From NCBI RefSeq assembly GCF_024746795.1, contig NZ_CP080524.1, positions 3,264,001 to 3,328,000 of the forward strand: a stretch of 64,000 nt of DNA, given 5' to 3'. How positions within the stretch are numbered: the first letter of the stretch is position 1; the number at the start of each line of letters is the position of its first letter. The stretch is from Mesorhizobium sp. AR10. Its GTDB lineage: Bacteria > Pseudomonadota > Alphaproteobacteria > Rhizobiales > Rhizobiaceae. The notes beneath the pieces are model-generated. The model searched no databases. It had not been told where the DNA came from and saw only the letters and a list, made by a program, of their open reading frames with translations. The position numbers were made by a program, and so were the translations under genes. This document shows positions 1 to 64,000 of this stretch, one piece after another.

Positions 1-529
1 CGGCAATAGTTCCTGGTTCGGACGCACGGACATCAACTCCTGTTCGGTTGGCATCGAGATCGTCAATCCGGGACATACGCTCGGCTATCCCGGCTTTCCC
101 CGACGACAGATCGATGCGGTGACCGCTTTGTGCTCGGGGATCATCAGGCGTCATTCCATTCCGGCCCAACGGGTGCTTGCCCATTCCGACGTGGCTCCGG
201 GCCGCAAGATCGATCCAGGCGAGAAATTCCCGTGGAAGACCCTTTTTGCTGCCGGTGTCGGTCATCTCGTCATGGCAGCGCCGATCAGGCGTAGCGCTGT
301 GCTGAAGGTCGGCGATGCGGGTACCGAAGTCGAGGCGCTGCAGTCGATGCTGGCGCTCTACGGTTATGACGTGGAGATATCAGGCGCTTTCGACCGGCAG
401 ACCGAAATCGTGGTCGAGGCGTTTCAACGCCATTTCCGGCCGCGCCTGGTCGACGGCGTGGCCGACGGATCGACAATCCGGACGCTGCAAAGGCTGCTGG
501 CTTCCGTCAGGACAGCTTTGTCCAAATAG
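1..529 (+). CDS. N-acetylmuramoyl-L-alanine amidase, 3' part (Amidase_2 plus peptidoglycan-binding domain)
   Basis: The gene starts before the window; the open frame runs from base 2 to the stop at 527-529. The visible protein begins GNSSWFGRTDINSCSVGIEI, the core of an Amidase_2 (AmpD/AmiD-like) zinc amidase, which cleaves the amide bond between muramic acid and the stem peptide. The segment LAHSDVAPGRKIDPGEKFPW holds the conserved His and Asp-Pro-Gly part of the catalytic site. A C-terminal peptidoglycan_binding_1 domain follows (VGDAGTEVEALQSMLALYGY), about 60 residues. The AmiD-type layout (amidase then binding domain) suggests a cell wall recycling or remodelling role, but the N-terminus, which would show export or not, is outside the window. 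It lies upstream of another murein hydrolase on the same strand. Confidence 0.85.
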   Translation, partial: GNSSWFGRTDINSCSVGIEIVNPGHTLGYPGFPRRQIDAVTALCSGIIRRHSIPAQRVLAHSDVAPGRKIDPGEKFPWKTLFAAGVGHLVMAAPIRRSAVLKVGDAGTEVEALQSMLALYGYDVEISGAFDRQTEIVVEAFQRHFRPRLVDGVADGSTIRTLQRLLASVRTALSK

Positions 530-714
530 TCTTTTCCAGGTCGTCAAATTACAATCTGTCACTCAAAGTGACTTGCCGCGCCTTCTTTGATGCCAATTCG
601 ACCGTCAAAGGCAGTCCGTGCAAGTTATCGGACCTCCATCCTCCCAGATGTCCCGATATTGATTAGGCGTTGCTGCGTGAAGATCTTCACGCGGTTCAGA
701 CAGAACAGGATCAC

Positions 715-1440
715 ATGCAGAAATTGACCGTTGTAACGGCAGCTGTTGCTGCCGGCGTAATGACTTTTGCCATCGGCGCGGCGAATAGCGCGCCGTTAAG
801 CCAGAGGGCAGACCAGGGTTTCATCGTCGCACCCGCCAAAGCCGCCATGCCGAAAGCGGCCCATGGTGCAAAGGCGAATGGTGCAAAGGTAAAGAGAACC
901 GCCACCGCAAAAGCGGAAAAGGCAGCTGCCGTAAAAAAGAAGAAGCCGACTTCAAGGCATACCAAACGCAACAGGAAAACCGTCGATCTGACGACAACGG
1001 CGTCGATCGGTCCGAAGAACGCAGCGATATCGATATCGCAGGCAGCCAGCGGCAGCGGGCAGTATTCTGCGATCGTCGCGCGTTATGCCGCAATGTACGG
1101 GGTGCCGGTCTCGCTCGCCAACGCCGTCATCAAGATCGAAAGCAACTATCAGCCGAATGAGGTCGGCGGCGCCGGCGAGATCGGCCTGATGCAGATCAAG
1201 CCGGCGACAGCGCGGATGATGGGCTACAGCGGCTCGGTCAAGGGCTTGTTCAATCCCGACACCAACATCAGATATGGCATGAAATACCTTGCCATGGCGC
1301 GGGACCTCGGTGGCGGCACGACCTGTGGCACAATCCTGAAATACAATGCCGGCCACGCCGCCAAGCGGATGAACCCGGTGTCCGCCGCCTATTGCGGCAA
1401 GGTCAAGGTGCAGATGGCCGCGCTTGGATCGCCGGCATAA
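715..1440 (+). CDS. Secreted lytic transglycosylase (SLT domain)
   Basis: A protein of 241 residues. I chose the ATG at 715 rather than the TTG 45 bases upstream, because it is preceded by AGGA at 707-710 and gives a clean signal peptide (MQKLTVVTAAVAAGVMTFAI, cleaved near ANSAP). Residues of about 30-100 are Lys/Ala-rich and low complexity. The C-terminal half is a lysozyme-like SLT domain: catalytic Glu in NAVIKIESNYQPNEVG, then GEIGLMQIKPATARMMGY, NIRYGMKYLAMA and the closing LKYNAGHAA. Such enzymes cleave the glycan strand and form 1,6-anhydro-muropeptides in the periplasm. It is short and single-domain, so I give no specific mlt or slt name. The family call is secure; the cellular role is inferred. 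Confidence 0.88.
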   Translation: MQKLTVVTAAVAAGVMTFAIGAANSAPLSQRADQGFIVAPAKAAMPKAAHGAKANGAKVKRTATAKAEKAAAVKKKKPTSRHTKRNRKTVDLTTTASIGPKNAAISISQAASGSGQYSAIVARYAAMYGVPVSLANAVIKIESNYQPNEVGGAGEIGLMQIKPATARMMGYSGSVKGLFNPDTNIRYGMKYLAMARDLGGGTTCGTILKYNAGHAAKRMNPVSAAYCGKVKVQMAALGSPA

Positions 1441-1488
1441 CCCTGTTTTTTTGTTTGCGTTTTCAGGCGTGAACCCCTTTATACGCCT

Positions 1489-1912
1489 TGCCAGCTGGCC
1501 GGGCGGCCGCACCCGCGAAGCCGAAAGGCTGCGGGTGAGGAAAGTCCGGGCTCCATGGAGACACGGTGCCGGTTAATGGCCGGCGGGGGCGACCCCAGGG
1601 AAAGTGCCACAGAAAGCAAACCGCCACGGCATCCGGCGTCCGCAAGGCCGCCGGGATCCGAGGCAAGGGTGAAAGGGTGGGGTAAGAGCCCACCGCGCGA
1701 CTGGCGACAGGAGCGGCACGGTAAACCCCACCGGGAGCAAGACCGAATAGGGACGGTGCGAGGGGAAACCTTCGAGGGCTGTTTCCGGCTCACCGTCCGG
1801 GTAGGTTGCGTGAGGTCGCATGGCAACATGCGCCCAAGATGAATGGCCGCCACGTTCTCGCGCCGCAAGGGGCGAGGGCCATACAGAACCCGGCTTACAG
1901 GCCAGCTGGCAA
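1489..1912 (+). ncRNA. rnpB: RNase P RNA (M1 RNA), bacterial type A
   Basis: About 420 bases with the universal RNase P signatures in order: the P1 5' arm GCCAGCTGGC (from 1490), GAGGAAAGTCCGGGCTCC (from about 1538), the internal AGAGCCCACCGCG (about 1686), the ACCGAATAG segment, and the 3' end CCCGGCTTACAGGCCAGC leading into the second P1 arm GCCAGCTGGC at 1901-1910. The two P1 arms pair perfectly. The RNA is the catalytic part of RNase P, which trims tRNA 5' leaders. The exact ends are estimated from P1. Open reading frames across this segment on either strand are accidental. Confidence 0.96.
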
Positions 1913-1927
1913 TTTTCTTCCCCGATG

Positions 1928-1972
1928 ACATGCTGAAATCTCTCGATATCAGCATGTTGCGCCTTCGGGCGC
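1928..1972 (+). terminator. Hairpins downstream of rnpB
   Basis: A 9-bp inverted repeat (ACATGCTGA at 1928-1936 with TCAGCATGT at 1949-1957) is followed at once by the small stem-loop GCGCC-TTCG-GGCGC near 1959-1972. It sits 15-60 bases after the end of rnpB and before the toxin-antitoxin genes, so it probably ends rnpB transcription or protects its 3' end. There is no T-run, so the terminator call is tentative. Confidence 0.4.
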
Positions 1973-2099
1973 GCCTGTCGGGTCAGGAGCCTTCGAAAAT
2001 GAATCAGCTCTGTCGAATGCGCCAAGGAAACTACGGCCGTTCTTGAAGTTGGTGCGATTAAATCGTACCATAGACAAATGGACAGCGTCGGAGCTTATC

Positions 2100-2375
2100 A
2101 TGGGCCATGTCGACAAACGCAGCATCACGCTTTCGCCGGAACTGGCGGCAGCGGTCGACGGTGTGGTGGCAGCCGGCGAATACGCATCTGTCAGTGAAGT
2201 GATCCGCGATGCGCTCAGGCAGTGGAAGGACCGGCGCGACCTGCTGGGCTATACGGTCGAGGAGTTGCGCAAACTGGTGCAAGAGGGGATTGAGAGCGGG
2301 CCAGGACGGTTTGCCTCGATCGATGACATCAAGGCTGAGGCCCGCAGGCGCTTGAAATCCAACAACGCAGCATGA
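2100..2375 (+). CDS. parD: ParD-type antitoxin (ribbon-helix-helix)
   Basis: A protein of 91 residues from the ATG at 2100, with GGAG just upstream at about 2090. An upstream TTG in frame is rejected because it lacks a good ribosome site. The N-terminal KRSITLSPELAAAVDGVVAA is a ribbon-helix-helix DNA-binding fold, followed by GEYASVSEVIRDALRQWKDR, the classic ParD/CC2985 signature. The C-terminal tail (residues about 55-91) should wrap the toxin. ParD antitoxins bind and neutralise ParE and repress their own operon. The stop overlaps the start of the toxin gene by four bases (ATGA), showing translational coupling. Confidence 0.9.
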   Translation: MGHVDKRSITLSPELAAAVDGVVAAGEYASVSEVIRDALRQWKDRRDLLGYTVEELRKLVQEGIESGPGRFASIDDIKAEARRRLKSNNAA

Positions 2376-2673
2376 ATCTGCTGCCGATCATCCGATCCCC
2401 GCAAGCAGAAGACGATTTGATCGCGATCTGGCTGCATGTCGCGCAGGACAATGAGGCTGCAGCGGATCGTCTGATCGATAGGATCGACAATCGCTGCCAA
2501 CAACTCGCAACTTTTCCTTTCTCCGGCGCACCCCGCGACGAAATCATGCCCGGTGTCCGCCATCTGGTCGTCGGCGAATATCTCACCCTCTATCGTGTCG
2601 GCGAAGATGCGATCGAATCATTCGCGTGCTGCATGGCCGGCGCAAGATCGAAGCCGACGACGTGAATTCCTGA
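2372..2673 (+). pseudogene. parE: ParE-type toxin with one-base frameshift near the C-terminus
   Basis: The reading frame from ATG 2372 gives 97 residues ending at 2665. Residues 1-81 fit the RelE/ParE toxin fold well (SPQAEDDLIAIWLHVAQDNE, FPFSGAPRDEIMPGVRHLVV, GEYLTLYRVGEDAIE). The last 16 residues (SFACCMAGARSKPTT) do not fit. Shifting to the frame that starts at base 2617 restores the family ending IIRVLHGRRKIEADDVNS with a stop at 2671-2673. The simplest reading is loss of one A in GAAATC at about 2616. ParE toxins poison DNA gyrase and the C-terminal strand matters for activity, so this toxin is probably inactive unless the base is a sequencing error. It is coupled to the antitoxin by an ATGA overlap. 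Confidence 0.8.
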
Positions 2674-2681
2674 TCGATCCG

Positions 2682-3797
2682 TTAGGTGCTTATGCCGTCG
2701 AGCGACGCTTCGATCGCCTGCCAAAGCTCTTCCACTGGCTCGCAACCGATCGACAGGCGAACGAAGCCGGGCGCAACCGCATCTCCTCTTTTCGAGCGCC
2801 GTTCGGCCGAGGTATGGACGCCGCCGAAGGACGTCGCGGCTTGCATCAACGCGCAGCTGTTGATGAAATCCTCGGCCTTGTCCTCAGAGGCGAGCTCGAA
2901 GGAGATGAGAAAGCCGAAGCGCTCCATCTGCGCGCGGGCGAGATTGTGCGATGGGTCGCTCTCCAGACCGGGAAAGCGCAAGCCGTTGACCGCGCGATGG
3001 TCTTTCAGCCGCCGCGCAATCACCTCCGCCGAGGAGCACATGCGGTCGAAACGCACGTCCAGTGTCTCGAGGCCACGATGCACCAGCCACGCCTCGAACG
3101 GCCCGGGAATGGCGCCTGACGTCTCGCGCCAGTCGGTCACGGCAGTGATGATGTCCGCATTGCGGCTGGCGACATGGCCGAACAACACATCGGAATGGCC
3201 GTTGGGCGCCTTGGTGTCGGCGGCAATGACGATATCGGCGCCGAGATCGAGCGGGCGCTGGCCGAACGGTGTCATTGTCGTGTTGTCGACGACAAGGATC
3301 GCGCCTGCGCCGTGAGCGGCTTCGGCCACTGCCGCGATGTCGCAGATGTCCAATCCCGGATTGGCGGGGGTTTCGACGAAGGCCAGGCGATAGCCCTCGA
3401 AGCCGCCGTCGAGGAAGCTCGATGTCGGCCGGACATCGTAGCCGACACCGAACGGCTTGAGGAAGCGCTCCGCCAGCGCCCTTGTGGTGTGGTAACCGTC
3501 GGAAGGCAGCAGGATACGATCGCCGGCCTTGAGCAATCCAAAAAACACTGCCGAGATCGCGGCCATCCCGGAGGGGAAGGCGACGCAGGGTGCGTCTTCC
3601 AGATGCGCCAGCATGTGTTCGACCGCGTCCCAGGTCGGATTGCTGAAGCGGCCGTATTGATCAAAGCCGGTAGCGTCGCCAGGCGCGTGAAAAATCGCCG
3701 CCATGGTTAGGGGCAACGGAATTGGATCGCCCTTGGCAAGTCTGTCGCGACGCAGATGGGGAAGTGCTGCGGCGCGTGACGTTGCTGTTTCGGACAT
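2682..3797 (-). CDS. Cys/Met metabolism PLP-dependent lyase (cystathionine gamma-lyase family)
   Basis: A protein of 371 residues starting at ATG 3797 (MSETATSRAAALPHLRRDRL), with GAGG about 10 bases upstream; a longer start at 3866 adds a tail that does not look like family sequence. It is a fold-type I PLP enzyme of the Cys_Met_Meta_PP family: FSNPTWDAVEHMLAHLED, AFPSGMAAISAVFFGLL, the cofactor aspartate region LVVDNTTMTPFGQRPLDLGA and the Schiff-base lysine in AADTKAPNGHSD. Members split or form cystathionine and related thioethers in sulfur amino acid metabolism. Sequence alone does not separate gamma-lyase, beta-lyase and gamma-synthase activities here. It stands alone, transcribed away from the dcw promoter region. 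Confidence 0.85.
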   Translation of the reverse strand: MSETATSRAAALPHLRRDRLAKGDPIPLPLTMAAIFHAPGDATGFDQYGRFSNPTWDAVEHMLAHLEDAPCVAFPSGMAAISAVFFGLLKAGDRILLPSDGYHTTRALAERFLKPFGVGYDVRPTSSFLDGGFEGYRLAFVETPANPGLDICDIAAVAEAAHGAGAILVVDNTTMTPFGQRPLDLGADIVIAADTKAPNGHSDVLFGHVASRNADIITAVTDWRETSGAIPGPFEAWLVHRGLETLDVRFDRMCSSAEVIARRLKDHRAVNGLRFPGLESDPSHNLARAQMERFGFLISFELASEDKAEDFINSCALMQAATSFGGVHTSAERRSKRGDAVAPGFVRLSIGCEPVEELWQAIEASLDGIST

Positions 3798-4206
3798 CGA
3801 TTTCAAACCTCGTTTCTGGTCGGGAAAATACGGGCCGACGCTATGCCGGGCGGCGATCCGCAGCAAGCGGCGTCCGGTTGGGCCACACGGGCTCTAAACG
3901 CTTCGTTAGGCTTAATGGAGGATAAAGACGGGAGTGCCGTCAAAGCTGCTCTCACCGGTTGTGGCGCGTGCGTTTGTGAAGCCTGTTCCCGTTGACGCCC
4001 ATAGTGCCCCATGATATCCCATTCCGATACCAAAGCCTTCGTTCCGCGTCAGGGTGAAGCGTACGCCAATCGGGCAGCCGCGGCGGCTGTACGTTTGCGG
4101 GGTTTCGCCTCTGCGAATGAAGCGAGTTTTCGGCAGGGGCCGCGCTGCGGCGGCGCGGGCGACAAGATGGAAAGGGGTGCGGCGGCGGAAGCGGCTGTAA
4201 CGCGTA
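3798..4206. promoter_or_regulatory. Intergenic control region between the PLP lyase and mraZ, with putative MraZ boxes
   Basis: This gene-free stretch holds three copies of CCCAT at 3998, 4008 and 4018, that is ATGGG on the minus strand with a 10-bp period. MraZ in E. coli is known to bind TGGGN direct repeats separated by five bases, the same 10-bp period, so these are good candidate MraZ boxes. A possible sigma-70 -35 box TTGACG (3992-3997) overlaps the first repeat, with weak -10 candidates around 4014-4020, so binding would block the promoter. The mraZ start is about 185 bases downstream, leaving a long leader in which I see nothing specific. The divergent lyase promoter should lie near 3800-3900. 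Confidence 0.6.
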
Positions 4207-4665
4207 ATGGACCGGTTTCTGTCAAACGCAGTGAACAGGATCGATGCGAAGGGGCGGGTCTCCGTTCCGGCGCATTTCCGCGCGGTTGTGCAGAAACGCG
4301 GCTATTCGGAACTCTATGCGCTGCGCTGCCTGGATGTCCCGGCGATGGATGTCGGCGGGCTGGACCTGCTCGACCGCTACGAGCAACGCATCGCACTGGA
4401 AGATCCCTTTTTGCAGACGGCGGACGACATGTCGTTCTTCTGTCATGGCGACGGAACCTTCCTGAAGCTCGATCAGGACGGTCGCGTCACGATGAGCGAT
4501 TTCATCCGCGAGCACACCGGCATTTCAGCGGAAGTGGCTTTTGTCGGCCGCGGCAATTTCTTTCAGATCTGGGAACCGCGACAGCTTGCCGCTTATGGAG
4601 CGCAAGCACGCGCCCGGCTTTTGCAACTTCGGCAGGGGACGAAGCCTGGGGAGCGGCCGGAATGA
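4207..4665 (+). CDS. mraZ: Division/cell wall cluster transcriptional repressor MraZ
   Basis: A protein of 152 residues, the usual MraZ length. It has two tandem SpoVT/AbrB-like MraZ domains, each with the DxxxR signature: [15 protein letters not shown] near residue 12 and [17 protein letters not shown] near residue 90. MraZ forms a ring-shaped oligomer that binds TGGG repeats ahead of its own gene and represses the dcw operon. Repeats of that type are present about 185 bases upstream. This is the first gene of the dcw cluster; its stop overlaps the start of rsmH (AATGATG), so the two are translationally coupled. Confidence 0.97.
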
Positions 4666-5678
4666 TGGCGGGTCACGGCGATGATCTTCACGCCGCTGGC
4701 GGACCGGCCCGTCACATTCCGGTCCTCCTTGCAGAAGTGCTGGAGGCGCTTTCACCAAAAACCGGTGACGTGATCATCGACGGCACGTTCGGCGCCGGCG
4801 GCTACACCAAAGCCATCCTGGCAATCGGCGCTTCGGTCGTGGCCATCGACCGTGATCCCGACGCCATCGCGGCTGGACGATTCCTCGAGCAGCAATCGGG
4901 CGGCAGGCTGAAGCTTGTCCAAGCGCCGTTCTCGACGCTGGACGAGCATGTCGAGAGCGCCGACGGGGTGGTGCTCGATATCGGCGTCTCCTCGATGCAG
5001 ATCGACCAAGCGGAGCGTGGGTTCTCGTTTCGCACCGACGGGCCTCTCGACATGCGCATGGCGCAGGCCGGCCTCAGTGCCGCCGATGTCGTCAACGGCT
5101 TCAAAATGGGCGACCTTGCCCGCATCTTCGGCTTCCTGGGTGAAGAGCGCCATGCCGGCCGTATCGCCCGCATGATCGAGAGCCGCCGCGAGAAACATCC
5201 GTTCGAGCGCACGCTCGACCTCGCCGATGCCATCGAGACGCATATCGGCCGTGCGCCCAAGGGCAAGATCCATCCGGCAACCCGCGTCTTCCAGGCGCTG
5301 CGCATTTTCGTCAACGATGAATTGGGCGAACTCGCCAAAGCGCTGTTTGCGGCCGAGCGCGCGCTGAAGCCGGGCGGGCGGCTTGCCGTGGTAACATTCC
5401 ATTCGCTGGAAGACCGCATCGTCAAGCGCTTCATCGCCGATCGCGCCGATGCCGCGACCGGCTCGCGGCACATGCCCGAAGCGCAGGCGCGTATGGCGAC
5501 CTTCAGCAAGGCTGGCAGCGGCGTGACGCCTGATGACGCCGAGATTTCAGCCAATCCGCGGGCGCGCTCGGCAAGACTGCGCGCTGCGATCCGCACCGAG
5601 GCGCCGGCGCGCACCAGTGATTTTTCGATTTTCGGCCTTCCAAAGCTTCCCGGCATCGATCGGCCGCGAGAGAGGTGA
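4662..5678 (+). CDS. rsmH: 16S rRNA (cytosine(1402)-N4)-methyltransferase
   Basis: A protein of 338 residues (also known as MraW). The start is ATG 4662 or the adjacent ATG 4665, both overlapping the mraZ stop; a longer open frame upstream runs through mraZ in another frame and is not real. The SAM-binding motif is [17 protein letters not shown] near residue 37, followed by [14 protein letters not shown] and [21 protein letters not shown]. The family stretch GPLDMRMAQ and the closing [15 protein letters not shown] are intact. It methylates C1402 in the ribosomal P site. The gene ends just ahead of ftsL, whose ribosome site lies over the rsmH stop. Confidence 0.97.
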
Positions 5679-5682
5679 GCAC

Positions 5683-6078
5683 GTGTTTCGTACCAGCGAC
5701 ATAGTCCTGATCGCCGTCATGGTTTCGGCTGCGGCCCTGACCTACAAGACCAAGCGCGAGGCCGAGGAACAAATGGCGGCGGTGCAGAAGATCCAGGCGA
5801 AAATTCGCTACGAGGAGGATACGATCGACCTGCTCAAGGCGGACTGGAGCCTGCTCACCCAGCCGTCGCGCCTGCAAAAGCTCGCTGAAATCTACAAATC
5901 TCAGCTCTCGCTCGAGCCGGTCAACGCACGCCAGATTGTCGGGATCGACGACCTGCCGGCAAAACCGGTCAACATCCAGGACCTGTCGTCGCAGCGGCTG
6001 GGCGGCATGGCTGACAATTCTGGCAAAGGGCCCTTGGGCGGCAAGGACCCCGTGGTGACCGGAGGCATCGTCCAATGA
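5683..6078 (+). CDS. ftsL: Cell division protein FtsL
   Basis: A protein of 131 residues read from GTG 5683, chosen because AGAGGTGAG directly precedes it and because it places a single membrane helix at the N-terminus (residues 5-19, DIVLIAVMVSAAALTY), as in all FtsL proteins. The longer ATG frame from 5533 lies inside rsmH. After the helix comes a leucine-zipper-like coiled coil (EAEEQMAAVQKIQAKIRYEE, then DTIDLLKADWSLLTQPSRLQ) and the conserved PSRLQKLAE element. FtsL joins FtsB and FtsQ in the divisome and helps activate FtsWI. Its stop overlaps the ftsI start by four bases. FtsL proteins diverge quickly, so the call rests on topology and position. Confidence 0.92.
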   Translation: MFRTSDIVLIAVMVSAAALTYKTKREAEEQMAAVQKIQAKIRYEEDTIDLLKADWSLLTQPSRLQKLAEIYKSQLSLEPVNARQIVGIDDLPAKPVNIQDLSSQRLGGMADNSGKGPLGGKDPVVTGGIVQ

Positions 6079-7820
6079 TCGCCAAACTTCCAGTAATAAG
6101 CGAACTTCAAATGATCAGCAGATTGCTGAAGCGTCGCGCAAAGCCGGGCGAAGACGGTTCGATCGTGGTCGAAGGCGCGCGCAAGGCGACCGGCGGCAAG
6201 GCCAAGACCCGCATCGTCATGACGATGGCGGTGTTCTTCGGCATCTTTTCCACCATTGCCGGGCGGCTGGTCTATCTCGGCCTCCAGAATCCCGACATGT
6301 CGGGCGGGCCGCAGAGCCGGGTTACAGCGTCGCGGCCCGACATCGTCGACCGCAACGGCGAAGTGCTGGCGACAGACATCAAGACGGCGTCGCTGTTTGC
6401 CGAACCGCGCCGCATAGTCGATGCCGATGAGGCGATCGAAAAACTATCGACGGTGCTGCCCGAGATCGACTACGAGCAGACCTATCACAAGCTGAAGAGC
6501 GGCGCCGGCTTCGTCTGGCTGCAGCGGCAGCTGACGCCCAAGCAGCAGGCCGATATCATGCAGCTCGGCGTTCCAGGCTTTGGTTTCCGCACCGAGAAGC
6601 GCCGGTTCTATCCGGCCGGTGAAACCTCGTCCTACATCGTCGGCCTCACCAACATCGACAACCAGGGCATCTCCGGCATGGAGAAGTACATCGACGAGCA
6701 GGGGTTGAGCGACCTTCAGGCCTCGGGCCTGGCGATCGCCAGGGATTTGAAGCCGGTGCAGCTTTCGATCGATTTGCGTGTCCAGCACATCGTGCGCGAC
6801 GAGATTGCCACCGGCATGGAAAAATATCATGCCATCGCCGCCGGCGCCGTCGTGCTCAACGTCAAGACCGGTGAGGTGGTGGCGATGGCCTCGGTGCCGG
6901 ATTTCGACCCCAACAATCCCTACAATGCACAGGACAAGGACCGGCTGAACCGCATGTCGGCCGGTCTCTACGAAATGGGCTCGACCTTCAAGAGCTTCAC
7001 CACCGCCATGGCGCTCGATTCCGGCAAGGTGACGCTGGAAAGCCGGTTCGACGCTTCGCGCCCGATCAGGATCGGCCACCAGACCATTCACGATTTCCAC
7101 GGCAAGGGTCGCGTGCTGTCGGTGCCGGAGGTGTTCATCTATTCCTCCAACATCGGTTCGGCCAAGGAAGCCGAAGCGGTGGGCATCGACGGTCATCGCG
7201 AATTCCTGCATCGCCTGGGCATCCTCGAGAAGATGCAGACGGAATTGCCGGAGGTTGCCCGCCCGACCGAGCCCAAAGTCTGGAAACAGGTCAATTCGAT
7301 CACCATCGCCTTTGGCCACGGTGTGTCGACGACGCCGCTGCAGACAGCGGTCGGCTGCGCGGCGCTGATGAACGGCGGCTATCTGATGGATCCGACCTTC
7401 CTGCCGCGCACGCAGGAGCAGGCGATGTCGGTGGCCAAGAAGGTGGTCAGCGAGAAGACCGTCGAGGGCATGCGCTACCTCTATGCCCTCAACGCTGAAA
7501 AGGGCTCGGGCAGGAACGCCAGGGTTCCGGGCTACCGCGTCGGCGGCAAGACCGGAACGGCGGAGAAGGTCGTCAACGGCCGCTACTCCAAAGACAAGAA
7601 TTTCAACGCCTTCGTCGCAGCCTTCCCGATGGACGATCCGCAGTACATCGTGCTGACGATCGCCGACGAACCGAAGCCGGAAAAACCCGGAATGGGTGCG
7701 ACGGCTGCCTCGAATGCGGGTGTCATGGCCGCAAACATTATCCGACGTGCGGCTTCAATGCTTGGCGTGAAGCCAGATTTCAGCCATGAAAATGGTGCAA
7801 CGCTGGTTTCCTATCAGTGA
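6075..7820 (+). CDS. ftsI: Septal peptidoglycan transpeptidase (penicillin-binding protein 3)
   Basis: A protein of 581 residues, normal for class B PBPs. Residues about 46-65 (RIVMTMAVFFGIFSTIAGRL) form the single N-terminal membrane anchor. The pedestal domain follows (SRPDIVDRNGEVLATD). The transpeptidase domain has all three active-site motifs: S303-T-F-K306 (nucleophile Ser303), S357-S-N359, and K492-T-G. FtsI crosslinks septal peptidoglycan together with the FtsW glycosyltransferase encoded six genes downstream. The start ATG overlaps the ftsL stop (ATGA). The first 45 residues are basic and cytoplasmic. Confidence 0.97.
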   Translation: MIAKLPVISELQMISRLLKRRAKPGEDGSIVVEGARKATGGKAKTRIVMTMAVFFGIFSTIAGRLVYLGLQNPDMSGGPQSRVTASRPDIVDRNGEVLATDIKTASLFAEPRRIVDADEAIEKLSTVLPEIDYEQTYHKLKSGAGFVWLQRQLTPKQQADIMQLGVPGFGFRTEKRRFYPAGETSSYIVGLTNIDNQGISGMEKYIDEQGLSDLQASGLAIARDLKPVQLSIDLRVQHIVRDEIATGMEKYHAIAAGAVVLNVKTGEVVAMASVPDFDPNNPYNAQDKDRLNRMSAGLYEMGSTFKSFTTAMALDSGKVTLESRFDASRPIRIGHQTIHDFHGKGRVLSVPEVFIYSSNIGSAKEAEAVGIDGHREFLHRLGILEKMQTELPEVARPTEPKVWKQVNSITIAFGHGVSTTPLQTAVGCAALMNGGYLMDPTFLPRTQEQAMSVAKKVVSEKTVEGMRYLYALNAEKGSGRNARVPGYRVGGKTGTAEKVVNGRYSKDKNFNAFVAAFPMDDPQYIVLTIADEPKPEKPGMGATAASNAGVMAANIIRRAASMLGVKPDFSHENGATLVSYQ

Positions 7821-7874
7821 TTCTTAGGGCGCGCCGGCAACTGCGCGCTATTTTGTTACTATGAACGGAACTCG

Positions 7875-9329
7875 ATGAAGCTGAAAGATCTAGCCGGTAT
7901 CCTGCCTGTCGGGGGAACTGCTTCCTTCGATACGGAAGTTACCGGGATTTCGTCGGATTCCCGCCAGGTAGAACCGGGCGTCGTCTTTTTCGCGCTCGCT
8001 GGAACCAAGGCGGATGGCACGACCTATGCCGCCGACGCCGCCAGCCGCGGCGCGGCAGCCATTGTCACGGGCAAGGCCAGCGCCATTGCCGGCCAGCCGG
8101 TCCCGGTTCTCGCCGTCGATGACCCGCGCCTGGCGCTGGCGCTGAGTGCTGCCCGCTTCTTCGGCCGGCAGCCGCAAACCATGGTCGCGGTGACCGGAAC
8201 CAGCGGCAAGACGTCGGTTGCCGCTTTCACCCGCCAGATCTGGGAGCAGGCCGGCTTTGCCGCCGCTTCGATCGGCACGACCGGCGTGGTGGCGCCGGGT
8301 CGCAACGAGTATGGCTCGCTGACCACGCCCGACCCGGTGGCGTTGCACAGGCTGCTCAAGGAATTGGCGGATGCCGGGGTCACCCACGCGTCGATGGAAG
8401 CATCCAGCCATGGTCTCGACCAGCGGCGCCTCGACGGCGTGAGGCTCGCGGCCGGCGGCTTCACCAATCTCGGCCGCGACCACATGGATTATCATCCAAC
8501 CGTCGAGGACTACCATCGCGCCAAATTGCGCCTGTTCGATACGCTGCTGCCCAAGGGTGCGCCGGCCGTCATCTTCGCCGACGATCCGTGGTCGGAGCCG
8601 ACGGTTCATGCGGCGCGGGCGGCGGGCTTGACCGTGCTCACTGTCGGCCGCCATGGCGACTTCCTGCGGCTGAAGCGGGTTGAACACGAGCGGCATCGCC
8701 AGCGCGCCGAGGTCGAAGCCGATGGCGTTCTGCACGAGGTCGATCTGCCGCTGGCCGGCGATTTCCAGATAGCGAACGCGCTGGTCTCGGCCGGTCTCGC
8801 CATTTCGACTGGAACACCTGCCGCCAAAGCCTTGATGGCATTGGAAAAACTGAAAGGCGCGCCGGGCCGGCTCGATCTCGTCGGTACCACCGCCAATGGC
8901 GCGCCGGTCTATGTCGACTACGCTCACAAGCCGGACGCGCTGGAAAATGTGCTCGCCTCGGTGCGTCCATTCACCACGGGCCGAGTCATTGTCGTGTTCG
9001 GCTGCGGCGGCGACCGCGACCGGGGCAAGCGACCGATCATGGGCGAGGTCGCGACGCGGCTCGCCGATGTCGTCATCGTCACCGACGACAATCCGCGTTC
9101 GGAAGTGCCCGAAACGATCCGCGCCGCCATCCTCGCTGCCGCGCCCGGCGCCATCGAGATCGGCGACCGGCGCCAGGCGATCCACCAGGCGGTGGCCATG
9201 CTGCACGCCGGCGACACGCTGATCGTGGCCGGCAAAGGCCATGAGGAAGGCCAGACCATAGGCGACGAGACGTTTCATTTCTCCGATCATGAGGAAGTGC
9301 GCTCGGCGCTGCGGGAGCGCGCGGCATGA
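7875..9329 (+). CDS. murE: UDP-MurNAc-L-Ala-D-Glu:meso-diaminopimelate ligase
   Basis: A protein of 484 residues, typical for MurE. It adds the third amino acid to the peptidoglycan stem peptide in the cytoplasm using ATP. The ATP loop GTSGKTS is at residues 108-114. The substrate-selecting motif DNPR at 405-408 (in [14 protein letters not shown]) is the known marker for diaminopimelate rather than lysine. The Mur ligase N-terminal ([15 protein letters not shown]), central and C-terminal domains ([15 protein letters not shown]) are all present. It is the first gene after a 54-base gap from ftsI and overlaps murF by four bases. Confidence 0.97.
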
Positions 9330-10759
9330 GTTTCCTGTGGACAGCCGAAGCGCTGGTCGCCGCCATGGACGGACGGCCGCTCGGTCCGATGCCGGAGGGC
9401 ATATCAGGCATTTCGATCGACAGCCGTAGCCTGCAGCCCGGAGACGCTTTCTTCGCCATCAAGGGCGAGGCGATGGACGGCCATGATTTCGCCACCGCCG
9501 CCATCAAGGCCGGCGCCGGCGTGCTGGTCGTCGCCGAGGGCAAGCTGCCGTCGCTCGGGCGGCTGACGGCGCCGATGATCGTCGTACAAGATGTACTTGT
9601 GGCGCTGGAAAAGCTCGGCGTTGCCGCCCGCGCGCGCTCAAACGCCAAAATCATCGCGGTGACCGGCTCGGCAGGCAAGACCACCACCAAGGAAGCGCTG
9701 CGCCACGTGCTGTCCGCGGTCGGCCAGGTGCATGCGTCGGCCCAGTCGTTCAACAACCACTGGGGCGTGCCGCTGACGCTGGCGCGGATGCCTGCCGATT
9801 GCGACTATGCCGTCTTCGAGATCGGCATGAACCATCCGGGTGAAATCCGGCCGCTGGTGAAGATGGTCAGGCCGCATGTCGCCATCGTCACACTGATCGC
9901 GGCAGCTCATCTCGGTTTCTTCCGCAATCTGGACGAGATCGCCAAGGCCAAGGCCGAGATTTTCGAAGGGCTTGAGCCCGACGGGGCGGCGTTGCTCAAC
10001 CGCGACGATCCGCGCTGGAAGCTGCTGGACAAGATGGCGCACGCCGCCGGCGTCGAGCATGTCTTTGGCTTCGGCGAAAACGCACGCTCGACGTTCAAGC
10101 TGGTCAAATGCGTGCTGCATGCCGACCATTCGACGATTACCGCCAAGATCGGCGGCGACGAGGTTGTTGCCCGCATTGGCGCGCCCGGCCGCCACATGGT
10201 GCAGAATGTGCTGGCGGTGCTGGGTGCCGCACATCTGGTCGGCGCCGACATTGCCAAGGTGGCTTTGGCGCTGGCCGATCTGTCGGCGGAACGCGGCCGT
10301 GGCAAGCGCCATGTGCTGCGCCACCCTAGGGGGCCGATCACGCTGATCGACGAAAGCTACAATGCCAACCCGGCGTCGATGGATGCAGCGATGGCGCTGC
10401 TCAACGCGACGCCGGTGTCGGGCGAAGGCAGGCGCATCGCCGTGCTCGGCGACATGCTCGAACTCGGCGACCATTCGGCGAAGCTGCATGCCGCCCTTGC
10501 CGATCTCATCGTCGGCACCGAGACGCGCACGGTCTTTCTCGGTGGCCCGGAAATGCGAGCACTGGCCGATATCCTGCCTGACGAGATCAAGACGGAGTAT
10601 CGTGCCGGCGCTGAGGACCTGAAGCCGGTGCTGTTGTCGGCATTGAAGCCCGGCGACGTGGTCATGATCAAATCGTCGAAAGGCATTGGTTTTTCAAAAC
10701 TGGTCGACGCATTGCTCGGCAAATTTCCGGCGGAAGCCACAACCAGTAAACAGACCTAG
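9326..10759 (+). CDS. murF: UDP-MurNAc-tripeptide:D-Ala-D-Ala ligase
   Basis: A protein of 477 residues with the three-domain Mur ligase layout. It attaches D-Ala-D-Ala to complete the UDP-MurNAc-pentapeptide. The ATP loop is [13 protein letters not shown], with Lys at residue 118. Other family segments are [45 protein letters not shown] and [14 protein letters not shown]. The start ATG overlaps the murE stop (ATGA). The D-Ala-D-Ala it uses is made by Ddl, encoded about 8.9 kb downstream in the same cluster. Confidence 0.97.
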
Positions 10760-10785
10760 GGGTCAGGTCCGGGGGACGGAATCGC

Positions 10786-11868
10786 ATGTTCACATTGCTC
10801 GTCGATTTTGCGGACAAGATCTCGGTCTTCAACGTCTTCCGCTACATAACCTTCCGCACCGGCGGGGCGCTGATCACCTCGGCGCTGATCGTCTTCATCT
10901 TCGGACCGACCATCATCAATTCGCTGCGGTTGCGGCAAGGCAAGGGCCAGCCGATCCGCGCCGACGGGCCGCAAACCCACTTCAAGAAGGCCGGCACGCC
11001 GACCATGGGCGGGCTGATGATCCTGTGCGGCATCGTTGGCTCGTCGCTTTTGTGGGCGAACCTGTCCAGCATCTATGTCTGGGTGGTGCTGCTGGTGACC
11101 CTGGGCTTTGGCTCGATCGGCTTCTACGACGACTATCTCAAGGTGACGAAGCAGTCGCATCTCGGCTTTTCCGGCAAGGCGCGGCTGGCGCTCGAATTTG
11201 TCATCGCCGGCATCGCCGCCTGGGTGATCATGCATAACGGCCAGGTGCCGTTTTCGTCGTCGCTGACGTTTCCCTTCGCCAAGGAGTTCATCATCAATCT
11301 CGGCTGGTTCTTCGTTCCGTTCTCCTGTTTCGTCATCGTCGGCGCCGGCAATGCGGTGAACCTGACCGATGGTCTCGACGGGCTGGCGATCGTGCCGATC
11401 ATGATTGCGGCGGCGTCCTTCGGCGTCATCGCCTACCTCTCCGGCAACGCGGTGTTCGCCGAATATCTCCAGATTCATTTCGTGCCCGGCACTGGTGAAC
11501 TGGCAGTTGTGCTGGGCGCAGTGATCGGCGCCGGCCTTGGCTTCCTGTGGTTCAATGCGCCGCCGGCGGCGATCTTCATGGGCGACACCGGCTCGCTGGC
11601 GATGGGCGGCCTGATCGGGACGGTCGCGGTGGCGACCAAGCACGAGATCGTGCTGGTCATCGTCGGCGGCCTGTTCGTGGTCGAGATCCTGTCGGTCATC
11701 ATCCAGGTCGGCTACTTCAAGATGACCGGCAAGCGCGTGTTCCTGATGGCGCCGATCCACCATCATTTCGAAAAGCTTGGCTGGACCGAAAGCCAGGTGG
11801 TGATCCGCTTCTGGATCATCGCCGTGATCCTGGCGCTGGTCGGCCTGTCGACCCTCAAACTGAGATAG
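10786..11868 (+). CDS. mraY: Phospho-N-acetylmuramoyl-pentapeptide transferase
   Basis: A protein of 360 residues, the standard MraY length, with about ten membrane helices. It moves phospho-MurNAc-pentapeptide onto undecaprenyl phosphate to form lipid I. The catalytic and substrate motifs are visible: [11 protein letters not shown] (Asp pair), [23 protein letters not shown] and the cytoplasmic loop [12 protein letters not shown]. The segment [10 protein letters not shown] near the N-terminus is also characteristic. It lies 26 bases after murF and 8 bases before murD. Confidence 0.97.
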
Positions 11869-11876
11869 GGCGCCGC

Positions 11877-13276
<1,400 letters not shown>

Positions 13277-13277
<1 letters not shown>

Positions 13278-14428
13278 TGCAAAGTCGTCTCGACAAAAGT
13301 CCGGTTGCGACCTGGTGGTGGACGATCGATCGCTGGTTCCTGGCAGCGTTCCTGTCGCTGATGGGGCTCGGCATCGTCTTGTCCTTCGCGGCAAGCCCGG
13401 CAGTGGCCGAGCGCATCGGTCTCGACAGTTTCCACTTCGCCACCAGGCAGATCATCTTCACCGTGCCGGCACTCGGCGTGATGCTGGCCGTCTCGTTTCT
13501 CGAGTCGCGGCAGATCCGGCGCATGGCGCTGGTCATCCTGTGCATCATGCTCGTGCTGATGGTTGCGGTGCTCTACATCGGCGTCGAGGTGAAAGGGGCG
13601 CGGCGCTGGGTGTCGTTTGCCGGCCTGTCGATCCAACCGTCCGAATTCCTCAAGCCGGCCTTCGTCATCGTCTGCGCCTGGCTGTTTGCCGAACACAAGC
13701 GCCAGCCCGACATTCCGGGCAATCTGTTCGCCATGCTGCTGCTGGTCCTCGTCATTTCGCTGCTGGTGGCACAGCCCGATCTTGGTCAGACCATGCTGGT
13801 GCTTGGCACCTGGGGCGTGATGTTCTTCATGGCTGGATTGCCATGGATGTGGATCATTGCGCTGGGTGCCGCCGGCATCGGCGGCGTGTTTGCCGCTTAT
13901 ACGGTGTTTCCGCACGTCGCCGGCCGCATCGACCGCTTCATGACCGGCGAAGGCGACACCTTCCAGGTCGATATGGGCCGCGAGGCGCTGATCAACGGCG
14001 GCTGGTTCGGCGTCGGACCGGGCGAGGGCACCGTCAAGCGGGTCATCCCCGACAGTCATGCCGACTTCGTATTCTCGGTCGCCGGTGAGGAATTCGGACT
14101 GATGATGTGCTTCTTCATCATGTCCATCTTCGCCTTCATCGTGCTGCGTGGCCTCAACACAGCGCTGAAGGAACAGGACGATTTCACCCGCTATGCCGTT
14201 GGTGGCCTCGTTACGGTCTTTGGTCTGCAGTCGGTCATCAACATGGCCGTCAACCTGCAGCTGATACCGGCCAAGGGCATGACGCTGCCATTCATCTCCT
14301 ATGGCGGCTCCTCGCAAATCGCCATTGCCATCTCGATGGGCATGGTGCTGGCGCTGACGCGCAAGCGGCCGGAAAAGCGCAAGCAGATGGGCTTTGCCCT
14401 GTCGCAACGCGCCATGCCGGCGGAGTGA
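13277..14428 (+). CDS. ftsW: Septal peptidoglycan glycosyltransferase (SEDS family)
   Basis: A protein of 383 residues with about ten membrane helices. It polymerises lipid II into glycan strands at the septum, paired with FtsI. SEDS motifs are present: [20 protein letters not shown] with the downstream [52 protein letters not shown] followed by SVAGEEFG, and the end [20 protein letters not shown]. The catalytic-type Asp region lies in the large periplasmic loop (PDSHADFVF). The ATG overlaps the murD stop; murG follows one base after the ftsW stop. Confidence 0.96.
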
Positions 14429-14429
14429 G

Positions 14430-15557
14430 ATGTCGAGGGGTGTGATCCTTCTGGCAGCTGGCGGAACGGGCGGGCATCTGTTCCCGGCCGAGGCGCTGGC
14501 GCATGAGCTCAACGAGCGCGGCTGGAAGGTGCATCTGGCAACCGACGACCGCGCCGAGCGGTTTGCCGGCCACTTCCCGGCCGCCGCTGTCCATCCGATC
14601 AAGTCGGCGACCATGGGTTCCAAGAATCCACTGGCGGTCATCGCGGCCTTCTGGAAGATCTGGCGCGGGGTGCGCCAGGCCTCAGCCATCATCGGCAGGA
14701 TCAAGCCCGATGCCGTCGTCGGCTTCGGCGGCTATCCGACGCTGCCGCCGCTCTATGCGGCGACCCGGCGCAAGGTACCGACGCTGATCCACGAGCAGAA
14801 CGCGGTGATGGGCCGCGCCAACCGGGCGCTGGCAGCTCGCGTCGATGCGATCGCCGGCGGCTTCCTGCCGGAAGATACGAGTGCGGCAGGCGCCAAGACG
14901 GTGATCACCGGCAATCCGGTCAGACCGCAAGTCATGGAGGCGGCGAAGACGCCTTACACCGCGTCGGCCGGGGAGGAGCCGTTCCGGCTTCTGGTGTTTG
15001 GTGGCAGCCAGGGCGCGCAGTTCTTTTCCGACGCGGTGCCGGCGGCCATCGGGCTTCTGCCGGAGGCGCAGCGCAAGCGGCTGGTGATTACCCAACAAGC
15101 CCGCGCGGACGACGTGGCGCGGGTGAAGGCGGCCTATGCGGCGCTTGGTGTCGACGTACAGGTTTTGCCCTTCTTCACCGACATGGCGGCGCGTATGGCG
15201 GCGGCGCATCTGGTGATGTCGCGATCCGGCGCCTCGAGCGTGTCGGAAATCGCAGTCATCGGTCGGCCGGCGCTGCTGGTGCCCTATCCGCACGCGCTCG
15301 ACCATGACCAGGCGGCCAATGCCGCGGCGCTCGCCGCCGCAGGCGGGGCCGAGGTGCATCAGCAATCCACGCTTTCGCCAGAGCGCATTGCTGCGCTGAT
15401 CGGCGGACTGATGGAACATCCGGACCGGCTGGCTGCCATGGCCGCAGCCGCCAGATCGGCCGGAAAACCGGACGCGGCGCGGTTGCTCGCCGATCTGACA
15501 GAGGCTATTGCGTCCAGGAAAACCGTTTCGGAATTCAGAAAAGGGACGCACGCATGA
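14430..15557 (+). CDS. murG: UDP-GlcNAc:lipid I N-acetylglucosaminyltransferase
   Basis: A protein of 375 residues starting at ATG 14430 ([20 protein letters not shown]); the extension to 14394 falls inside ftsW and is rejected. MurG is a GT28/GT-B enzyme on the inner face of the membrane that makes lipid II. The acceptor-site G-loops are visible: [16 protein letters not shown] and [14 protein letters not shown] with [14 protein letters not shown], then the second-domain loop [16 protein letters not shown] and the donor-site [20 protein letters not shown]. It overlaps murC by four bases. Confidence 0.97.
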
Positions 15558-16960
15558 AGATGCCGCAGACGATCGGCCTTGTGCATTTCATCGGCATTGG
15601 CGGCATCGGCATGAGCGGCATCGCCGAGGTGCTGCACAATCTCGGCTACAAGGTGCAAGGCTCCGACCAGTCCGACAGCGCCAATGTGCAGCGGTTGCGC
15701 GACAAGGGCATCGAGTGCTTCGTCGGCCACAGGGAAGAAAATCTCGGCGACGCCGAAGTGGTGGTCGTGTCGACCGCGATCAAGAAATCCAATCCGGAGC
15801 TCAAGGCCGCGCGCGAAAAGCTGCTGCCGATCGTGCGTCGCGCCGAGATGCTGGCCGAACTGATGCGCTTCCGCCAGGCTGTGGCCATCGGCGGCACGCA
15901 TGGCAAGACGACGACGACATCGATGGTGGCGACGCTGCTCGAAGCCGGCGGGCTCGACCCGACGGTGATCAATGGCGGCATCATCAATGCCTATGGCACC
16001 AACGCCCGCATGGGCGACGGCGAATGGATGGTGGTCGAGGCCGACGAGAGCGACGGCACCTTCCTGAAGCTGCCGGCCGAGATCGCCGTCGTCACCAACA
16101 TCGACCCCGAGCATCTCGACCACTATGGCAGTTTCGACAAGGTGCGCGAGGCGTTTCGCCAGTTCGTCGAGAACGTGCCGTTCTACGGCTTCGGCGTGAT
16201 GTGCACCGACCACCCGGAAGTACAGGCGCTGGTCGGCCGCATCGAGGACCGGCGCGTCATCACCTATGGCGAGAACGCCCAGGCCGATGTGCGTTTCACC
16301 AACCACCGCATGGCCGGTGCGATCTCTGAATTCGACGTGGTGATCCGTGACCGCAAGGGCCGCGGCCAGACGACAATCGCCGGCTTGCGCCTGCCGATGC
16401 CCGGCCGCCACAATGTGGCCAACGCGACGGCGGCGATTGCGGTCGCGCATGAACTCGGCCTGTCGGCCGAGGCGATCAAGAAGGGCCTGTCGTCCTTTGC
16501 CGGCGTCAAGCGGCGCTTTACCCATACCGGCTCGTGGAATGGCGTCGATGTGTTCGACGACTATGGTCACCATCCCGTCGAGATCACGGCGGTGCTGAAG
16601 GCGGCGCGCAGCGCCACCGAGGGCCGCGTCATCGCCATTGCGCAGCCGCATCGCTTCACCCGGCTTCGTGATCTGTTCGACGAGTTTTCCGTCTGCTTCA
16701 ACGATGCCGACACGGTGATGGTGGCACCGGTCTATGCCGCCGGCGAAGAGCCGATCGATGGGGTGACATCCGAGGCACTGGTGTCGCGCATTCGTTCCGG
16801 CGGCCATCGCGACGCGCGCTACATCGAGGCCGCCGCCGCGATTGCGCCAATTATCCGCGATCTGGCCAAGCCCGGCGATTTCGTCATCTTCCTCGGCGCC
16901 GGCAACATAACCCAATGGGCCTATGCGCTGCCCAAGGACCTTGGCGGGACCGTCTCATGA
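15554..16960 (+). CDS. murC: UDP-N-acetylmuramate:L-alanine ligase
   Basis: A protein of 468 residues, the normal MurC length. It starts the stem peptide by joining L-Ala to UDP-MurNAc. The N-terminal Rossmann motif is [20 protein letters not shown]; the ATP loop is [10 protein letters not shown] with Lys at residue 118; the middle domain has [12 protein letters not shown] and [13 protein letters not shown]; the C-terminal domain has [14 protein letters not shown] and [12 protein letters not shown]. It is coupled by ATGA overlaps to murG before and murB after. Confidence 0.97.
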
Positions 16961-17922
16961 TGCGCGGCCAGGCCTTGATCGACGGACTTGGCGATCGGCT
17001 CGCCGGCCTGCGCGGCCGTGTCACGCCCAATGCCGAGATGGACAAGATCACCTGGTTCCGTGCTGGCGGGCTTGCCGACGCCTTGTTCCAGCCCGCTGAC
17101 GAGGACGATCTCGCCGCGTTCCTGAAGGCGGTTCCCGAAGACATCCCGCTGACCTTAGTCGGCGTCGGCTCGAACCTTCTGGTGCGCGACGGCGGCATTC
17201 CGGGGTTTGTCATCCGGCTTTCGGCCAAAGGGTTTGGCGAGGCGGAAGTTATTGCGCCGACCACGATCAAGGCAGGTGCTGCCACGCCCGATAAGCGTGT
17301 TGCGGCAATTGCCCATGAGGCGGGCATTGGTGGCTTTCATTTCTACCACGGCATTCCGGGTGCCATCGGCGGCGCGCTTCGAATGAACGCCGGCGCCAAT
17401 GGCGTCGAGACGCGCGAGCGCGTCGTCGAGGTGCGGGCACTCGACCGCAAGGGCAATGTGCACACGCTGAGCAATGCCGACATGGGCTATGCCTACCGCC
17501 ACTCGGCGGCACCTTCCGGGCTGATCTTCACATCGGTCGTGTTCGAAGGGGTTTTGCAAGACAAGGCGGCGATCAAGGCGGCGATGGATGCCGTCCAGCA
17601 CCACCGCGAAACCGTGCAGCCGATCCGCGAGAAGACCGGTGGTTCGACCTTCAAGAATCCGGAAGGCACCTCCGCCTGGAAAGAGATCGACAAGGCAGGC
17701 TGTCGCGGGCTGATGATCGGCGGTGCGCAGATGTCGCCGATGCATTGCAACTTCATGATCAACACTGGAACCGCGACCGGCTACGACCTCGAATATCTCG
17801 GCGAGACGGTCCGCGCGCGCGTGCTCGAAAAATCGGGCATCCGGCTGCAGTGGGAGATCAAGCGCATCGGCAACTTCCGGCCCGGCCATGAGGTTCAGGA
17901 ATTCCTCGGGCAATTACTTTAG
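16957..17922 (+). CDS. murB: UDP-N-acetylenolpyruvoylglucosamine reductase
   Basis: A protein of 321 residues from the ATG at 16957, which overlaps the murC stop; the upstream start at 16915 lies in murC. MurB uses FAD and NADPH to reduce the enolpyruvyl group, giving UDP-MurNAc. The FAD-binding segment is [20 protein letters not shown], followed by [20 protein letters not shown] and the catalytic serine region in [13 protein letters not shown]. It lacks the extra C-terminal domain of E. coli type I MurB, so it is a short type II enzyme. It is the last gene before the largest break in the cluster. Confidence 0.96.
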
Positions 17923-18224
17923 CGCAAGCTGAAGTTCATGTGATGCATGAACTTCAAACGGCCTGAAATACCCCTCCGACCGTTGCTCTAAAGACTCACA
18001 ACACGCTTTTCTCCATCGTTTTCGCGGAAAGTGAATCCCTCGGAATCGTAAGCACTTGCCAGCGAATCAACTCTCTGATTCTCTGCCCTGAAGCGTTTCC
18101 TGATTTGAGTCGTTTCGACGCGTCACCCGCGTTTTCCGTCTGGGGGGGGCAACCTACCGGAAGACTCGGACTCAATGTTGCGGAAATAGTGGTCGCAGCC
18201 CGCCGTGAGAGGGGATGACGGGAA
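17923..18224 (+). other. murB-ddl gap with a perfect hairpin at 17930-17956
   Basis: This 302-base gap is the largest break in an otherwise overlapping operon. Just after the murB stop is an 11-bp perfect inverted repeat, TGAAGTTCATG (17930-17940) and CATGAACTTCA (17946-17956), around a five-base loop. It has no T-run, so it may be a Rho-independent-like pause, an RNA-processing site or a protein site. A run of eight G occurs at 18142-18149. The rest is less GC-rich than the flanking genes and could hold a promoter for ddl-ftsQAZ, but I cannot name convincing -35/-10 boxes. No open reading frame here looks real. Confidence 0.6.
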
Positions 18225-19151
18225 ATGAAAAGTAAGCATGTGGCCGTCTTGCTGGGCGGGTTTTCGTCCGAGCGGCCCGTGTCCCTGTCCTCGGGGAAGG
18301 CTTGTGCCGATGCGCTTGAGAGCGAAGGCTACCAGATCACCCGCGTCGATGTTTCGCGCGACGTCGGATCTGTGCTTGCCGAACTCAAGCCTGATGTTGC
18401 CTTCAATGCGCTGCACGGCCCTTTCGGCGAGGATGGCACCATTCAGGGCATCCTCGAATATCTCGCCATTCCCTACACCCATTCCGGCGTGCTCGCTTCG
18501 GCGCTCGCCATGAACAAGGAACAGGCCAAGAAGATCGCCAAGCTTGCCGGCGTTCCGATTGCGGAATCGAAGGTGACCAACCGCTTTGCCATCCAGAGCA
18601 AGCACCCGATGAAACCGCCCTACGTGGTCAAGCCGGTCAACGAGGGTTCGAGCTTCGGTGTCGTCATCGTCCATGAAGGTCAGTCGCATCCGCCGCAGGT
18701 CATCGGCTCCTCCGAGTGGAAATATGGCGACACCGTCATGGTGGAGCGCTACGTCCACGGGCGGGAACTGACCTGCGCGGTGATGGGCGATGTGGCGCTC
18801 GGCGTTTGCGAAATCATCCCGACCGGTCATTCCTTCTACGACTATGATTCAAAATACGTCGCGGGCGGATCAAAACACGAATGCCCCGCAAAAATTTCAC
18901 CGAATATTTACCAAAAAATACAGACACTGGCGCTCAAGGCTCACCTAGCTATCGGCTGCCGGGGCGTTTCCCGGTCGGACTTCCGTTATGACGATCGTCA
19001 CTCCGAGAACGGCGAGGTTGTCTGGCTCGAGGTCAACACCCAGCCGGGCATGACGCCGACGTCTTTGGTGCCTGAAATCGCCGCGCAAGCGGGACATTCG
19101 TTCGGCGATTTGTTGAGTTGGATGGTGGAGGACGCTTCGTGTCTGCGTTGA
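18225..19151 (+). CDS. ddl: D-alanine:D-alanine ligase
   Basis: A protein of 308 residues, the usual DdlB length. It makes the D-Ala-D-Ala dipeptide used by MurF. N-terminal [19 protein letters not shown] is the family start signature; the ATP-grasp fold follows with [36 protein letters not shown], and the metal-binding end [20 protein letters not shown]. The catalytic loop appears as [20 protein letters not shown]. It starts after the 302-base gap and overlaps ftsQ by 13 bases. Confidence 0.96.
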
Positions 19152-20077
19152 AATGGGGACAGGGCAAGAAGGGCGCGGCCGGGCCGACGCTGTTCGGCGT
19201 GCCGTTGTCGTTTGACCATTTCGTGCTGCCGCGCCTGCTTCGCCGGCCGGTGCGCGTGCTGGCGCGCCTTGGCGAGGGCGACTTCACTACGCCACCCTTT
19301 TCCGCGGCAATCCTCTCGGCCGTGCTTATCGCCTCAGGCAGCGCCTATGGGGCCTATCTTGGCGGGCATGTCGACGGCATCGTCCAGGGTGTCACTGCGC
19401 GCACCGGTTTTGCAGTCGACCAGATCAAGGTGGTCGGCAACCGCGAAACGTCCGAGATCGACATTCTTGACAGGCTGCAGCTTGACGGCTGGACATCGCT
19501 GATCGGTTTCGATGCCGAAGCCGCGCGCGAGCGGATTGGTACGCTGCCCTGGGTCGAGGTTGCGGCGGTGCGCAAAGTCTATCCGCATACGCTGGAGGTC
19601 CGCATCGAGGAGCGCGTTCCGTTCGCGCTCTGGCAGCAAGGCACCGAGCTTTCCGTCATCGAGCGGTCCGGCGCCGTCATCGCGCCGTTTTCGGGCGGCA
19701 AGCAGGCGTTGCTGCCGCTGATCATCGGTACCGGGGCGCCGGCGAAAGCGCCTGATTTCCTGACCAAGATCAAGAAATATCCGGAGCTGGCTGCGCGGGT
19801 CAAAGGCTACATCAGGATCGGTGAACGGCGTTGGGACCTGAAGCTGGAAAACGGCATCACGGTCAAGCTTCCCGAGGATGGCGAGGACCAGGCGATCGCC
19901 GACCTCGTCAGGATGGACCATGACAACGGGCTTCTGACGCGCGACATCGCCGCCGTCGACATGCGCCTCTCCGACCGCCTGGTCGTCGAATTGACGCCGG
20001 AAGCGGCGACGCAGCGCGAAGCAGCGCTCAATGAAAAGCCGCAGAGCCTGAAGCGCAAGCCGGAGACGAAGATATGA
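19139..20077 (+). CDS. ftsQ: Cell division protein FtsQ
   Basis: A protein of 312 residues read from GTG 19139, because GGAGG lies seven bases upstream within the end of ddl. An ATG at 19118 is also open but has a poorer ribosome site. The topology is FtsQ-like: about 60 cytoplasmic residues, one membrane helix ([20 protein letters not shown]), then a periplasmic POTRA domain ([40 protein letters not shown]) and the beta domain. FtsQ bridges early and late divisome parts and binds FtsL/FtsB. It is coupled to ftsA by an ATGA overlap. Confidence 0.94.
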
Positions 20078-21381
20078 ACTGGCTTGGCGGCAACAGCGAT
20101 GCCTCGTCGCGCCGGTCAGGCACCCTGACGGTGCTGGATGTCGGTTCGAGCAAGGTTTGCTGCGTGGTGGCGAAGTTGAAGCCGCGCGAGGACGGCCAGC
20201 TGTTGCGCGGCCGCTCGCACCGCATCCAGGTGATCGGCATCGGCCACCAGAAATCGCAAGGCGTGAAATCGGGCGTCGTCATCGATCTCGATCGCGCCGA
20301 GCACGCCATCCGCCTTGCCGTCGACGCGGCCGAGCGCATGGCGGGGCTGACGGTCGATTCCCTCATCGTCAACATGACGGCCGGCCGGCTGAAGAGCGAA
20401 ACCTTCTCCGCCACCATCAACCTTGGCGGCCACGAGGCCGACGAGGCCGACATCAAGCGTGTGCTCGCCGCCGGCGCCAAGCAGGCGCTCAGGGCCGAGC
20501 GCGAGGTGATCCATTCGCTTCCCACCGGCTTTTCGCTGGATGCCGAGCGCGGCGTGCGCGATCCGCGAGGCATGGTCGGCGACCAGCTCGGCGTCGATAT
20601 GCATGTGCTGACCGGTGATGCGGCCCCCTTGCGCAATCTGGAGCTCTGCATCAACCGCTCGCATCTGTCGGTCGAGCGGATGGTGGCGACGCCCTATGCC
20701 AGTGGGCTCGCGGCACTGGTCGACGACGAGCTCGAAATGGGCGCGGCCTGCATCGACATGGGCGGCGGCACCACGACGATCTCGGTCTTCTCGGAAGGCA
20801 AATTCGTCCATGCCGACGCCATCGCCATCGGCGGCAATCATGTCACGCTGGACATGGCCAAGGGCCTGTCGACCTCGCTCGACGCCGCCGAAAGGCTGAA
20901 AGTGATGCACGGTTCGGCGCTGCCCGGCAGTGCCGACGACCGCGATCTGGTTTCGATCCAGCCGATCGGCGACGACGGCGACGTGCCGTTGCAGATACCG
21001 CGTTCGATGATGACGCGCATCATCCGCGCCCGCATCGACGAAACGCTCGAACTGTTGCGCGACCGGCTGAACAAGTCGGGTTACGGCAATGCCGTCGGCA
21101 AGCGCGTCGTTCTCACCGGTGGCGCCAGCCAGCTTGCCGGCCTGCCGGAGGCGGCGCGCCGCATTCTCGGACGCAATGTGCGCATCGGCCGCCCGCTCGG
21201 CGTGGCAGGCCTGCCGGAAGCGGCCAAGGGGCCGGCTTTCTCGACGCCGGTCGGGCTTCTGATCTATCCGCAGATGGCGAGCTTCGAGAGCCATCCGGCG
21301 AAAGGGATTTCCGGTCTCAGGATGACCGGAACGGGTGGAAAACTGCATCGAATGAGTCAGTGGTTGAGAGACAGTTTCTAA
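20074..21381 (+). CDS. ftsA: Cell division protein FtsA (actin-like membrane tether)
   Basis: A protein of 435 residues. FtsA is an actin-family ATPase that ties FtsZ filaments to the membrane. The phosphate-1 loop is [18 protein letters not shown]; the 1C (SHS2) domain includes [20 protein letters not shown]; the phosphate-2 loop is [20 protein letters not shown]; the adenosine loop is [20 protein letters not shown]. The C-terminal tail [12 protein letters not shown] is the amphipathic membrane-targeting helix. The ATG overlaps the ftsQ stop, and ftsZ follows after 70 bases. Confidence 0.97.
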
Positions 21382-21451
21382 AATTGGACGGGGACAGCCC
21401 CATAGGCGGCCGCGGCGGCGAAGCGGCGGGAAAAGGCAAAGGACGGAGACA

Positions 21452-23095
21452 ATGACCATCAATCTGCAAAAGCCGGACATCACCGAGCTGAAGCCGCGCA
21501 TCACCGTGTTCGGTGTCGGCGGAGGCGGCGGCAATGCCGTCAACAACATGATCACCGCCGGTCTGCGCGGCGTCGAGTTCGTGGTGGCCAACACCGACGC
21601 GCAGGCGCTGACCATGTCGAAGGCCGATCGGCTGATCCAGCTCGGCGCGCATGTCACCGAGGGCCTGGGCGCCGGATCGCAGCCCGAGGTCGGCCGCGCG
21701 GCGGCCGAGGAATGCATCGATGAGATCATCGATCATCTCTCCAACACCCATATGTGCTTCGTCACCGCAGGGATGGGAGGCGGCACCGGCACAGGCGCTG
21801 CTCCAGTCGTTGCAAGGGCTGCCCGCGAAAAGGGTATCCTCACCGTCGGCGTCGTTACCAAGCCGTTCCATTTCGAAGGTCAGCGCCGCATGAAGACAGC
21901 GGACCTCGGCATCGAGGAACTGCAGAAATGCGTCGATACCCTCATTGTCATCCCCAACCAGAACCTGTTCCGGCTGGCCAATGACAAGACGACCTTTGCG
22001 GACGCCTTCGCCATGGCCGACCAGGTGCTTTACTCCGGTGTCGCCTGCATTACAGACCTGATGGTCAAGGAAGGCCTGATCAATCTCGACTTCGCCGACG
22101 TCCGCTCGGTCATGCGCGAGATGGGCAAGGCGATGATGGGCACGGGCGAAGCTTCGGGCGAGGGCCGCGCAATGGCCGCCGCCGAGGCCGCGATCGCCAA
22201 CCCGCTGCTCGACGAAACCTCGATGAAGGGCGCCAAGGGCCTGCTGATCTCGATCACCGGTGGCCGCGACCTGACCCTGTTCGAGGTCGACGAAGCCGCA
22301 ACCCGCATTCGCGAAGAGGTCGACCAGGACGCCAACATCATTCTCGGCGCCACGTTCGACGAGGATCTGGAAGGCGTGATCCGGGTCTCGGTGGTCGCCA
22401 CCGGCATCGACAAATCGGCGGCTGAAATCGCCGCCGCGCCGATCTCCATCCGAGCTGCGCCGCAGAAGCCGGCCAATCGCCCGGCAGTGCCGGCCGCGGA
22501 AAACCGTCCGTCCGCTCAGCAGGCGATCTACGAACCACGCGCGGCCGATCCGGTTGCCGAGGCGATCCAGCTTGCCGAGGCCAATGCGGCGGCGATGGCC
22601 CAGGCTCGTCCGGCGCCGGTTGCCCAGGCAGACGACTTCCGCCCGCAGAGCAAGATCTTCCAGGCTCCACCCGCCCAGCCGCAAATGGTGCAGCAGCCCG
22701 TTCCGCAGCGTGAAATGCCGCAGCCGGTTGCCGCAGCACCCCAGCGCATGCCGCGGGTCGAGGATTTCCCGCCGGTGGTGAAGGCCGAAGTGGAAGCCAA
22801 GAGCCGTCCGGCCGACCATGAAAACAGCGGGCCGATGGGATTGCTCAAGCGCCTGACGAACGGCCTGACGCGGCGCGAAGAGGAGCCAGCCCGGCTGCAG
22901 CCGGCGCAGCCGCGCGAGCCGAAACTGCGCCAGGCGGCACCCGAAATGCGCCGCCTTGCCAACCAGGATCCGCAACTTTACGCGCCGCGCCGCGGCCAGC
23001 TGGACGATCAGGGCCGCCTGACGACGCAGACCCGGGCTGTCCAGGAAGACGATCAGCTGGAGATTCCGGCCTTCCTGCGCCGTCAGGCCAACTGA
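21452..23095 (+). CDS. ftsZ: Cell division protein FtsZ (tubulin-like GTPase)
   Basis: A protein of 547 residues, longer than E. coli FtsZ (383) because of a Pro/Gln/Ala-rich linker from about residue 320 to 520, as known in rhizobia. The GTPase core has [16 protein letters not shown] at the N-terminus, the tubulin signature [13 protein letters not shown] near residue 109, and [19 protein letters not shown] with the catalytic T7-loop (NLDFADV). The end [12 protein letters not shown] is the conserved C-terminal peptide that binds FtsA. FtsZ forms the cytokinetic ring. The start has GGAGAC just upstream. A strong hairpin follows the stop. Confidence 0.98.
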
Positions 23096-23119
23096 CCTGT
23101 TAACGGTCCGTAATAATTG

Positions 23120-23153
23120 TTAACAGGCAAGCAAGAGATTGCTTGCCTGTTAA
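23120..23153 (+). terminator. Strong terminator hairpin at the end of the dcw cluster
   Basis: A perfect 15-bp inverted repeat lies 24 bases after the ftsZ stop: TTAACAGGCAAGCAA (23120-23134), loop GAGA, and TTGCTTGCCTGTTAA (23139-23153). It is followed by a short AT-rich stretch but not a pure T-run. It is the most convincing stop for the dcw transcript. The remaining bases to lpxC (to 23382) hold no gene and probably the lpxC promoter. Confidence 0.8.
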
Positions 23154-23382
23154 TCTTAAAAATGATTGCAAAACAGGAGCTTGCCAGACCAAACGTGTTT
23201 CTGATCGCCGTTACAAAGGGTAAGAAACCGTGATTTGGAGACTGTCTGCCGGACCATTATCTTCGCCCGACCAAGTTCGGCGCGCTGGGATTCGGGGAGT
23301 TGGCCCTGCCTGCCGATTAAATCAAGAGCCGCGCCCTTGGGGCTAAAGCGGACGTAGGCAGTTTTGGGCTAAGGGGTTTGTT

Positions 23383-24321
23383 TTGCACGACTATCAGACG
23401 ACACTAAAATCGCGTGCAACGCTGACGGGTACCGGCGTTCACAGCGGCAAACCCGTTACCGTTCATTTCCTGCCGGCAGATGCTGACACCGGTATCGTGT
23501 TCCAGCTTTCGAATGGAAGCGAGGGCGGCCGTGAGTTCCGCGCGCTCGTCTCCGAGGTCGGCGCCACTGATCTGTGCACCATGCTCGGCGATCCCTCGGG
23601 CGAACATATCGCCACAGTCGAGCATCTTATGGCCACGCTTTTCGGGCTTGCCATCGACAACATCGTCATCGAGATCGACGGCCACGAGGTTCCGATCCTC
23701 GACGGCAGTGCCATGGCTTTCGTGGAGGCCATAGACCAGGCAGGCATCGAAACGCTGCCGGTCAAGCGCCGCTATATCCGGGTGGTCAAGCCGGTTCGCA
23801 TTGAGAACGGAGCATCCTGGGCGGAATTCAGGCCCTACAGCGGCACGCGTTTCGAGGTCGAGATCGATTTCGAAAGCCCTGCGATCGGCCGCCAGCTCTT
23901 CGCATCCGACATGAATCCCGACATTTTCCGCCGCGATATTGCGCGCGCCCGCACCTTCGGTTTCATGAAGGACGTCGAGCGGCTGTGGGCCGCCGGCTAT
24001 GCGCTCGGCTCCTCGCTTGAAAACTCCCTGGTTATCGGCGACGACAACCGCGTCATCAACATGGGCGGTCTGCGCTATCCCAACGAGTTCGTCCGTCACA
24101 AGACGATGGATGCCATGGGCGACCTGGCGCTGGCCGGCGCCCGGTTCATCGGCTGCTTCCGTTCCTATCGCGGTGGCCACAGGCTGAACGCGGCGGCGTT
24201 GCGGCGTCTTCTGTCGGACCGGTCGGCGTTTGAGATCGTCGAGACAACACGCCGCGAGCGCGGCCGCACCGCCGAGATGAACGCTGTCAATGCGCCCGTC
24301 TTTGCGCCCTGGATGATCTGA
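23383..24321 (+). CDS. lpxC: UDP-3-O-acyl-N-acetylglucosamine deacetylase
   Basis: A protein of 312 residues starting at TTG 23383, chosen because AGGGG lies eight bases upstream and because HDYQTTLKSRATLTGTGVHS is the family N-terminus; no ATG or GTG fits. LpxC carries out the committed step of lipid A synthesis in the cytoplasm. Zinc ligands are seen in TVEHLMATLFGL (His) and RHKTMDAMGDLALAG (His and Asp), and the catalytic His in YRGGHRLNAALRR-type sequence near the end. Its position after ftsZ is usual. The TTG start may lower expression, which fits the known tight control of LpxC, but that link is inference. Confidence 0.96.
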   Translation: MHDYQTTLKSRATLTGTGVHSGKPVTVHFLPADADTGIVFQLSNGSEGGREFRALVSEVGATDLCTMLGDPSGEHIATVEHLMATLFGLAIDNIVIEIDGHEVPILDGSAMAFVEAIDQAGIETLPVKRRYIRVVKPVRIENGASWAEFRPYSGTRFEVEIDFESPAIGRQLFASDMNPDIFRRDIARARTFGFMKDVERLWAAGYALGSSLENSLVIGDDNRVINMGGLRYPNEFVRHKTMDAMGDLALAGARFIGCFRSYRGGHRLNAAALRRLLSDRSAFEIVETTRRERGRTAEMNAVNAPVFAPWMI

Positions 24322-24357
24322 ATTTTAACGACTTTCGGACTCTTATTGAGGCCTATT

Positions 24358-24379
24358 GGTGTTGCATGAATGCATCACC
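24358..24379 (+). terminator. Small hairpin after lpxC
   Basis: GGTGTTGCAT and ATGCATCACC form a near-perfect 10-bp inverted repeat (one mismatch) with a two-base centre, 36 bases after the lpxC stop. It may end lpxC transcription or act as an operator for bamD, which starts 160 bases on. There is no T-run. Confidence 0.4.
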
Positions 24380-24539
24380 GTTAGGTGAAATCGTATTGCT
24401 TGTGGGGTAACGCCAAACCGCCACAAAAATGTGCGATTGGCCGGAGATAGCGTTGCCGGGCAAGGCGGTTATGGTTTATGGCTGCTGCCCCAGACCCGAA
24501 ATGACGACTGAAATGACGCCGAAAGGGCGGAATCCAATC

Positions 24540-25409
24540 ATGTTTTTCAAGCGAGTTGGTCAATCGAAAGCGCCGCAGCGGGCTGTTTTCCTGGCGCTTT
24601 CGGTGGTTGTTCCATCGCTCTTCCTGTCGGCCTGCATGTCGTCCGAGAAGGATGTCGATCTGTCGACCTATGTCGATCAGACCGAACCGGCCGACGTTCT
24701 CTACAATCAGGGTCTCGCCAATCTGAACGCCGGGCGCCTGCAAGAGGCGAGCCGCAAGTTCGATGCGGTCGACCGCCAGCATCCCTATTCGGAATTCGCC
24801 CGCAAATCGATGGTGATGGGCGCCTTTGCGGACTATCGTCAGGGCAATTATGACGAGGCGATCGGCTCGGCCAAACGCTATCTCACACTTTATCCGTCAA
24901 CCGATGACGCGGCCTATGCCCAGTACATCATCGGGTTGAGCTACTACAGGCAGATCAAGGACGTTACCCAGGATCAGAAGGAAGCGCGCCAGACCGTGCA
25001 GACGATGCAGGATCTGGTGACCCGCTGGCCGACGTCCGAATATGTCGATGACGCCAAGGAAAAGATCCGCTTCGCCACCGACCAGTTGGCCGGCAAGGAA
25101 ATGCAGATCGGCCGCTACTATCTCGAGCGCCGCGAGTACATCGCCGCCGTAAAACGTTTCCGCAATGTGGTGGAAACCTATTCCAACACGCGCCATGTCG
25201 AGGAGGCGCTCGCGCGCCTGACCGAAAGCTACTACGCGATGGGCCTTACGACTGAAGCGCAGACCGCCGCGGCCGTACTCGGCACCAACTATCCGGACAG
25301 CCAGTGGTACAAGGATTCCTACAAGCTCCTGCAGAGCAATGGGCTTGAGCCGCGTGAGAATGCCGGGTCATGGATTTCCAAGGCCGGGAAGCTGATCACC
25401 GGCGCCTGA
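24540..25409 (+). CDS. bamD: Outer membrane protein assembly factor BamD (ComL), lipoprotein
   Basis: A protein of 289 residues from ATG 24540 ([20 protein letters not shown]). I reject the ATG at 24429 because this start places a lipoprotein signal correctly, with the lipobox LSAC (Cys at about residue 31). Tetratricopeptide-like helices follow ([60 protein letters not shown]), the typical five-TPR body of BamD. It sits at the inner face of the outer membrane in the BAM complex and helps fold beta-barrel proteins. recN starts 13 bases after its stop, as in many alphaproteobacteria. Confidence 0.95.
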
Positions 25410-25422
25410 CGCAGGCGTTGAG

Positions 25423-27096
25423 ATGCTTTCCAGACTGTCGATCCGCGATATCGTCCTGATCGAAAAGCTGGACATCGATTTCTTGCCCGGCCTTTCGGTG
25501 CTGACTGGTGAAACCGGCGCCGGAAAATCTATTCTTCTGGATGCGCTGTCGTTGGCGTTAGGCGCTCGCGGCGACGCTTCGCTGGTGCGCCATGGCGCAG
25601 CACAAGGCCATGTCATCGCAGTGTTCGACGTGCCGCGCAACCATCCCGCCCGCACGCTGCTTGCCGAGAACGCCATCGAGGACGACGGCGACATCATCCT
25701 GCGCCGCGTGCAGACAGCGGATGGCCGTACGCGCGTCTTCGTCAACGACCAGCCATCCAGCGTCACGCTGATGCGCGATGTCGGCCGCGCGCTGGTCGAG
25801 ATTCACGGCCAGCATGACGAGCGGGCGCTTGTCGATCCGGGCGCGCATCGCGAATTGCTGGACAGTTTCGGCGGTCATCTCGGCGCTGCGCGCGCGACCG
25901 GCGAGGCGTGGCGCTACTGGCGCGGCTGCGAGCAGGAATTTTCGCTCCACCGCGCCAAGGTGGAGGCGGCGGCGCGTGAAGCCGACTACCTGCGCGCTGC
26001 GGTCGCCGAATTGACCAAGCTCGACCCGCAGCCCGGCGAGGAGAGCGACCTTGCCGAATTGCGCGCGTCGATGATGCGTGTGGAAAAGATCGCGTCGGAA
26101 ATCCACGATGCGCAGGACGTGCTTTCGGGCCCGTCTTCGCCATTGCCGCAACTGGCGAGCCTCTTGCGGCGGCTGCAGCGCAAGGTGAGCGAAGCGCCTG
26201 GCCTGCTCGACGACGTGGTCAAATCGCTCGACGAAGCGATGCTGTCGCTCGATGCGGCCCAATCGGGTGTCGAAGCCGCACTTCGCGCCACCGAATATGA
26301 TCCGCAACGACTGGAGAAGGCGGAGGAGCGGTTGTTTTCGCTGCGCGCGGCTTCGCGCAAGCACAGCGTGGCGGTCGACGATCTGGCGCAATTGCGCGAC
26401 ACGATGGTCGCCGACCTTGCCGATCTCGACGCCGGCGAGGAGCGCCTGCACGGCTTGGAAAAGCAGGCCGCCGCCGCGCGCGAGGCCTACGACATTTCCG
26501 CCGCACAGCTGTCGTCGCTTCGCCATGCGGCAGCGGCCGGGCTGACCAAGGCTGTCATGGCCGAACTGCCGGCACTGAAGCTCGAACGGGCCGAGTTCAT
26601 CGTCGAGATTACGAGCAAGACCGACAACCGCATGGAAGAAGGCATCGACCAGGTCGAGTTCTGGGTGCGCACCAATCCCGGCACAAGGCCTGGGCCGATG
26701 ATGAAGGTTGCTTCCGGCGGCGAGCTTTCGCGCTTCCTGCTGGCGCTGAAGGTGGCGCTTGCCGACCGCGGCTCGGCGCCGACTTTGGTCTTCGATGAAA
26801 TCGACACCGGCGTTGGCGGCGCGGTGGCCGACGCCATCGGTCAGCGGCTGGCGCGGCTGTCGAAGCGCGTGCAGGTGCTTTCGGTGACCCACGCGCCGCA
26901 AGTCGCGGCGCGCGCGACAACGCACTTCCTGATCTCCAAATCCGGCGGCACTGACAGGGTTGCAACCGGCATTGCCGAGATGGACCGGGCAGCGCGTCAG
27001 GAAGAGATCGCGCGCATGCTGGCCGGCGCGACTATTACCGATGAAGCGCGCGCGGCCGCGGAGCGACTGTTGCGCGAGAACATCGCTGTTTTGTAG
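25423..27096 (+). CDS. recN: DNA repair protein RecN (SMC-like ATPase)
   Basis: A protein of 557 residues, the usual RecN length. The N-terminal ATPase half has Walker A GETGAGKS at residues 29-36 within LSVLTGETGAGKSILLDALS. The middle is a long coiled coil. The C-terminal half has the ABC signature VASGGELSRFLLALKVAL, Walker B TLVFDEIDTGVGGAVADAIG, and the switch VLSVTHAPQVAARA. RecN gathers double-strand break ends for recombinational repair. It starts 13 bases after bamD, so the two are probably cotranscribed. No LexA box is evident upstream. Confidence 0.96.
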   Translation: MLSRLSIRDIVLIEKLDIDFLPGLSVLTGETGAGKSILLDALSLALGARGDASLVRHGAAQGHVIAVFDVPRNHPARTLLAENAIEDDGDIILRRVQTADGRTRVFVNDQPSSVTLMRDVGRALVEIHGQHDERALVDPGAHRELLDSFGGHLGAARATGEAWRYWRGCEQEFSLHRAKVEAAAREADYLRAAVAELTKLDPQPGEESDLAELRASMMRVEKIASEIHDAQDVLSGPSSPLPQLASLLRRLQRKVSEAPGLLDDVVKSLDEAMLSLDAAQSGVEAALRATEYDPQRLEKAEERLFSLRAASRKHSVAVDDLAQLRDTMVADLADLDAGEERLHGLEKQAAAAREAYDISAAQLSSLRHAAAAGLTKAVMAELPALKLERAEFIVEITSKTDNRMEEGIDQVEFWVRTNPGTRPGPMMKVASGGELSRFLLALKVALADRGSAPTLVFDEIDTGVGGAVADAIGQRLARLSKRVQVLSVTHAPQVAARATTHFLISKSGGTDRVATGIAEMDRAARQEEIARMLAGATITDEARAAAERLLRENIAVL

Positions 27097-27219
27097 GGGC
27101 TGATCCAGCCCTCGACAGAACCGGATGGAGACGCTGCCGAACAGAGTCAGCATATGGCTCCATCCCGCTGTTTCGGCGCGGTTTTGTCAGAATTCGGCTC
27201 CCGTCGATCCGAATCCTGA

Positions 27220-30131
<2,912 letters not shown>

Positions 30132-30152
30132 CTGCCGGGGCTGGAGGCTGCG

Positions 30153-30173
30153 ACGATCATTTCCGCTGATCGT
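30153..30173 (+). terminator. Hairpin after the ligA-DUF2461 pair
   Basis: ACGATCA (30153-30159) and TGATCGT (30167-30173) form a 7-bp stem with a seven-base loop, then TTTGGCTC. It lies between the DUF2461 gene and azlC and could end the ligA transcript. The stem is short, so this is tentative. Confidence 0.4.
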
Positions 30174-30245
30174 TTGGCTCAAGCGAATTCGTGTGACAAG
30201 GCAGGCTACGCTTCCTACATACGCCGTTTCCCAAGGAGTGGGTTG

Positions 30246-30974
30246 ATGTCGGTGGAAGCAATCCCCGGAAACAGCGCCAAAAGCGATTTCTGGAACGGTG
30301 TGCGGCTCAGCATGCCCGTGGTGGTGGCGTCGGCGCCGTTCGCGCTGCTGTTCGGGGCGATTGCCGTCGATAACGGCTTCTCGGTGCTTGAGGCCTTCCT
30401 GATGAGCGCCCTGGTCTTCGGCGGCGCCAGCCAGATGGTCGGCATCGAGCTGTTCGGGCAGCATGTCGCGCCATGGCTGATCGTGCTGTCGATCTTCGCC
30501 GTCAATTTCCGCCACGTGCTTTACTCCGCCGGCATCGGCCGGCGCATCGCACACTGGCCTGTGATCCAGCAGGCGCTGGGCTATTTCGTGCTCACCGATC
30601 CGCAGTTCGCGGTGGCCGAAGCCAAGGCTGAGGCGGGCGAAACGGTCGGCTTCGCCTGGTATATGGGGCTTGGCCTGCCGGTCTATGTGTTCTGGGTGGT
30701 CGAAAGCGCGCTTGGCGCGGTGTTCGGCAAGCTCATTCCCGACACGCATGCGCTGGGCATCGATTTCCTGCTGCCGATCTATTTTCTCGGTCTGGTGATG
30801 AGCTTTCGCAAACGGCCGCTGTGGCTGCCGGTGGTGGTTGCCAGTGCAGTTGCCTCCATCATCGCCTACAAGACGGTCGGTTCACCATGGCACGTCTCCA
30901 TCGGTGCGCTCGCCGGCGTGTTGCTCGCTGTCATCCTGCCGCCCCACCATAGCGGTGTCGAGGCACGGCCATGA
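30246..30974 (+). CDS. azlC: AzlC family branched-chain amino acid exporter, large subunit
   Basis: A protein of 242 residues from ATG 30246, preceded by AAGGAG; the longer frame from 30174 lacks a ribosome site. It is a multi-pass inner membrane protein (about seven helices) with AzlC signatures: PFALLFGAIAVDNGFSVLEA, FGGASQMVGIELFG, IFAVNFRHVLYSAGI and GYFVLTDPQFAVAEAK. AzlC with AzlD exports branched-chain amino acids or analogues (in E. coli the pair YgaZH exports valine). It overlaps azlD by four bases. The substrate is inferred from the family only. Confidence 0.92.
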   Translation: MSVEAIPGNSAKSDFWNGVRLSMPVVVASAPFALLFGAIAVDNGFSVLEAFLMSALVFGGASQMVGIELFGQHVAPWLIVLSIFAVNFRHVLYSAGIGRRIAHWPVIQQALGYFVLTDPQFAVAEAKAEAGETVGFAWYMGLGLPVYVFWVVESALGAVFGKLIPDTHALGIDFLLPIYFLGLVMSFRKRPLWLPVVVASAVASIIAYKTVGSPWHVSIGALAGVLLAVILPPHHSGVEARP

Positions 30975-31267
30975 GCACGACTCTCTGGATCATCATCGCC
31001 GGTGCGATCGCGACCTATCTCACCCGTATCGGCGGTCATCTGGTCATCTCGCGCTTCGAAAACATCCATCCTCGGGTCGAGGCCGGGCTGAACGCCGTGC
31101 CGGCGGCAGTGCTGACCACGCTGGTGGCGCCGGCAGCCCTCAGCGCCGGACCGGCCGAATGGGCGGCACTGATCGTTGCCGGGCTGGTGTCGCTGCGCGG
31201 CGGGCTGATGGCCATGTTCCTGGTCGGTGCTGCGGTGCTGATCATTGCCCGGCAGTTCGTCGGGTAG
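30971..31267 (+). CDS. azlD: AzlD family branched-chain amino acid exporter, small subunit
   Basis: A protein of 98 residues with three to four membrane helices. The conserved start TLWIIIAGAIATYLTRIGGH, the loop ENIHPRVEAGLNAVPAAVLT and VAGLVSLRGGLMAMFLVGAA match the AzlD/YgaH family. It works with AzlC as the second subunit of the exporter; the ATGA overlap with azlC supports equal production. A dispersed palindromic repeat begins three bases after the stop and may end transcription. Confidence 0.92.
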   Translation: MSTTLWIIIAGAIATYLTRIGGHLVISRFENIHPRVEAGLNAVPAAVLTTLVAPAALSAGPAEWAALIVAGLVSLRGGLMAMFLVGAAVLIIARQFVG

Positions 31268-31270
31268 GGC

Positions 31271-31430
31271 GTGTCGATATTCAGGTGATGACGGCCTGCT
31301 AACGGCGGTTTCCTGCGCTTCGGGTGCTCACGCACCAAAAGTACGCTCCGCTCCGGTTCTCGGAATCCACCCAGTTGGTGGCTTCGCGCCCGTCTTCGAC
31401 TCCGGCGCGGCCTGACCTGAATCTCAACAC
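31271..31430. repeat. Palindromic intergenic repeat element, about 160 bp
   Basis: The element has imperfect terminal inverted repeats: GTGTCGATATTCAGGT at 31271-31286 and ACCTGAATCTCAACAC at 31415-31430. The inside contains nested near-palindromes, including CTCACGCACCAAAAGTACGC and the part around CCACCCAGTTGGTGG. It fills the space between azlD and the minus-strand aminopeptidase and codes for nothing. The phrasing resembles short dispersed repeats I know from rhizobial genomes; copy number in this genome cannot be seen in one window. A second, different repeat is inserted in uvrD. Confidence 0.65.
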
Positions 31431-31450
31431 ACCCTCGAGCCTTCAGAAAA

Positions 31451-33295
31451 TCAGATCTTGGCGTCGTGCGGCAGTGGTGCTGTCGCCTTCTCTAGCCAGG
31501 CCAGCGTCTCGCCGTCGAGCATTGGCCCGATCTCGGCCAGCACCCGTGCGTGGTACTGGTCGAGCCAATGCAGTTCGTCGCGCGTCAGGAGGTCGGTGCG
31601 CACCAGCCTGACGTCGATAGGCGCCAGCGTCAGCGTCTCGAAGCCATGCATGGCGATGTCGCCGCCCTCGACCGCTTCGGCCGGCGTCACCAGGACGAGA
31701 TTCTCGATGCGGATGCCGTAGGAACCTTCCTTGTAATAGCCGGGCTCGTTGGAGAGGATCATGCCGGCGAGCAGCTTTTCGGTGCCGGTGCGGGCGATGC
31801 GCTGCGGCCCTTCGTGCACGGCCAGATAGGAGCCGACGCCATGGCCGGTGCCGTGGGCGAAGTCGCAGCCATGCCGCCACAGCGCCAGCCGCGCCACCGC
31901 GTCTATTTCAGAGCCGCGTGTGCCCTGGGGAAAGCGCAGCATGGAAATGCCGATCATGCCCTTCAGCACCAGCGTGAAGCGCTCGCGCATCTCCTCGGTC
32001 GGCTTGCCGATCGGCACGGTGCGGGTGATGTCGGTGGTGCCGTCCTGATACTGCCCGCCGGAATCAAGGAGGAACAATTCACCCTTCGCGAGCTTCCGGC
32101 TCGTGGCGCGGGAGACGCGGTAGTGCATGATGGCGCCGTTCGGCCCGGCGCCGGAGATGGTGTCGAAGGACACGTCGCGCAGCGGCATCTGCGTTTCGTC
32201 GCCAGTGGCACGGCGCGTTTCCTCCAGCCTGGTGACGACGGCGATCTCGTCGAGCTTGCCGGGTTTCTGACGGTCGAGCCAGCAGAGCAATTTGGCAACA
32301 GCCGCACCGTCGCGGCGATGCGCGGCGCGACTGCCATTGATCTCGGCCTGGTTCTTGGTCGCGCGCGGAATGCGGGCAGGGTCGGGCGCGGCAATGACGG
32401 CGCCGCCATTGTCCTCGATCAGCATTTTCAGCCTTTCCGCCGCCAGCACCGGGTCGAGCGCGATCTTCGCACCGCCCTTGGCAAGAGCTGCGACCGCCGC
32501 CTCGAATTCGCCGGGCTCATGCAATTCGGCGAGTTGAGTGAGATAGGCCGCGACGGTGCGCGAAAACTTGCGCTGATCCATGAAAAGCTGGTGCGAGCCA
32601 TCGGCGGCGAGCACGGCGAAGCCGAGCGCCAGCGGTGTGTGCGGCACGTCGCCGCCGCGGATGTTGAAGGCCCAGGCAATGGAGGAGGGGTCGGTCAGCA
32701 CGGCATGGGTGGCGCCATCCTTGGCGATCACTGCTGCCAGCCGCACCAGCTTGTCTTTGGCCAGTTCGCCGGCAAAGCCGATCGGATGAATCTCGACCAG
32801 CGCCTGCGGCAGCTCGGGCTGATCCTTCCAGATGATGTCGATCGGATTGCGTTCGAGCGGCACCAATGTTGCACCAGATTGTTCGGCCGAGGCTTTCAGC
32901 GACTTGACCTCGGCCAGCGTGTGCAGCCACGGGTCGAAACCCAGCCGCGCACCCTTGCCGAGATTGTCCTTGATCCAGGCGGCAGGCGGGTTGTCGACGA
33001 GGCTCTCGATCGAAAAGATGTCGAGATCGACCTCCTGGCGCACCTGCAGCGTGTAGCGCCCGTCGACAAACATGAAGGCGCGGTCGGCAAGCACGATGGC
33101 GGCGCCGGCCGAGCCGCTGAAGCCGGTCAGCCATTTCAGCCGTGCCGAGCGGTCGGCAACGTATTCGCCCTGGTGCTCGTCGGCGCGGGGTACGATGAAA
33201 CCATCAAGCCCATTGGCCGTAAGCCATTGACGCAGCAGCGCGACGTGCGGCTTGCCGACGCTGGGATCGCCAGCGGAATCAAAGGTCTGGAACAT
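31451..33295 (-). CDS. Xaa-Pro aminopeptidase (M24, aminopeptidase P, three-domain type)
   Basis: A protein of 614 residues from ATG 33295, preceded by GAGGAGAGG. A longer frame to 33445 is not supported. Two creatinase-like N-terminal domains (RADEHQGEYVADRSARLKWL, LVDNPPAAWIKDNLGKGARL) precede the pita-bread catalytic domain. Metal ligands of M24 enzymes are visible: both Asp in LLDSGGQYQDGTTDITRTV, the His in GTGHGVGSYLAVHEGP, and the Glu in SNEPGYYKEGSYGIRIEN. The long form is that of eukaryotic-type XPNPEP1 rather than E. coli PepP (441 residues). It releases N-terminal residues before proline. It stands downstream of prmA on the same strand but 172 bases away. Confidence 0.93.
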   Translation of the reverse strand: MFQTFDSAGDPSVGKPHVALLRQWLTANGLDGFIVPRADEHQGEYVADRSARLKWLTGFSGSAGAAIVLADRAFMFVDGRYTLQVRQEVDLDIFSIESLVDNPPAAWIKDNLGKGARLGFDPWLHTLAEVKSLKASAEQSGATLVPLERNPIDIIWKDQPELPQALVEIHPIGFAGELAKDKLVRLAAVIAKDGATHAVLTDPSSIAWAFNIRGGDVPHTPLALGFAVLAADGSHQLFMDQRKFSRTVAAYLTQLAELHEPGEFEAAVAALAKGGAKIALDPVLAAERLKMLIEDNGGAVIAAPDPARIPRATKNQAEINGSRAAHRRDGAAVAKLLCWLDRQKPGKLDEIAVVTRLEETRRATGDETQMPLRDVSFDTISGAGPNGAIMHYRVSRATSRKLAKGELFLLDSGGQYQDGTTDITRTVPIGKPTEEMRERFTLVLKGMIGISMLRFPQGTRGSEIDAVARLALWRHGCDFAHGTGHGVGSYLAVHEGPQRIARTGTEKLLAGMILSNEPGYYKEGSYGIRIENLVLVTPAEAVEGGDIAMHGFETLTLAPIDVRLVRTDLLTRDELHWLDQYHARVLAEIGPMLDGETLAWLEKATAPLPHDAKI

Positions 33296-33467
33296 GACGG
33301 CCTCTCCTCGGATACTGACCACGACCGTAGCGCATGGATCCAAAAATCGGAATCGATTTCCGGGGAACACAGTGCGCAAGGATCGGCTGGTTTTTGGTCC
33401 AGCAGCCGTCCTTTTTGAGGCATCTCGTTGTCCCAAAACCGCCAAGCACTTTTGGGCGACATCCGTT

Positions 33468-34340
33468 TCACCGCTTGAGATGGATCGTCACCCAGCCCTC
33501 GCGGTGCAAGGTCCTGACATGGCGGAACTGCTGGCCGACATAGGCCGAGACTACCGCGTCGCGCTGGCGGTCGAGGATGCCCGACAGGACGATCGAACCG
33601 CCCAGCGCGATATGCCTGGCCATTTGCGGCGCCAACCGCATCAGCGGCCGCGCCAGTATATTGGCGACGATGAGGTCGAAAGGCGCGCGCGCGGCAAAGA
33701 TCGGGTGATGGAAGCCCGGCGCTGTCACCGTTTCCACCAGCGCCTTGACGTGGTTGAGGCGGGCGTTGGCGGCGGCGACCTTTATGGCGATCGGATCGAT
33801 GTCGGTCGCCAGCACGGGGATATGGGCGAGCCTGGCCACTGCAATGGCCAGCACCGCGCTGCCGGTGCCAAGGTCGAGCGCGTTGCGCGGGTGCTCGCGC
33901 CGCACGACCTGTTCCAGCATTTCGAGGCAGCCGGCTGTGGTGCCGTGATGGCCGGTGCCAAAGGCGAGGCCGGCCTCGATCTCGATGGCGAGTTCGCCGC
34001 TGTGGCGCTTCCTGCGGTCATGCGCGCCGTGGACGAAGAAACGGCCGGCGCGCACCGGCTTCAGCCCCTCCAGCGAGCGCGCCACCCAGTCGATGTCGGG
34101 CAGCGATTCGCGTGCAATCGGCTTGGACACGGAAAGGCCGGCAAGGATGGCCTTCACCCGCCTCTCGACGGCGTCAACGTCGCCATCGGCGTAGAGCGAC
34201 ACTTCGTGGATGTCGCGATCCTCGTCGACCTCCAGCACGGCGATCGGCAGGCCGTCGTCCTCGAAGGCCGCGTCGAGCGCCCCGAAGATGCGGTCGGCCT
34301 CGATCTTGCCGGTGGTGAAATAGAGCCGCGTCTGGGTCAT
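33468..34340 (-). CDS. prmA: Ribosomal protein L11 methyltransferase
   Basis: A protein of 290 residues. The N-terminal substrate-recognition domain is followed by a class I SAM methyltransferase with motif [19 protein letters not shown], motif [22 protein letters not shown], and the PrmA-specific [20 protein letters not shown] and [20 protein letters not shown]. PrmA methylates lysines and the N-terminus of ribosomal protein L11. It is ten bases downstream of the Sco-type gene on the same strand, so they are likely one transcript, though their roles are unrelated. Confidence 0.95.
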
Positions 34341-34350
34341 GAATTGGGTG

Positions 34351-34929
34351 TCAGCCTTCCGCCGCCAGCCGCTTCAACTTGGCAATGGCGGCTGCCGCGC
34401 TTTCGCCATAGGCAATGGTGCCGGAGAATTCGCCCTTGGCATTCAGCAGCAGCACCGAGGCGGTGTGGTCCATCGTGTAGTCGCCGTCGCCGGTATCGAC
34501 CTTTTTCCAATAGATGCCAAAGGCCTTGGCCATGGCATGAACCTTGTCCGGATCGCCTGATATGCCGACGATGCGATCGGAGAAATTGCTGACATAGGTG
34601 TTCATGACATCGGGCGTGTCGCGCTCCGGATCGACCGAGACGAAATAGGCATGCAGGGTCTTGCCGTCGTCACCAAGGGTCTTCAGCCAGCCGGCCAGTT
34701 CGAACAGGGTTGTGGGGCAGACTTCCGGGCAGTGGGTGAAGCCGAAGAAGACGACGCTGGGATGGCCGCGAAGAGCCGCCTCAGTGATCGGGGCGCCCTT
34801 CTGGTCGACCAGCGTGAACGGTGCGCCGTACGGCTCGCCGCCATAGTGGCCGCGGTACCAGTCAAAGGTGAGCCAGCCGATGCCGGCCGCCATCAGGACA
34901 AGAATGCCGACCAGAATTGAACGCATCAT
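34351..34929 (-). CDS. SCO1/SenC family copper chaperone
   Basis: A protein of 192 residues from ATG 34929 ([20 protein letters not shown]); ATG 34926 is equally possible. One N-terminal membrane helix anchors a periplasmic thioredoxin-fold domain. The copper ligands are present: CPEVC in [20 protein letters not shown] and the distant His in [12 protein letters not shown]. The motif [20 protein letters not shown] is typical. SCO proteins deliver copper to the CuA site of cytochrome c oxidase. No oxidase genes are near, so the client is not shown by context. Confidence 0.93.
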
Positions 34930-35128
34930 CAGTGAATGTCCGTCGTGATTTTCATTGGGCGCCCAGCGCCATGCGGCTCCGGTCGACAAACACTCTTAAC
35001 GGTTTGACCCCGCGCACGCAAAGACGTCGCGTTGCCGCAACCGGCATTCCCTTGGGAAGGCGATCTGCTTGCAAAGTGCGGCCGCTCGCCCCACCTGAGG
35101 TCGGCAAACTCGAACGCTGGAGGCTCTC

Positions 35129-35617
35129 TTGCGAAAACTGATCGGCGGCGCTTTGGCCGCATGCCTTGTCGTCGGCTCAGGCGCTGCTGTCGCCGAGGAA
35201 GTCGGCAAGGTCGGCGTCGACTGGCTCGGCAACGACATCATCGTCGAGGCGATCAAGGATCCGAAGGTCGAAGGCGTCACCTGCCATGTCTCCTATTTCG
35301 ACCGTGGCGTGATCGACCGCCTGCAGAAAGGCAACTGGTTCGAAGATCCCTCCGATTCCTCGATCTCCTGCCGCCAGACCGGCCCGATCACCATCGGTGA
35401 CATCGACATGAGCGAGGCCGGCGAGGAAGTGTTCAAGCAAGGCATCAGCCTGATCTGGAAGAAGCAGGTGGTGAACCGCATCTACGACAAGGCCAACGAG
35501 ACGCTGATCTACCTGTCGCATTCGCGCCAGGTGCAGGATGGCTCGGCGAAAATGTCGGTCACCACCGTGCCGCTCTATGGCCAGAACGTGGTTTGGAGCA
35601 AAGGCAAACCGAAATAA
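35129..35617 (+). CDS. creA: CreA family periplasmic protein
   Basis: A protein of 162 residues from TTG 35129, with GGAGG eight bases upstream. A signal peptide is clear (MRKLIGGALAACLVVGSGAA, cleaved after AVA). The mature protein matches CreA throughout: VGKVGVDWLGNDIIVEAIKD, VEGVTCHVSYFDRGVIDRLQ, DPSDSSISCRQTGPI and the two conserved cysteines. The family function is unknown despite the name. It is monocistronic and ends at a strong hairpin. Confidence 0.92.
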   Translation: MRKLIGGALAACLVVGSGAAVAEEVGKVGVDWLGNDIIVEAIKDPKVEGVTCHVSYFDRGVIDRLQKGNWFEDPSDSSISCRQTGPITIGDIDMSEAGEEVFKQGISLIWKKQVVNRIYDKANETLIYLSHSRQVQDGSAKMSVTTVPLYGQNVVWSKGKPK

Positions 35618-35639
35618 GGCCTGGCAACAGCTGACGGAC

Positions 35640-35665
35640 GATTGGTCCCGCTTGCGGGACCAATC
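35640..35665 (+). terminator. Terminator hairpin of creA
   Basis: A perfect 11-bp stem, GATTGGTCCCG (35640-35650) and CGGGACCAATC (35655-35665), with a four-base loop CTTG, 22 bases after the creA stop. It is stable and well placed but lacks a T-run. Confidence 0.7.
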
Positions 35666-35686
35666 GCTCGGGCGTAAAGCGCCCGC

Positions 35687-36328
35687 ATGGACCGTCCAGA
35701 AAACCTTGTCCTGAAAGATCCCGAACCGCGTATCCATCCGACCGCGGAACTGAAGGCGTGCAAGCTCGGGCGCTATGTCTCGATCGGCGAGCGGGTCGTC
35801 CTGCGCGAAGTGACGGTCGGCGACTTCTCCTATTTCGAGCGCCATTCGGAAGCGATCTACACGACGATCGGAAAATTCTGTTCGATCGCCGCCAATAGCC
35901 GCATCAATGCGCTGGAGCATCCAATCGAACGGGTGACCCAGCACAAGGTCAGCTACCGGCCGAACGAATATTTTCGCTGGCTGGGGGTCGATGCGGCGTT
36001 CCGCGCGCGGCGGCAGGCCAAGGCCGTCACCATTGGCCACGATGTCTGGATCGGCCATGGCGCGGTTATCATGCCCGGTGTGACCATCGGCAATGGCGCG
36101 ATCGTCGGCGCCAATGCAGTGGTGACGCGCGATGTGCCGGCCTATGCGATTGTCACCGGCGTGCCGGCGAAGCCGCTGCGCCGGCGTTTCGACGCGGACA
36201 TCGCCACGCGAATCGAAATCCTCGCCTGGTGGGACTGGCCGCCGGAAAAACTGGCCAAGGCGGTCCCCGACATGCAGGCGATGCTGATCGAGGCTTTCCT
36301 CGATCGCTGGGAAAACGCCATTCCCTGA
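35687..36328 (+). CDS. Hexapeptide-repeat acyltransferase (XAT/phosphonate-associated type)
   Basis: A protein of 213 residues with a left-handed beta-helix: [60 protein letters not shown] and [20 protein letters not shown], with the closing [14 protein letters not shown]. The catalytic-type His lies in [11 protein letters not shown]. The run [20 protein letters not shown] resembles the acetyltransferase family often found with phosphonate (phn) genes, but no phn gene is nearby. It likely moves an acetyl group from acetyl-CoA to an unknown small molecule. The family is secure, the substrate is not. Confidence 0.82.
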
Positions 36329-36409
36329 TCTTACGCAGGCGCGTAGGCCGCGTTCACGAAATCCCTTGTTGCAGGGAACCCGGAGCCGCCGCGGTTGTTT
36401 CTCCCGGTG

Positions 36410-36435
36410 CGAGACGATCCCTTGGGATCATCTCG
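36410..36435 (+). promoter_or_regulatory. Inverted repeat ahead of the iron-permease-like gene
   Basis: CGAGACGATCCC and GGGATCATCTCG (12-bp arms, one mismatch, two-base centre) lie 25-50 bases before the next start codon. It could be a protein-binding operator or a leader hairpin, or the terminator of the preceding acyltransferase gene. I know no regulator with this site. Confidence 0.4.
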
Positions 36436-36459
36436 TGGCCGCCATTTGGGGATTTACCG

Positions 36460-36888
36460 ATGTTCGAGAAGCTTTTTACCAGCATCGCCAACAAGGTCGC
36501 GCACCTTGCCGGCTTGCCGCTGACATTTGCCGCCTGTTGCCTGATTGTCGTGGTGTGGGCGGTCAGTGGGCCGGTTTTCGACTTTTCCGACACCTGGCAG
36601 CTGGTCATCAACACCGGCACGACGATCATCACCTTCCTGATGGTGTTTCTCATCCAGAACACTCAGAACCGTGACGGCGCTGCGATCCAGGCCAAGCTCG
36701 ACGAACTGATCCGGGTCAGCGAAGGCCACAATCATTTCATCGGCATCGAGCACCTGACCGAAACCGAAGTCGAGGAGATCCGCGACAAATGCGAACGGGC
36801 TGCGAAGCGGCATGACCAGAAAATAGCCGACATGGCCGCCAAGAAGGCCGTGGCGCAGAAGCGCAGCTCGAAAAAGCAAGCGGCGTGA
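36460..36888 (+). CDS. Low-affinity iron permease family membrane protein
   Basis: A protein of 142 residues from ATG 36460 (MFEKLFTSIANKVAHLAGLP); the longer open frame upstream runs into the preceding gene and is rejected. Two membrane helices (LTFAACCLIVVVWAVSGPVF and WQLVINTGTTIITFLMVFLI) are followed by QNTQNRDGAAIQAKLDELIR, the hallmark of this family (PF04120), and a basic C-terminal tail. The yeast Fet4 relation gives the family its name, but iron transport by the short bacterial forms is unproven. It is convergent with the SDR gene nine bases on. Confidence 0.85.
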   Translation: MFEKLFTSIANKVAHLAGLPLTFAACCLIVVVWAVSGPVFDFSDTWQLVINTGTTIITFLMVFLIQNTQNRDGAAIQAKLDELIRVSEGHNHFIGIEHLTETEVEEIRDKCERAAKRHDQKIADMAAKKAVAQKRSSKKQAA

Positions 36889-36897
36889 GCGCGAAGC

Positions 36898-37764
36898 TCA
36901 GCCGTCCATGAAGGCCGCGAAATCGTCCTTGTGGTCTGGATGCCAGCGCGACAGAGCAGGGCGATTCTCGATGATGTCGCCGATCGCCCAGGCCATGCGT
37001 TTTTCGTCCACCGGCCGTGTCGCCTCGTTGTCCGGGCACAGGATGTAGAAGTCGCCACGCAGCAGCGAAGCCAGCATGAAGTCGATGACCTGCTCGCCGG
37101 TCCAGGCGCCGGCCGGCTTTTCGGTCGCGCCTTCGGTCAGGCCGGTATAGGTGAAGCCCGGAATGAGCAGGTGGGCGGAGACCTTCGCGCCCGGCTCGTT
37201 GCGCAGGGCGTGTGCCAGGCCCTCGGTGAAGGTCTTCACGCCGGCCTTGGAGACGTTGTAGGCGAGGTTGCCGGGCGGCGTGGTGATGCCTTGCTTGGAA
37301 CCGGTGTTGATGATCAGGCTGGGCTTGCCGGAAGCCAGCATGCGCGGTGCGAAAACCTGGACGCCATGCACGACGCCCCAGAAATTGATATCCATGAGCC
37401 GTCTCCAGGCAACGCGGTTTTCCCACGGCTTACCCGGATTGTTGCCCACGCCGGCATTGTTCATCAGCACCGAAACCGCGCCAAAGGCAGCGTAGGCGGC
37501 ATCCGCCAGCTGGTCCAAATCGTCGATATAGGAAACGTTTGCGGCGATGGCACGAACGGCATCGTCGCCGCCGATCGCGGCGAGCGCCTGGCGGGCCTGG
37601 TCGAGGCGCGCGCCGCCGATGTCGGCAATTACGGTTTTCATGCCCATTGCCGCGAACCGCTTGGCTGCGGCGAGACCGATGCCGCTGGCGCCGCCGGTGA
37701 TGACGGCGACGTTGCCGGAGGCAAGGGCAGGCAAGGCGGTCTGGATATCGGTGTCGGTGGTCAT
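36898..37764 (-). CDS. SDR family NAD(P)-dependent oxidoreductase
   Basis: A protein of 288 residues with a classical short-chain dehydrogenase fold. The cofactor loop TGGASGIG is at residues 23-30, the NNAGVG motif follows beta-4, and the active-site pair is in NLAYNVSKAGVKTF (Tyr and Lys), with a serine in LIINTGSKQG. The acidic residue after beta-2 (VIADIGG) suggests NAD preference, which is inference. The sequence has no feature giving the substrate. It is monocistronic. Confidence 0.88.
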   Translation of the reverse strand: MTTDTDIQTALPALASGNVAVITGGASGIGLAAAKRFAAMGMKTVIADIGGARLDQARQALAAIGGDDAVRAIAANVSYIDDLDQLADAAYAAFGAVSVLMNNAGVGNNPGKPWENRVAWRRLMDINFWGVVHGVQVFAPRMLASGKPSLIINTGSKQGITTPPGNLAYNVSKAGVKTFTEGLAHALRNEPGAKVSAHLLIPGFTYTGLTEGATEKPAGAWTGEQVIDFMLASLLRGDFYILCPDNEATRPVDEKRMAWAIGDIIENRPALSRWHPDHKDDFAAFMDG

Positions 37765-37897
37765 GATTTCTTCCTTGTTTTGGGTTGCGCCGAACTTAGC
37801 GTGGGATGCAGCTCAGGCAAGCCTCTCGCGGCGTCTTCGGGTTTGACCGCACCGGCAAGCGCTGCGCATGCTGCCGGCACAAAGGGAGAGTTGCCGA

Positions 37898-38179
37898 TTG
37901 ACCGACTGGATCGAGATCCTGAAAGAACAGACCGCCACCGGCGACCAGATGGGGCGCGAGGTTCCGCAAATGCTTGCCAATCCCGACATCAGCGAAGCGC
38001 AGGTGAAGACGCTGTTCTCGGCGCTGGAAAAGCAGGCGGAGTTCGTCGAGAAACTGCGCATGGCGCTGGAAAAATTCGGCCATGTTTTTTCGATCATCAA
38101 GGCGGCCGAGCGGCTCGAGGAGCGCTATGCCGATCTTGCCGCGTCCGTAGCGGAAAAGCTGAAAGCGATGCGAAAGTAG
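37898..38179 (+). CDS. Small hypothetical helical protein
   Basis: A protein of 93 residues, best read from TTG 37898, which has AGGGAGAG eight bases upstream; a longer frame from 37868 has no such site. I do not recognise the family. The sequence (TDWIEILKEQTATGDQMGRE, QVKTLFSALEKQAEFVEKLR, RLEERYADLAASVAEKLKAM) is charged and almost wholly helical, with heptad-like leucines suggesting a coiled coil. It has no signal peptide or membrane helix. It converges with the small remnant gene six bases on. Confidence 0.6.
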   Translation: MTDWIEILKEQTATGDQMGREVPQMLANPDISEAQVKTLFSALEKQAEFVEKLRMALEKFGHVFSIIKAAERLEERYADLAASVAEKLKAMRK

Positions 38180-38185
38180 AGACGC

Positions 38186-38284
38186 CTACTTTTCGATCAA
38201 CCTCTCGAACCTGGTATCCGGCACGAGCCAGGCCAAGGCGGCCACGACGCCGTCGGTGAATGCCTCGATCCTGCCTTTGTTCAT
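38186..38284 (-). pseudogene. 32-codon TMEM175/DUF1211 remnant (N- and C-terminal ends joined)
   Basis: A short open frame with a strong ribosome site (GGAGGAAcc before ATG 38284). It begins MNKGRIEAFTDGVVAA, very like the start of bacterial TMEM175-type potassium channels (typically K-x-R-L-E-A-F-S-D-G-V). It then passes straight to LAWLVPDTRFERLIEK, which resembles the end of the same family. The five or six membrane helices between, about 160 residues, are missing, with the frame kept. It therefore looks like an in-frame internal deletion of a channel gene. It lies 15 bases after the MATE gene on the same strand. The match is from memory of the family, not an alignment. Confidence 0.6.
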
Positions 38285-38299
38285 GGTTCCTCCAGTCTT

Positions 38300-39772
38300 T
38301 CAGCCGTTCGGTGTCTCGGGCGCCATGTTCGCGCGCTGGCGCGGCACGCCAAGGCCGGTGTCCGGCGGTTCGCCGGCAACCGGGCGATCCTCGATCATGT
38401 GCATGGTGCGCCAGCGGCCAAAGCGATAATAGCCAGCAGCCAGCACCAGCGAGGTGATAGAGCCGGCTGGAAAGCTCCACCACAGCGCTTCTTCGCCGAT
38501 CACGCTGCGGAGGAAATAGGCGAAGCTGGTGCGCACCAGAAGCACCGAGATCACCAGGATGATCAGCGGCGGCATCACCGCACCAGTGGCGCGCACCGTG
38601 GCGAAGAGCACGATGGTGACGCCGAACAGGATGAACGACCACGACGCGACACTGTTGATATGGGTGGCGATGTCGATCGCTGCGCTGTCGCTGCTCAAGA
38701 ACAGGCTAAGCACCGGGCGGTCGAAAACGGAGAGCAGTGCGACCAGGGAGCCGGTCAGCAGCAGGTTGAAGACCACGCCGGAGGCGGCGATGCGGCCGAT
38801 CCGGTCCCAGCGTCCGGCGCCGACATTTTGCGCCGCCATCGAGGACACAGCGGCGCCGATGGCCAGAGCCGGCATCTGGATGTAGGTCCAGAGCTGCGCT
38901 GCGATGCCGTAGGCGGCGGCAACCTGCGAGCCGTTGGAATTGACCATGCCCATCACCGTCAATGCTGCCGCCGAGATCACGATCATCTGCAGACCCATCG
39001 GCACGCCCTTGAAGACGACGATGCGCAGCAGCGCCGGATCCGGCCGCAGCAAGGCCAGATTGGCGCCGGCCAGCCGCAGCGGGTGCTTGCGCGCATAGAG
39101 CACGACGAGGATGGCGATCACGCTCACCGTCTGGCCGATCAGCGTCGACATGGCCGATCCGGCGATGCCGAGTTCGGGAAACGGGCCGATGCCGCGGATG
39201 AGCAGCGGATTCAAGACGATGTCGAGCACGACGGCCAGCGCCATGAAGACAAACGGCGTGCGCGAATCGCCGGCGCCACGCAGCACCGTCATGACGAAGG
39301 ACAGCAGGTTCATCATCGGCACGGCGACGAAGATGATGCGCAGATAGGAGCGGGCCAGCGGCAGCGCGTCGGCCGGCGTGCCGAGGGTGCTGAGGATCAG
39401 ATCGACCCAGATCCAGCCGCAGACCGCGAACAGCACCGAGACGACGAAGAAGAAGGTGGCGCTGGTGCCGACGATGCGCCGGGCTTCGGGCAGGTCACGC
39501 GCGCCGACCGACTGCGCAACCAGGATGGTCGCGGCCATGCCGATGCCGAACACCGTGCCGAGGATCAGGAACAGCACCAGATTGGCGTTGGAGGTGGCGG
39601 TCAGCGCCGCCTCGCCGAGGAAGCGGCCGACCCAGACGGCGTTGATCGAGCCGTTGAGCGACTGCAGCACGTTGGAGCCGAGCACGGGCAGGGCAAACAG
39701 CAGCAGCGTGCGCGGGATCGGGCCGCTGGTCAGGTCGCCGGTTCGCCGGCGCGCAGGCATCTTCTCGTCCAT
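38300..39772 (-). CDS. MATE family multidrug efflux transporter
   Basis: A protein of 490 residues from ATG 39772 (MDEKMPARRRTGDLTSGPIP); a TTG nine bases upstream is possible. It has twelve predicted membrane helices in two six-helix halves. MATE signatures include FALPVLGSNVLQSLNGSINA, VWVGRFLGEAALTATSNANL, VMTVLRGAGDSRTPFVFMAL and AAYGIAAQLWTYIQMPALAI. MATE pumps use sodium or proton gradients to export cationic drugs and metabolites. No regulator is adjacent. The TMEM175 remnant follows 15 bases after the stop. Confidence 0.92.
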   Translation of the reverse strand: MDEKMPARRRTGDLTSGPIPRTLLLFALPVLGSNVLQSLNGSINAVWVGRFLGEAALTATSNANLVLFLILGTVFGIGMAATILVAQSVGARDLPEARRIVGTSATFFFVVSVLFAVCGWIWVDLILSTLGTPADALPLARSYLRIIFVAVPMMNLLSFVMTVLRGAGDSRTPFVFMALAVVLDIVLNPLLIRGIGPFPELGIAGSAMSTLIGQTVSVIAILVVLYARKHPLRLAGANLALLRPDPALLRIVVFKGVPMGLQMIVISAAALTVMGMVNSNGSQVAAAYGIAAQLWTYIQMPALAIGAAVSSMAAQNVGAGRWDRIGRIAASGVVFNLLLTGSLVALLSVFDRPVLSLFLSSDSAAIDIATHINSVASWSFILFGVTIVLFATVRATGAVMPPLIILVISVLLVRTSFAYFLRSVIGEEALWWSFPAGSITSLVLAAGYYRFGRWRTMHMIEDRPVAGEPPDTGLGVPRQRANMAPETPNG

Positions 39773-39982
39773 GGCAGGCAACTCGGTGAAGTATCTCTAG
39801 TCCGGTCCGCGATGATTGCCGATTTGGCGGGACAGGTCGATGCGACGTCGGAAAATTCTGCCCGGCGTGCCAGAGGCCAATCATGTTCTCAAAGCATCCG
39901 GAATGGGATATTGGTCTTGGATGGGTGGGGCCGCATTCCTTACTACATCACTACTACATCTGATGGATAAGCCGGGGGGATC

Positions 39983-40777
39983 ATGTCCGATAGTCCGCTG
40001 TTTTCTGAGCGCCTGAACCGGCGCGCGTTTCTCGGTGCATCCGCTTTGGGCGCGGCTTCCGTGGCTCTATCGGCGTGCACCACGACGGACGTCGTCACGC
40101 CGCCAGCGGCAGCGCCGCCCCCGCCAAGCGACTCGGCTTTCGGCGCTGCCGCAAGCATGTATGCGGCGCGCGTCGACGAGGGCTATCAACTGCCGGCGAT
40201 CCCGGTGGCCAAGCTCGATCCAAAGTTCGTGCGCCAGATCGTGCCCGACCCAACCGGAGAAAAACCCGGCACGATCGTCGTCGATACCTCCGAGCACTTC
40301 CTCTATCTGGTGCGCGATGGCGGCACGGCTATCCGCTACGGCGTCAGCCTCGGCAAGGCCGGTTTCGAATGGACGGGCAGCGCCGTGGTTCAGGCGCGGA
40401 AGAAGTGGCCGGTCTGGACGCCGCCGCCGGAAATGATCCAGCGCCGGCCGGAACTGGCGAAGTACAAGGACGGCATGCCGCCCGGCCCGCAAAGCCCGCT
40501 GGGCGCCCGCGCGCTGTATCTGTTCCGCGACGGCAAGGACACGATGTACCGGCTGCACGGCACGCCGGAGTGGGATTCCATTGGCAAGAACGCTTCCTCC
40601 GGCTGTGTGCGCTTCATGAACCAGGACATCATCGACCTCTACAGCCGCGTCAACGGCGTCGCGCAGGTCTTCGTGCGCCCGAACCTGTCGGCCGCAGGGA
40701 AGATCACCGCCGTGTCGAACAGGACGGCCGAGCCGATCGATGCGGGCGTGCCAAAGGACGCGGAGATGTTGAAGTAA
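39983..40777 (+). CDS. L,D-transpeptidase (YkuD), Tat-type lipoprotein
   Basis: A protein of 264 residues with GGGGGATC just before ATG 39983. The N-terminus LNRRAFLGASALGAASVALS then AC combines a twin-arginine motif with a lipobox (Cys32), followed by a Pro-rich linker. The YkuD domain covers about residues 95-235: active-site H192 in YRLHGTPEWDSIGKNASSGC and nucleophile C208 in SSGCVRF. Such enzymes form 3-3 crosslinks in peptidoglycan or attach proteins to it in the periplasm. It is convergent with the phytase-like gene and ends at a strong hairpin. Confidence 0.93.
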   Translation: MSDSPLFSERLNRRAFLGASALGAASVALSACTTTDVVTPPAAAPPPPSDSAFGAAASMYAARVDEGYQLPAIPVAKLDPKFVRQIVPDPTGEKPGTIVVDTSEHFLYLVRDGGTAIRYGVSLGKAGFEWTGSAVVQARKKWPVWTPPPEMIQRRPELAKYKDGMPPGPQSPLGARALYLFRDGKDTMYRLHGTPEWDSIGKNASSGCVRFMNQDIIDLYSRVNGVAQVFVRPNLSAAGKITAVSNRTAEPIDAGVPKDAEMLK

Positions 40778-40816
40778 GTGCCTTCACGGCATTGGTGATC
40801 GTCGACAACCGGTTTG

Positions 40817-40845
40817 AAGGCGGACGCGTTCGACGCGTCCGCCTT
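40817..40845. terminator. Bidirectional terminator hairpin
   Basis: A perfect 12-bp stem, AAGGCGGACGCG (40817-40828) and CGCGTCCGCCTT (40834-40845), loop TTCGA. It lies between the stops of two convergent genes (the L,D-transpeptidase and the phytase-like esterase) and can serve both. Confidence 0.75.
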
Positions 40846-40856
40846 GAGGGGTGTAG

Positions 40857-42338
40857 CTAGTTCGTAGCGAGGCTGGGGAGCGTCACCTGGTAGACCAGGA
40901 ACATGGTGTCGACATCGGCGCCGTCCTCGGCCTTGTAGGGCGCGCCGACCTGGAAGCCGTCCTGGGTGAGGAAGTCGTTGTCGTTGGCGACGAACAGGAA
41001 ATAGTCGTCGGGCAGCTTCGGATCGAGCACGCTGACCACCGACATCGCCTCCCACTTCTCAGACAGATTGTTCTTGTCGTTCGGCGCGCCGTCATGCAGG
41101 CCGAAACGGCCGAGCTCCTTGTTGTCGTTGATGTCGATGAACGGCGTCAGCTTGGCCGGCGTCACCGACGGGTCGAGCACGCCCTTGGGCGCCAGCGGCT
41201 TTTCGGCGGCATCGAAGGCGCCGCCGACGATGTCGGTGGCGGCCGAAACATCGACGACAAAGATCTGGCGCAGAAGCGACGTGTCGCCTTTCAGCCCCTG
41301 GCCGTTGCCGCTGTCGCGCGCCAGCATCAGGAAGGTCTTGTCGGACAGCGCCACGATCTCGCTCTGCGCGGCAACCTTGGTCTTGCCCTTGTCGTCCTTG
41401 AACACCGGGAGCGGCACGACATATTCGTGCGCAAGCTTGAGATGGGCTGGGTCTGAGGCGTCATAGACCAAGGCGCGGGTGTTCTGGCGCGTCGCGCCGG
41501 AATCGCCGCCATCCTGCCGGGGCGCCGACTGCAGCACCGCGATGAGGAACTTGCCATCCGGGGTCAGCGCCATGCCTTCGAGGCCCTGGTTGTTCTGGCG
41601 GCCGGTCTCGGGGTCCTTCGGATCGGGTTCGGCGGCACCGGGACCAGGATTGTCCGAGGCGAAGTTCGGCGTGCCGTGGCGCATCGGCACCAATGCCGCC
41701 GGTGGCTGGGTCGCCGAGAGCAGGTGGCCGTCGGCGGAGAAACGGTAGATGTTGGGGCCGTATTCGTCGGAGATCAACATCGAGCCGTCGGGCAGCCGCG
41801 CGATCGCCTCGTTGTCGAGTGCCAGCTTGCCGTTGGCCTCGGGCAATATCGGCATGTCGCCGGCAGCGGCGCGCACGCCGTTGAGCGGGTCAAGGCCGGT
41901 GGCATCGGCACCCTTGTCGTCGGTGAGCAGCATGGTGTCGGCGAGCGTTGCCTTGACGCCCGTCTGTTCCTGGCCGGCGGCGGGCGCGGCCCCCGGTGCT
42001 ACCGGCGCGAACTCGATGCCAATCGTGTTGAGGCGCGGCCGGTAGTCGGTGGTGCCGACGACATTATAGCCACGATCCGGCAGCAGCCAGAGCGAACCCT
42101 TGTAGCCGTCCGCGCCATGCGTCCAGCCTGATGTATCGATCGACATGCCGGAGCCGGAGCCGAAGGTCTCGCCAAACTTGTCCTTCTGGTTGGCCGGGAT
42201 GCGGCCGACGCCGACCAGGCCCTTGTTGACGAAGCTGACGCCGCCGACGGTCGCGGAGTTCTCGGCCAAGGCCGGCGTCAAGGCGGTGAACAGCGCCAGT
42301 GCGACGCCGAAAGACACGGTTCGGTGCAGGGTTTTCAT
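40857..42338 (-). CDS. Secreted esterase-like phytase family protein
   Basis: A protein of 493 residues from ATG 42338, which has GAGG seven bases upstream; ATG 42344 lies too close to that site. A signal peptide is clear (VSFGVALALFTALTPALAEN). The mature protein matches the Phytase-like domain (PF13449): GSGSGMSIDTSGWTHGADGY, LWLLPDRGYNVVGTTDYRPR, DNEAIARLPDGSMLISDEYG, NNQGLEGMALTPDGKFLIAV and KWEAMSVVSVLDPKLPDDYF. It should be a periplasmic or extracellular beta-propeller. The family is linked to phosphoester or ester hydrolysis, but true phytase activity is unproven. Monocistronic. Confidence 0.87.
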   Translation of the reverse strand: MKTLHRTVSFGVALALFTALTPALAENSATVGGVSFVNKGLVGVGRIPANQKDKFGETFGSGSGMSIDTSGWTHGADGYKGSLWLLPDRGYNVVGTTDYRPRLNTIGIEFAPVAPGAAPAAGQEQTGVKATLADTMLLTDDKGADATGLDPLNGVRAAAGDMPILPEANGKLALDNEAIARLPDGSMLISDEYGPNIYRFSADGHLLSATQPPAALVPMRHGTPNFASDNPGPGAAEPDPKDPETGRQNNQGLEGMALTPDGKFLIAVLQSAPRQDGGDSGATRQNTRALVYDASDPAHLKLAHEYVVPLPVFKDDKGKTKVAAQSEIVALSDKTFLMLARDSGNGQGLKGDTSLLRQIFVVDVSAATDIVGGAFDAAEKPLAPKGVLDPSVTPAKLTPFIDINDNKELGRFGLHDGAPNDKNNLSEKWEAMSVVSVLDPKLPDDYFLFVANDNDFLTQDGFQVGAPYKAEDGADVDTMFLVYQVTLPSLATN

Positions 42339-42486
42339 GGACATCCTCTTTGTGACAGCCGGAGCGGCCCGAGATTCTGAGAGGCTCCGCGTCGCATCGA
42401 CGATGCCGCGTATGCCTTTCCGCAAAGCGGTCTAGGACGCGAACATGATACTTGCGTGACAGGGCACACACCGAACCAAGGATAGA

Positions 42487-43188
42487 TCACCGTCGCGGGT
42501 ACAGGTATCCCACGCCGCGGATCGTCTTGATCAGCTCCGGTTTGGTCGGATCCTTCTCGATCCGGCGGCGCAGCCGGGTGATGCGGCTGTCGATGCTGCG
42601 GTCGAAGGGCTCGTCGCCCCTGGGTGGCGCAAGATCGAGCAGTTCGTCGCGACCGATGACCTGCCCGGCCCGGGTGGCGAAGGCCGCCACCAGATCAAGC
42701 TCCATCGGGGTCAGCGCCACGGCCACGCCATCGGCGTCTCTGAGGCTTCGCGCGTTTGCATCGAACACATAGGCTCCGAAGGCGAAGTGCCCGGCCGGCA
42801 AGATCTCGGCACCGTTCAATCCCTTCGGCCTGCGCCTGCGCAGCACAGCGTCGATCCGTGCCTCCAACTCGGTCGGCGCGAAGGGCTTCACGAGATAGTC
42901 GTCGGCACCGACCTCCAGGCCCGCCACCTTGTCGAAGACCGAATCGGCGCTGGTCAGCATGACGATGCCCGTGTCGTGATGCTCACGCAGCCAGCGGGCC
43001 AGGCTGAAGCCGTTCTCGCCGGGCATGTTGAGGTCGAGAACGACAAGGTCGGTCTTTGCCGCGGTGATCTCCTCACGCAGTTCGGCGCCGCCGGATGCCG
43101 TGCGGACGCTGTAGCCCTTTGCCTGCAGATAATCGGCGATCATGAACGCCACGTCGGTCTCGTCGTCCACGACAATGATGTCGGCCAT
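42487..43188 (-). CDS. OmpR-family response regulator
   Basis: A protein of 233 residues from ATG 43188. The receiver domain (residues 1-115) has the acidic pocket DDE, phospho-acceptor D52 in LVVLDLNMPG, and K101 in GADDYLVKPF. The C-terminal winged-helix domain has TPMELDLVAAFATRAGQVIG, DRSIDSRITRLRRRIEKDPT and the end IKTIRGVGYLYPRR. It is divergent from the hybrid kinase 297 bases away and about 35% like the second regulator by eye, so it may receive phosphate from the same kinase. The target genes are unknown. Confidence 0.93.
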   Translation of the reverse strand: MADIIVVDDETDVAFMIADYLQAKGYSVRTASGGAELREEITAAKTDLVVLDLNMPGENGFSLARWLREHHDTGIVMLTSADSVFDKVAGLEVGADDYLVKPFAPTELEARIDAVLRRRRPKGLNGAEILPAGHFAFGAYVFDANARSLRDADGVAVALTPMELDLVAAFATRAGQVIGRDELLDLAPPRGDEPFDRSIDSRITRLRRRIEKDPTKPELIKTIRGVGYLYPRR

Positions 43189-43485
43189 GCGTTTCCCCGG
43201 ATGCAAGCGGCGAGCGACCACCTGAGCGTACAGGGCATTCGTCCGGGGTCAACTGCAAGGGTTGCCTTGCCCTGATGTCCGGCTCCGGCTGAAACAATGG
43301 CGGTCAGGAAAACTGGCGTCGCGGCATCGTCATGAAACCTCGCCGCGCCAAGGTGCGCGGCAATGCCATCAACGATGCCTAGCCGTCGCGGACGGCCGGC
43401 TTGACAGGTCGGGAGCCGTACCATCCACTGGCCATAAGGGAACGGCGCCATCGCGACCGGCGCATCCGTCAGCGGAGATCTCGCC

Positions 43486-45657
43486 TTGCCGACCCCCTCG
43501 AACCCGCCATTGTCCAGGCGTTACGCATTGACGATGGCTACCTGCAGCCTGCCTCTGGTGCTGCTTGTCGCTGGTCTCGGTCTGCATCAGTCATACAGCT
43601 GGCAAGCACCGCTTCATCCTTACGCGATCATAATGGTTGGGCTGCTTGTCTTCCTGTTTGCCATGTACAGGATGCTTATGCGCGAGTTTGTCCGTCCGAC
43701 GGCCATTCAGGGCGCCGACGACGCCGAGCAGGGGCTTGCCCTCGAGGCGCTGGAAGCCAGCGAGCAGCGCTATCGCAGCGTCGTTGAACTGCAGACCGAA
43801 TTCGTCGTCCGCATGTCGCCCGACGGCTACCTGACCTTCGTCAACGATGCCTATTGCCGGGCATGCCGGATGACGCGTGAACAGCTACTGGACCCGTCCT
43901 GGTGCGAACTCGACGTGCTGCCGCCGGACGAGCGGCGCAGGTTTGTCGAGCATCTTGGCCGTCTCACCCCGCAGGCCCCGAATGCCAGCATAGAACTCAT
44001 CAATGCGATGCCCGATGGCATCAACCGATGGCTGGCGTGGAACGATCACGGCATTTTCGACGACGAAGGCCGGCTGATCGAGGTGCAGTCCGTCGGCCGC
44101 GACATCTCCGACCGCGTGTTCGCCGAACAGGCACGCGTCGAGGCAGAGAAGCTTTCGGGGGAGAGGGAGGCGCAGTTTCGCGCCATCGCCGAAGGCGTGC
44201 CGCTGCCGATCACCATCTCGGCAATCGAAGGGCCCGAAATCCTGTTCGTCAATGAACCGGCACGCAAGATACTTGGCATCGAGGTTGGCCAGGTCGGAGC
44301 AGAAGCGATATCGACCTGGGAAAGCCGTGCCCGGCGCGACGATCTCATGCGGCTTCTGCTGAGAGACGGCATTGTCGACGCGTTCGAAGCCGGCATGACC
44401 ACCATGCAAGGGTCGAGGATCGATACGCTGGTTTCGGCGCGCCTGATCACGCAGGCCGGTCGTCCCGCCATGCTCGCAGCCGTCACCGACATCACCCGCC
44501 AGCGGGAAGCCGATGCGGAGATCGCACGCCAGCGTGAGACGCTGTATCAATCCGAAAAGCTTTCCGCGCTCGGCTCGCTGCTGGCCGGCGTAGCGCATGA
44601 ACTCAACAATCCGCTGTCCGTCGTCATCGGTTACAGTTCGATGCTGAAGGAATTTTCGACCGACAGCGCGACCGTGGGACGGGCCGACAAGATCCACGCG
44701 GCGGCCGAGCGATGCTCGCGGATCGTGCGCACGTTCCTGGCGATGGCGCGCAAGAAGCCGCCGACGAGAGGAACCGTCGACATCAACGAAGTCGTCATCG
44801 CCTCGCTGGAACTTGCCGCCTACAGCTTGCGCTCGGCCGGGATCGAGATCCGGACCGAACTGGAGGAAGGACTCGCCAGCATCTGGGGCGACCGGGACCA
44901 ACTGCATCAGGTCATCACCAACCTGGCGGTGAATGCACAGCAGGCCTTGCTGCAGGTGCCGCATCCGCGGCGGCTGACGATCATCACCACGGGGGAAAAC
45001 GGCGCCGTCGAGATCGTCGTGGCCGACAACGGTCCGGGCATGTCGGAGACTGTGCGGGCGCGTGCTTTCGAGCCTTTCTACACGACCAAATCGGCCGGCG
45101 AGGGCACCGGCGTCGGCCTGTCGGTCTGCCATGGCATCGTGACGGCCCATGACGGCAGCATAGAGCTGGATTCGACCGAGGGCGGCGGGGCACGGTTTAC
45201 GATCCGGCTTCCGAGCGGCAAGACCGAGGCTTCGGCGCCGGCGACGGCCGGCAAGGCGCCGCCCGCGCCATCGGCGGCCCGCATTCTGGTGGTCGACGAC
45301 GATGTCGATATTGCCACGATGATCGCCGAGATGCTTAGACGTGATGGCCACGACGTGACCATTGCCGATGATGCGCATGCCGCCCTCAGGGCGATGCGCC
45401 ACGAAAGGGTCGACCTGCTGATCAGCGACATACGCATGCCCGGCCTCGATGGCCCCGGCCTCTATCGCGCCTTGGAGGAGGTGCGTCCTGGGCTCGCCAG
45501 CCGCCTGCTGTTCGTGACCGGCGACACGCTGGCCCCTGAGATCGATCGCTTCATCGGCGAGACAGGCGCGCCCGTCATCGAAAAACCGCTCGATCCGCAA
45601 GGCTTTCGCAGGCTGGTGACGGAACGCCTGCGCGCGATGGACGAGGTCGGAGGGTGA
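43486..45657 (+). CDS. Hybrid sensor histidine kinase with PAS domains and a C-terminal receiver
   Basis: A protein of 723 residues from TTG 43486, with GGAGA about eight bases upstream; ATG 43534 is an alternative. Two membrane helices (residues about 18-34 and 45-62) bound a very short periplasmic loop, so signals are probably sensed in the membrane or cytoplasm. A PAS domain (about 93-215) and a second PAS-like region (225-340) precede the HisKA domain with H371 in VAHELNNPLSVVIGYSSML. The ATPase domain has N483 (NLAVNAQQAL), DNGPGMS and the GTGVGLSVCHGIV loop. A receiver domain follows with D648 (LLISDIRMPG). It overlaps a response regulator gene by four bases. Confidence 0.94.
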   Translation: MPTPSNPPLSRRYALTMATCSLPLVLLVAGLGLHQSYSWQAPLHPYAIIMVGLLVFLFAMYRMLMREFVRPTAIQGADDAEQGLALEALEASEQRYRSVVELQTEFVVRMSPDGYLTFVNDAYCRACRMTREQLLDPSWCELDVLPPDERRRFVEHLGRLTPQAPNASIELINAMPDGINRWLAWNDHGIFDDEGRLIEVQSVGRDISDRVFAEQARVEAEKLSGEREAQFRAIAEGVPLPITISAIEGPEILFVNEPARKILGIEVGQVGAEAISTWESRARRDDLMRLLLRDGIVDAFEAGMTTMQGSRIDTLVSARLITQAGRPAMLAAVTDITRQREADAEIARQRETLYQSEKLSALGSLLAGVAHELNNPLSVVIGYSSMLKEFSTDSATVGRADKIHAAAERCSRIVRTFLAMARKKPPTRGTVDINEVVIASLELAAYSLRSAGIEIRTELEEGLASIWGDRDQLHQVITNLAVNAQQALLQVPHPRRLTIITTGENGAVEIVVADNGPGMSETVRARAFEPFYTTKSAGEGTGVGLSVCHGIVTAHDGSIELDSTEGGGARFTIRLPSGKTEASAPATAGKAPPAPSAARILVVDDDVDIATMIAEMLRRDGHDVTIADDAHAALRAMRHERVDLLISDIRMPGLDGPGLYRALEEVRPGLASRLLFVTGDTLAPEIDRFIGETGAPVIEKPLDPQGFRRLVTERLRAMDEVGG

Positions 45658-46352
45658 CCAGGCAGAAATTGCTCATCGTCGACGACGAAGCGCCCTTGCG
45701 CGAGATGCTGTGCGACTACCTGCCGCTGCACGGCTTCGACGTGCGAGCTGTTGCGGATGGAGCGGCCATGTGTGCCGAACTCGAGCGCTTCGGTCCCGAT
45801 CTCGTTATTCTCGACGTCAACCTTATCGGCGAAAGCGGCTACGATCTCGCCCGCGAAATCGCCAAGCGGGGCCGCGCCGGAATCCTGATGCTGACCGCTG
45901 TCGGTGATCTGCCGCATCGGCTCGAAGGTCTCGCCGCCGGCGCCGACGACTATATGGCCAAGCCGTTCGAGCCGCGCGAACTTCTGGCGCGCGTCAGGAG
46001 CGTTATCCGGCGCCTTGGCGAGGAAGAGCGGGCGCCGGAAAACCGAATCCGTTTCGGCCGCTGCGTCCTCGATATGGATGGCCGCACGATGGTCGATCCT
46101 GACGGCGCCGACGTGCAGTTGACGTCGATGGAATTCGACCTTCTGTGCGTGTTCGCGCGTCATCCTCGGCAGATACTGTCGCGCGACCAGCTTTGCCGGC
46201 TGGCGCACAACCGCGACCTCGAGCCTGGCGACCGCAGCATCGACATCCGCATCACGCGATTGCGCAAGAAGTTCGAAAGCGAACCGGACGCTCCGGCTGT
46301 CCTGGTGACGGTTCGCGGCGAAGGCTATGTCTACGAGCCTGCCCCACGGTGA
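45654..46352 (+). CDS. OmpR-family response regulator, coupled to the hybrid kinase
   Basis: A protein of 232 residues starting at GTG 45654, overlapping the kinase stop (GTGA), so it is the cognate partner by context. The receiver has phospho-acceptor D54 (LVILDVNLIGESG) and K103 (GADDYMAKPF). The DNA-binding domain has TSMEFDLLCVFARHPRQILS, DRSIDIRITRLRKKFESEPD and the end VTVRGEGYVYEPAPR. With the divergent regulator it makes a one-kinase, two-regulator group. Possible targets are the neighbouring secreted proteins, which is only a guess from position. Confidence 0.93.
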   Translation: MTRQKLLIVDDEAPLREMLCDYLPLHGFDVRAVADGAAMCAELERFGPDLVILDVNLIGESGYDLAREIAKRGRAGILMLTAVGDLPHRLEGLAAGADDYMAKPFEPRELLARVRSVIRRLGEEERAPENRIRFGRCVLDMDGRTMVDPDGADVQLTSMEFDLLCVFARHPRQILSRDQLCRLAHNRDLEPGDRSIDIRITRLRKKFESEPDAPAVLVTVRGEGYVYEPAPR

Positions 46353-46414
46353 GGCTTGGCGCCGCTAGAAAAGATTGAGCCCTGGCACGGATCGCCGCCT
46401 TTCATCGCCGCGCC

Positions 46415-47110
46415 TTATGCGACTGGCTTGCGTGCCCTGCGAAATTCTCTTCGCAAGCCCCGGACAGCGTCCCGAACGACAGGAATGGCCCAGCGCGCTG
46501 TCGCGGTGGCGATCAGCAGCCCGGCCACCGGATCGATGAAGCGGGCAATGATCGTGCCCTGCCAGATCATGGCTGTTGCGAGCGACGTGACGATGAGCAG
46601 GTTAGACGAGAGTTTGTCCGAGAACAGACAGATCTGCGCGCGTGCCAGCGCGGAAGCGGCAAGTGCGTTGCGGGCCTTCCAGCGACGCAGGATCCAGAAG
46701 TTGACCGCCGCGTAGGCCAGGTTCAGGTTCATGGCGAGAACGACGCCTGAGCCGTGCGGTTCGACACCGCCGGCCGCGATGCGCTGGACCGCGATGCCGG
46801 CGACGACAGCCATCGAAAGGCACATGCCGAGGGCAGCGAGCGCATTGACGAGCGTTTCAGCCAGGGCTGCCCGCCGCTTGCTCATGCCCAGTTTCTTGCT
46901 GCCGCTGGCGACAGCCAGGACGGAGACCAGCACCAGCATGTCCATCAGCGTCAGCGCGAGATCGGCGGGGATGGTCAGCGAGGTGGATGTCGCCGCCGCG
47001 TATGCGGTCAGCAGCAGGCCCGGGGTGCCCGCCAGCACCGCCAGACGTGCCGTCCGCGCCGCCGTCGCCTCGCCATCCGATTTGTCATTGGTTTTTCGCA
47101 GAGGTTGCAT
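46415..47110 (-). CDS. Cation-diffusion-facilitator-like membrane protein lacking the C-terminal domain
   Basis: A protein of 231 residues from ATG 47110, with GAGGAGAT upstream; the larger frame to 47872 is not supported. Six membrane helices fit the CDF (cation efflux) fold, and FIDPVAGLLIATATARWAIP is a standard CDF helix 6. The usual cytoplasmic metal-binding domain (about 80 residues) is absent. The helix 5 site, normally HxxxD, reads CLFSDKLSS, that is CxxxD, and helix 2 has DLALTLMDML. Metal transport is therefore doubtful or altered. It is convergent with the second response regulator. Confidence 0.75.
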   Translation of the reverse strand: MQPLRKTNDKSDGEATAARTARLAVLAGTPGLLLTAYAAATSTSLTIPADLALTLMDMLVLVSVLAVASGSKKLGMSKRRAALAETLVNALAALGMCLSMAVVAGIAVQRIAAGGVEPHGSGVVLAMNLNLAYAAVNFWILRRWKARNALAASALARAQICLFSDKLSSNLLIVTSLATAMIWQGTIIARFIDPVAGLLIATATARWAIPVVRDAVRGLRREFRRARKPVA

Positions 47111-47410
47111 CGCCAGAAATCTCCTCGTTTCTGGCGCCACTTGATGATGCAGGGATGTTGCGCGGATTTGCCGATTTGCCGGCTGAAGGTTTCCTTTGTG
47201 TCGCCGCGCCGTGTGGGCACCACCATTGTCGGCATTTGAGAGGCATATGGGCGACCGCCGCCTGTCTGCATCAGGCGCTGCGGGCGGATCGCAACAACTG
47301 AAACAATTCTGATGAATTCGGCATTCGTCCGAAACAGTCGGCAGCGAAAAGCCGCGCCATGGAGCGAACCCGACGGGATGGCTCCGCTGAAAACGAAAAA
47401 GGAAATCACG
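47111..47410. other. Gene-free divergent promoter region
   Basis: These 300 bases lie between the divergent CDF-like gene and the small secreted protein gene. They must hold both promoters. I see no clear palindrome, tandem repeat or RNA motif, apart from the AAGGAAA ribosome site just before 47411. Open frames crossing it lack ribosome sites. Confidence 0.5.
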
Positions 47411-47815
47411 ATGAATCGCCTTATGACCTACATGGCTGCTGCCTCGGCAATGGCTTGCTTCGTGGCACCGGCCGGCGCTGCGGGCCCGGAAGGCTCGAAC
47501 GGCAAATCGCTGAACGGCCTGAAGCACAATTCGCTGACCAGCAACTCGCTGACCAGCAATGCGATCTTCACGAATGGCCTCGGTGTCTATGCGCTCAACG
47601 GCGTGCATGCCGACGGCATCGTTCTTGCGAAAAGCCTCGTCAGGGCCGGCGGCTCCATTGTCGACTCGAACGTGGGCAATTTGCCGGCTGTCCAGAAGAG
47701 CAATGCCCAATCGTCGACCGCCAGCAAGCAAAGCAACGACCTTCCGGCTGGCCACAGCGTTGGCGGCGGCGATGGGAGCAACCATGACCGGCCGACCCCC
47801 TCGCCAAGGCGTTAG
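47411..47815 (+). CDS. Small secreted protein with asparagine-every-five repeats
   Basis: A protein of 134 residues from ATG 47411 (AAGGAAA upstream); a longer frame to 47312 is rejected because this start gives a signal peptide (MNRLMTYMAAASAMACFVAP, cleaved near AGA). The mature start has asparagine at residues 30, 35, 40, 45, 50 and 55, each from N35 followed two residues on by Leu or Ile (37, 42, 47, 52, 57, then 62), in units such as SLNGL, KHNSL, TSNSL, TSNAI and FTNGL. This is like pentapeptide-repeat solenoids but with the Asn one place earlier. The rest is Ser/Asn/Gly-rich and probably disordered. The function is unknown. Confidence 0.7.
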   Translation: MNRLMTYMAAASAMACFVAPAGAAGPEGSNGKSLNGLKHNSLTSNSLTSNAIFTNGLGVYALNGVHADGIVLAKSLVRAGGSIVDSNVGNLPAVQKSNAQSSTASKQSNDLPAGHSVGGGDGSNHDRPTPSPRR

Positions 47816-47946
47816 GATTCGGACCCTGCTGACAATGGAACGGATGGCTACGCGCCTTCCGTTCTCAGTCAACGATCGCCGCCGAAAGTGCCGGCTTTTG
47901 GCCGCGCTTCATCCACCACTTTCAGGACTGCCGCCAGGAGCCCAAA

Positions 47947-48807
47947 ATGTCACCCCACCGCCTCATCCATTTTGGCCGCCACGTATTGGTCATTGTTGCC
48001 ACAGCCATTTCCGGTATGGCCGCGCTGCCTGACGCCGAGGCCGGGACCGGACAGGCGATCAGCTCGATCGCCGTTGAAGGCACAAGGTTCGTGGTGACGA
48101 CGGGAGACGGTCGCGTTGTCCCTCAAGATGATCTCGTCGGCGCCGTCCTGACGATTGGTGACGGACAAGACCGGATGCCGCTGCGCATCGACGCGGTCGA
48201 GACCGATCCGAGGAATCCGGATGGCGGGATCATGCTCTACACAATGTCGAGCCGTGACGCGGCTACCGGCCAATGGCGCAACATCTGCGAACCCGACATC
48301 GAAGGCCGGCGCATGGGCTTTCCGCTCGCCGGCACCTGGACGCAAGACGGCCGCCATCTGCCATCCGGCACGGCCTTCAGCATTACCTGCACCGGCGGCG
48401 CCCAGGCGAAATGCGCGCGTTTTGGCTATCGGCCCTGGGAGAGCTTGCCGGACGGCACGTCGCTCTGGGATCATCATCAGGCGTGTACCCGGATGATCCG
48501 CGCCGACTATTGCGGCGATGGCGTCGGTCATACGCGCAACGGGACGCCGATCGTCATCTATGACCGGAACGGCATTCAGCAGGACGAGGCCGCGCCGGGC
48601 ATGTCGTTCGAAGCGGCATGGGGTGCCGACGGCGCGCTTTGCGTCAACCGCACCAGAATACCCGACGTGCTGACGATGGAGGGACTGGCGGCGATCTGCC
48701 CGGGCGTGCAGCAACAGCCGCAGGCAGCGGCATGCGAAAGCCATGCCGGGGCGCTGATCCTGAACCGTTCAATTGATCCGCGAACGGTTCAAGCCGCCGC
48801 CAAATAG
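47947..48807 (+). CDS. Secreted ADYC-domain protein
   Basis: A protein of 286 residues with AGGAG before ATG 47947. The N-terminus has a signal peptide (VLVIVATAISGMAALPDAEA). The core shows a conserved pattern known as the ADYC domain: AKCARFGYRPWESLPDG (residues about 155-170), HHQACTRMIRADYCGDG with ADYC at 186-189, then GTPIVIYDRNGI. Eight cysteines (114, 148, 156, 180, 189, 232, 251, 263) could form four disulfides, which fits export. The domain's function is not known to me. It follows the repeat protein gene by 131 bases on the same strand, and may be in one operon with it. Confidence 0.78.
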   Translation: MSPHRLIHFGRHVLVIVATAISGMAALPDAEAGTGQAISSIAVEGTRFVVTTGDGRVVPQDDLVGAVLTIGDGQDRMPLRIDAVETDPRNPDGGIMLYTMSSRDAATGQWRNICEPDIEGRRMGFPLAGTWTQDGRHLPSGTAFSITCTGGAQAKCARFGYRPWESLPDGTSLWDHHQACTRMIRADYCGDGVGHTRNGTPIVIYDRNGIQQDEAAPGMSFEAAWGADGALCVNRTRIPDVLTMEGLAAICPGVQQQPQAAACESHAGALILNRSIDPRTVQAAAK

Positions 48808-48852
48808 TCAAACCGCAGAGCGGCCGTGGTGGCGATCGACTGTCCGCGATGA

Positions 48853-49878
48853 TCAATCGCTGTCGCGCGCGACCAACTCCAGCGGCCAGACCTCGCGGAT
48901 GATGCGCGGACCTTCCGGGCCGGCGAAGGCCGGGATCGAGGCCAGCAGCATTTCAGCCAGCCGCTGTCCCATCGGCTCCAGCGCCGGGCGGAAGGCGGTC
49001 AACGCCGGGGAAAAATAGCGGCAGAGCGGTGTGTCGACGATGACGGTCACCGCCATGTCGTGACCGGGCTTGATGCCCATTTCGGCCAGCGCCTTGCAGC
49101 CGCCAAGCGCCATCGCGTCATTGTTGAAGATGATGGCGGTCGGCGGGTTCTTGGAGCGCATCACCTGCGGCGTCACCGCGTAGCCGCCCGCCTCGTTGAT
49201 GAAACCGGAGGCGATCAGTTCGGGGTCGACCTCGATGCCATGCCGCCGTAAGGCTTTGCGATAGCCAGCCAGGAACAGATAGCCGAAATTGAGGTTAAGC
49301 GACGGGCGGACGGCGGCGATGCGTCGGTGGCCGCGCGCCACCAGCCTGTCGACCGCATCGGCCCCGGCCTTTTCGAAATCGAGATCCAGCGAGGGATAGG
49401 ACTTGGCACCGGAGCGGCTGCGGCCGAGCGTGGCGAAGGGGAAGCCGGTCTGGGTGAGATAATCGATGCGCTCATCCTCACGCCGTGTCCAGGCCAACAC
49501 CACAGCGTCGGCACGGCGCGTCTCGACGACGCGGCGCAGCCGCTCCTGCTGGTAGTCGCCGGGCGCGCCCATGACCACGATCAGGTCGAGCCCGCTTTCG
49601 GCGAGCCTGGCCTGCAGCCCGATCAGGAACGGAATGAAGAACGGCTCGCCATATTGCTGGTCGCCCGGATGCGGCTGCAGCATGAAGGCGATCGAATGGG
49701 TGGCGCCTTGCCGCAGGCTGCGGCCGGACTGGTTCGGAGAATAGTTCAGCGTCTTGGCTGCCTCGAGCACGCGCTGGCGCGTGTCGGCATTGACGTCGGC
49801 GCGGCCGTTGAGCGCGCGCGACACGGTGCCGATCGAAATGTTCAGGTGACGCGCGAGGTCGTGGATACTGGACGCCAA
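48853..49878 (-). CDS. LacI-family transcriptional regulator
   Basis: A protein of 341 residues starting at TTG 49878, with GGGGGAGA about ten bases upstream. The N-terminal helix-turn-helix and hinge read IHDLARHLNISIGTVSRALN, GRADVNADTRQRVLEAAKTL, NYSPNQSGRSLRQG, with the hinge leucine. The rest is a periplasmic-binding-protein-like sensor domain (SIAFMLQPHPGDQQYGEPFF, IIFNNDAMALGGCKALAEMG). It is divergent from a sugar catabolism and uptake operon, and a palindromic LacI-type operator lies in the shared gap. It most likely represses that operon until the sugar binds. Confidence 0.94.
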   Translation of the reverse strand: MASSIHDLARHLNISIGTVSRALNGRADVNADTRQRVLEAAKTLNYSPNQSGRSLRQGATHSIAFMLQPHPGDQQYGEPFFIPFLIGLQARLAESGLDLIVVMGAPGDYQQERLRRVVETRRADAVVLAWTRREDERIDYLTQTGFPFATLGRSRSGAKSYPSLDLDFEKAGADAVDRLVARGHRRIAAVRPSLNLNFGYLFLAGYRKALRRHGIEVDPELIASGFINEAGGYAVTPQVMRSKNPPTAIIFNNDAMALGGCKALAEMGIKPGHDMAVTVIVDTPLCRYFSPALTAFRPALEPMGQRLAEMLLASIPAFAGPEGPRIIREVWPLELVARDSD

Positions 49879-49988
49879 TAGACAGTTCTCCCCCTTGCTT
49901 GGCTAGCACCGGCAGCCGCTCAGGCCAAGGCGATAAGACGATTTTTGCAAGCGGCCAATTGACATTCTACGCCTTCGGGTGTGTTCTC

Positions 49989-50014
49989 GTAAACGTTTAC
50001 GGAAAAACGTTTAC
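49989..50014. promoter_or_regulatory. LacI-family operator pair
   Basis: Site 1 is the perfect 14-bp palindrome CGTAAACGTTTACG at 49988-50001 (core GTAAACGTTTAC). Site 2, AAACGTTTACG from 50005, repeats the core and right arm but has a mismatched left arm. The centres are 14 bases apart. Palindromes with a central CG and AAACGTTT core are typical for LacI/GalR regulators. The pair lies 110 bases from the regulator start and 62-88 bases before the dehydrogenase start, so it can control both promoters. Confidence 0.85.
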
Positions 50015-50075
50015 GGCCATGCCGTCAATGCCGTGACGATCGGTCTGGAGGGACCGAGCGGAGGAGGAGCGCTGG

Positions 50076-51110
50076 ATGATGGATGTCGTCCTGGTTGGCT
50101 GCGGTGCGATGAGCAAGCACTGGCTCGATGCCGTCAGGCAGATCGACGGGCTCAGGATTGCCGGCCTTGTCGACCTCGACGCCGACCGGGCTCGGGCGAG
50201 GGCGCGCGAATACGACCTTGCCAGCGCCGTTATTGGAACCAGCCTCGACGCCGTGCTCGATCAAACGAAACCGCAGGCGGTGTTCGACGTAGTTGTTCCC
50301 GCCGCCCGGCGCGAGGTTGCGATCTCCGCCTTTGCGCACAATTGCCACCTGCTGACCGAGAAGCCGCTGGCGGACACACCCGACAATGCGCGCGCCATCG
50401 TCGGGGCCGCGCGCAGTGCCGGGCGTATCCATGCCGTCGTCCAGAACCGCCGCTATGTCGCCAATGTCAGGCGCATCAGGCGCTTTCTCGATTCCGGCGC
50501 CATCGGTGCTGCGACCAGCATCCATGCCGACTTCTTCGTCGCGCCGCATTTCGGCGGTTTTCGCGAGGAGATGGCCCATGTCCTGCTGCTCGACATGGCG
50601 ATCCACACATTCGACGCCGCCCGCTACATGGTCGCCGGCGAGCCGGCCGGCGTCTATTGCCAGGAATGGGAACCGGCCAATTCCTGGTACCGGCAGGGGT
50701 CGTCGGCCAGCGCGGTCTTCGATCTCGGTGGCGGCAAGCGATTCACCTACGCCGGCAGCTGGTGCGCTGCCGGCTTCCGCACCAGCTGGGAGAGCACATG
50801 GCGCATCGTCGCCGAGCGCGGCAGCCTGGTCTGGGACGGCGAGGATGGGCTGAAGGCGGAGGTCGTGCTGCCTGTCCGTGACGGCTTGTTCGACCAAACC
50901 CAGCCGATCGTCGTGCCGCCGCTCGATCCCGCCGACCGTATCGGCGGTCATCTCGGCATCATCCAGGATTTCGTCCACGCCATCGAAGCCGGCGCCGAGC
51001 CGGAAACGCGCGGTGCCGACAACATCAGGAGTCTGGCCATGGTCTTCGGCGCCATCGAGAGCGCCGAAACCGGGCGCCGGGTGGCGATTTCTGCGCAGGA
51101 AGGACAATGA
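50076..51110 (+). CDS. Gfo/Idh/MocA family oxidoreductase
   Basis: A protein of 344 residues. The N-terminal Rossmann fold has VVLVGCGAMSKHWLDAV and the family motif LLTEKPLADTPDNARAIV (EKP with the catalytic-type Lys). The C-terminal domain has IHADFFVAPHFGGFREEMAH and LLDMAIHTFDAARYMVAGEP, with the His/Asp of the sugar site in DMAIHTFD. Such enzymes oxidise the hydroxyl of inositols, glucose-type sugars or related compounds with NAD(P). As first gene of a LacI-controlled operon with an ABC sugar importer, it probably acts on the imported compound. The specific substrate is not readable. Confidence 0.92.
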   Translation: MMDVVLVGCGAMSKHWLDAVRQIDGLRIAGLVDLDADRARARAREYDLASAVIGTSLDAVLDQTKPQAVFDVVVPAARREVAISAFAHNCHLLTEKPLADTPDNARAIVGAARSAGRIHAVVQNRRYVANVRRIRRFLDSGAIGAATSIHADFFVAPHFGGFREEMAHVLLLDMAIHTFDAARYMVAGEPAGVYCQEWEPANSWYRQGSSASAVFDLGGGKRFTYAGSWCAAGFRTSWESTWRIVAERGSLVWDGEDGLKAEVVLPVRDGLFDQTQPIVVPPLDPADRIGGHLGIIQDFVHAIEAGAEPETRGADNIRSLAMVFGAIESAETGRRVAISAQEGQ

Positions 51111-52015
51111 TGCCAAACCCGCTTCTCGACATCAGAATCGGCACCATGGTGCGGGCCAATCTCGACGACCCGGCCGCCTATATCAAGGCGATCCTGCCGC
51201 TCGGCTTCGAGAGCATCCAGCCCTTCTTCTGGCAGACGCTGGGCGGCAAGGACCTGCCTCGGCTCGCCGGCCAAATCCGCGAGGCGATCGGCGATGCCGA
51301 CGTTACCGTGTCCTCGATCGGCGTGTTCGGCAATCCGCTGGAGAGCGGCGATGTCGATCGCGGCGTGCTCGAGGCCTGGGAAACGGTGATCGACAACGCG
51401 CACCTGTTCGGCACCAGCATGGTCAGCGGCTTCACCGGCCGCATCCGCGGCAAGCCGTTGCCCGAAAGCCTGCCGCGCTTCCGCGAAGTCTGGGGGCCGT
51501 TGGCCAAACGCGCCGCCGACAAGGGTGTGCGCATCGCCTTCGAGAACTGCGCTATGGACGGCAACTGGGCAAGCGGCGACTGGAACATCGCCCACAATCC
51601 GGACGCCTGGGAGCTGATGTTCAACGAACTGCCGGATGACAATCTCGGCCTGGAATGGGAGCCCTGCCACCAGCTCGTCTACCTGATCGATCCGATGCCG
51701 CAGATCCGCAAATGGGCGCCGCGCATCTTCCACGTGCATGGCAAGGACGCGACGGTGCGCTGGGACGTGATCCGCGAACATGGCGTGTTCGGCCGGCTAC
51801 CGTTTGTGCAGATGCGCACGCCTGGCTTCGGCGACAGCGACTGGACACGGGTGATCAGCGAGTTGCGGCTGGCCGGCTACAAGGGCGCCATCGACATCGA
51901 GGGCTGGCACGACCCGGTCTATCGCGGCGACCTGGAAATCACCGGTCAGGTGCGGGGGCTGGAGTATCTCAAGCAATGCCGGGGAGGTGCCAGCTACCTG
52001 CCGAATCCGGTGTGA
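51107..52015 (+). CDS. Sugar phosphate isomerase/epimerase (xylose isomerase-like TIM barrel)
   Basis: A protein of 302 residues; the ATG at 51107 overlaps the previous stop (ATGATG). The AP_endonuc_2/xylose isomerase-like fold shows metal ligands in RIAFENCAMDGNW (Glu), LGLEWEPCHQLVY (Glu, His), RIFHVHGKDATV (His) and GAIDIEGWHDPVY (Glu). Members isomerise or epimerise sugars and inositols (for example IolE/IolH types). It is translationally coupled with the dehydrogenase, so the two probably act in sequence. The exact reaction is unknown. Confidence 0.9.
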   Translation: MMPNPLLDIRIGTMVRANLDDPAAYIKAILPLGFESIQPFFWQTLGGKDLPRLAGQIREAIGDADVTVSSIGVFGNPLESGDVDRGVLEAWETVIDNAHLFGTSMVSGFTGRIRGKPLPESLPRFREVWGPLAKRAADKGVRIAFENCAMDGNWASGDWNIAHNPDAWELMFNELPDDNLGLEWEPCHQLVYLIDPMPQIRKWAPRIFHVHGKDATVRWDVIREHGVFGRLPFVQMRTPGFGDSDWTRVISELRLAGYKGAIDIEGWHDPVYRGDLEITGQVRGLEYLKQCRGGASYLPNPV

Positions 52016-52020
52016 GTGCA

Positions 52021-52041
52021 GGCCGGCGGGAGGTGCCGGCC
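52021..52041 (+). terminator. Hairpin between the isomerase and binding-protein genes
   Basis: GGCCGGC (52021-52027) and GCCGGCC (52035-52041) form a 7-bp GC-only stem five bases after the isomerase stop. Such hairpins can stop part of the transcript or protect upstream mRNA. A similar one follows the binding-protein gene. Confidence 0.45.
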
Positions 52042-52115
52042 AGGCAAGATTTGCGGCGCACTGCCGATCGTCGAAAACCCCTCGGCTAGCGAGGAAACAA
52101 AGGGAGGATAAGTGC

Positions 52116-53129
52116 ATGAGCATGACGATGAGAAGGACACTTCTGCACTCGACCGTCTTGGCCGCCGCCACGGCGCTCGCCGCTGCAATCTCGACCTTGC
52201 CGGCGCAGGCGCTCGACGCCAAGTGGTGCAAGGACGTCCACATCCGCTTCTTCGTCGGCGGCGCCGAAGGCGACGCCTTTGGCACCATCGTCTACAATGG
52301 CGCCAAGCAGGCCGAGGCCGATCTCGGGCCGAAGGTCGACTACATCTTCTCCCAGTGGGACGTCGAAAAGATGGTGCAGCAATTGCGCGAAGCGGTCGCG
52401 GTCAAGCCCAACGGCATCGCCATGATGGGTCATCCGGGAGATGCGTCGATCATGCCGCTCGCCGAACAGGCGCATAAGGACGGCATCAAGATGATGTATC
52501 AGAACGTGCCGGTGCCGAAGGTGACGGCGGCGTTCGGCGGCGGTTATATCGGCGCCCAGCAAGAGCAGCAGGGCCGGGCACTCGGCGCCGAGGCGTTCAA
52601 GCTCGCCAAGCTAAAGGCCGGCGACAAGGCGATCATGATCGGTCCGTTCGAGAATGAGAGCCGCGGTGCGCGCGAGCGCGGGACGGTCGCCGCACTCAAG
52701 GAAGCCGGCGTCGAGGTCATCCAGCTGTCGTCGCCGCCAAGCGGCGAGTGGGCTTCCGACCCGAATCTCGCCATTCCGGTGATCACTGCGGCCCTGCTCA
52801 ACAATCCCGATGTCAAGGCGGTCGGCTATCCCGGCGGACAGATGCTCGGCAATGTTCCCACCTACATGCAGGCGGCAGGACGGAAGGCCGGCGATATCTT
52901 CAACTTCGGCTTCGACACCAGTCCGCAGATCGTCGAGGGTTTCAAGGGCGGCTGGGTGCAGCTGACGGCCGACCAACAGCCGTTCCTGCAGGGCTATCTG
53001 CCGATCCTCAGCCTCTGCCAGCAAGTGGTGCTCGGGCTGGCGCCGATGAATGTCGACACCGGCGCCGGTTTCGTCACGCCTGAAAATTACGAGATCGTCG
53101 CCGAACTCGCCAAGCAGGCGCTGCGCTGA
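52116..53129 (+). CDS. Sugar ABC transporter substrate-binding protein (CUT2/ribose type)
   Basis: A protein of 337 residues from ATG 52116, with GGGAGG ten bases upstream; the long frame to 51987 is not real. The signal peptide runs through LLHSTVLAAATALAAAISTL and is cleaved after AQA. The mature protein is a Peripla_BP_4-type sugar binder (IRFFVGGAEGDAFGTIVYNG, AVKPNGIAMMGHPGDASIMP, NPDVKAVGYPGGQM). It captures the sugar in the periplasm for the downstream ATPase and permease. Hairpins before and after its gene may raise its level relative to the membrane parts. Confidence 0.93.
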   Translation: MSMTMRRTLLHSTVLAAATALAAAISTLPAQALDAKWCKDVHIRFFVGGAEGDAFGTIVYNGAKQAEADLGPKVDYIFSQWDVEKMVQQLREAVAVKPNGIAMMGHPGDASIMPLAEQAHKDGIKMMYQNVPVPKVTAAFGGGYIGAQQEQQGRALGAEAFKLAKLKAGDKAIMIGPFENESRGARERGTVAALKEAGVEVIQLSSPPSGEWASDPNLAIPVITAALLNNPDVKAVGYPGGQMLGNVPTYMQAAGRKAGDIFNFGFDTSPQIVEGFKGGWVQLTADQQPFLQGYLPILSLCQQVVLGLAPMNVDTGAGFVTPENYEIVAELAKQALR

Positions 53130-53142
53130 CCTCCCAAGCCGT

Positions 53143-53164
53143 CGGCCGGGATCAAGCCCGGCCG
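53143..53164 (+). terminator. Hairpin after the binding-protein gene
   Basis: CGGCCGGG (53143-53150) and CCCGGCCG (53157-53164) form an 8-bp stem with a six-base loop, 14 bases after the binding-protein stop and 51 bases before the ATPase start. mRNA hairpins in this place are a known way to give more binding protein than transporter. Confidence 0.55.
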
Positions 53165-53214
53165 GCGGGACCGCTGGCGAGAAGGCCGGCACGAGACAAT
53201 CAAGCGAGGATCCG

Positions 53215-54012
53215 ATGGCCGAACGCCTCATCGAACTGCGCGACATCAGCAAGTCCTATGGCCACGTCTATGCGCTCGGCGGAGTCAATCTCAGCGTCGA
53301 TCGCGGCGAGGTGGTCGGCCTCATCGGCGACAATGGCGCCGGCAAGTCGACGCTGATCAAGATCCTGTCGGGCGTGGTCAAGCCGACCAGCGGTGAGATC
53401 CTCATCCGCGGCAAGCCGGTGACCGGATGGAGTGCGGCGCGCTCGCGCGAAGCCGGCATCGAGACTGTGTTCCAGGACCGGGCGCTGGCCGTGCAGCAGA
53501 CGATCGTGCGCAATATCTTCATGGGCCGCGAGCTCACCGGCTTTCTCGGCTGGCTGAAGGTCAACAAGGAAATCGAGGAGGCAAGCCGGCTGATGCGCGA
53601 GATCGGCTTCACCTCGAAAGTGTTCACGCCACAGTCGATCGTCGGCCAGTTGTCGGGTGGTGAACGCCAGGGCGTGGCGATTGCGCGGGCCATCTACAAG
53701 CAGGCGGAGCTGATCGTCCTCGACGAGCCGACGACGGCGCTGTCACTGACCGAAACCGCCAAGGTCTTCCATTTCGTGCGCCAGGTGCGGGCGAGCGGCC
53801 GCTCGATCCTGTTCATCGGCCACAACATCCATCATGTCTTCGACATTGCCGACCGCTTCGTGGTGCTGGATCGCGGCAAGGTCGCGCTCACCACCGACCG
53901 GCGCGAGGTCAAGTCGGCCGAAGACCTCATCAATTTCATGGAAGACGTGGCACACCCCGGCGGATTGGCCGGATTGCACGACGCCGGCGACGCGGAGCAG
54001 AGAGCACGATGA
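53215..54012 (+). CDS. Sugar ABC transporter ATP-binding protein (single domain)
   Basis: A protein of 265 residues from ATG 53215 (GCGAGGA upstream). It has one ABC domain only, unlike the double-domain RbsA/XylG proteins: Walker A LIGDNGAGKSTLIKILSG, Q-loop TVFQDRALAVQQTIV, signature GQLSGGERQGVAIARAIYKQ, Walker B AELIVLDEPTTALSLTE and switch His in FIGHNIHHVFD. It powers import by the permease encoded next, with which it overlaps by four bases. Single-domain CUT2 ATPases act as homodimers. Confidence 0.94.
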   Translation: MAERLIELRDISKSYGHVYALGGVNLSVDRGEVVGLIGDNGAGKSTLIKILSGVVKPTSGEILIRGKPVTGWSAARSREAGIETVFQDRALAVQQTIVRNIFMGRELTGFLGWLKVNKEIEEASRLMREIGFTSKVFTPQSIVGQLSGGERQGVAIARAIYKQAELIVLDEPTTALSLTETAKVFHFVRQVRASGRSILFIGHNIHHVFDIADRFVVLDRGKVALTTDRREVKSAEDLINFMEDVAHPGGLAGLHDAGDAEQRAR

Positions 54013-55058
54013 GCAAGACCATGGAGCCCGATCTGCACGAACCGTCCGCCGGCATTCCCCGCCCCGGCCCGCAGAAGGAGTGGAAACACCCATCCGATCA
54101 CTGGATGCGTGGGTTCATCCTCGACAACCGCGCGTCGCTCGGCACGCTCGGCGTGTTCGTGGTGATGATGGCGGTGTTCATGATCGCCAACCCGACCGTC
54201 TTCACCACCTGGTATCTCTACAGTTCCGTGCTGACCACGCTGCCGGTCGCGCTATTCGTGGTGGTGCCGCTGGTCTTCGTCGTTACCTGCGGCGAGATCG
54301 ACCTGTCGTTTCCGGCGACGATGGGCTTTGCCTCATGGATCTTCGCGCTGGTCGTGCAGGCCGGCTACGATCCGTTCCTCGGCATTGCAGCCGCACTTGT
54401 CACCGGCACGCTGCTTGGCTTCCTGGTCGGCTCGCTTGTCGTCTATGGCGGTCTGTCGTCGCTGATCGCCACGCTCGGCATGAATTTCCTGCTGCGCGGC
54501 CTGATCCAGATCATCAACGAGGGCAAGTCGACCGCGCTGACCAGCCTTGCCGACAGCTGGGCCTACACGATCTTCTCCAGCCAGCTCTACGGCATCCCGG
54601 TGCAGATCTTCTGGGCCATCGCCTTCGTCGTGCTGTCGGCGCTGCTCTACAACCGGCATCGCTTCGGCGCGCAGGTGAGGGTGGTCGGCGACAACCCCGA
54701 TAGCGCCCAGCAGATGGGCATCGACGTCAAGCGTGTGCGGGTGAAAGTATTCGTCTTCGTCGGCATTGGAGCGGCGATCGCCGGCACCTTCTCGACGATG
54801 ATCAATTTCACCTGGTGGCCGACCTCGGGCGACGGCTACCTGCTGCCGGTGCTGGCATCGGTGTTCGTCGGCGGCACGCCGACCTGGGGCGGCATCGGCA
54901 CCGTGGTCGGTGGCGCGATCGGTGCGGTGACCGTGTCGTTCATCCAAACCGGCGTCGTCGCGGCGGGCTTGAGCGGCTTTTATGTCCAGTTCTTCAACGG
55001 GCTGATCATCATCCTGTCGCTGCTCGGCCACAAATGGAACCAGGCGCGGTATCGGTGA
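54009..55058 (+). CDS. Sugar ABC transporter permease (CUT2 type)
   Basis: A protein of 349 residues with about ten membrane helices (for example LGTLGVFVVMMAVFMIANPT). Family segments are VFVVTCGEIDLSFPATMGFA (the CUT2 GGIDLS-like motif), IATLGMNFLLRGLIQIINEG, NRHRFGAQVRVVGDNPDSAQ then QMGIDVKRV, and VLASVFVGGTPTWGGIGTVV. It forms the membrane channel with the ATPase. A hydrophilic N-terminal extension of about 40 residues (EPSAGIPRPGPQKEWKHPSD) precedes the first helix. It is the last gene of the LacI-type operon and converges with uvrD. Confidence 0.93.
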   Translation: MSKTMEPDLHEPSAGIPRPGPQKEWKHPSDHWMRGFILDNRASLGTLGVFVVMMAVFMIANPTVFTTWYLYSSVLTTLPVALFVVVPLVFVVTCGEIDLSFPATMGFASWIFALVVQAGYDPFLGIAAALVTGTLLGFLVGSLVVYGGLSSLIATLGMNFLLRGLIQIINEGKSTALTSLADSWAYTIFSSQLYGIPVQIFWAIAFVVLSALLYNRHRFGAQVRVVGDNPDSAQQMGIDVKRVRVKVFVFVGIGAAIAGTFSTMINFTWWPTSGDGYLLPVLASVFVGGTPTWGGIGTVVGGAIGAVTVSFIQTGVVAAGLSGFYVQFFNGLIIILSLLGHKWNQARYR

Positions 55059-55103
55059 GGCGGGAGATTTCGGCGGAAATGGAAACGGAGATTTGGTGGG
55101 GCC

Positions 55104-57809
55104 TCACACCCCGGTGACAAACCCGTCCAGCACGCGTTTCTGACCGGCCTTGTCGAAGTCGATGGTCAGCTTGTTGCCTTCGATGGCCGAAATGTTGCCG
55201 TTGCCGAATTTCTGGTGGAAAACGCGGTCACCGACACTGAAGGCCGATGGCGTGTCGGCCACGGATTTGGCGACCAGTTCGCCGTCGATGGTGCGGCCTT
55301 TGACGCTGGTGCGGCCGGCGCCATAGCCACTGTCTGTCTCACCATAGCCGATGCGCTCGACCTGATGGCCAGAGCGCGAGCCCCAGTTGCGGTCTGTGGC
55401 TTCGGTGCGGTTGGCTTGCGCGCGTTGCCAGCCCGGCGTCGCATAGGTGTTGGAGAAGGCGCCGGATTTTTCAGTGCCGCCGGAATTGCCGCCGACATTG
55501 TCGAAGCGTGAGGCGCCATAGGGATTTTGGCGGCCACCACGTCCCGACGCGAACGAACCGCCACCGTAAGAATTGCCGTAGCCGCCATAGGAGTTGCCGC
55601 TTTCTGCGACTTCGACATGGGCTTCCGGCAGCTCATCGAGGAAGCGCGACGGGATGGTCGACTGCCACAGGCCGTGGATGCGGCGGTTGGAGACGAACCA
55701 GAGGTGCAGGTTCTTCTTGGCGCGGGTCAGGCCGACATAGGCAAGGCGGCGCTCTTCCTCCAGCCCCGAGCGGCCGCCTTCATCCAGCGCGCGCTGGTGC
55801 GGGAACAGGCCTTCTTCCCAGCCGGGGAGAAAAACGGTTTCGAATTCGAGGCCCTTGGCCGAATGCAGCGTCATGATGTTGACGGCATCGAGCTCGGCAT
55901 TCTGCTCGGCGTCCATGACCAGGGCGACATGTTCGAGGAAGGAGCGCAGCGATTCATACTCCTCCATGGAGCGGATCAGCTCTTTCAGATTTTCCAGTCG
56001 GCCGGGGGCTTCGACCGAACGGTCGTTCTTCCACATGTCGGTGTAGCCGCTCTCCTCCAGGATGGTCTCTGCCAGCTCGGTGTGCGGGGTGGTTTCCAGC
56101 GCCTTCTGCCAGCGCTCGAAATTGGCGGCGACTTCGCGCAATGCGGCGCGTGGCTTCGGCTTCAACTCGTCGCTTTCGGCGAGCTTGGCGGCGGCCTCCA
56201 GCATCGGGATGCGCAGCGCACGTGCGGTGTCGTGGATCTGGCGGATGGTGGCTTCGCCAAGGCCGCGCTTCGGCACATTGACGATGCGTTCGAAAGCGAG
56301 GTCGTCGGCGCCTTGCGCGACGACGCGGAAGAAGGCCAGTGCATCGCGGATTTCGAGGCGCTCGTAGAAGCGCGGACCACCGATGACGCGGTAGTTGAGG
56401 CCGAGCGTGACGAAACGGTCCTCGAATTCGCGCATCTGGAAAGAGGCCCGAACCAGGATCGCCATGTCGTTGAGATTGTGCTTTGCGCGCTGGTAGGTCT
56501 CGATGGTCTCGCCGACGGCGCGGGCTTCCTCCTCGGAATCCCAGGCGGCATGGACATGCACCTTCTCGTCGTCCTCGGCGATCTTTTCGGTGAACAGCGT
56601 CTTGCCGAAGCGGCCCTCATTGTGGGCGATGAGGTGTGAGGCGGTGCCGAGGATATGCGCGGTGGAGCGGTAGTTGCGCTCCAGCCGGATGATGGTGGCG
56701 CCGGGGAAATCCTTGTCGAAGCGCAGGATGTTGTCGACCTCGGCGCCACGCCAGCCATAGATCGACTGGTCGTCGTCGCCGACGCAGCAAATGTTTACAG
56801 TGGACAGGCGCGGGTTTCCCTCCCCCTTGAGGGGAGGGTGGCCGGGCGCAGCCCGGCCGGGTGGGGTCCTCGCGGCAGTGCTCGACGCCAAGGTGTTTGA
56901 TGACTGGGCGGTTCCTTCTGAGGCGACCCCCTCCGCCCGCTTTGCGGGCACCTCCCCCTCAAGGGGGGAGGATTGCGGCCTTTGCGCCAGCAGGCGCAGC
57001 CACATGTATTGGGCGGTGTTGGTGTCCTGGTACTCGTCGACGAGGATGTATTTGAAGCGCCTGTGATACTCCTTCAGCACATCCGGATTGGCGCGGAAGA
57101 TGCGGATCGGATGGCACAAAAGGTCGCCGAAGTCGCAGGCGTTCAGCGTCTGCAGTCGCGCCTGATAGGCCTTGTAGAGCTCGCGGCCCTTGCCATTGGC
57201 GAAAGCGCGGGCGTCGCCCTCGGGAATATCGGCGGGGCCAAGCCCCTTGTTCTTCCAGCCGTCGATCATCTGAGCGAACTGCTTGGCCGGCCAGCGCTTG
57301 TCGTCCAGCCCTTCGGCCTGGATGAGCTGCTTGATCAGGCGCACGACATCGTCGGTGTCGAGGATGGTGAAATCGGATCTGAGCCCGGCAAGCTCGGCGT
57401 GCCGGCGCAGCAGCTTGACGCCGATCGAGTGGAAGGTGCCGAGCCACGGCATACCCTCGACCGCTTCGCCGACCAGCAGGCCGATACGCTGCTTCATCTC
57501 GCGCGCCGCCTTGTTGGTGAAGGTGACGGCGAGGATCTGCGAGGGGAAGGCCTTGCCGGTGGCGAGGATGTGGGCGATGCGGGTGGTCAGCACACGCGTC
57601 TTGCCGGTGCCGGCGCCGGCCAGCACAAGAACCGGGCCCTCCGTTGTTTCAACGGCTAGCCGCTGCTCGGGGTTGAGGCCATTCAGATAGTCGGGCGCAT
57701 TGTTGTGGCCGCTGCGGGCAGCCATGGCGCGCGCGGCAATGCCCGACGGGGCCATGGGCCGCGCATTCGGTTCGTCAAAAAAGGGCATGTCTTCCGAAAA
57801 GCCGGACAT
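55104..57809 (-). CDS. uvrD: ATP-dependent DNA helicase UvrD/PcrA with an in-frame repeat insertion
   Basis: A protein of 901 residues, longer than E. coli UvrD (720). Superfamily 1A helicase motifs are in order: Walker A LVLAGAGTGKTRVLTTRIAH, motif II YILVDEYQDTNTAQYMWLRL, motif III CCVGDDDQSIYGWRGAEVDN, motif IV IIRLERNYRSTAHILGTASH and motif VI RRLAYVGLTRAKKNLHLWFV. Between motif II and III, about residues 279-331, lies a segment (QSSPLEGEVPAKRAEGVASE ... HPPLKGEGNPRLS) encoded by a palindromic repeat. A Gly/Ser-rich stretch (SYGGYGNSYGGGSFASGRGG) and a Tudor-like C-terminal end follow. UvrD unwinds DNA in excision and mismatch repair. The insertion sits on a surface loop, so the enzyme may still work. 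Confidence 0.94.
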   Translation of the reverse strand: MSGFSEDMPFFDEPNARPMAPSGIAARAMAARSGHNNAPDYLNGLNPEQRLAVETTEGPVLVLAGAGTGKTRVLTTRIAHILATGKAFPSQILAVTFTNKAAREMKQRIGLLVGEAVEGMPWLGTFHSIGVKLLRRHAELAGLRSDFTILDTDDVVRLIKQLIQAEGLDDKRWPAKQFAQMIDGWKNKGLGPADIPEGDARAFANGKGRELYKAYQARLQTLNACDFGDLLCHPIRIFRANPDVLKEYHRRFKYILVDEYQDTNTAQYMWLRLLAQRPQSSPLEGEVPAKRAEGVASEGTAQSSNTLASSTAARTPPGRAAPGHPPLKGEGNPRLSTVNICCVGDDDQSIYGWRGAEVDNILRFDKDFPGATIIRLERNYRSTAHILGTASHLIAHNEGRFGKTLFTEKIAEDDEKVHVHAAWDSEEEARAVGETIETYQRAKHNLNDMAILVRASFQMREFEDRFVTLGLNYRVIGGPRFYERLEIRDALAFFRVVAQGADDLAFERIVNVPKRGLGEATIRQIHDTARALRIPMLEAAAKLAESDELKPKPRAALREVAANFERWQKALETTPHTELAETILEESGYTDMWKNDRSVEAPGRLENLKELIRSMEEYESLRSFLEHVALVMDAEQNAELDAVNIMTLHSAKGLEFETVFLPGWEEGLFPHQRALDEGGRSGLEEERRLAYVGLTRAKKNLHLWFVSNRRIHGLWQSTIPSRFLDELPEAHVEVAESGNSYGGYGNSYGGGSFASGRGGRQNPYGASRFDNVGGNSGGTEKSGAFSNTYATPGWQRAQANRTEATDRNWGSRSGHQVERIGYGETDSGYGAGRTSVKGRTIDGELVAKSVADTPSAFSVGDRVFHQKFGNGNISAIEGNKLTIDFDKAGQKRVLDGFVTGV
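56817..56972. repeat. Palindromic repeat inserted in frame in uvrD
   Basis: About 155 bp with nested stem-loops: CCCTCCCCCTTGAGGGGAGG at the left end, GGCCGGGCGCAGCCCGGCC at 56840-56858, CCGCCCGCTTTGCGGGC near 56934, and CTCCCCCTCAAGGGGGGAG at 56952-56970. The two ends are inverted copies of one another (TCCCCCTTGAGGGG against CCCCTCAAGGGGGGA). In the uvrD frame it encodes SSPLEGEVPAKRAEGV and PPLKGEG, peptides that often appear where such repeats land in genes of related bacteria. The number of codons is whole, so the frame is kept. Confidence 0.8.
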
Positions 57810-57950
57810 CGCCCCCGAATGTAGTGATTCGGGAGCGAAAGGCCAGAAGTGTCTACGTTTTGTTCCGGTTTGGAAGCCAGATTGCCGGTCGCCGTGCGAA
57901 TATTATCGCCCCGGCGCTCGGCAATCCGCGCAAAAGCGCTCTTGTGGGGC

Positions 57951-59234
57951 TCACCCCGCTGCTGCCTGCATCCGCTCGCTGATCTTGTCGACCACATAGC
58001 CGGCATCGCGTGCCGCGCCATGGATCATCGTGGACGACGTCGAGTGCTGGAAATGCAGGCCGCAGACATAGAGGCCAGGTTCGCCTTCCACGGCGCCGCG
58101 ATACTGCTTCACCCGGCCGGCTTCGTCGAAGATCGGCAGCTTGATCCAATCCAGCCCGGCCCGGAAACCGGTGCACCAGATGACGTTGGAAACGTCGAGA
58201 AGCTGGCCGTCGTCGAGCAGCGGTTTGCCGTCGCGGACACCGGCGACGCGGGGGACGCGGTGGACGCCTGCAGCATCCAGATGCTGAGGTTTGACCCGGA
58301 CCAGCGGCAGGCCATGGGACAGCTGCCCCGGCTTGGCCTTGCGGCCCATGGGTGTGTCGACCGTGAGCAATCGATGGAAAACGATGCGGAAGACGACAGG
58401 CAGAACCAGGCGCATGGCAAAATAGCCGTTGTAGGCGACCGGGATGTTGCCGGGGTGCCGGCCAGCCAGCCAGACCTGGTGCGTGGACGCGAGATCCATG
58501 GCGATTTCCGCGCCGGAATTGCTGGCGCCCACCAGCAGCACGCTGCCCGCATTGAGCTGCTCAGGGTTTTTGTAGGCGCCCGCATGCAATTGCCGGATCG
58601 ACGGATCGAGCAAGGCGGCGAAATCCGGAATCTTCGGCTTCTGGTAGCTCGAGGCCGCGGCTACGACGTGATTGGCGATGTAACGGGTTTGACCTGCAGT
58701 GACGATGTATCGGTGGCCGGAACGGGTCACCTCATCGACTTTGACGCCGGTGCGTACCGGCAGGGAGAATTTCTTCGCATAGGCCTCCAGATAGTCGGCC
58801 ATGTCGTCCTTGCTCGGGAACGAATAGCGGTCGGCAGGGAAGGGCAGGCCGACCAGCCCGTCAAAACGCGCGGGCGTGAACAGGCGCAGCGAATCCCAGC
58901 GCGAACGCCAGATGTCGCCGACGCGTTCGCGAGCCTCCAGGACGACAAACTTCACACCCTTGCGGGCGAGATGGTAGCCGACGGACAGGCCATTCTGGCC
59001 GGCGCCGATGACGACGACATCGACGTGCTCTTCCCTGAGCGCGGGCCGCGTTTCGTCACCTGATGGCGCATGGCTGCCCAATGCCTGCAGCGTACCGGCC
59101 TCAAGTGTCATGAATGCGGCTCCCTGTTCCAGCAACGCGCCGGCGCGCGCCCTGGTCTCGGTGATGTCGACGCGGCGGCTGTGCGGGTTCACTGCGTGGC
59201 TTGAAGTCGGGCGAGGTATCGAAGTCGGGTTCAT
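57951..59234 (-). CDS. Flavin-dependent monooxygenase (CzcO/YUCCA-like, class B)
   Basis: A protein of 427 residues from ATG 59234 (GGAGCG upstream); the longer frame to 59333 is rejected. It has two Rossmann motifs: FAD site VDVVVIGAGQNGLSVGYHLA (GAGQNG at 77-82) and NADPH site VLLVGASNSGAEIAMDLAST (GASNSG at 236-241). FRAGLDWIKL after VIWCTG is the usual C-terminal TG motif. The layout is that of class B flavin monooxygenases, including plant YUCCA auxin enzymes, and of the CzcO group in bacteria. A 60-residue N-terminal extension is unusual. The substrate is unknown. The gene lies downstream of a LuxR regulator on the same strand. Confidence 0.86.
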   Translation of the reverse strand: MNPTSIPRPTSSHAVNPHSRRVDITETRARAGALLEQGAAFMTLEAGTLQALGSHAPSGDETRPALREEHVDVVVIGAGQNGLSVGYHLARKGVKFVVLEARERVGDIWRSRWDSLRLFTPARFDGLVGLPFPADRYSFPSKDDMADYLEAYAKKFSLPVRTGVKVDEVTRSGHRYIVTAGQTRYIANHVVAAASSYQKPKIPDFAALLDPSIRQLHAGAYKNPEQLNAGSVLLVGASNSGAEIAMDLASTHQVWLAGRHPGNIPVAYNGYFAMRLVLPVVFRIVFHRLLTVDTPMGRKAKPGQLSHGLPLVRVKPQHLDAAGVHRVPRVAGVRDGKPLLDDGQLLDVSNVIWCTGFRAGLDWIKLPIFDEAGRVKQYRGAVEGEPGLYVCGLHFQHSTSSTMIHGAARDAGYVVDKISERMQAAAG

Positions 59235-59328
59235 GATCGCTCCATGAGGTTTTTGATCAGCCATGGAGCAAAAATAGCGATCCGGTGCGGCGGCGCTTCG
59301 GGGAGATACCCCATGAGACAAAAGAAGC

Positions 59329-59352
59329 GGCATGGGGATTTCCCCCCATGCC
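59329..59352 (-). terminator. Rho-independent terminator of the LuxR-type gene
   Basis: On the minus strand, a 9-bp stem (GGCATGGGG and CCCCATGCC arms) is followed by GCTTCTTTTG. It lies 26 bases after the stop of the LuxR gene and 95 bases before the monooxygenase start, so the two genes are probably separate transcripts. Confidence 0.75.
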
Positions 59353-59377
59353 CCACGCGATCTTTCGGATCGTCGCC

Positions 59378-61012
59378 TCAGAGGAGGCCGTTCTGGAAGG
59401 CGTAAGCGGTCGCTGCAGCGCGCGAGTTTACCGCCAGCTTGTCGAATATGTTGCTGACATGCCGGTCGACGGTCTTTTCGCTGAGGCCGAGGTCGGTCGC
59501 GATCAGCTTGTTGGTCTTGCCGGTGGCGACGAGGCCAAGGACTTCGATCTCGCGCCGCGTCAGGCCATGCGGGCGCGCGTTGGTCGGCCCGATCAGCGCG
59601 GTGACGCGGGCGAGGTCGGGCGCGGCGCCAAGTGCGGTGAAAACCGCCCGGGCGGCATCGAATTCAAGCTCGGCGCTGTCCTCGTCGCCAAGCATGCGAC
59701 AGGCCTGGCCGGCCAGCACGCGCAGACGCGCCTCGAGATAGGGTGCGCCGGCGCGCTGCCAGGTCGTCAGCGCGGCACGGAAATGGCCAAGCGCCGTCGC
59801 GGCATTGCCCGAATCCATCTCGATTTCGCCTCTCGCTTGTGAGGCCATTGCTGCAAGGATCTCGGTGGCGAAACGGCTGGCGATCGCAGCCAGTTCCTCG
59901 CAGGCTTCGCGTGCCTCGTCGACGGCGCCCGCGGAGATCATGATTTCGACCAGCGCCGGAAGCAGACGGGCACGGCCAAGCGGTGACCTGGTCGTGGCCA
60001 ACACGCGACGAATGGTTGCCGCCGCCTGCTCGGTACGGCCCTGCATGAGTCGCAGCAGCGCCATGCCTGGCTGTGGTTCGAGCCCGAACTGACTGGCGGC
60101 GCGATAGAGATTTTCCGCGGCGGCGAACTCGCCGCGCAAGCGATGGATTTCGGCCTCCTGGTAGGCTGCTCCTGCCGCCATCTCGCTGCCGCTGCGCAGC
60201 GACTGCGTCGCGCGCCGCGCCTCGGCAATCGAATCCTGCCAGGCTCCGTTCAACTCCATGATTTCGGCACGATGCAACAGGCAGATGCCGTGGAACTGAA
60301 CCAGCTGCGGCTGTTCTCCGCACCAGTTCGACAGCGCTTGGGTCCATTCGCGCGAACGGTCGAGCGCATAGACTTGCCGACACGCAGCGATCAGGTTGCA
60401 GTAGATCAGGCCGGTGACGATGGGCGAGATTTTGCCTTCGGCAGCCGGCAACATTGCTTCGTCGAGCAGGGCGATACCCTCCTCGATCCGGCCTTGCCGT
60501 ACCAGGGCGCGGCCGAGATAACATCTGGCGAAGGCGATCAGGTCGATGTCGCAACAGCGTTCACCGATCGCCAGCGCCTGCTTTGCCTGCGCCTCCGATG
60601 CCGGATCGTTGCCGGTCATGAGTTCCTTTTGGGCGGCCAGCAACACCAGGTAGCCATGCGCTGCGCACTCGCGACCAAAGCCGTCCGCCAGGCGCTGCGC
60701 CTGCTGGATACAGGCGGTTGCGTGGCCGTCCTCGCCCAAGGCTAGAAGCCGGAAGCCACGGAAGAACGCCCAATACGCCGCCTGGTCGTCACGGCCGGCT
60801 TCGATATGCATGTCGAAGAGACGCTCGCCTGCAGCGAAGATGTCCTCATCGCGGTCAAGCATGCCGGCCGACCAGAGCAGCCGTTCCAGGTCTTCGGCGC
60901 CGAGAGACGCGATTTCGTCGGTTGCCCGCAGCAGCTCGAATGCATCTGCCCATGCCCGCTCCCCGTAGGCGCGGCGGGCCTGCTCGAGCAATGAGGCGGT
61001 ATCGGCTTTCAT
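59378..61012 (-). CDS. LuxR-family regulator with a TPR-like N-terminal region
   Basis: A protein of 544 residues from ATG 61012; an in-frame TTG two codons upstream is less likely. Residues 1-470 are helical repeats resembling tetratricopeptides (LLEQARRAYGERAWADAFEL, GRIEEGIALLDEAMLPAAEG, GNAATALGHFRAALTTWQRA). The C-terminal 65 residues are a LuxR helix-turn-helix: GLTRREIEVLGLVATGKTNK, LIATDLGLSEKTVDRHVSNI, FDKLAVNSRAAATAYAFQNG. There is no MalT-type ATPase domain. Such regulators are common in rhizobia next to oxidoreductases. It likely controls the monooxygenase or the divergent dehydrogenase. Confidence 0.88.
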   Translation of the reverse strand: MKADTASLLEQARRAYGERAWADAFELLRATDEIASLGAEDLERLLWSAGMLDRDEDIFAAGERLFDMHIEAGRDDQAAYWAFFRGFRLLALGEDGHATACIQQAQRLADGFGRECAAHGYLVLLAAQKELMTGNDPASEAQAKQALAIGERCCDIDLIAFARCYLGRALVRQGRIEEGIALLDEAMLPAAEGKISPIVTGLIYCNLIAACRQVYALDRSREWTQALSNWCGEQPQLVQFHGICLLHRAEIMELNGAWQDSIAEARRATQSLRSGSEMAAGAAYQEAEIHRLRGEFAAAENLYRAASQFGLEPQPGMALLRLMQGRTEQAAATIRRVLATTRSPLGRARLLPALVEIMISAGAVDEAREACEELAAIASRFATEILAAMASQARGEIEMDSGNAATALGHFRAALTTWQRAGAPYLEARLRVLAGQACRMLGDEDSAELEFDAARAVFTALGAAPDLARVTALIGPTNARPHGLTRREIEVLGLVATGKTNKLIATDLGLSEKTVDRHVSNIFDKLAVNSRAAATAYAFQNGLL

Positions 61013-61276
61013 AGGCAAAGCATAGCATCGCCTGATAACCGGCAGAAGAATGGCGAATGCCTGGCAACAGTCATTTCGACGTGACCAGCAACGGGACCGA
61101 ACGTTAGGGGGAGCGATGCCCGGGCATAGAAAGATGCTGTCCTGCTAATTTGACAGCACGCACAGGCGGGCGGAAAACTGCGGCGGCGAGATGAAACAGA
61201 ATCGAAAGCGGGCTGCGGTCCCATTTCGTGACGGCGGTTTCGGCCGCCCGCCTGCTGCGCTTGAAGGAGTGTCGTT

Positions 61277-63589
61277 ATGGCAACTGTCCTTACCGCCGTG
61301 GTCCTTGCTGCTACTGGTCTGGCGCTGGGCGGGGGTGGCATAAGGTTGGCGACGCTGGGCGGCAGCTGGTACTACGTCATCACAGGCCTCGCCTTCCTCA
61401 TCACCGCTTGGCTGCTCTATAGGCGCAAGTCGACGGCGCTATGGCTCTACGCTGCGATCGTCATCGGCACGCTCTGCTGGGCGGTTTGGGAAATCGGCTT
61501 CGACTGGTGGGAACTCGGCCCGCGCGGCGGCATCATCGTGCTGCTGGCGCTGTGGCTTTTGACGCCATGGGCGAGGCGGGGCCTCACCGGTCCCGACGGG
61601 CGGGCGCCGCTCATTCTCGCCGTGCTGGCCTCGCTTGCGGTGGCCGGCTATTCGATGACCGCCGATCCCAAGGACATTGCCGGCGAACTCAGCGCCGACA
61701 AGGTCACGCCTACGGCCGATCTTGGCGGCAATTTGCCTGCCGGCGAATGGCATTTCTACGGCCGCACGCAGTATGGCCAGCGCTATTCGCCGCTCGACCA
61801 GATCACATCAGACAACGTCGCCAATCTGCAGCCGGCATGGTCCTACCGCACCGGTGACCTGAAGGGCCCCGACGACGTCGGCGAAACGACTTACCAGGTG
61901 ACGCCGCTGAAAATCGGCGACACGCTCTACATCTGCACGCCGCACAATTTCGCCATCGCCATCGACGCCGTGACCGGCAAGGAGAAATGGCGATACGACC
62001 CCAAGGTCAAGCTCGACAAGGACCGCCAGCACCAGACTTGCCGCGGTGTGTCCTATTATGCCGACGCCAAGGTCGCCACCGGCCAGCCCTGCGCAACACG
62101 CGTCTATCTGCCGACATCCGACGCACGGTTGATTGCACTTGACGCTGCGAACGGGCAGGTCTGTGCGTCATTCGCCGAAGGCGGCACGCTGAACCTGCTC
62201 GTCAACATGCCTTACCCCAAGTCGGGCTATTATTATTCGACCTCGGCGCCGCTGATATCAGGCGGCAAGATCATTGTCGGTGGCGCGGTCAACGACAATT
62301 ATTCGACGCAGGAGCCTTCCGGCGTCATCCGCGCCTTCGACCCCGAGACCGGCGCTTTGCTGTGGAACTGGGATTCCGGCAATCCGGACGTGACGACGCC
62401 GCTGGCTGCGGACCAGACCTATACCAACAACTCACCCAACATGTGGTCGACGGCGAGCGCCGACGAGAAGCTCGGCCTGCTCTATGTGCCGCTCGGCAAC
62501 CAGACGCCGGATCAGCTCGGCATGGACCGCAGCGCCAATGTCGAGAAATTTTCGTCCTCGATCACCGCACTCGATCTTGCCACCGGGCAATTGCGCTGGG
62601 TGCGGCAGACCGTGCATCACGACCTCTGGGACATGGATGTGCCGGCGCAGCCCACGCTGGTCGATATCACCATCGCCACCGGTGTCGTGCCGGCGCTGGT
62701 CGGGCCGACCAAGCAGGGCGACCTTTATGTGCTCGACCGGCGCACGGGCGAGCCGATCATTCCGGTCAAGGAAGTGCCAGCGCCGGGCGGCGCGATCGAG
62801 GGCGATCACACATCGCCGACGCAGCCTGTCTCCGACCTTACCTTCATGCCGAAGCCGCTGACCGGCGCCGACATGTGGGGCATCACCATGTTCGACCAGT
62901 TGGCCTGCCGGATCGAATTCCAGGGCCTACGCTACGAGGGCCGCTATACGCCGCCTTCCGTGCAGGGTTCGCTCATCTATCCCGGCAATTTTGGCACCTT
63001 CAACTGGGGCGGTGTCGCCGTCGACCCGGTGCGGCAGGTGATGTTCGGCATGCCGACCTATCTGGCGTTCAAGTCGCAGCTGATCCCGCGCGACCAGGTG
63101 CCGCCGCCGGACGAAGGGCGCGGCAGCGAGCAAGGACTCAATCGCAACGAGGGCGCGCCCTATGCGGTGGTGATGGGGCCCTTCTTGTCGCCGCTCGGCG
63201 TCCCTTGCCAGGCGCCGCCCTGGGGCTATGTCGCGGGGGCGGATCTCAGGACCGGCAAGATCGCCTACAAGCACCGCAACGGCACCGTCTACGACATGAC
63301 GCCGCTGCCGCTGCCGTTCAAGGTCGGCGTGCCGGGAATCGGCGGGCCGATGATTACGGCCGGTGGCGTCGCCTTCCTGGGTGCTGCTGTCGACGACTAT
63401 TTGCGCGCCTATGATCTGACATCAGGCAAGCAGCTCTGGCAGGCCAGATTGCCGGCCGGCGGACAGTCGACGCCGATGACCTACACGGTGGCCGACGGAC
63501 GCCAATTCGTGGTCATCGTCGCCGGTGGCCACGGCTCGGTCGGCACCAAGCCGGGCGACTATGTGATGGCCTACACGCTGCCGAAATAG
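61277..63589 (+). CDS. gcd: Membrane-bound PQQ-dependent dehydrogenase (glucose/quinate/shikimate family)
   Basis: A protein of 770 residues with AAGGAG before ATG 61277. Residues 1-130 hold five membrane helices that bind quinone (WYYVITGLAFLITAWLLYRR and others). The rest is a periplasmic eight-bladed propeller: EWHFYGRTQYGQRYSPLDQI, and the catalytic D452 in HHDLWDMDVPAQPT, with K479 (GPTKQGDLYVLDRR) matching E. coli Gcd D466 and K493 by spacing. It oxidises glucose or a related polyol to the lactone/acid and passes electrons to ubiquinone; gluconate made this way releases soil phosphate. No PQQ synthesis genes are in the window. Glucose against quinate cannot be decided. Confidence 0.93.
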   Translation: MATVLTAVVLAATGLALGGGGIRLATLGGSWYYVITGLAFLITAWLLYRRKSTALWLYAAIVIGTLCWAVWEIGFDWWELGPRGGIIVLLALWLLTPWARRGLTGPDGRAPLILAVLASLAVAGYSMTADPKDIAGELSADKVTPTADLGGNLPAGEWHFYGRTQYGQRYSPLDQITSDNVANLQPAWSYRTGDLKGPDDVGETTYQVTPLKIGDTLYICTPHNFAIAIDAVTGKEKWRYDPKVKLDKDRQHQTCRGVSYYADAKVATGQPCATRVYLPTSDARLIALDAANGQVCASFAEGGTLNLLVNMPYPKSGYYYSTSAPLISGGKIIVGGAVNDNYSTQEPSGVIRAFDPETGALLWNWDSGNPDVTTPLAADQTYTNNSPNMWSTASADEKLGLLYVPLGNQTPDQLGMDRSANVEKFSSSITALDLATGQLRWVRQTVHHDLWDMDVPAQPTLVDITIATGVVPALVGPTKQGDLYVLDRRTGEPIIPVKEVPAPGGAIEGDHTSPTQPVSDLTFMPKPLTGADMWGITMFDQLACRIEFQGLRYEGRYTPPSVQGSLIYPGNFGTFNWGGVAVDPVRQVMFGMPTYLAFKSQLIPRDQVPPPDEGRGSEQGLNRNEGAPYAVVMGPFLSPLGVPCQAPPWGYVAGADLRTGKIAYKHRNGTVYDMTPLPLPFKVGVPGIGGPMITAGGVAFLGAAVDDYLRAYDLTSGKQLWQARLPAGGQSTPMTYTVADGRQFVVIVAGGHGSVGTKPGDYVMAYTLPK

Positions 63590-63617
63590 GGGCAGCCCTG
63601 CCGATCGTCTAGGGCCT

Positions 63618-63632
63618 CCCGATGGAATCGGG
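63618..63632. terminator. Hairpin between convergent gcd and EAL genes
   Basis: CCCGAT-GGA-ATCGGG forms a 6-bp stem 28 bases after the gcd stop and just before the EAL gene stop. It is flanked by the partial repeats GTCTAGGGC and CGTCTAGGC. It may serve both genes, but the stem is short and there is no T-run. Confidence 0.45.
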
Positions 63633-63641
63633 ATGGGGCGT

Positions 63642-64000
63642 CTAGGCGACGGCCTGACGGGGTGACAACTCGGCAGGCATCATCCTGATCGCAAAGACGT
63701 CATGGTCGCCATCAGTGCTCAGTGCGAAAATTTCACCGAAAGGTGCCGGCCGGCCGAGCAGGAACCCTTGCGCTTCGTTGCAGCCTTCGGCGCGCAGGAT
63801 CGACAACTGGCTGTGCGTCTCGACGCCTTCGGCCAGGACCGGGATGTCTAGGCTCTGGCCAAGCGCAAGCACGGCGCGGATGATGGCCTTGGCCTGCGGG
63901 CTGGTTTCGACCTCGGACATGAACGAGCGATCGAGCTTGATCTTGTCGAACGGAAAGGCGCGCAGCGTCTCCAGCGACGAATAGCCGGTGCCGAAGTCAT
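63642..64000 (-). CDS. EAL-domain cyclic-di-GMP phosphodiesterase, C-terminal part
   Basis: The gene runs off the window; its 3' end is at 63642 and the visible 118 codons begin with DFGTGYSSLETLRAFPFDKI. This is the C-terminal half of an EAL domain: the DFGTG metal site, KIKLDRSF (Lys), AEGVET (catalytic Glu) and QGFLLGRPAP. All visible catalytic residues are kept, so the enzyme is probably active in breaking cyclic di-GMP. Any sensor or GGDEF domain would lie outside the window. The last 30 residues after GRPAPFGEIFALS are a short unrecognised tail. Confidence 0.92.
   Translation of the reverse strand, partial: DFGTGYSSLETLRAFPFDKIKLDRSFMSEVETSPQAKAIIRAVLALGQSLDIPVLAEGVETHSQLSILRAEGCNEAQGFLLGRPAPFGEIFALSTDGDHDVFAIRMMPAELSPRQAVA

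Follow-up and report, generated by a model that had tools for sequence, protein, structure and literature searches.

A putative secreted asparagine-pentad repeat protein encoded beside an ADYC-domain protein in Mesorhizobium sp. AR10 and in other bacteria

A pair of adjacent genes of Mesorhizobium sp. AR10 encodes a small protein in which asparagine recurs at every fifth residue (REP) and, immediately downstream, an eight-cysteine protein of the ADYC family, and an asparagine-pentad partner accompanies ADYC, as a neighboring gene or within the same chain, at most of the ADYC loci sampled from a wide range of bacteria. The interpretation that we prefer, with a rough probability of 0.45, is that the two proteins are the halves of one secreted cell-envelope module, in which ADYC supplies a head and the repeat an arm. 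For ADYC, a domain of unknown function, the pentad arm that usually lies beside or within ADYC proteins is the first candidate partner, so that the role of the domain becomes testable with two small genes of a harmless soil organism. Neither a function of ADYC nor the ADYC-repeat pair was found in searches of the open-access literature; the AR10 protein is a clear member of the Pfam family PF20032, whereas the repeat partner, frequent in the present sample, is absent from the literature found. The window referred to below is the whole stretch analyzed, 64,000 nucleotides of contig NZ_CP080524.1 (forward strand, positions 3,264,001 to 3,328,000).

RESULTS

Sequence Features of the Pair

REP has asparagine at residues 30, 35, 40, 45, 50, and 55 and leucine or isoleucine at residues 37, 42, 47, 52, 57, and 62, exactly as an earlier reading of the DNA, made without database searches (the sequence-only reading), had claimed, and the period-5 score of the mature protein (6, for 110 residues including 12 Asn) was matched by 6 of 200,000 residue shuffles. 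Both REP and the ADYC protein begin, as judged by eye, with Sec-type signal sequences; the only Cys of REP, residue 16, lies within the leader, and the mature repeat has none. The Pfam scan of the window protein gave no family for REP at E ≤ 1, and a search of 5.8 billion proteins returned 51 proteins, the query included, at E ≤ 1e-3, of which all those with an organism in the name are from Mesorhizobium. In an alignment of 36 of the 51, NSLTS-like pentads in variable number are followed by the conserved block LNGVHADGIVLAKSL, then by a variable 8-residue repeat (SVIDPNxR-like) and by LPAVQ. The tandem repeat in the DNA that encodes the pentads (Table 1) would allow slippage, and the length of REP ranges from 111 to 158 residues among the 14 Mesorhizobium proteins used to estimate selection. 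The rough per-site ratios of nonsynonymous to synonymous change in those 14 sequences are 0.255 for REP and 0.185 for the ADYC gene, whose rows run from stop to stop and hence include some leader sequence; both genes look, from these comparisons, to be under purifying selection in Mesorhizobium.

The downstream protein scores 186.1 bits against PF20032 (187.3 in the genome scan), for a cut-off of 27, and its description in the sequence-only reading as a secreted eight-cysteine protein with the ADYC motif is borne out, the leader by eye. In an alignment of 28 sequences Cys114, Cys148, Cys156, Cys180, and Cys189 are invariant and Cys232, Cys251, and Cys263 nearly so, and among 43 chosen sequences that include distant fused members the polar residues Lys155, Arg182, Arg185, Asp187, Tyr188, Asp206, and Glu222 are also invariant. 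Genome scans found a single place each for REP and ADYC in AR10. No terminator-like site was found on their strand in the gap between the two genes, which are probably co-transcribed.

Table 1. Positions of the gene pair, its parts, and its conserved neighbors in the window
Feature	Position	Strand	Remarks
Gene 1 (REP), ORF for putative secreted Asn-pentad repeat protein	47411..47815	+	134 aa; stop codon in span
Putative leader of gene 1, roughly residues 1-24	47411..47482	+	By eye; hydrophobic run with APAGAA at its end; kept in the family alignment
Asn-every-5 region, REP residues 30-62	47498..47596	+	Pentad number differs among relatives
15-bp tandem repeat (DNA level)	47527..47559	+	2.2 copies, 94% matches
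REP residues 62-76, LNGVHADGIVLAKSL	47594..47638	+	By eye against tails of L039, L040, and L047; most invariant columns of the family
Intergenic stretch REP-ADYC	47816..47946	+	131 bp; no terminator-like site found on + strand; AGGAG upstream of ADYC start
Gene 2, putative secreted ADYC protein	47947..48807	+	286 aa; stop codon in span; PF20032, E 8.2e-55
ADYC domain, residues 61-238	48127..48660	+	PF20032 match
ADYC motif, residues 186-189	48502..48513	+	Alignment of 28 sequences
Hybrid histidine kinase (PAS, HisKA, HATPase, receiver)	43486..45657	+	Conserved neighbor within Mesorhizobium
Response regulator (receiver and Trans_reg_C)	45654..46352	+	Conserved neighbor within Mesorhizobium
Divergent cation-diffusion-facilitator (CDF)-like membrane protein	46415..47107	-	Below curated cut-offs

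Occurrence and Neighbors in Mesorhizobium

Among 146 Mesorhizobium genomes ADYC was found in 16, REP in 16, and both in 15, and in all 15 the REP gene lies on the same strand immediately upstream of ADYC; an intact copy of either gene without the other was met in none of the 146. One of the 15, G153, has its ADYC gene across two frames (its locus, L016, scores the same as L038). The ADYC gene of L038, from Mesorhizobium amorphae CCBAU 01570, is likewise in two reading frames and is either broken or affected by a sequencing error. Four further genomes carry deletion scars from which most or all of both genes have gone. Two of the four, G294 and G224, are the genomes in which only one member of the pair had been detected. 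In G294 window base 42738 is joined directly to 48512, and the end of ADYC alone remains; in G224 there remain a piece of the response-regulator gene at 42487, a fragment of the repeat, and the very end of ADYC. G187 and G240 lack REP and most of ADYC, 47236 being followed within about 10 bases by 48612 or 48613; since this junction is common to the two, it may reflect a single event. The co-occurrence of the two genes in other genomes, which the sequence-only reading had set beforehand as one of its tests, is thus seen within the genus as well as in the broader sample described below. In the wider family 2 of 151 genomes carry ADYC, as do 2 of 349 in a phylum sample, AR10 being counted in both, and this rare and patchy occurrence suggests transfer or frequent loss.

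The hybrid kinase, the response regulator, and the CDF-like gene precede the pair as a block, present in 11, 12, and 13, respectively, of 13 Mesorhizobium loci; those without the kinase or the regulator start inside the block (L026 and L030). The CDF-like protein scores 23.4 bits against TIGR01297 (cut-off 82.35) and 17.4 against PF01545 (cut-off 26.6), and its gene is present in 17 of the 146 genomes, namely all 15 with the pair together with G187 and G240. These last two also retain matches to the kinase and regulator genes, the three genes having 82-91% identity and the kinase being in two pieces in G240. The sequence-only reading had placed the pair next to a two-component locus and suggested a test of control by its regulators; the neighborhood is conserved in Mesorhizobium, but among 92 flanking ORFs outside the genus only 3 have a response-regulator domain and only 3 a kinase domain. 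This rarity, together with the retention of matches to kinase and regulator in two genomes without the pair, indicates that regulation of the pair by this locus is possible but not general. That tally took at most one ORF per side (92 of 102 selected rows), and no Pfam family occurred in more than 3 of the 92, so that a recurrent third gene was not found beside the pair. Recurrent modifying enzymes, as would be expected beside the precursor of a ribosomally made modified peptide, were not found in these immediate flanks.

On the outer side of the block a second response regulator, recognized by eye (window 42487-43221, - strand), adjoins it, and that gene contains the starting points of the G294 and G224 scars. 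Downstream of the pair, window positions 48853-53129 encode a LacI-type regulator, a GFO/IDH/MocA oxidoreductase, a xylose-isomerase-like protein, and a substrate-binding protein (the last by eye), which looks like an ordinary cluster for sugar or polyol catabolism; this side is common to 2 of the 13 Mesorhizobium loci.

ADYC Loci in Other Bacteria

For a broader sample the ADYC alignment alone was scanned over one genome per species, and the best 80 of 165 relatives, a motif-selected set, were kept; a script then gave each ORF a score for Asn recurring with period 5, with a threshold of 3. An Asn-pentad protein was found with ADYC at 60 of the 80 loci, upstream at 42, downstream at 2, and fused at 16, with Mesorhizobium contributing 12 of its 13 loci and other organisms 48 of 67. 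Of the other ORFs in the same 80 loci, 10 of 9,780 reached the threshold, these controls being six-frame ORFs that are mostly not genes. The count is 60, 56, and 49 of 80 at scores 3, 4, and 5, as against 5.2%, 0.5%, and 0.03% for shuffles, it being understood that the locus score is the best of several nearby ORFs and that the shuffles are of the chosen ORF alone. What had been suspected to be a small two-gene system of a rhizobium is therefore conserved far more widely. The loci represent Alpha-, Beta-, and Gammaproteobacteria, Cyanobacteria, and Myxococcota, together with a small number of other groups; it should be noted that, with ADYC in so few genomes of the phylum sample, the breadth of its spread rests on this motif-selected best 80 of 165.

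Among the 20 loci below threshold, 11 have a partner recognizable by eye that is degenerate or of Gln type (L033, L053, L055, L065, L068, L072, L077, L078, L083, L091, and L103), L076 has only the partner tail, the sequences of L062, L080, and L092 are truncated or in fragments, and at L042, L061, L086, L098, and L102 neither the score nor reading of the loci by eye revealed a partner. Two partner genes stand in tandem upstream of one ADYC gene at L047, L055, L059, and L073. The partners are short putative secreted proteins with NG-rich pentads, and many have tails that resemble AVxLPxGxxxxVR; the strict motif is present in 13 of 27 partners, as compared with a mean of 1.4 and a maximum of 6 in 2,000 shufflings. 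By eye, the REP family has a block corresponding to this tail and then an extension of its own, and on these sequence comparisons the LNGVHADGIVLAKSL block probably corresponds, in Mesorhizobium, to the C-terminal tail seen in other partners. A profile comparison of the REP family with the other partners gave a probability of 96.8%, driven by the repeats.

All 16 fused loci are from myxobacteria or unclassified relatives, with the repeats N-terminal to ADYC, and 14 of the 16 proteins have lipoprotein-type leaders by eye, the exceptions being L085 and L096. The sequence-only reading had mentioned NG- or QG-rich five-residue repeats near ADYC proteins in myxobacteria, and the connection proves closer than stated there, the repeat being part of the ADYC chain in 16 of the 80 loci; QG-type repeats were found in Solimonas and Peristeroidobacter (L074, L077, and L103). 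In a tree of 73 ADYC domains a single branch (SH-aLRT 87) sets off all 18 fused rows, and split forms lie elsewhere, including three labeled Myxococcota (L048, L049, and L083). Absence of a partner is scattered over this tree (7 changes for 7 rows), in which L065 is coded as partnerless yet is counted above among the partners recognized by eye. The tree is a quick one, with SH-aLRT support only, and omits L062, L080, L092, nine of the 13 Mesorhizobium loci, and the paralogues L137-L174. Those further ADYC loci, mostly paralogues from Nannocystis, Hyalangium, and Archangium, reach the threshold in 6 of 38 cases (L149, L159, and L173 are the same as L098, L132, and L086, and L145 overlaps L157), which indicates that many ADYC proteins have no arm. 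ADYC is expanded to 23 places in G633 (Nannocystis poenicansa) and 31 in G643 (N. exedens), and many of the G643 places looked at are without repeats.

Repeats Apart from ADYC

In the converse direction, a profile of 27 partners from outside Mesorhizobium was searched in 22 ADYC-carrying genomes, 12 of which had supplied members, so that matches in those 12 are expected by construction; G633, G643, and G650, of 24 ADYC genomes, lay outside this search. Of the 53 places that the profile found, spread over 19 of the 22 genomes, 21 have an ADYC place no more than 2 kb away, and the three genomes with no match include one whose own partner (L043) is in the profile. In AR10 the only place found was REP itself (E 4.1e-8), with a profile that holds no Mesorhizobium member. 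A further 11 genomes with a match, Panacagrimonas aside, are proteobacterial or cyanobacterial, and all 13 of their places adjoin ADYC. Panacagrimonas and six genomes of myxobacteria account for the remaining 32 places. Nine such myxobacterial proteins were read, and in these the repeats head a different Cys-rich domain (eight were aligned), which cannot be aligned with ADYC beyond the repeats. Five of these proteins gave only a GLTT repeat hit against Pfam, and two gave nothing against NCBIfam. They are lipoprotein-like, of about 280-330 residues, and comprise L194, L199, L200, L206, and L190 from Archangium (G647 and G649) and L201-L204 from Polyangium. Panacagrimonas has five loci with partner-like genes and no ADYC place nearby. 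Two of these genes in Panacagrimonas perspica G644 (L208:2946-3572 and L210:2569-3078, both - strand) directly adjoin a hybrid sensor kinase, that of L208 lying between a response regulator and the kinase, with kinases and regulator identified by eye. The association is therefore strong from ADYC to the repeat and less so from the repeat to ADYC, and the second myxobacterial head and the Panacagrimonas genes indicate that the repeat is not exclusive to ADYC.

Predicted Structures

In the AlphaFold model of the fused protein L105 (351 residues, 36 alignment rows) the ADYC part is mostly confident, and residues 91-120, which are still repeats, have pLDDT values of 87-92 and form strands leading into the ADYC domain, whereas the near-perfect repeats of residues 25-86 fall under 50 with this shallow alignment. 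The split repeat protein L051, with 18 pentads and again a shallow alignment, has a mean pLDDT of 54 and a pTM of 0.19, its repeats being at 40-49. The sequence-only reading had described residues 30-62 of REP as solenoid-like and had named the lack of a predicted regular structure there as a refutation; these models are of longer relatives rather than of that segment, and since most of their repeats have no regular structure predicted with confidence, they lend no support to a free-standing solenoid. What the L105 model does support is a short stretch of order at the junction of repeats and ADYC. No PDB fold stood out as a match for the AlphaFold model.

Comparison with pentapeptide repeat proteins (PF00805 and PF13599) reveals a shared five-residue period with one hydrophobic residue per unit. 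Residues 85-123 of L105 match PF00805 with 32.0 bits (cut-off 20.2), a level missed by L051, L073, and L063, and since the match covers the ordered stretch of L105, the Asn repeat may be a diverged cousin of the pentapeptide repeats. The pentapeptide-repeat consensus is A(D/N)LXX, whereas the present repeats have Asn-Gly with the Asn in a shifted register; REP differs further in having no Pfam match, and the models of L105 and L051, made from shallow alignments, predict no free-standing β-helix.

DISCUSSION

In the module that we favor, the ADYC protein would be a globular head locked by disulfides, and the small protein a repetitive Asn-pentad arm, closed in many lineages by a conserved tail that resembles a strand. 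The two parts form one chain in many myxobacteria, usually with a lipoprotein-type leader, and there the last repeats run into the N-terminal strands of ADYC; elsewhere, including AR10, the separate products of adjacent genes would be expected to assemble outside the inner membrane, with the arm docking on the same strands. Contact between REP and ADYC is suggested by the confinement of fusion to one clade, the order predicted for the last repeats, and the conserved tail, and location in the envelope by the lipoprotein leaders of most fused forms. The module would most likely act at the cell surface by binding a polysaccharide, a surface, or another cell, the reach of the arm being set by the number of repeats; adhesion, as put forward in the sequence-only reading, is a guess. 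The pentads, the adjacency of the genes, their fusion and joint loss, the signs of selection, and the leaders recognized by eye are observed, whereas co-transcription, contact, disulfides, a surface location, and binding are inferred. Several observations weigh against the module: the pLDDT of most L105 and L051 repeats is under 50, the further ADYC loci mostly score below the threshold, five loci of the main sample show no partner, and the same repeats head another Cys-rich domain in myxobacteria and occur without ADYC in Panacagrimonas.

The low confidence of the repeats could have another meaning, namely that the repeat protein, in which every five residues include a turn (NG or NS), is unfolded as a monomer and assembles outside the cell into an elastin- or amyloid-like fiber for which ADYC is the anchor or nucleator. 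The absence of a confident monomer fold for most repeats in both models is as expected for such a matrix, and so is a pentad number that differs between relatives. Among structural repeat families, the partner L046 also has a weak Lamprin match (32.8 bits against a cut-off of 34), and L200, which carries the other myxobacterial head, matches GLTT with 38.4 bits (cut-off 21), but both matches may reflect composition alone. Six pentads, as in the Mesorhizobium copy, are few for a fiber, and assembly or export genes do not recur in the immediate flanks; a self-assembling matrix is thus unlikely.

We regard as quite unlikely a secreted pentapeptide β-helix, capped by ADYC, that modulates the envelope and is tied in Mesorhizobium to envelope or metal stress through the kinase, the regulator, and the CDF-like transporter. 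The score of the L105 repeats above the PF00805 cut-off and the position of all three genes beside the pair in Mesorhizobium are in its favor, but REP itself has no Pfam match at E ≤ 1, its Asn is shifted from the pentapeptide register, no β-helix is predicted for L051, and matches to all three neighbors persist in G187 and G240 without the pair. The model for this proposal is YjbI of Caulobacter, a pentapeptide protein that is secreted and belongs to the outer membrane; its gene is among the targets of UzcSR, a two-component system that responds to metals (PMC12864828). It is the nearest described analogue found, resembling REP as a small repeat protein of an alphaproteobacterium, secreted (for REP, by a signal recognized by eye) and linked to a two-component system. 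The quadrilateral β-helix of YjbI is flanked at both ends by Cys pairs, whereas mature REP has no Cys and so lacks such flanking pairs, and no ADYC partner was met in passages describing YjbI (PMC12864828).

The seven invariant polar residues of ADYC would suit an enzyme or a toxin-like domain with the repeat as its substrate, propeptide, or inhibitor, and the N-terminal position of the repeat in the fusions is like that of a prodomain. Neither the fold nor the sequence comparisons, however, gave an enzyme match that stands out, and modifying enzymes do not recur in the immediate flanks of the pair, so that this interpretation is improbable. Some ADYC genes have no partner, as chance neighbors would, but the adjacency counts against the control ORFs, the fusions in one clade, and the joint loss in four genomes make a lack of joint function very unlikely.

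Returning to the head-and-arm module, we propose tentatively that it represents a new class of two-part envelope structure, made either as two proteins or as one fused chain, in which a variable-length arm of NG turns would gain order only by stacking on the N-terminal strands of the head, for whose fold no known match stood out. The arm would be reused in myxobacteria with the second, uncatalogued Cys-rich head, which suggests that one repeat arm can be combined with more than one head.
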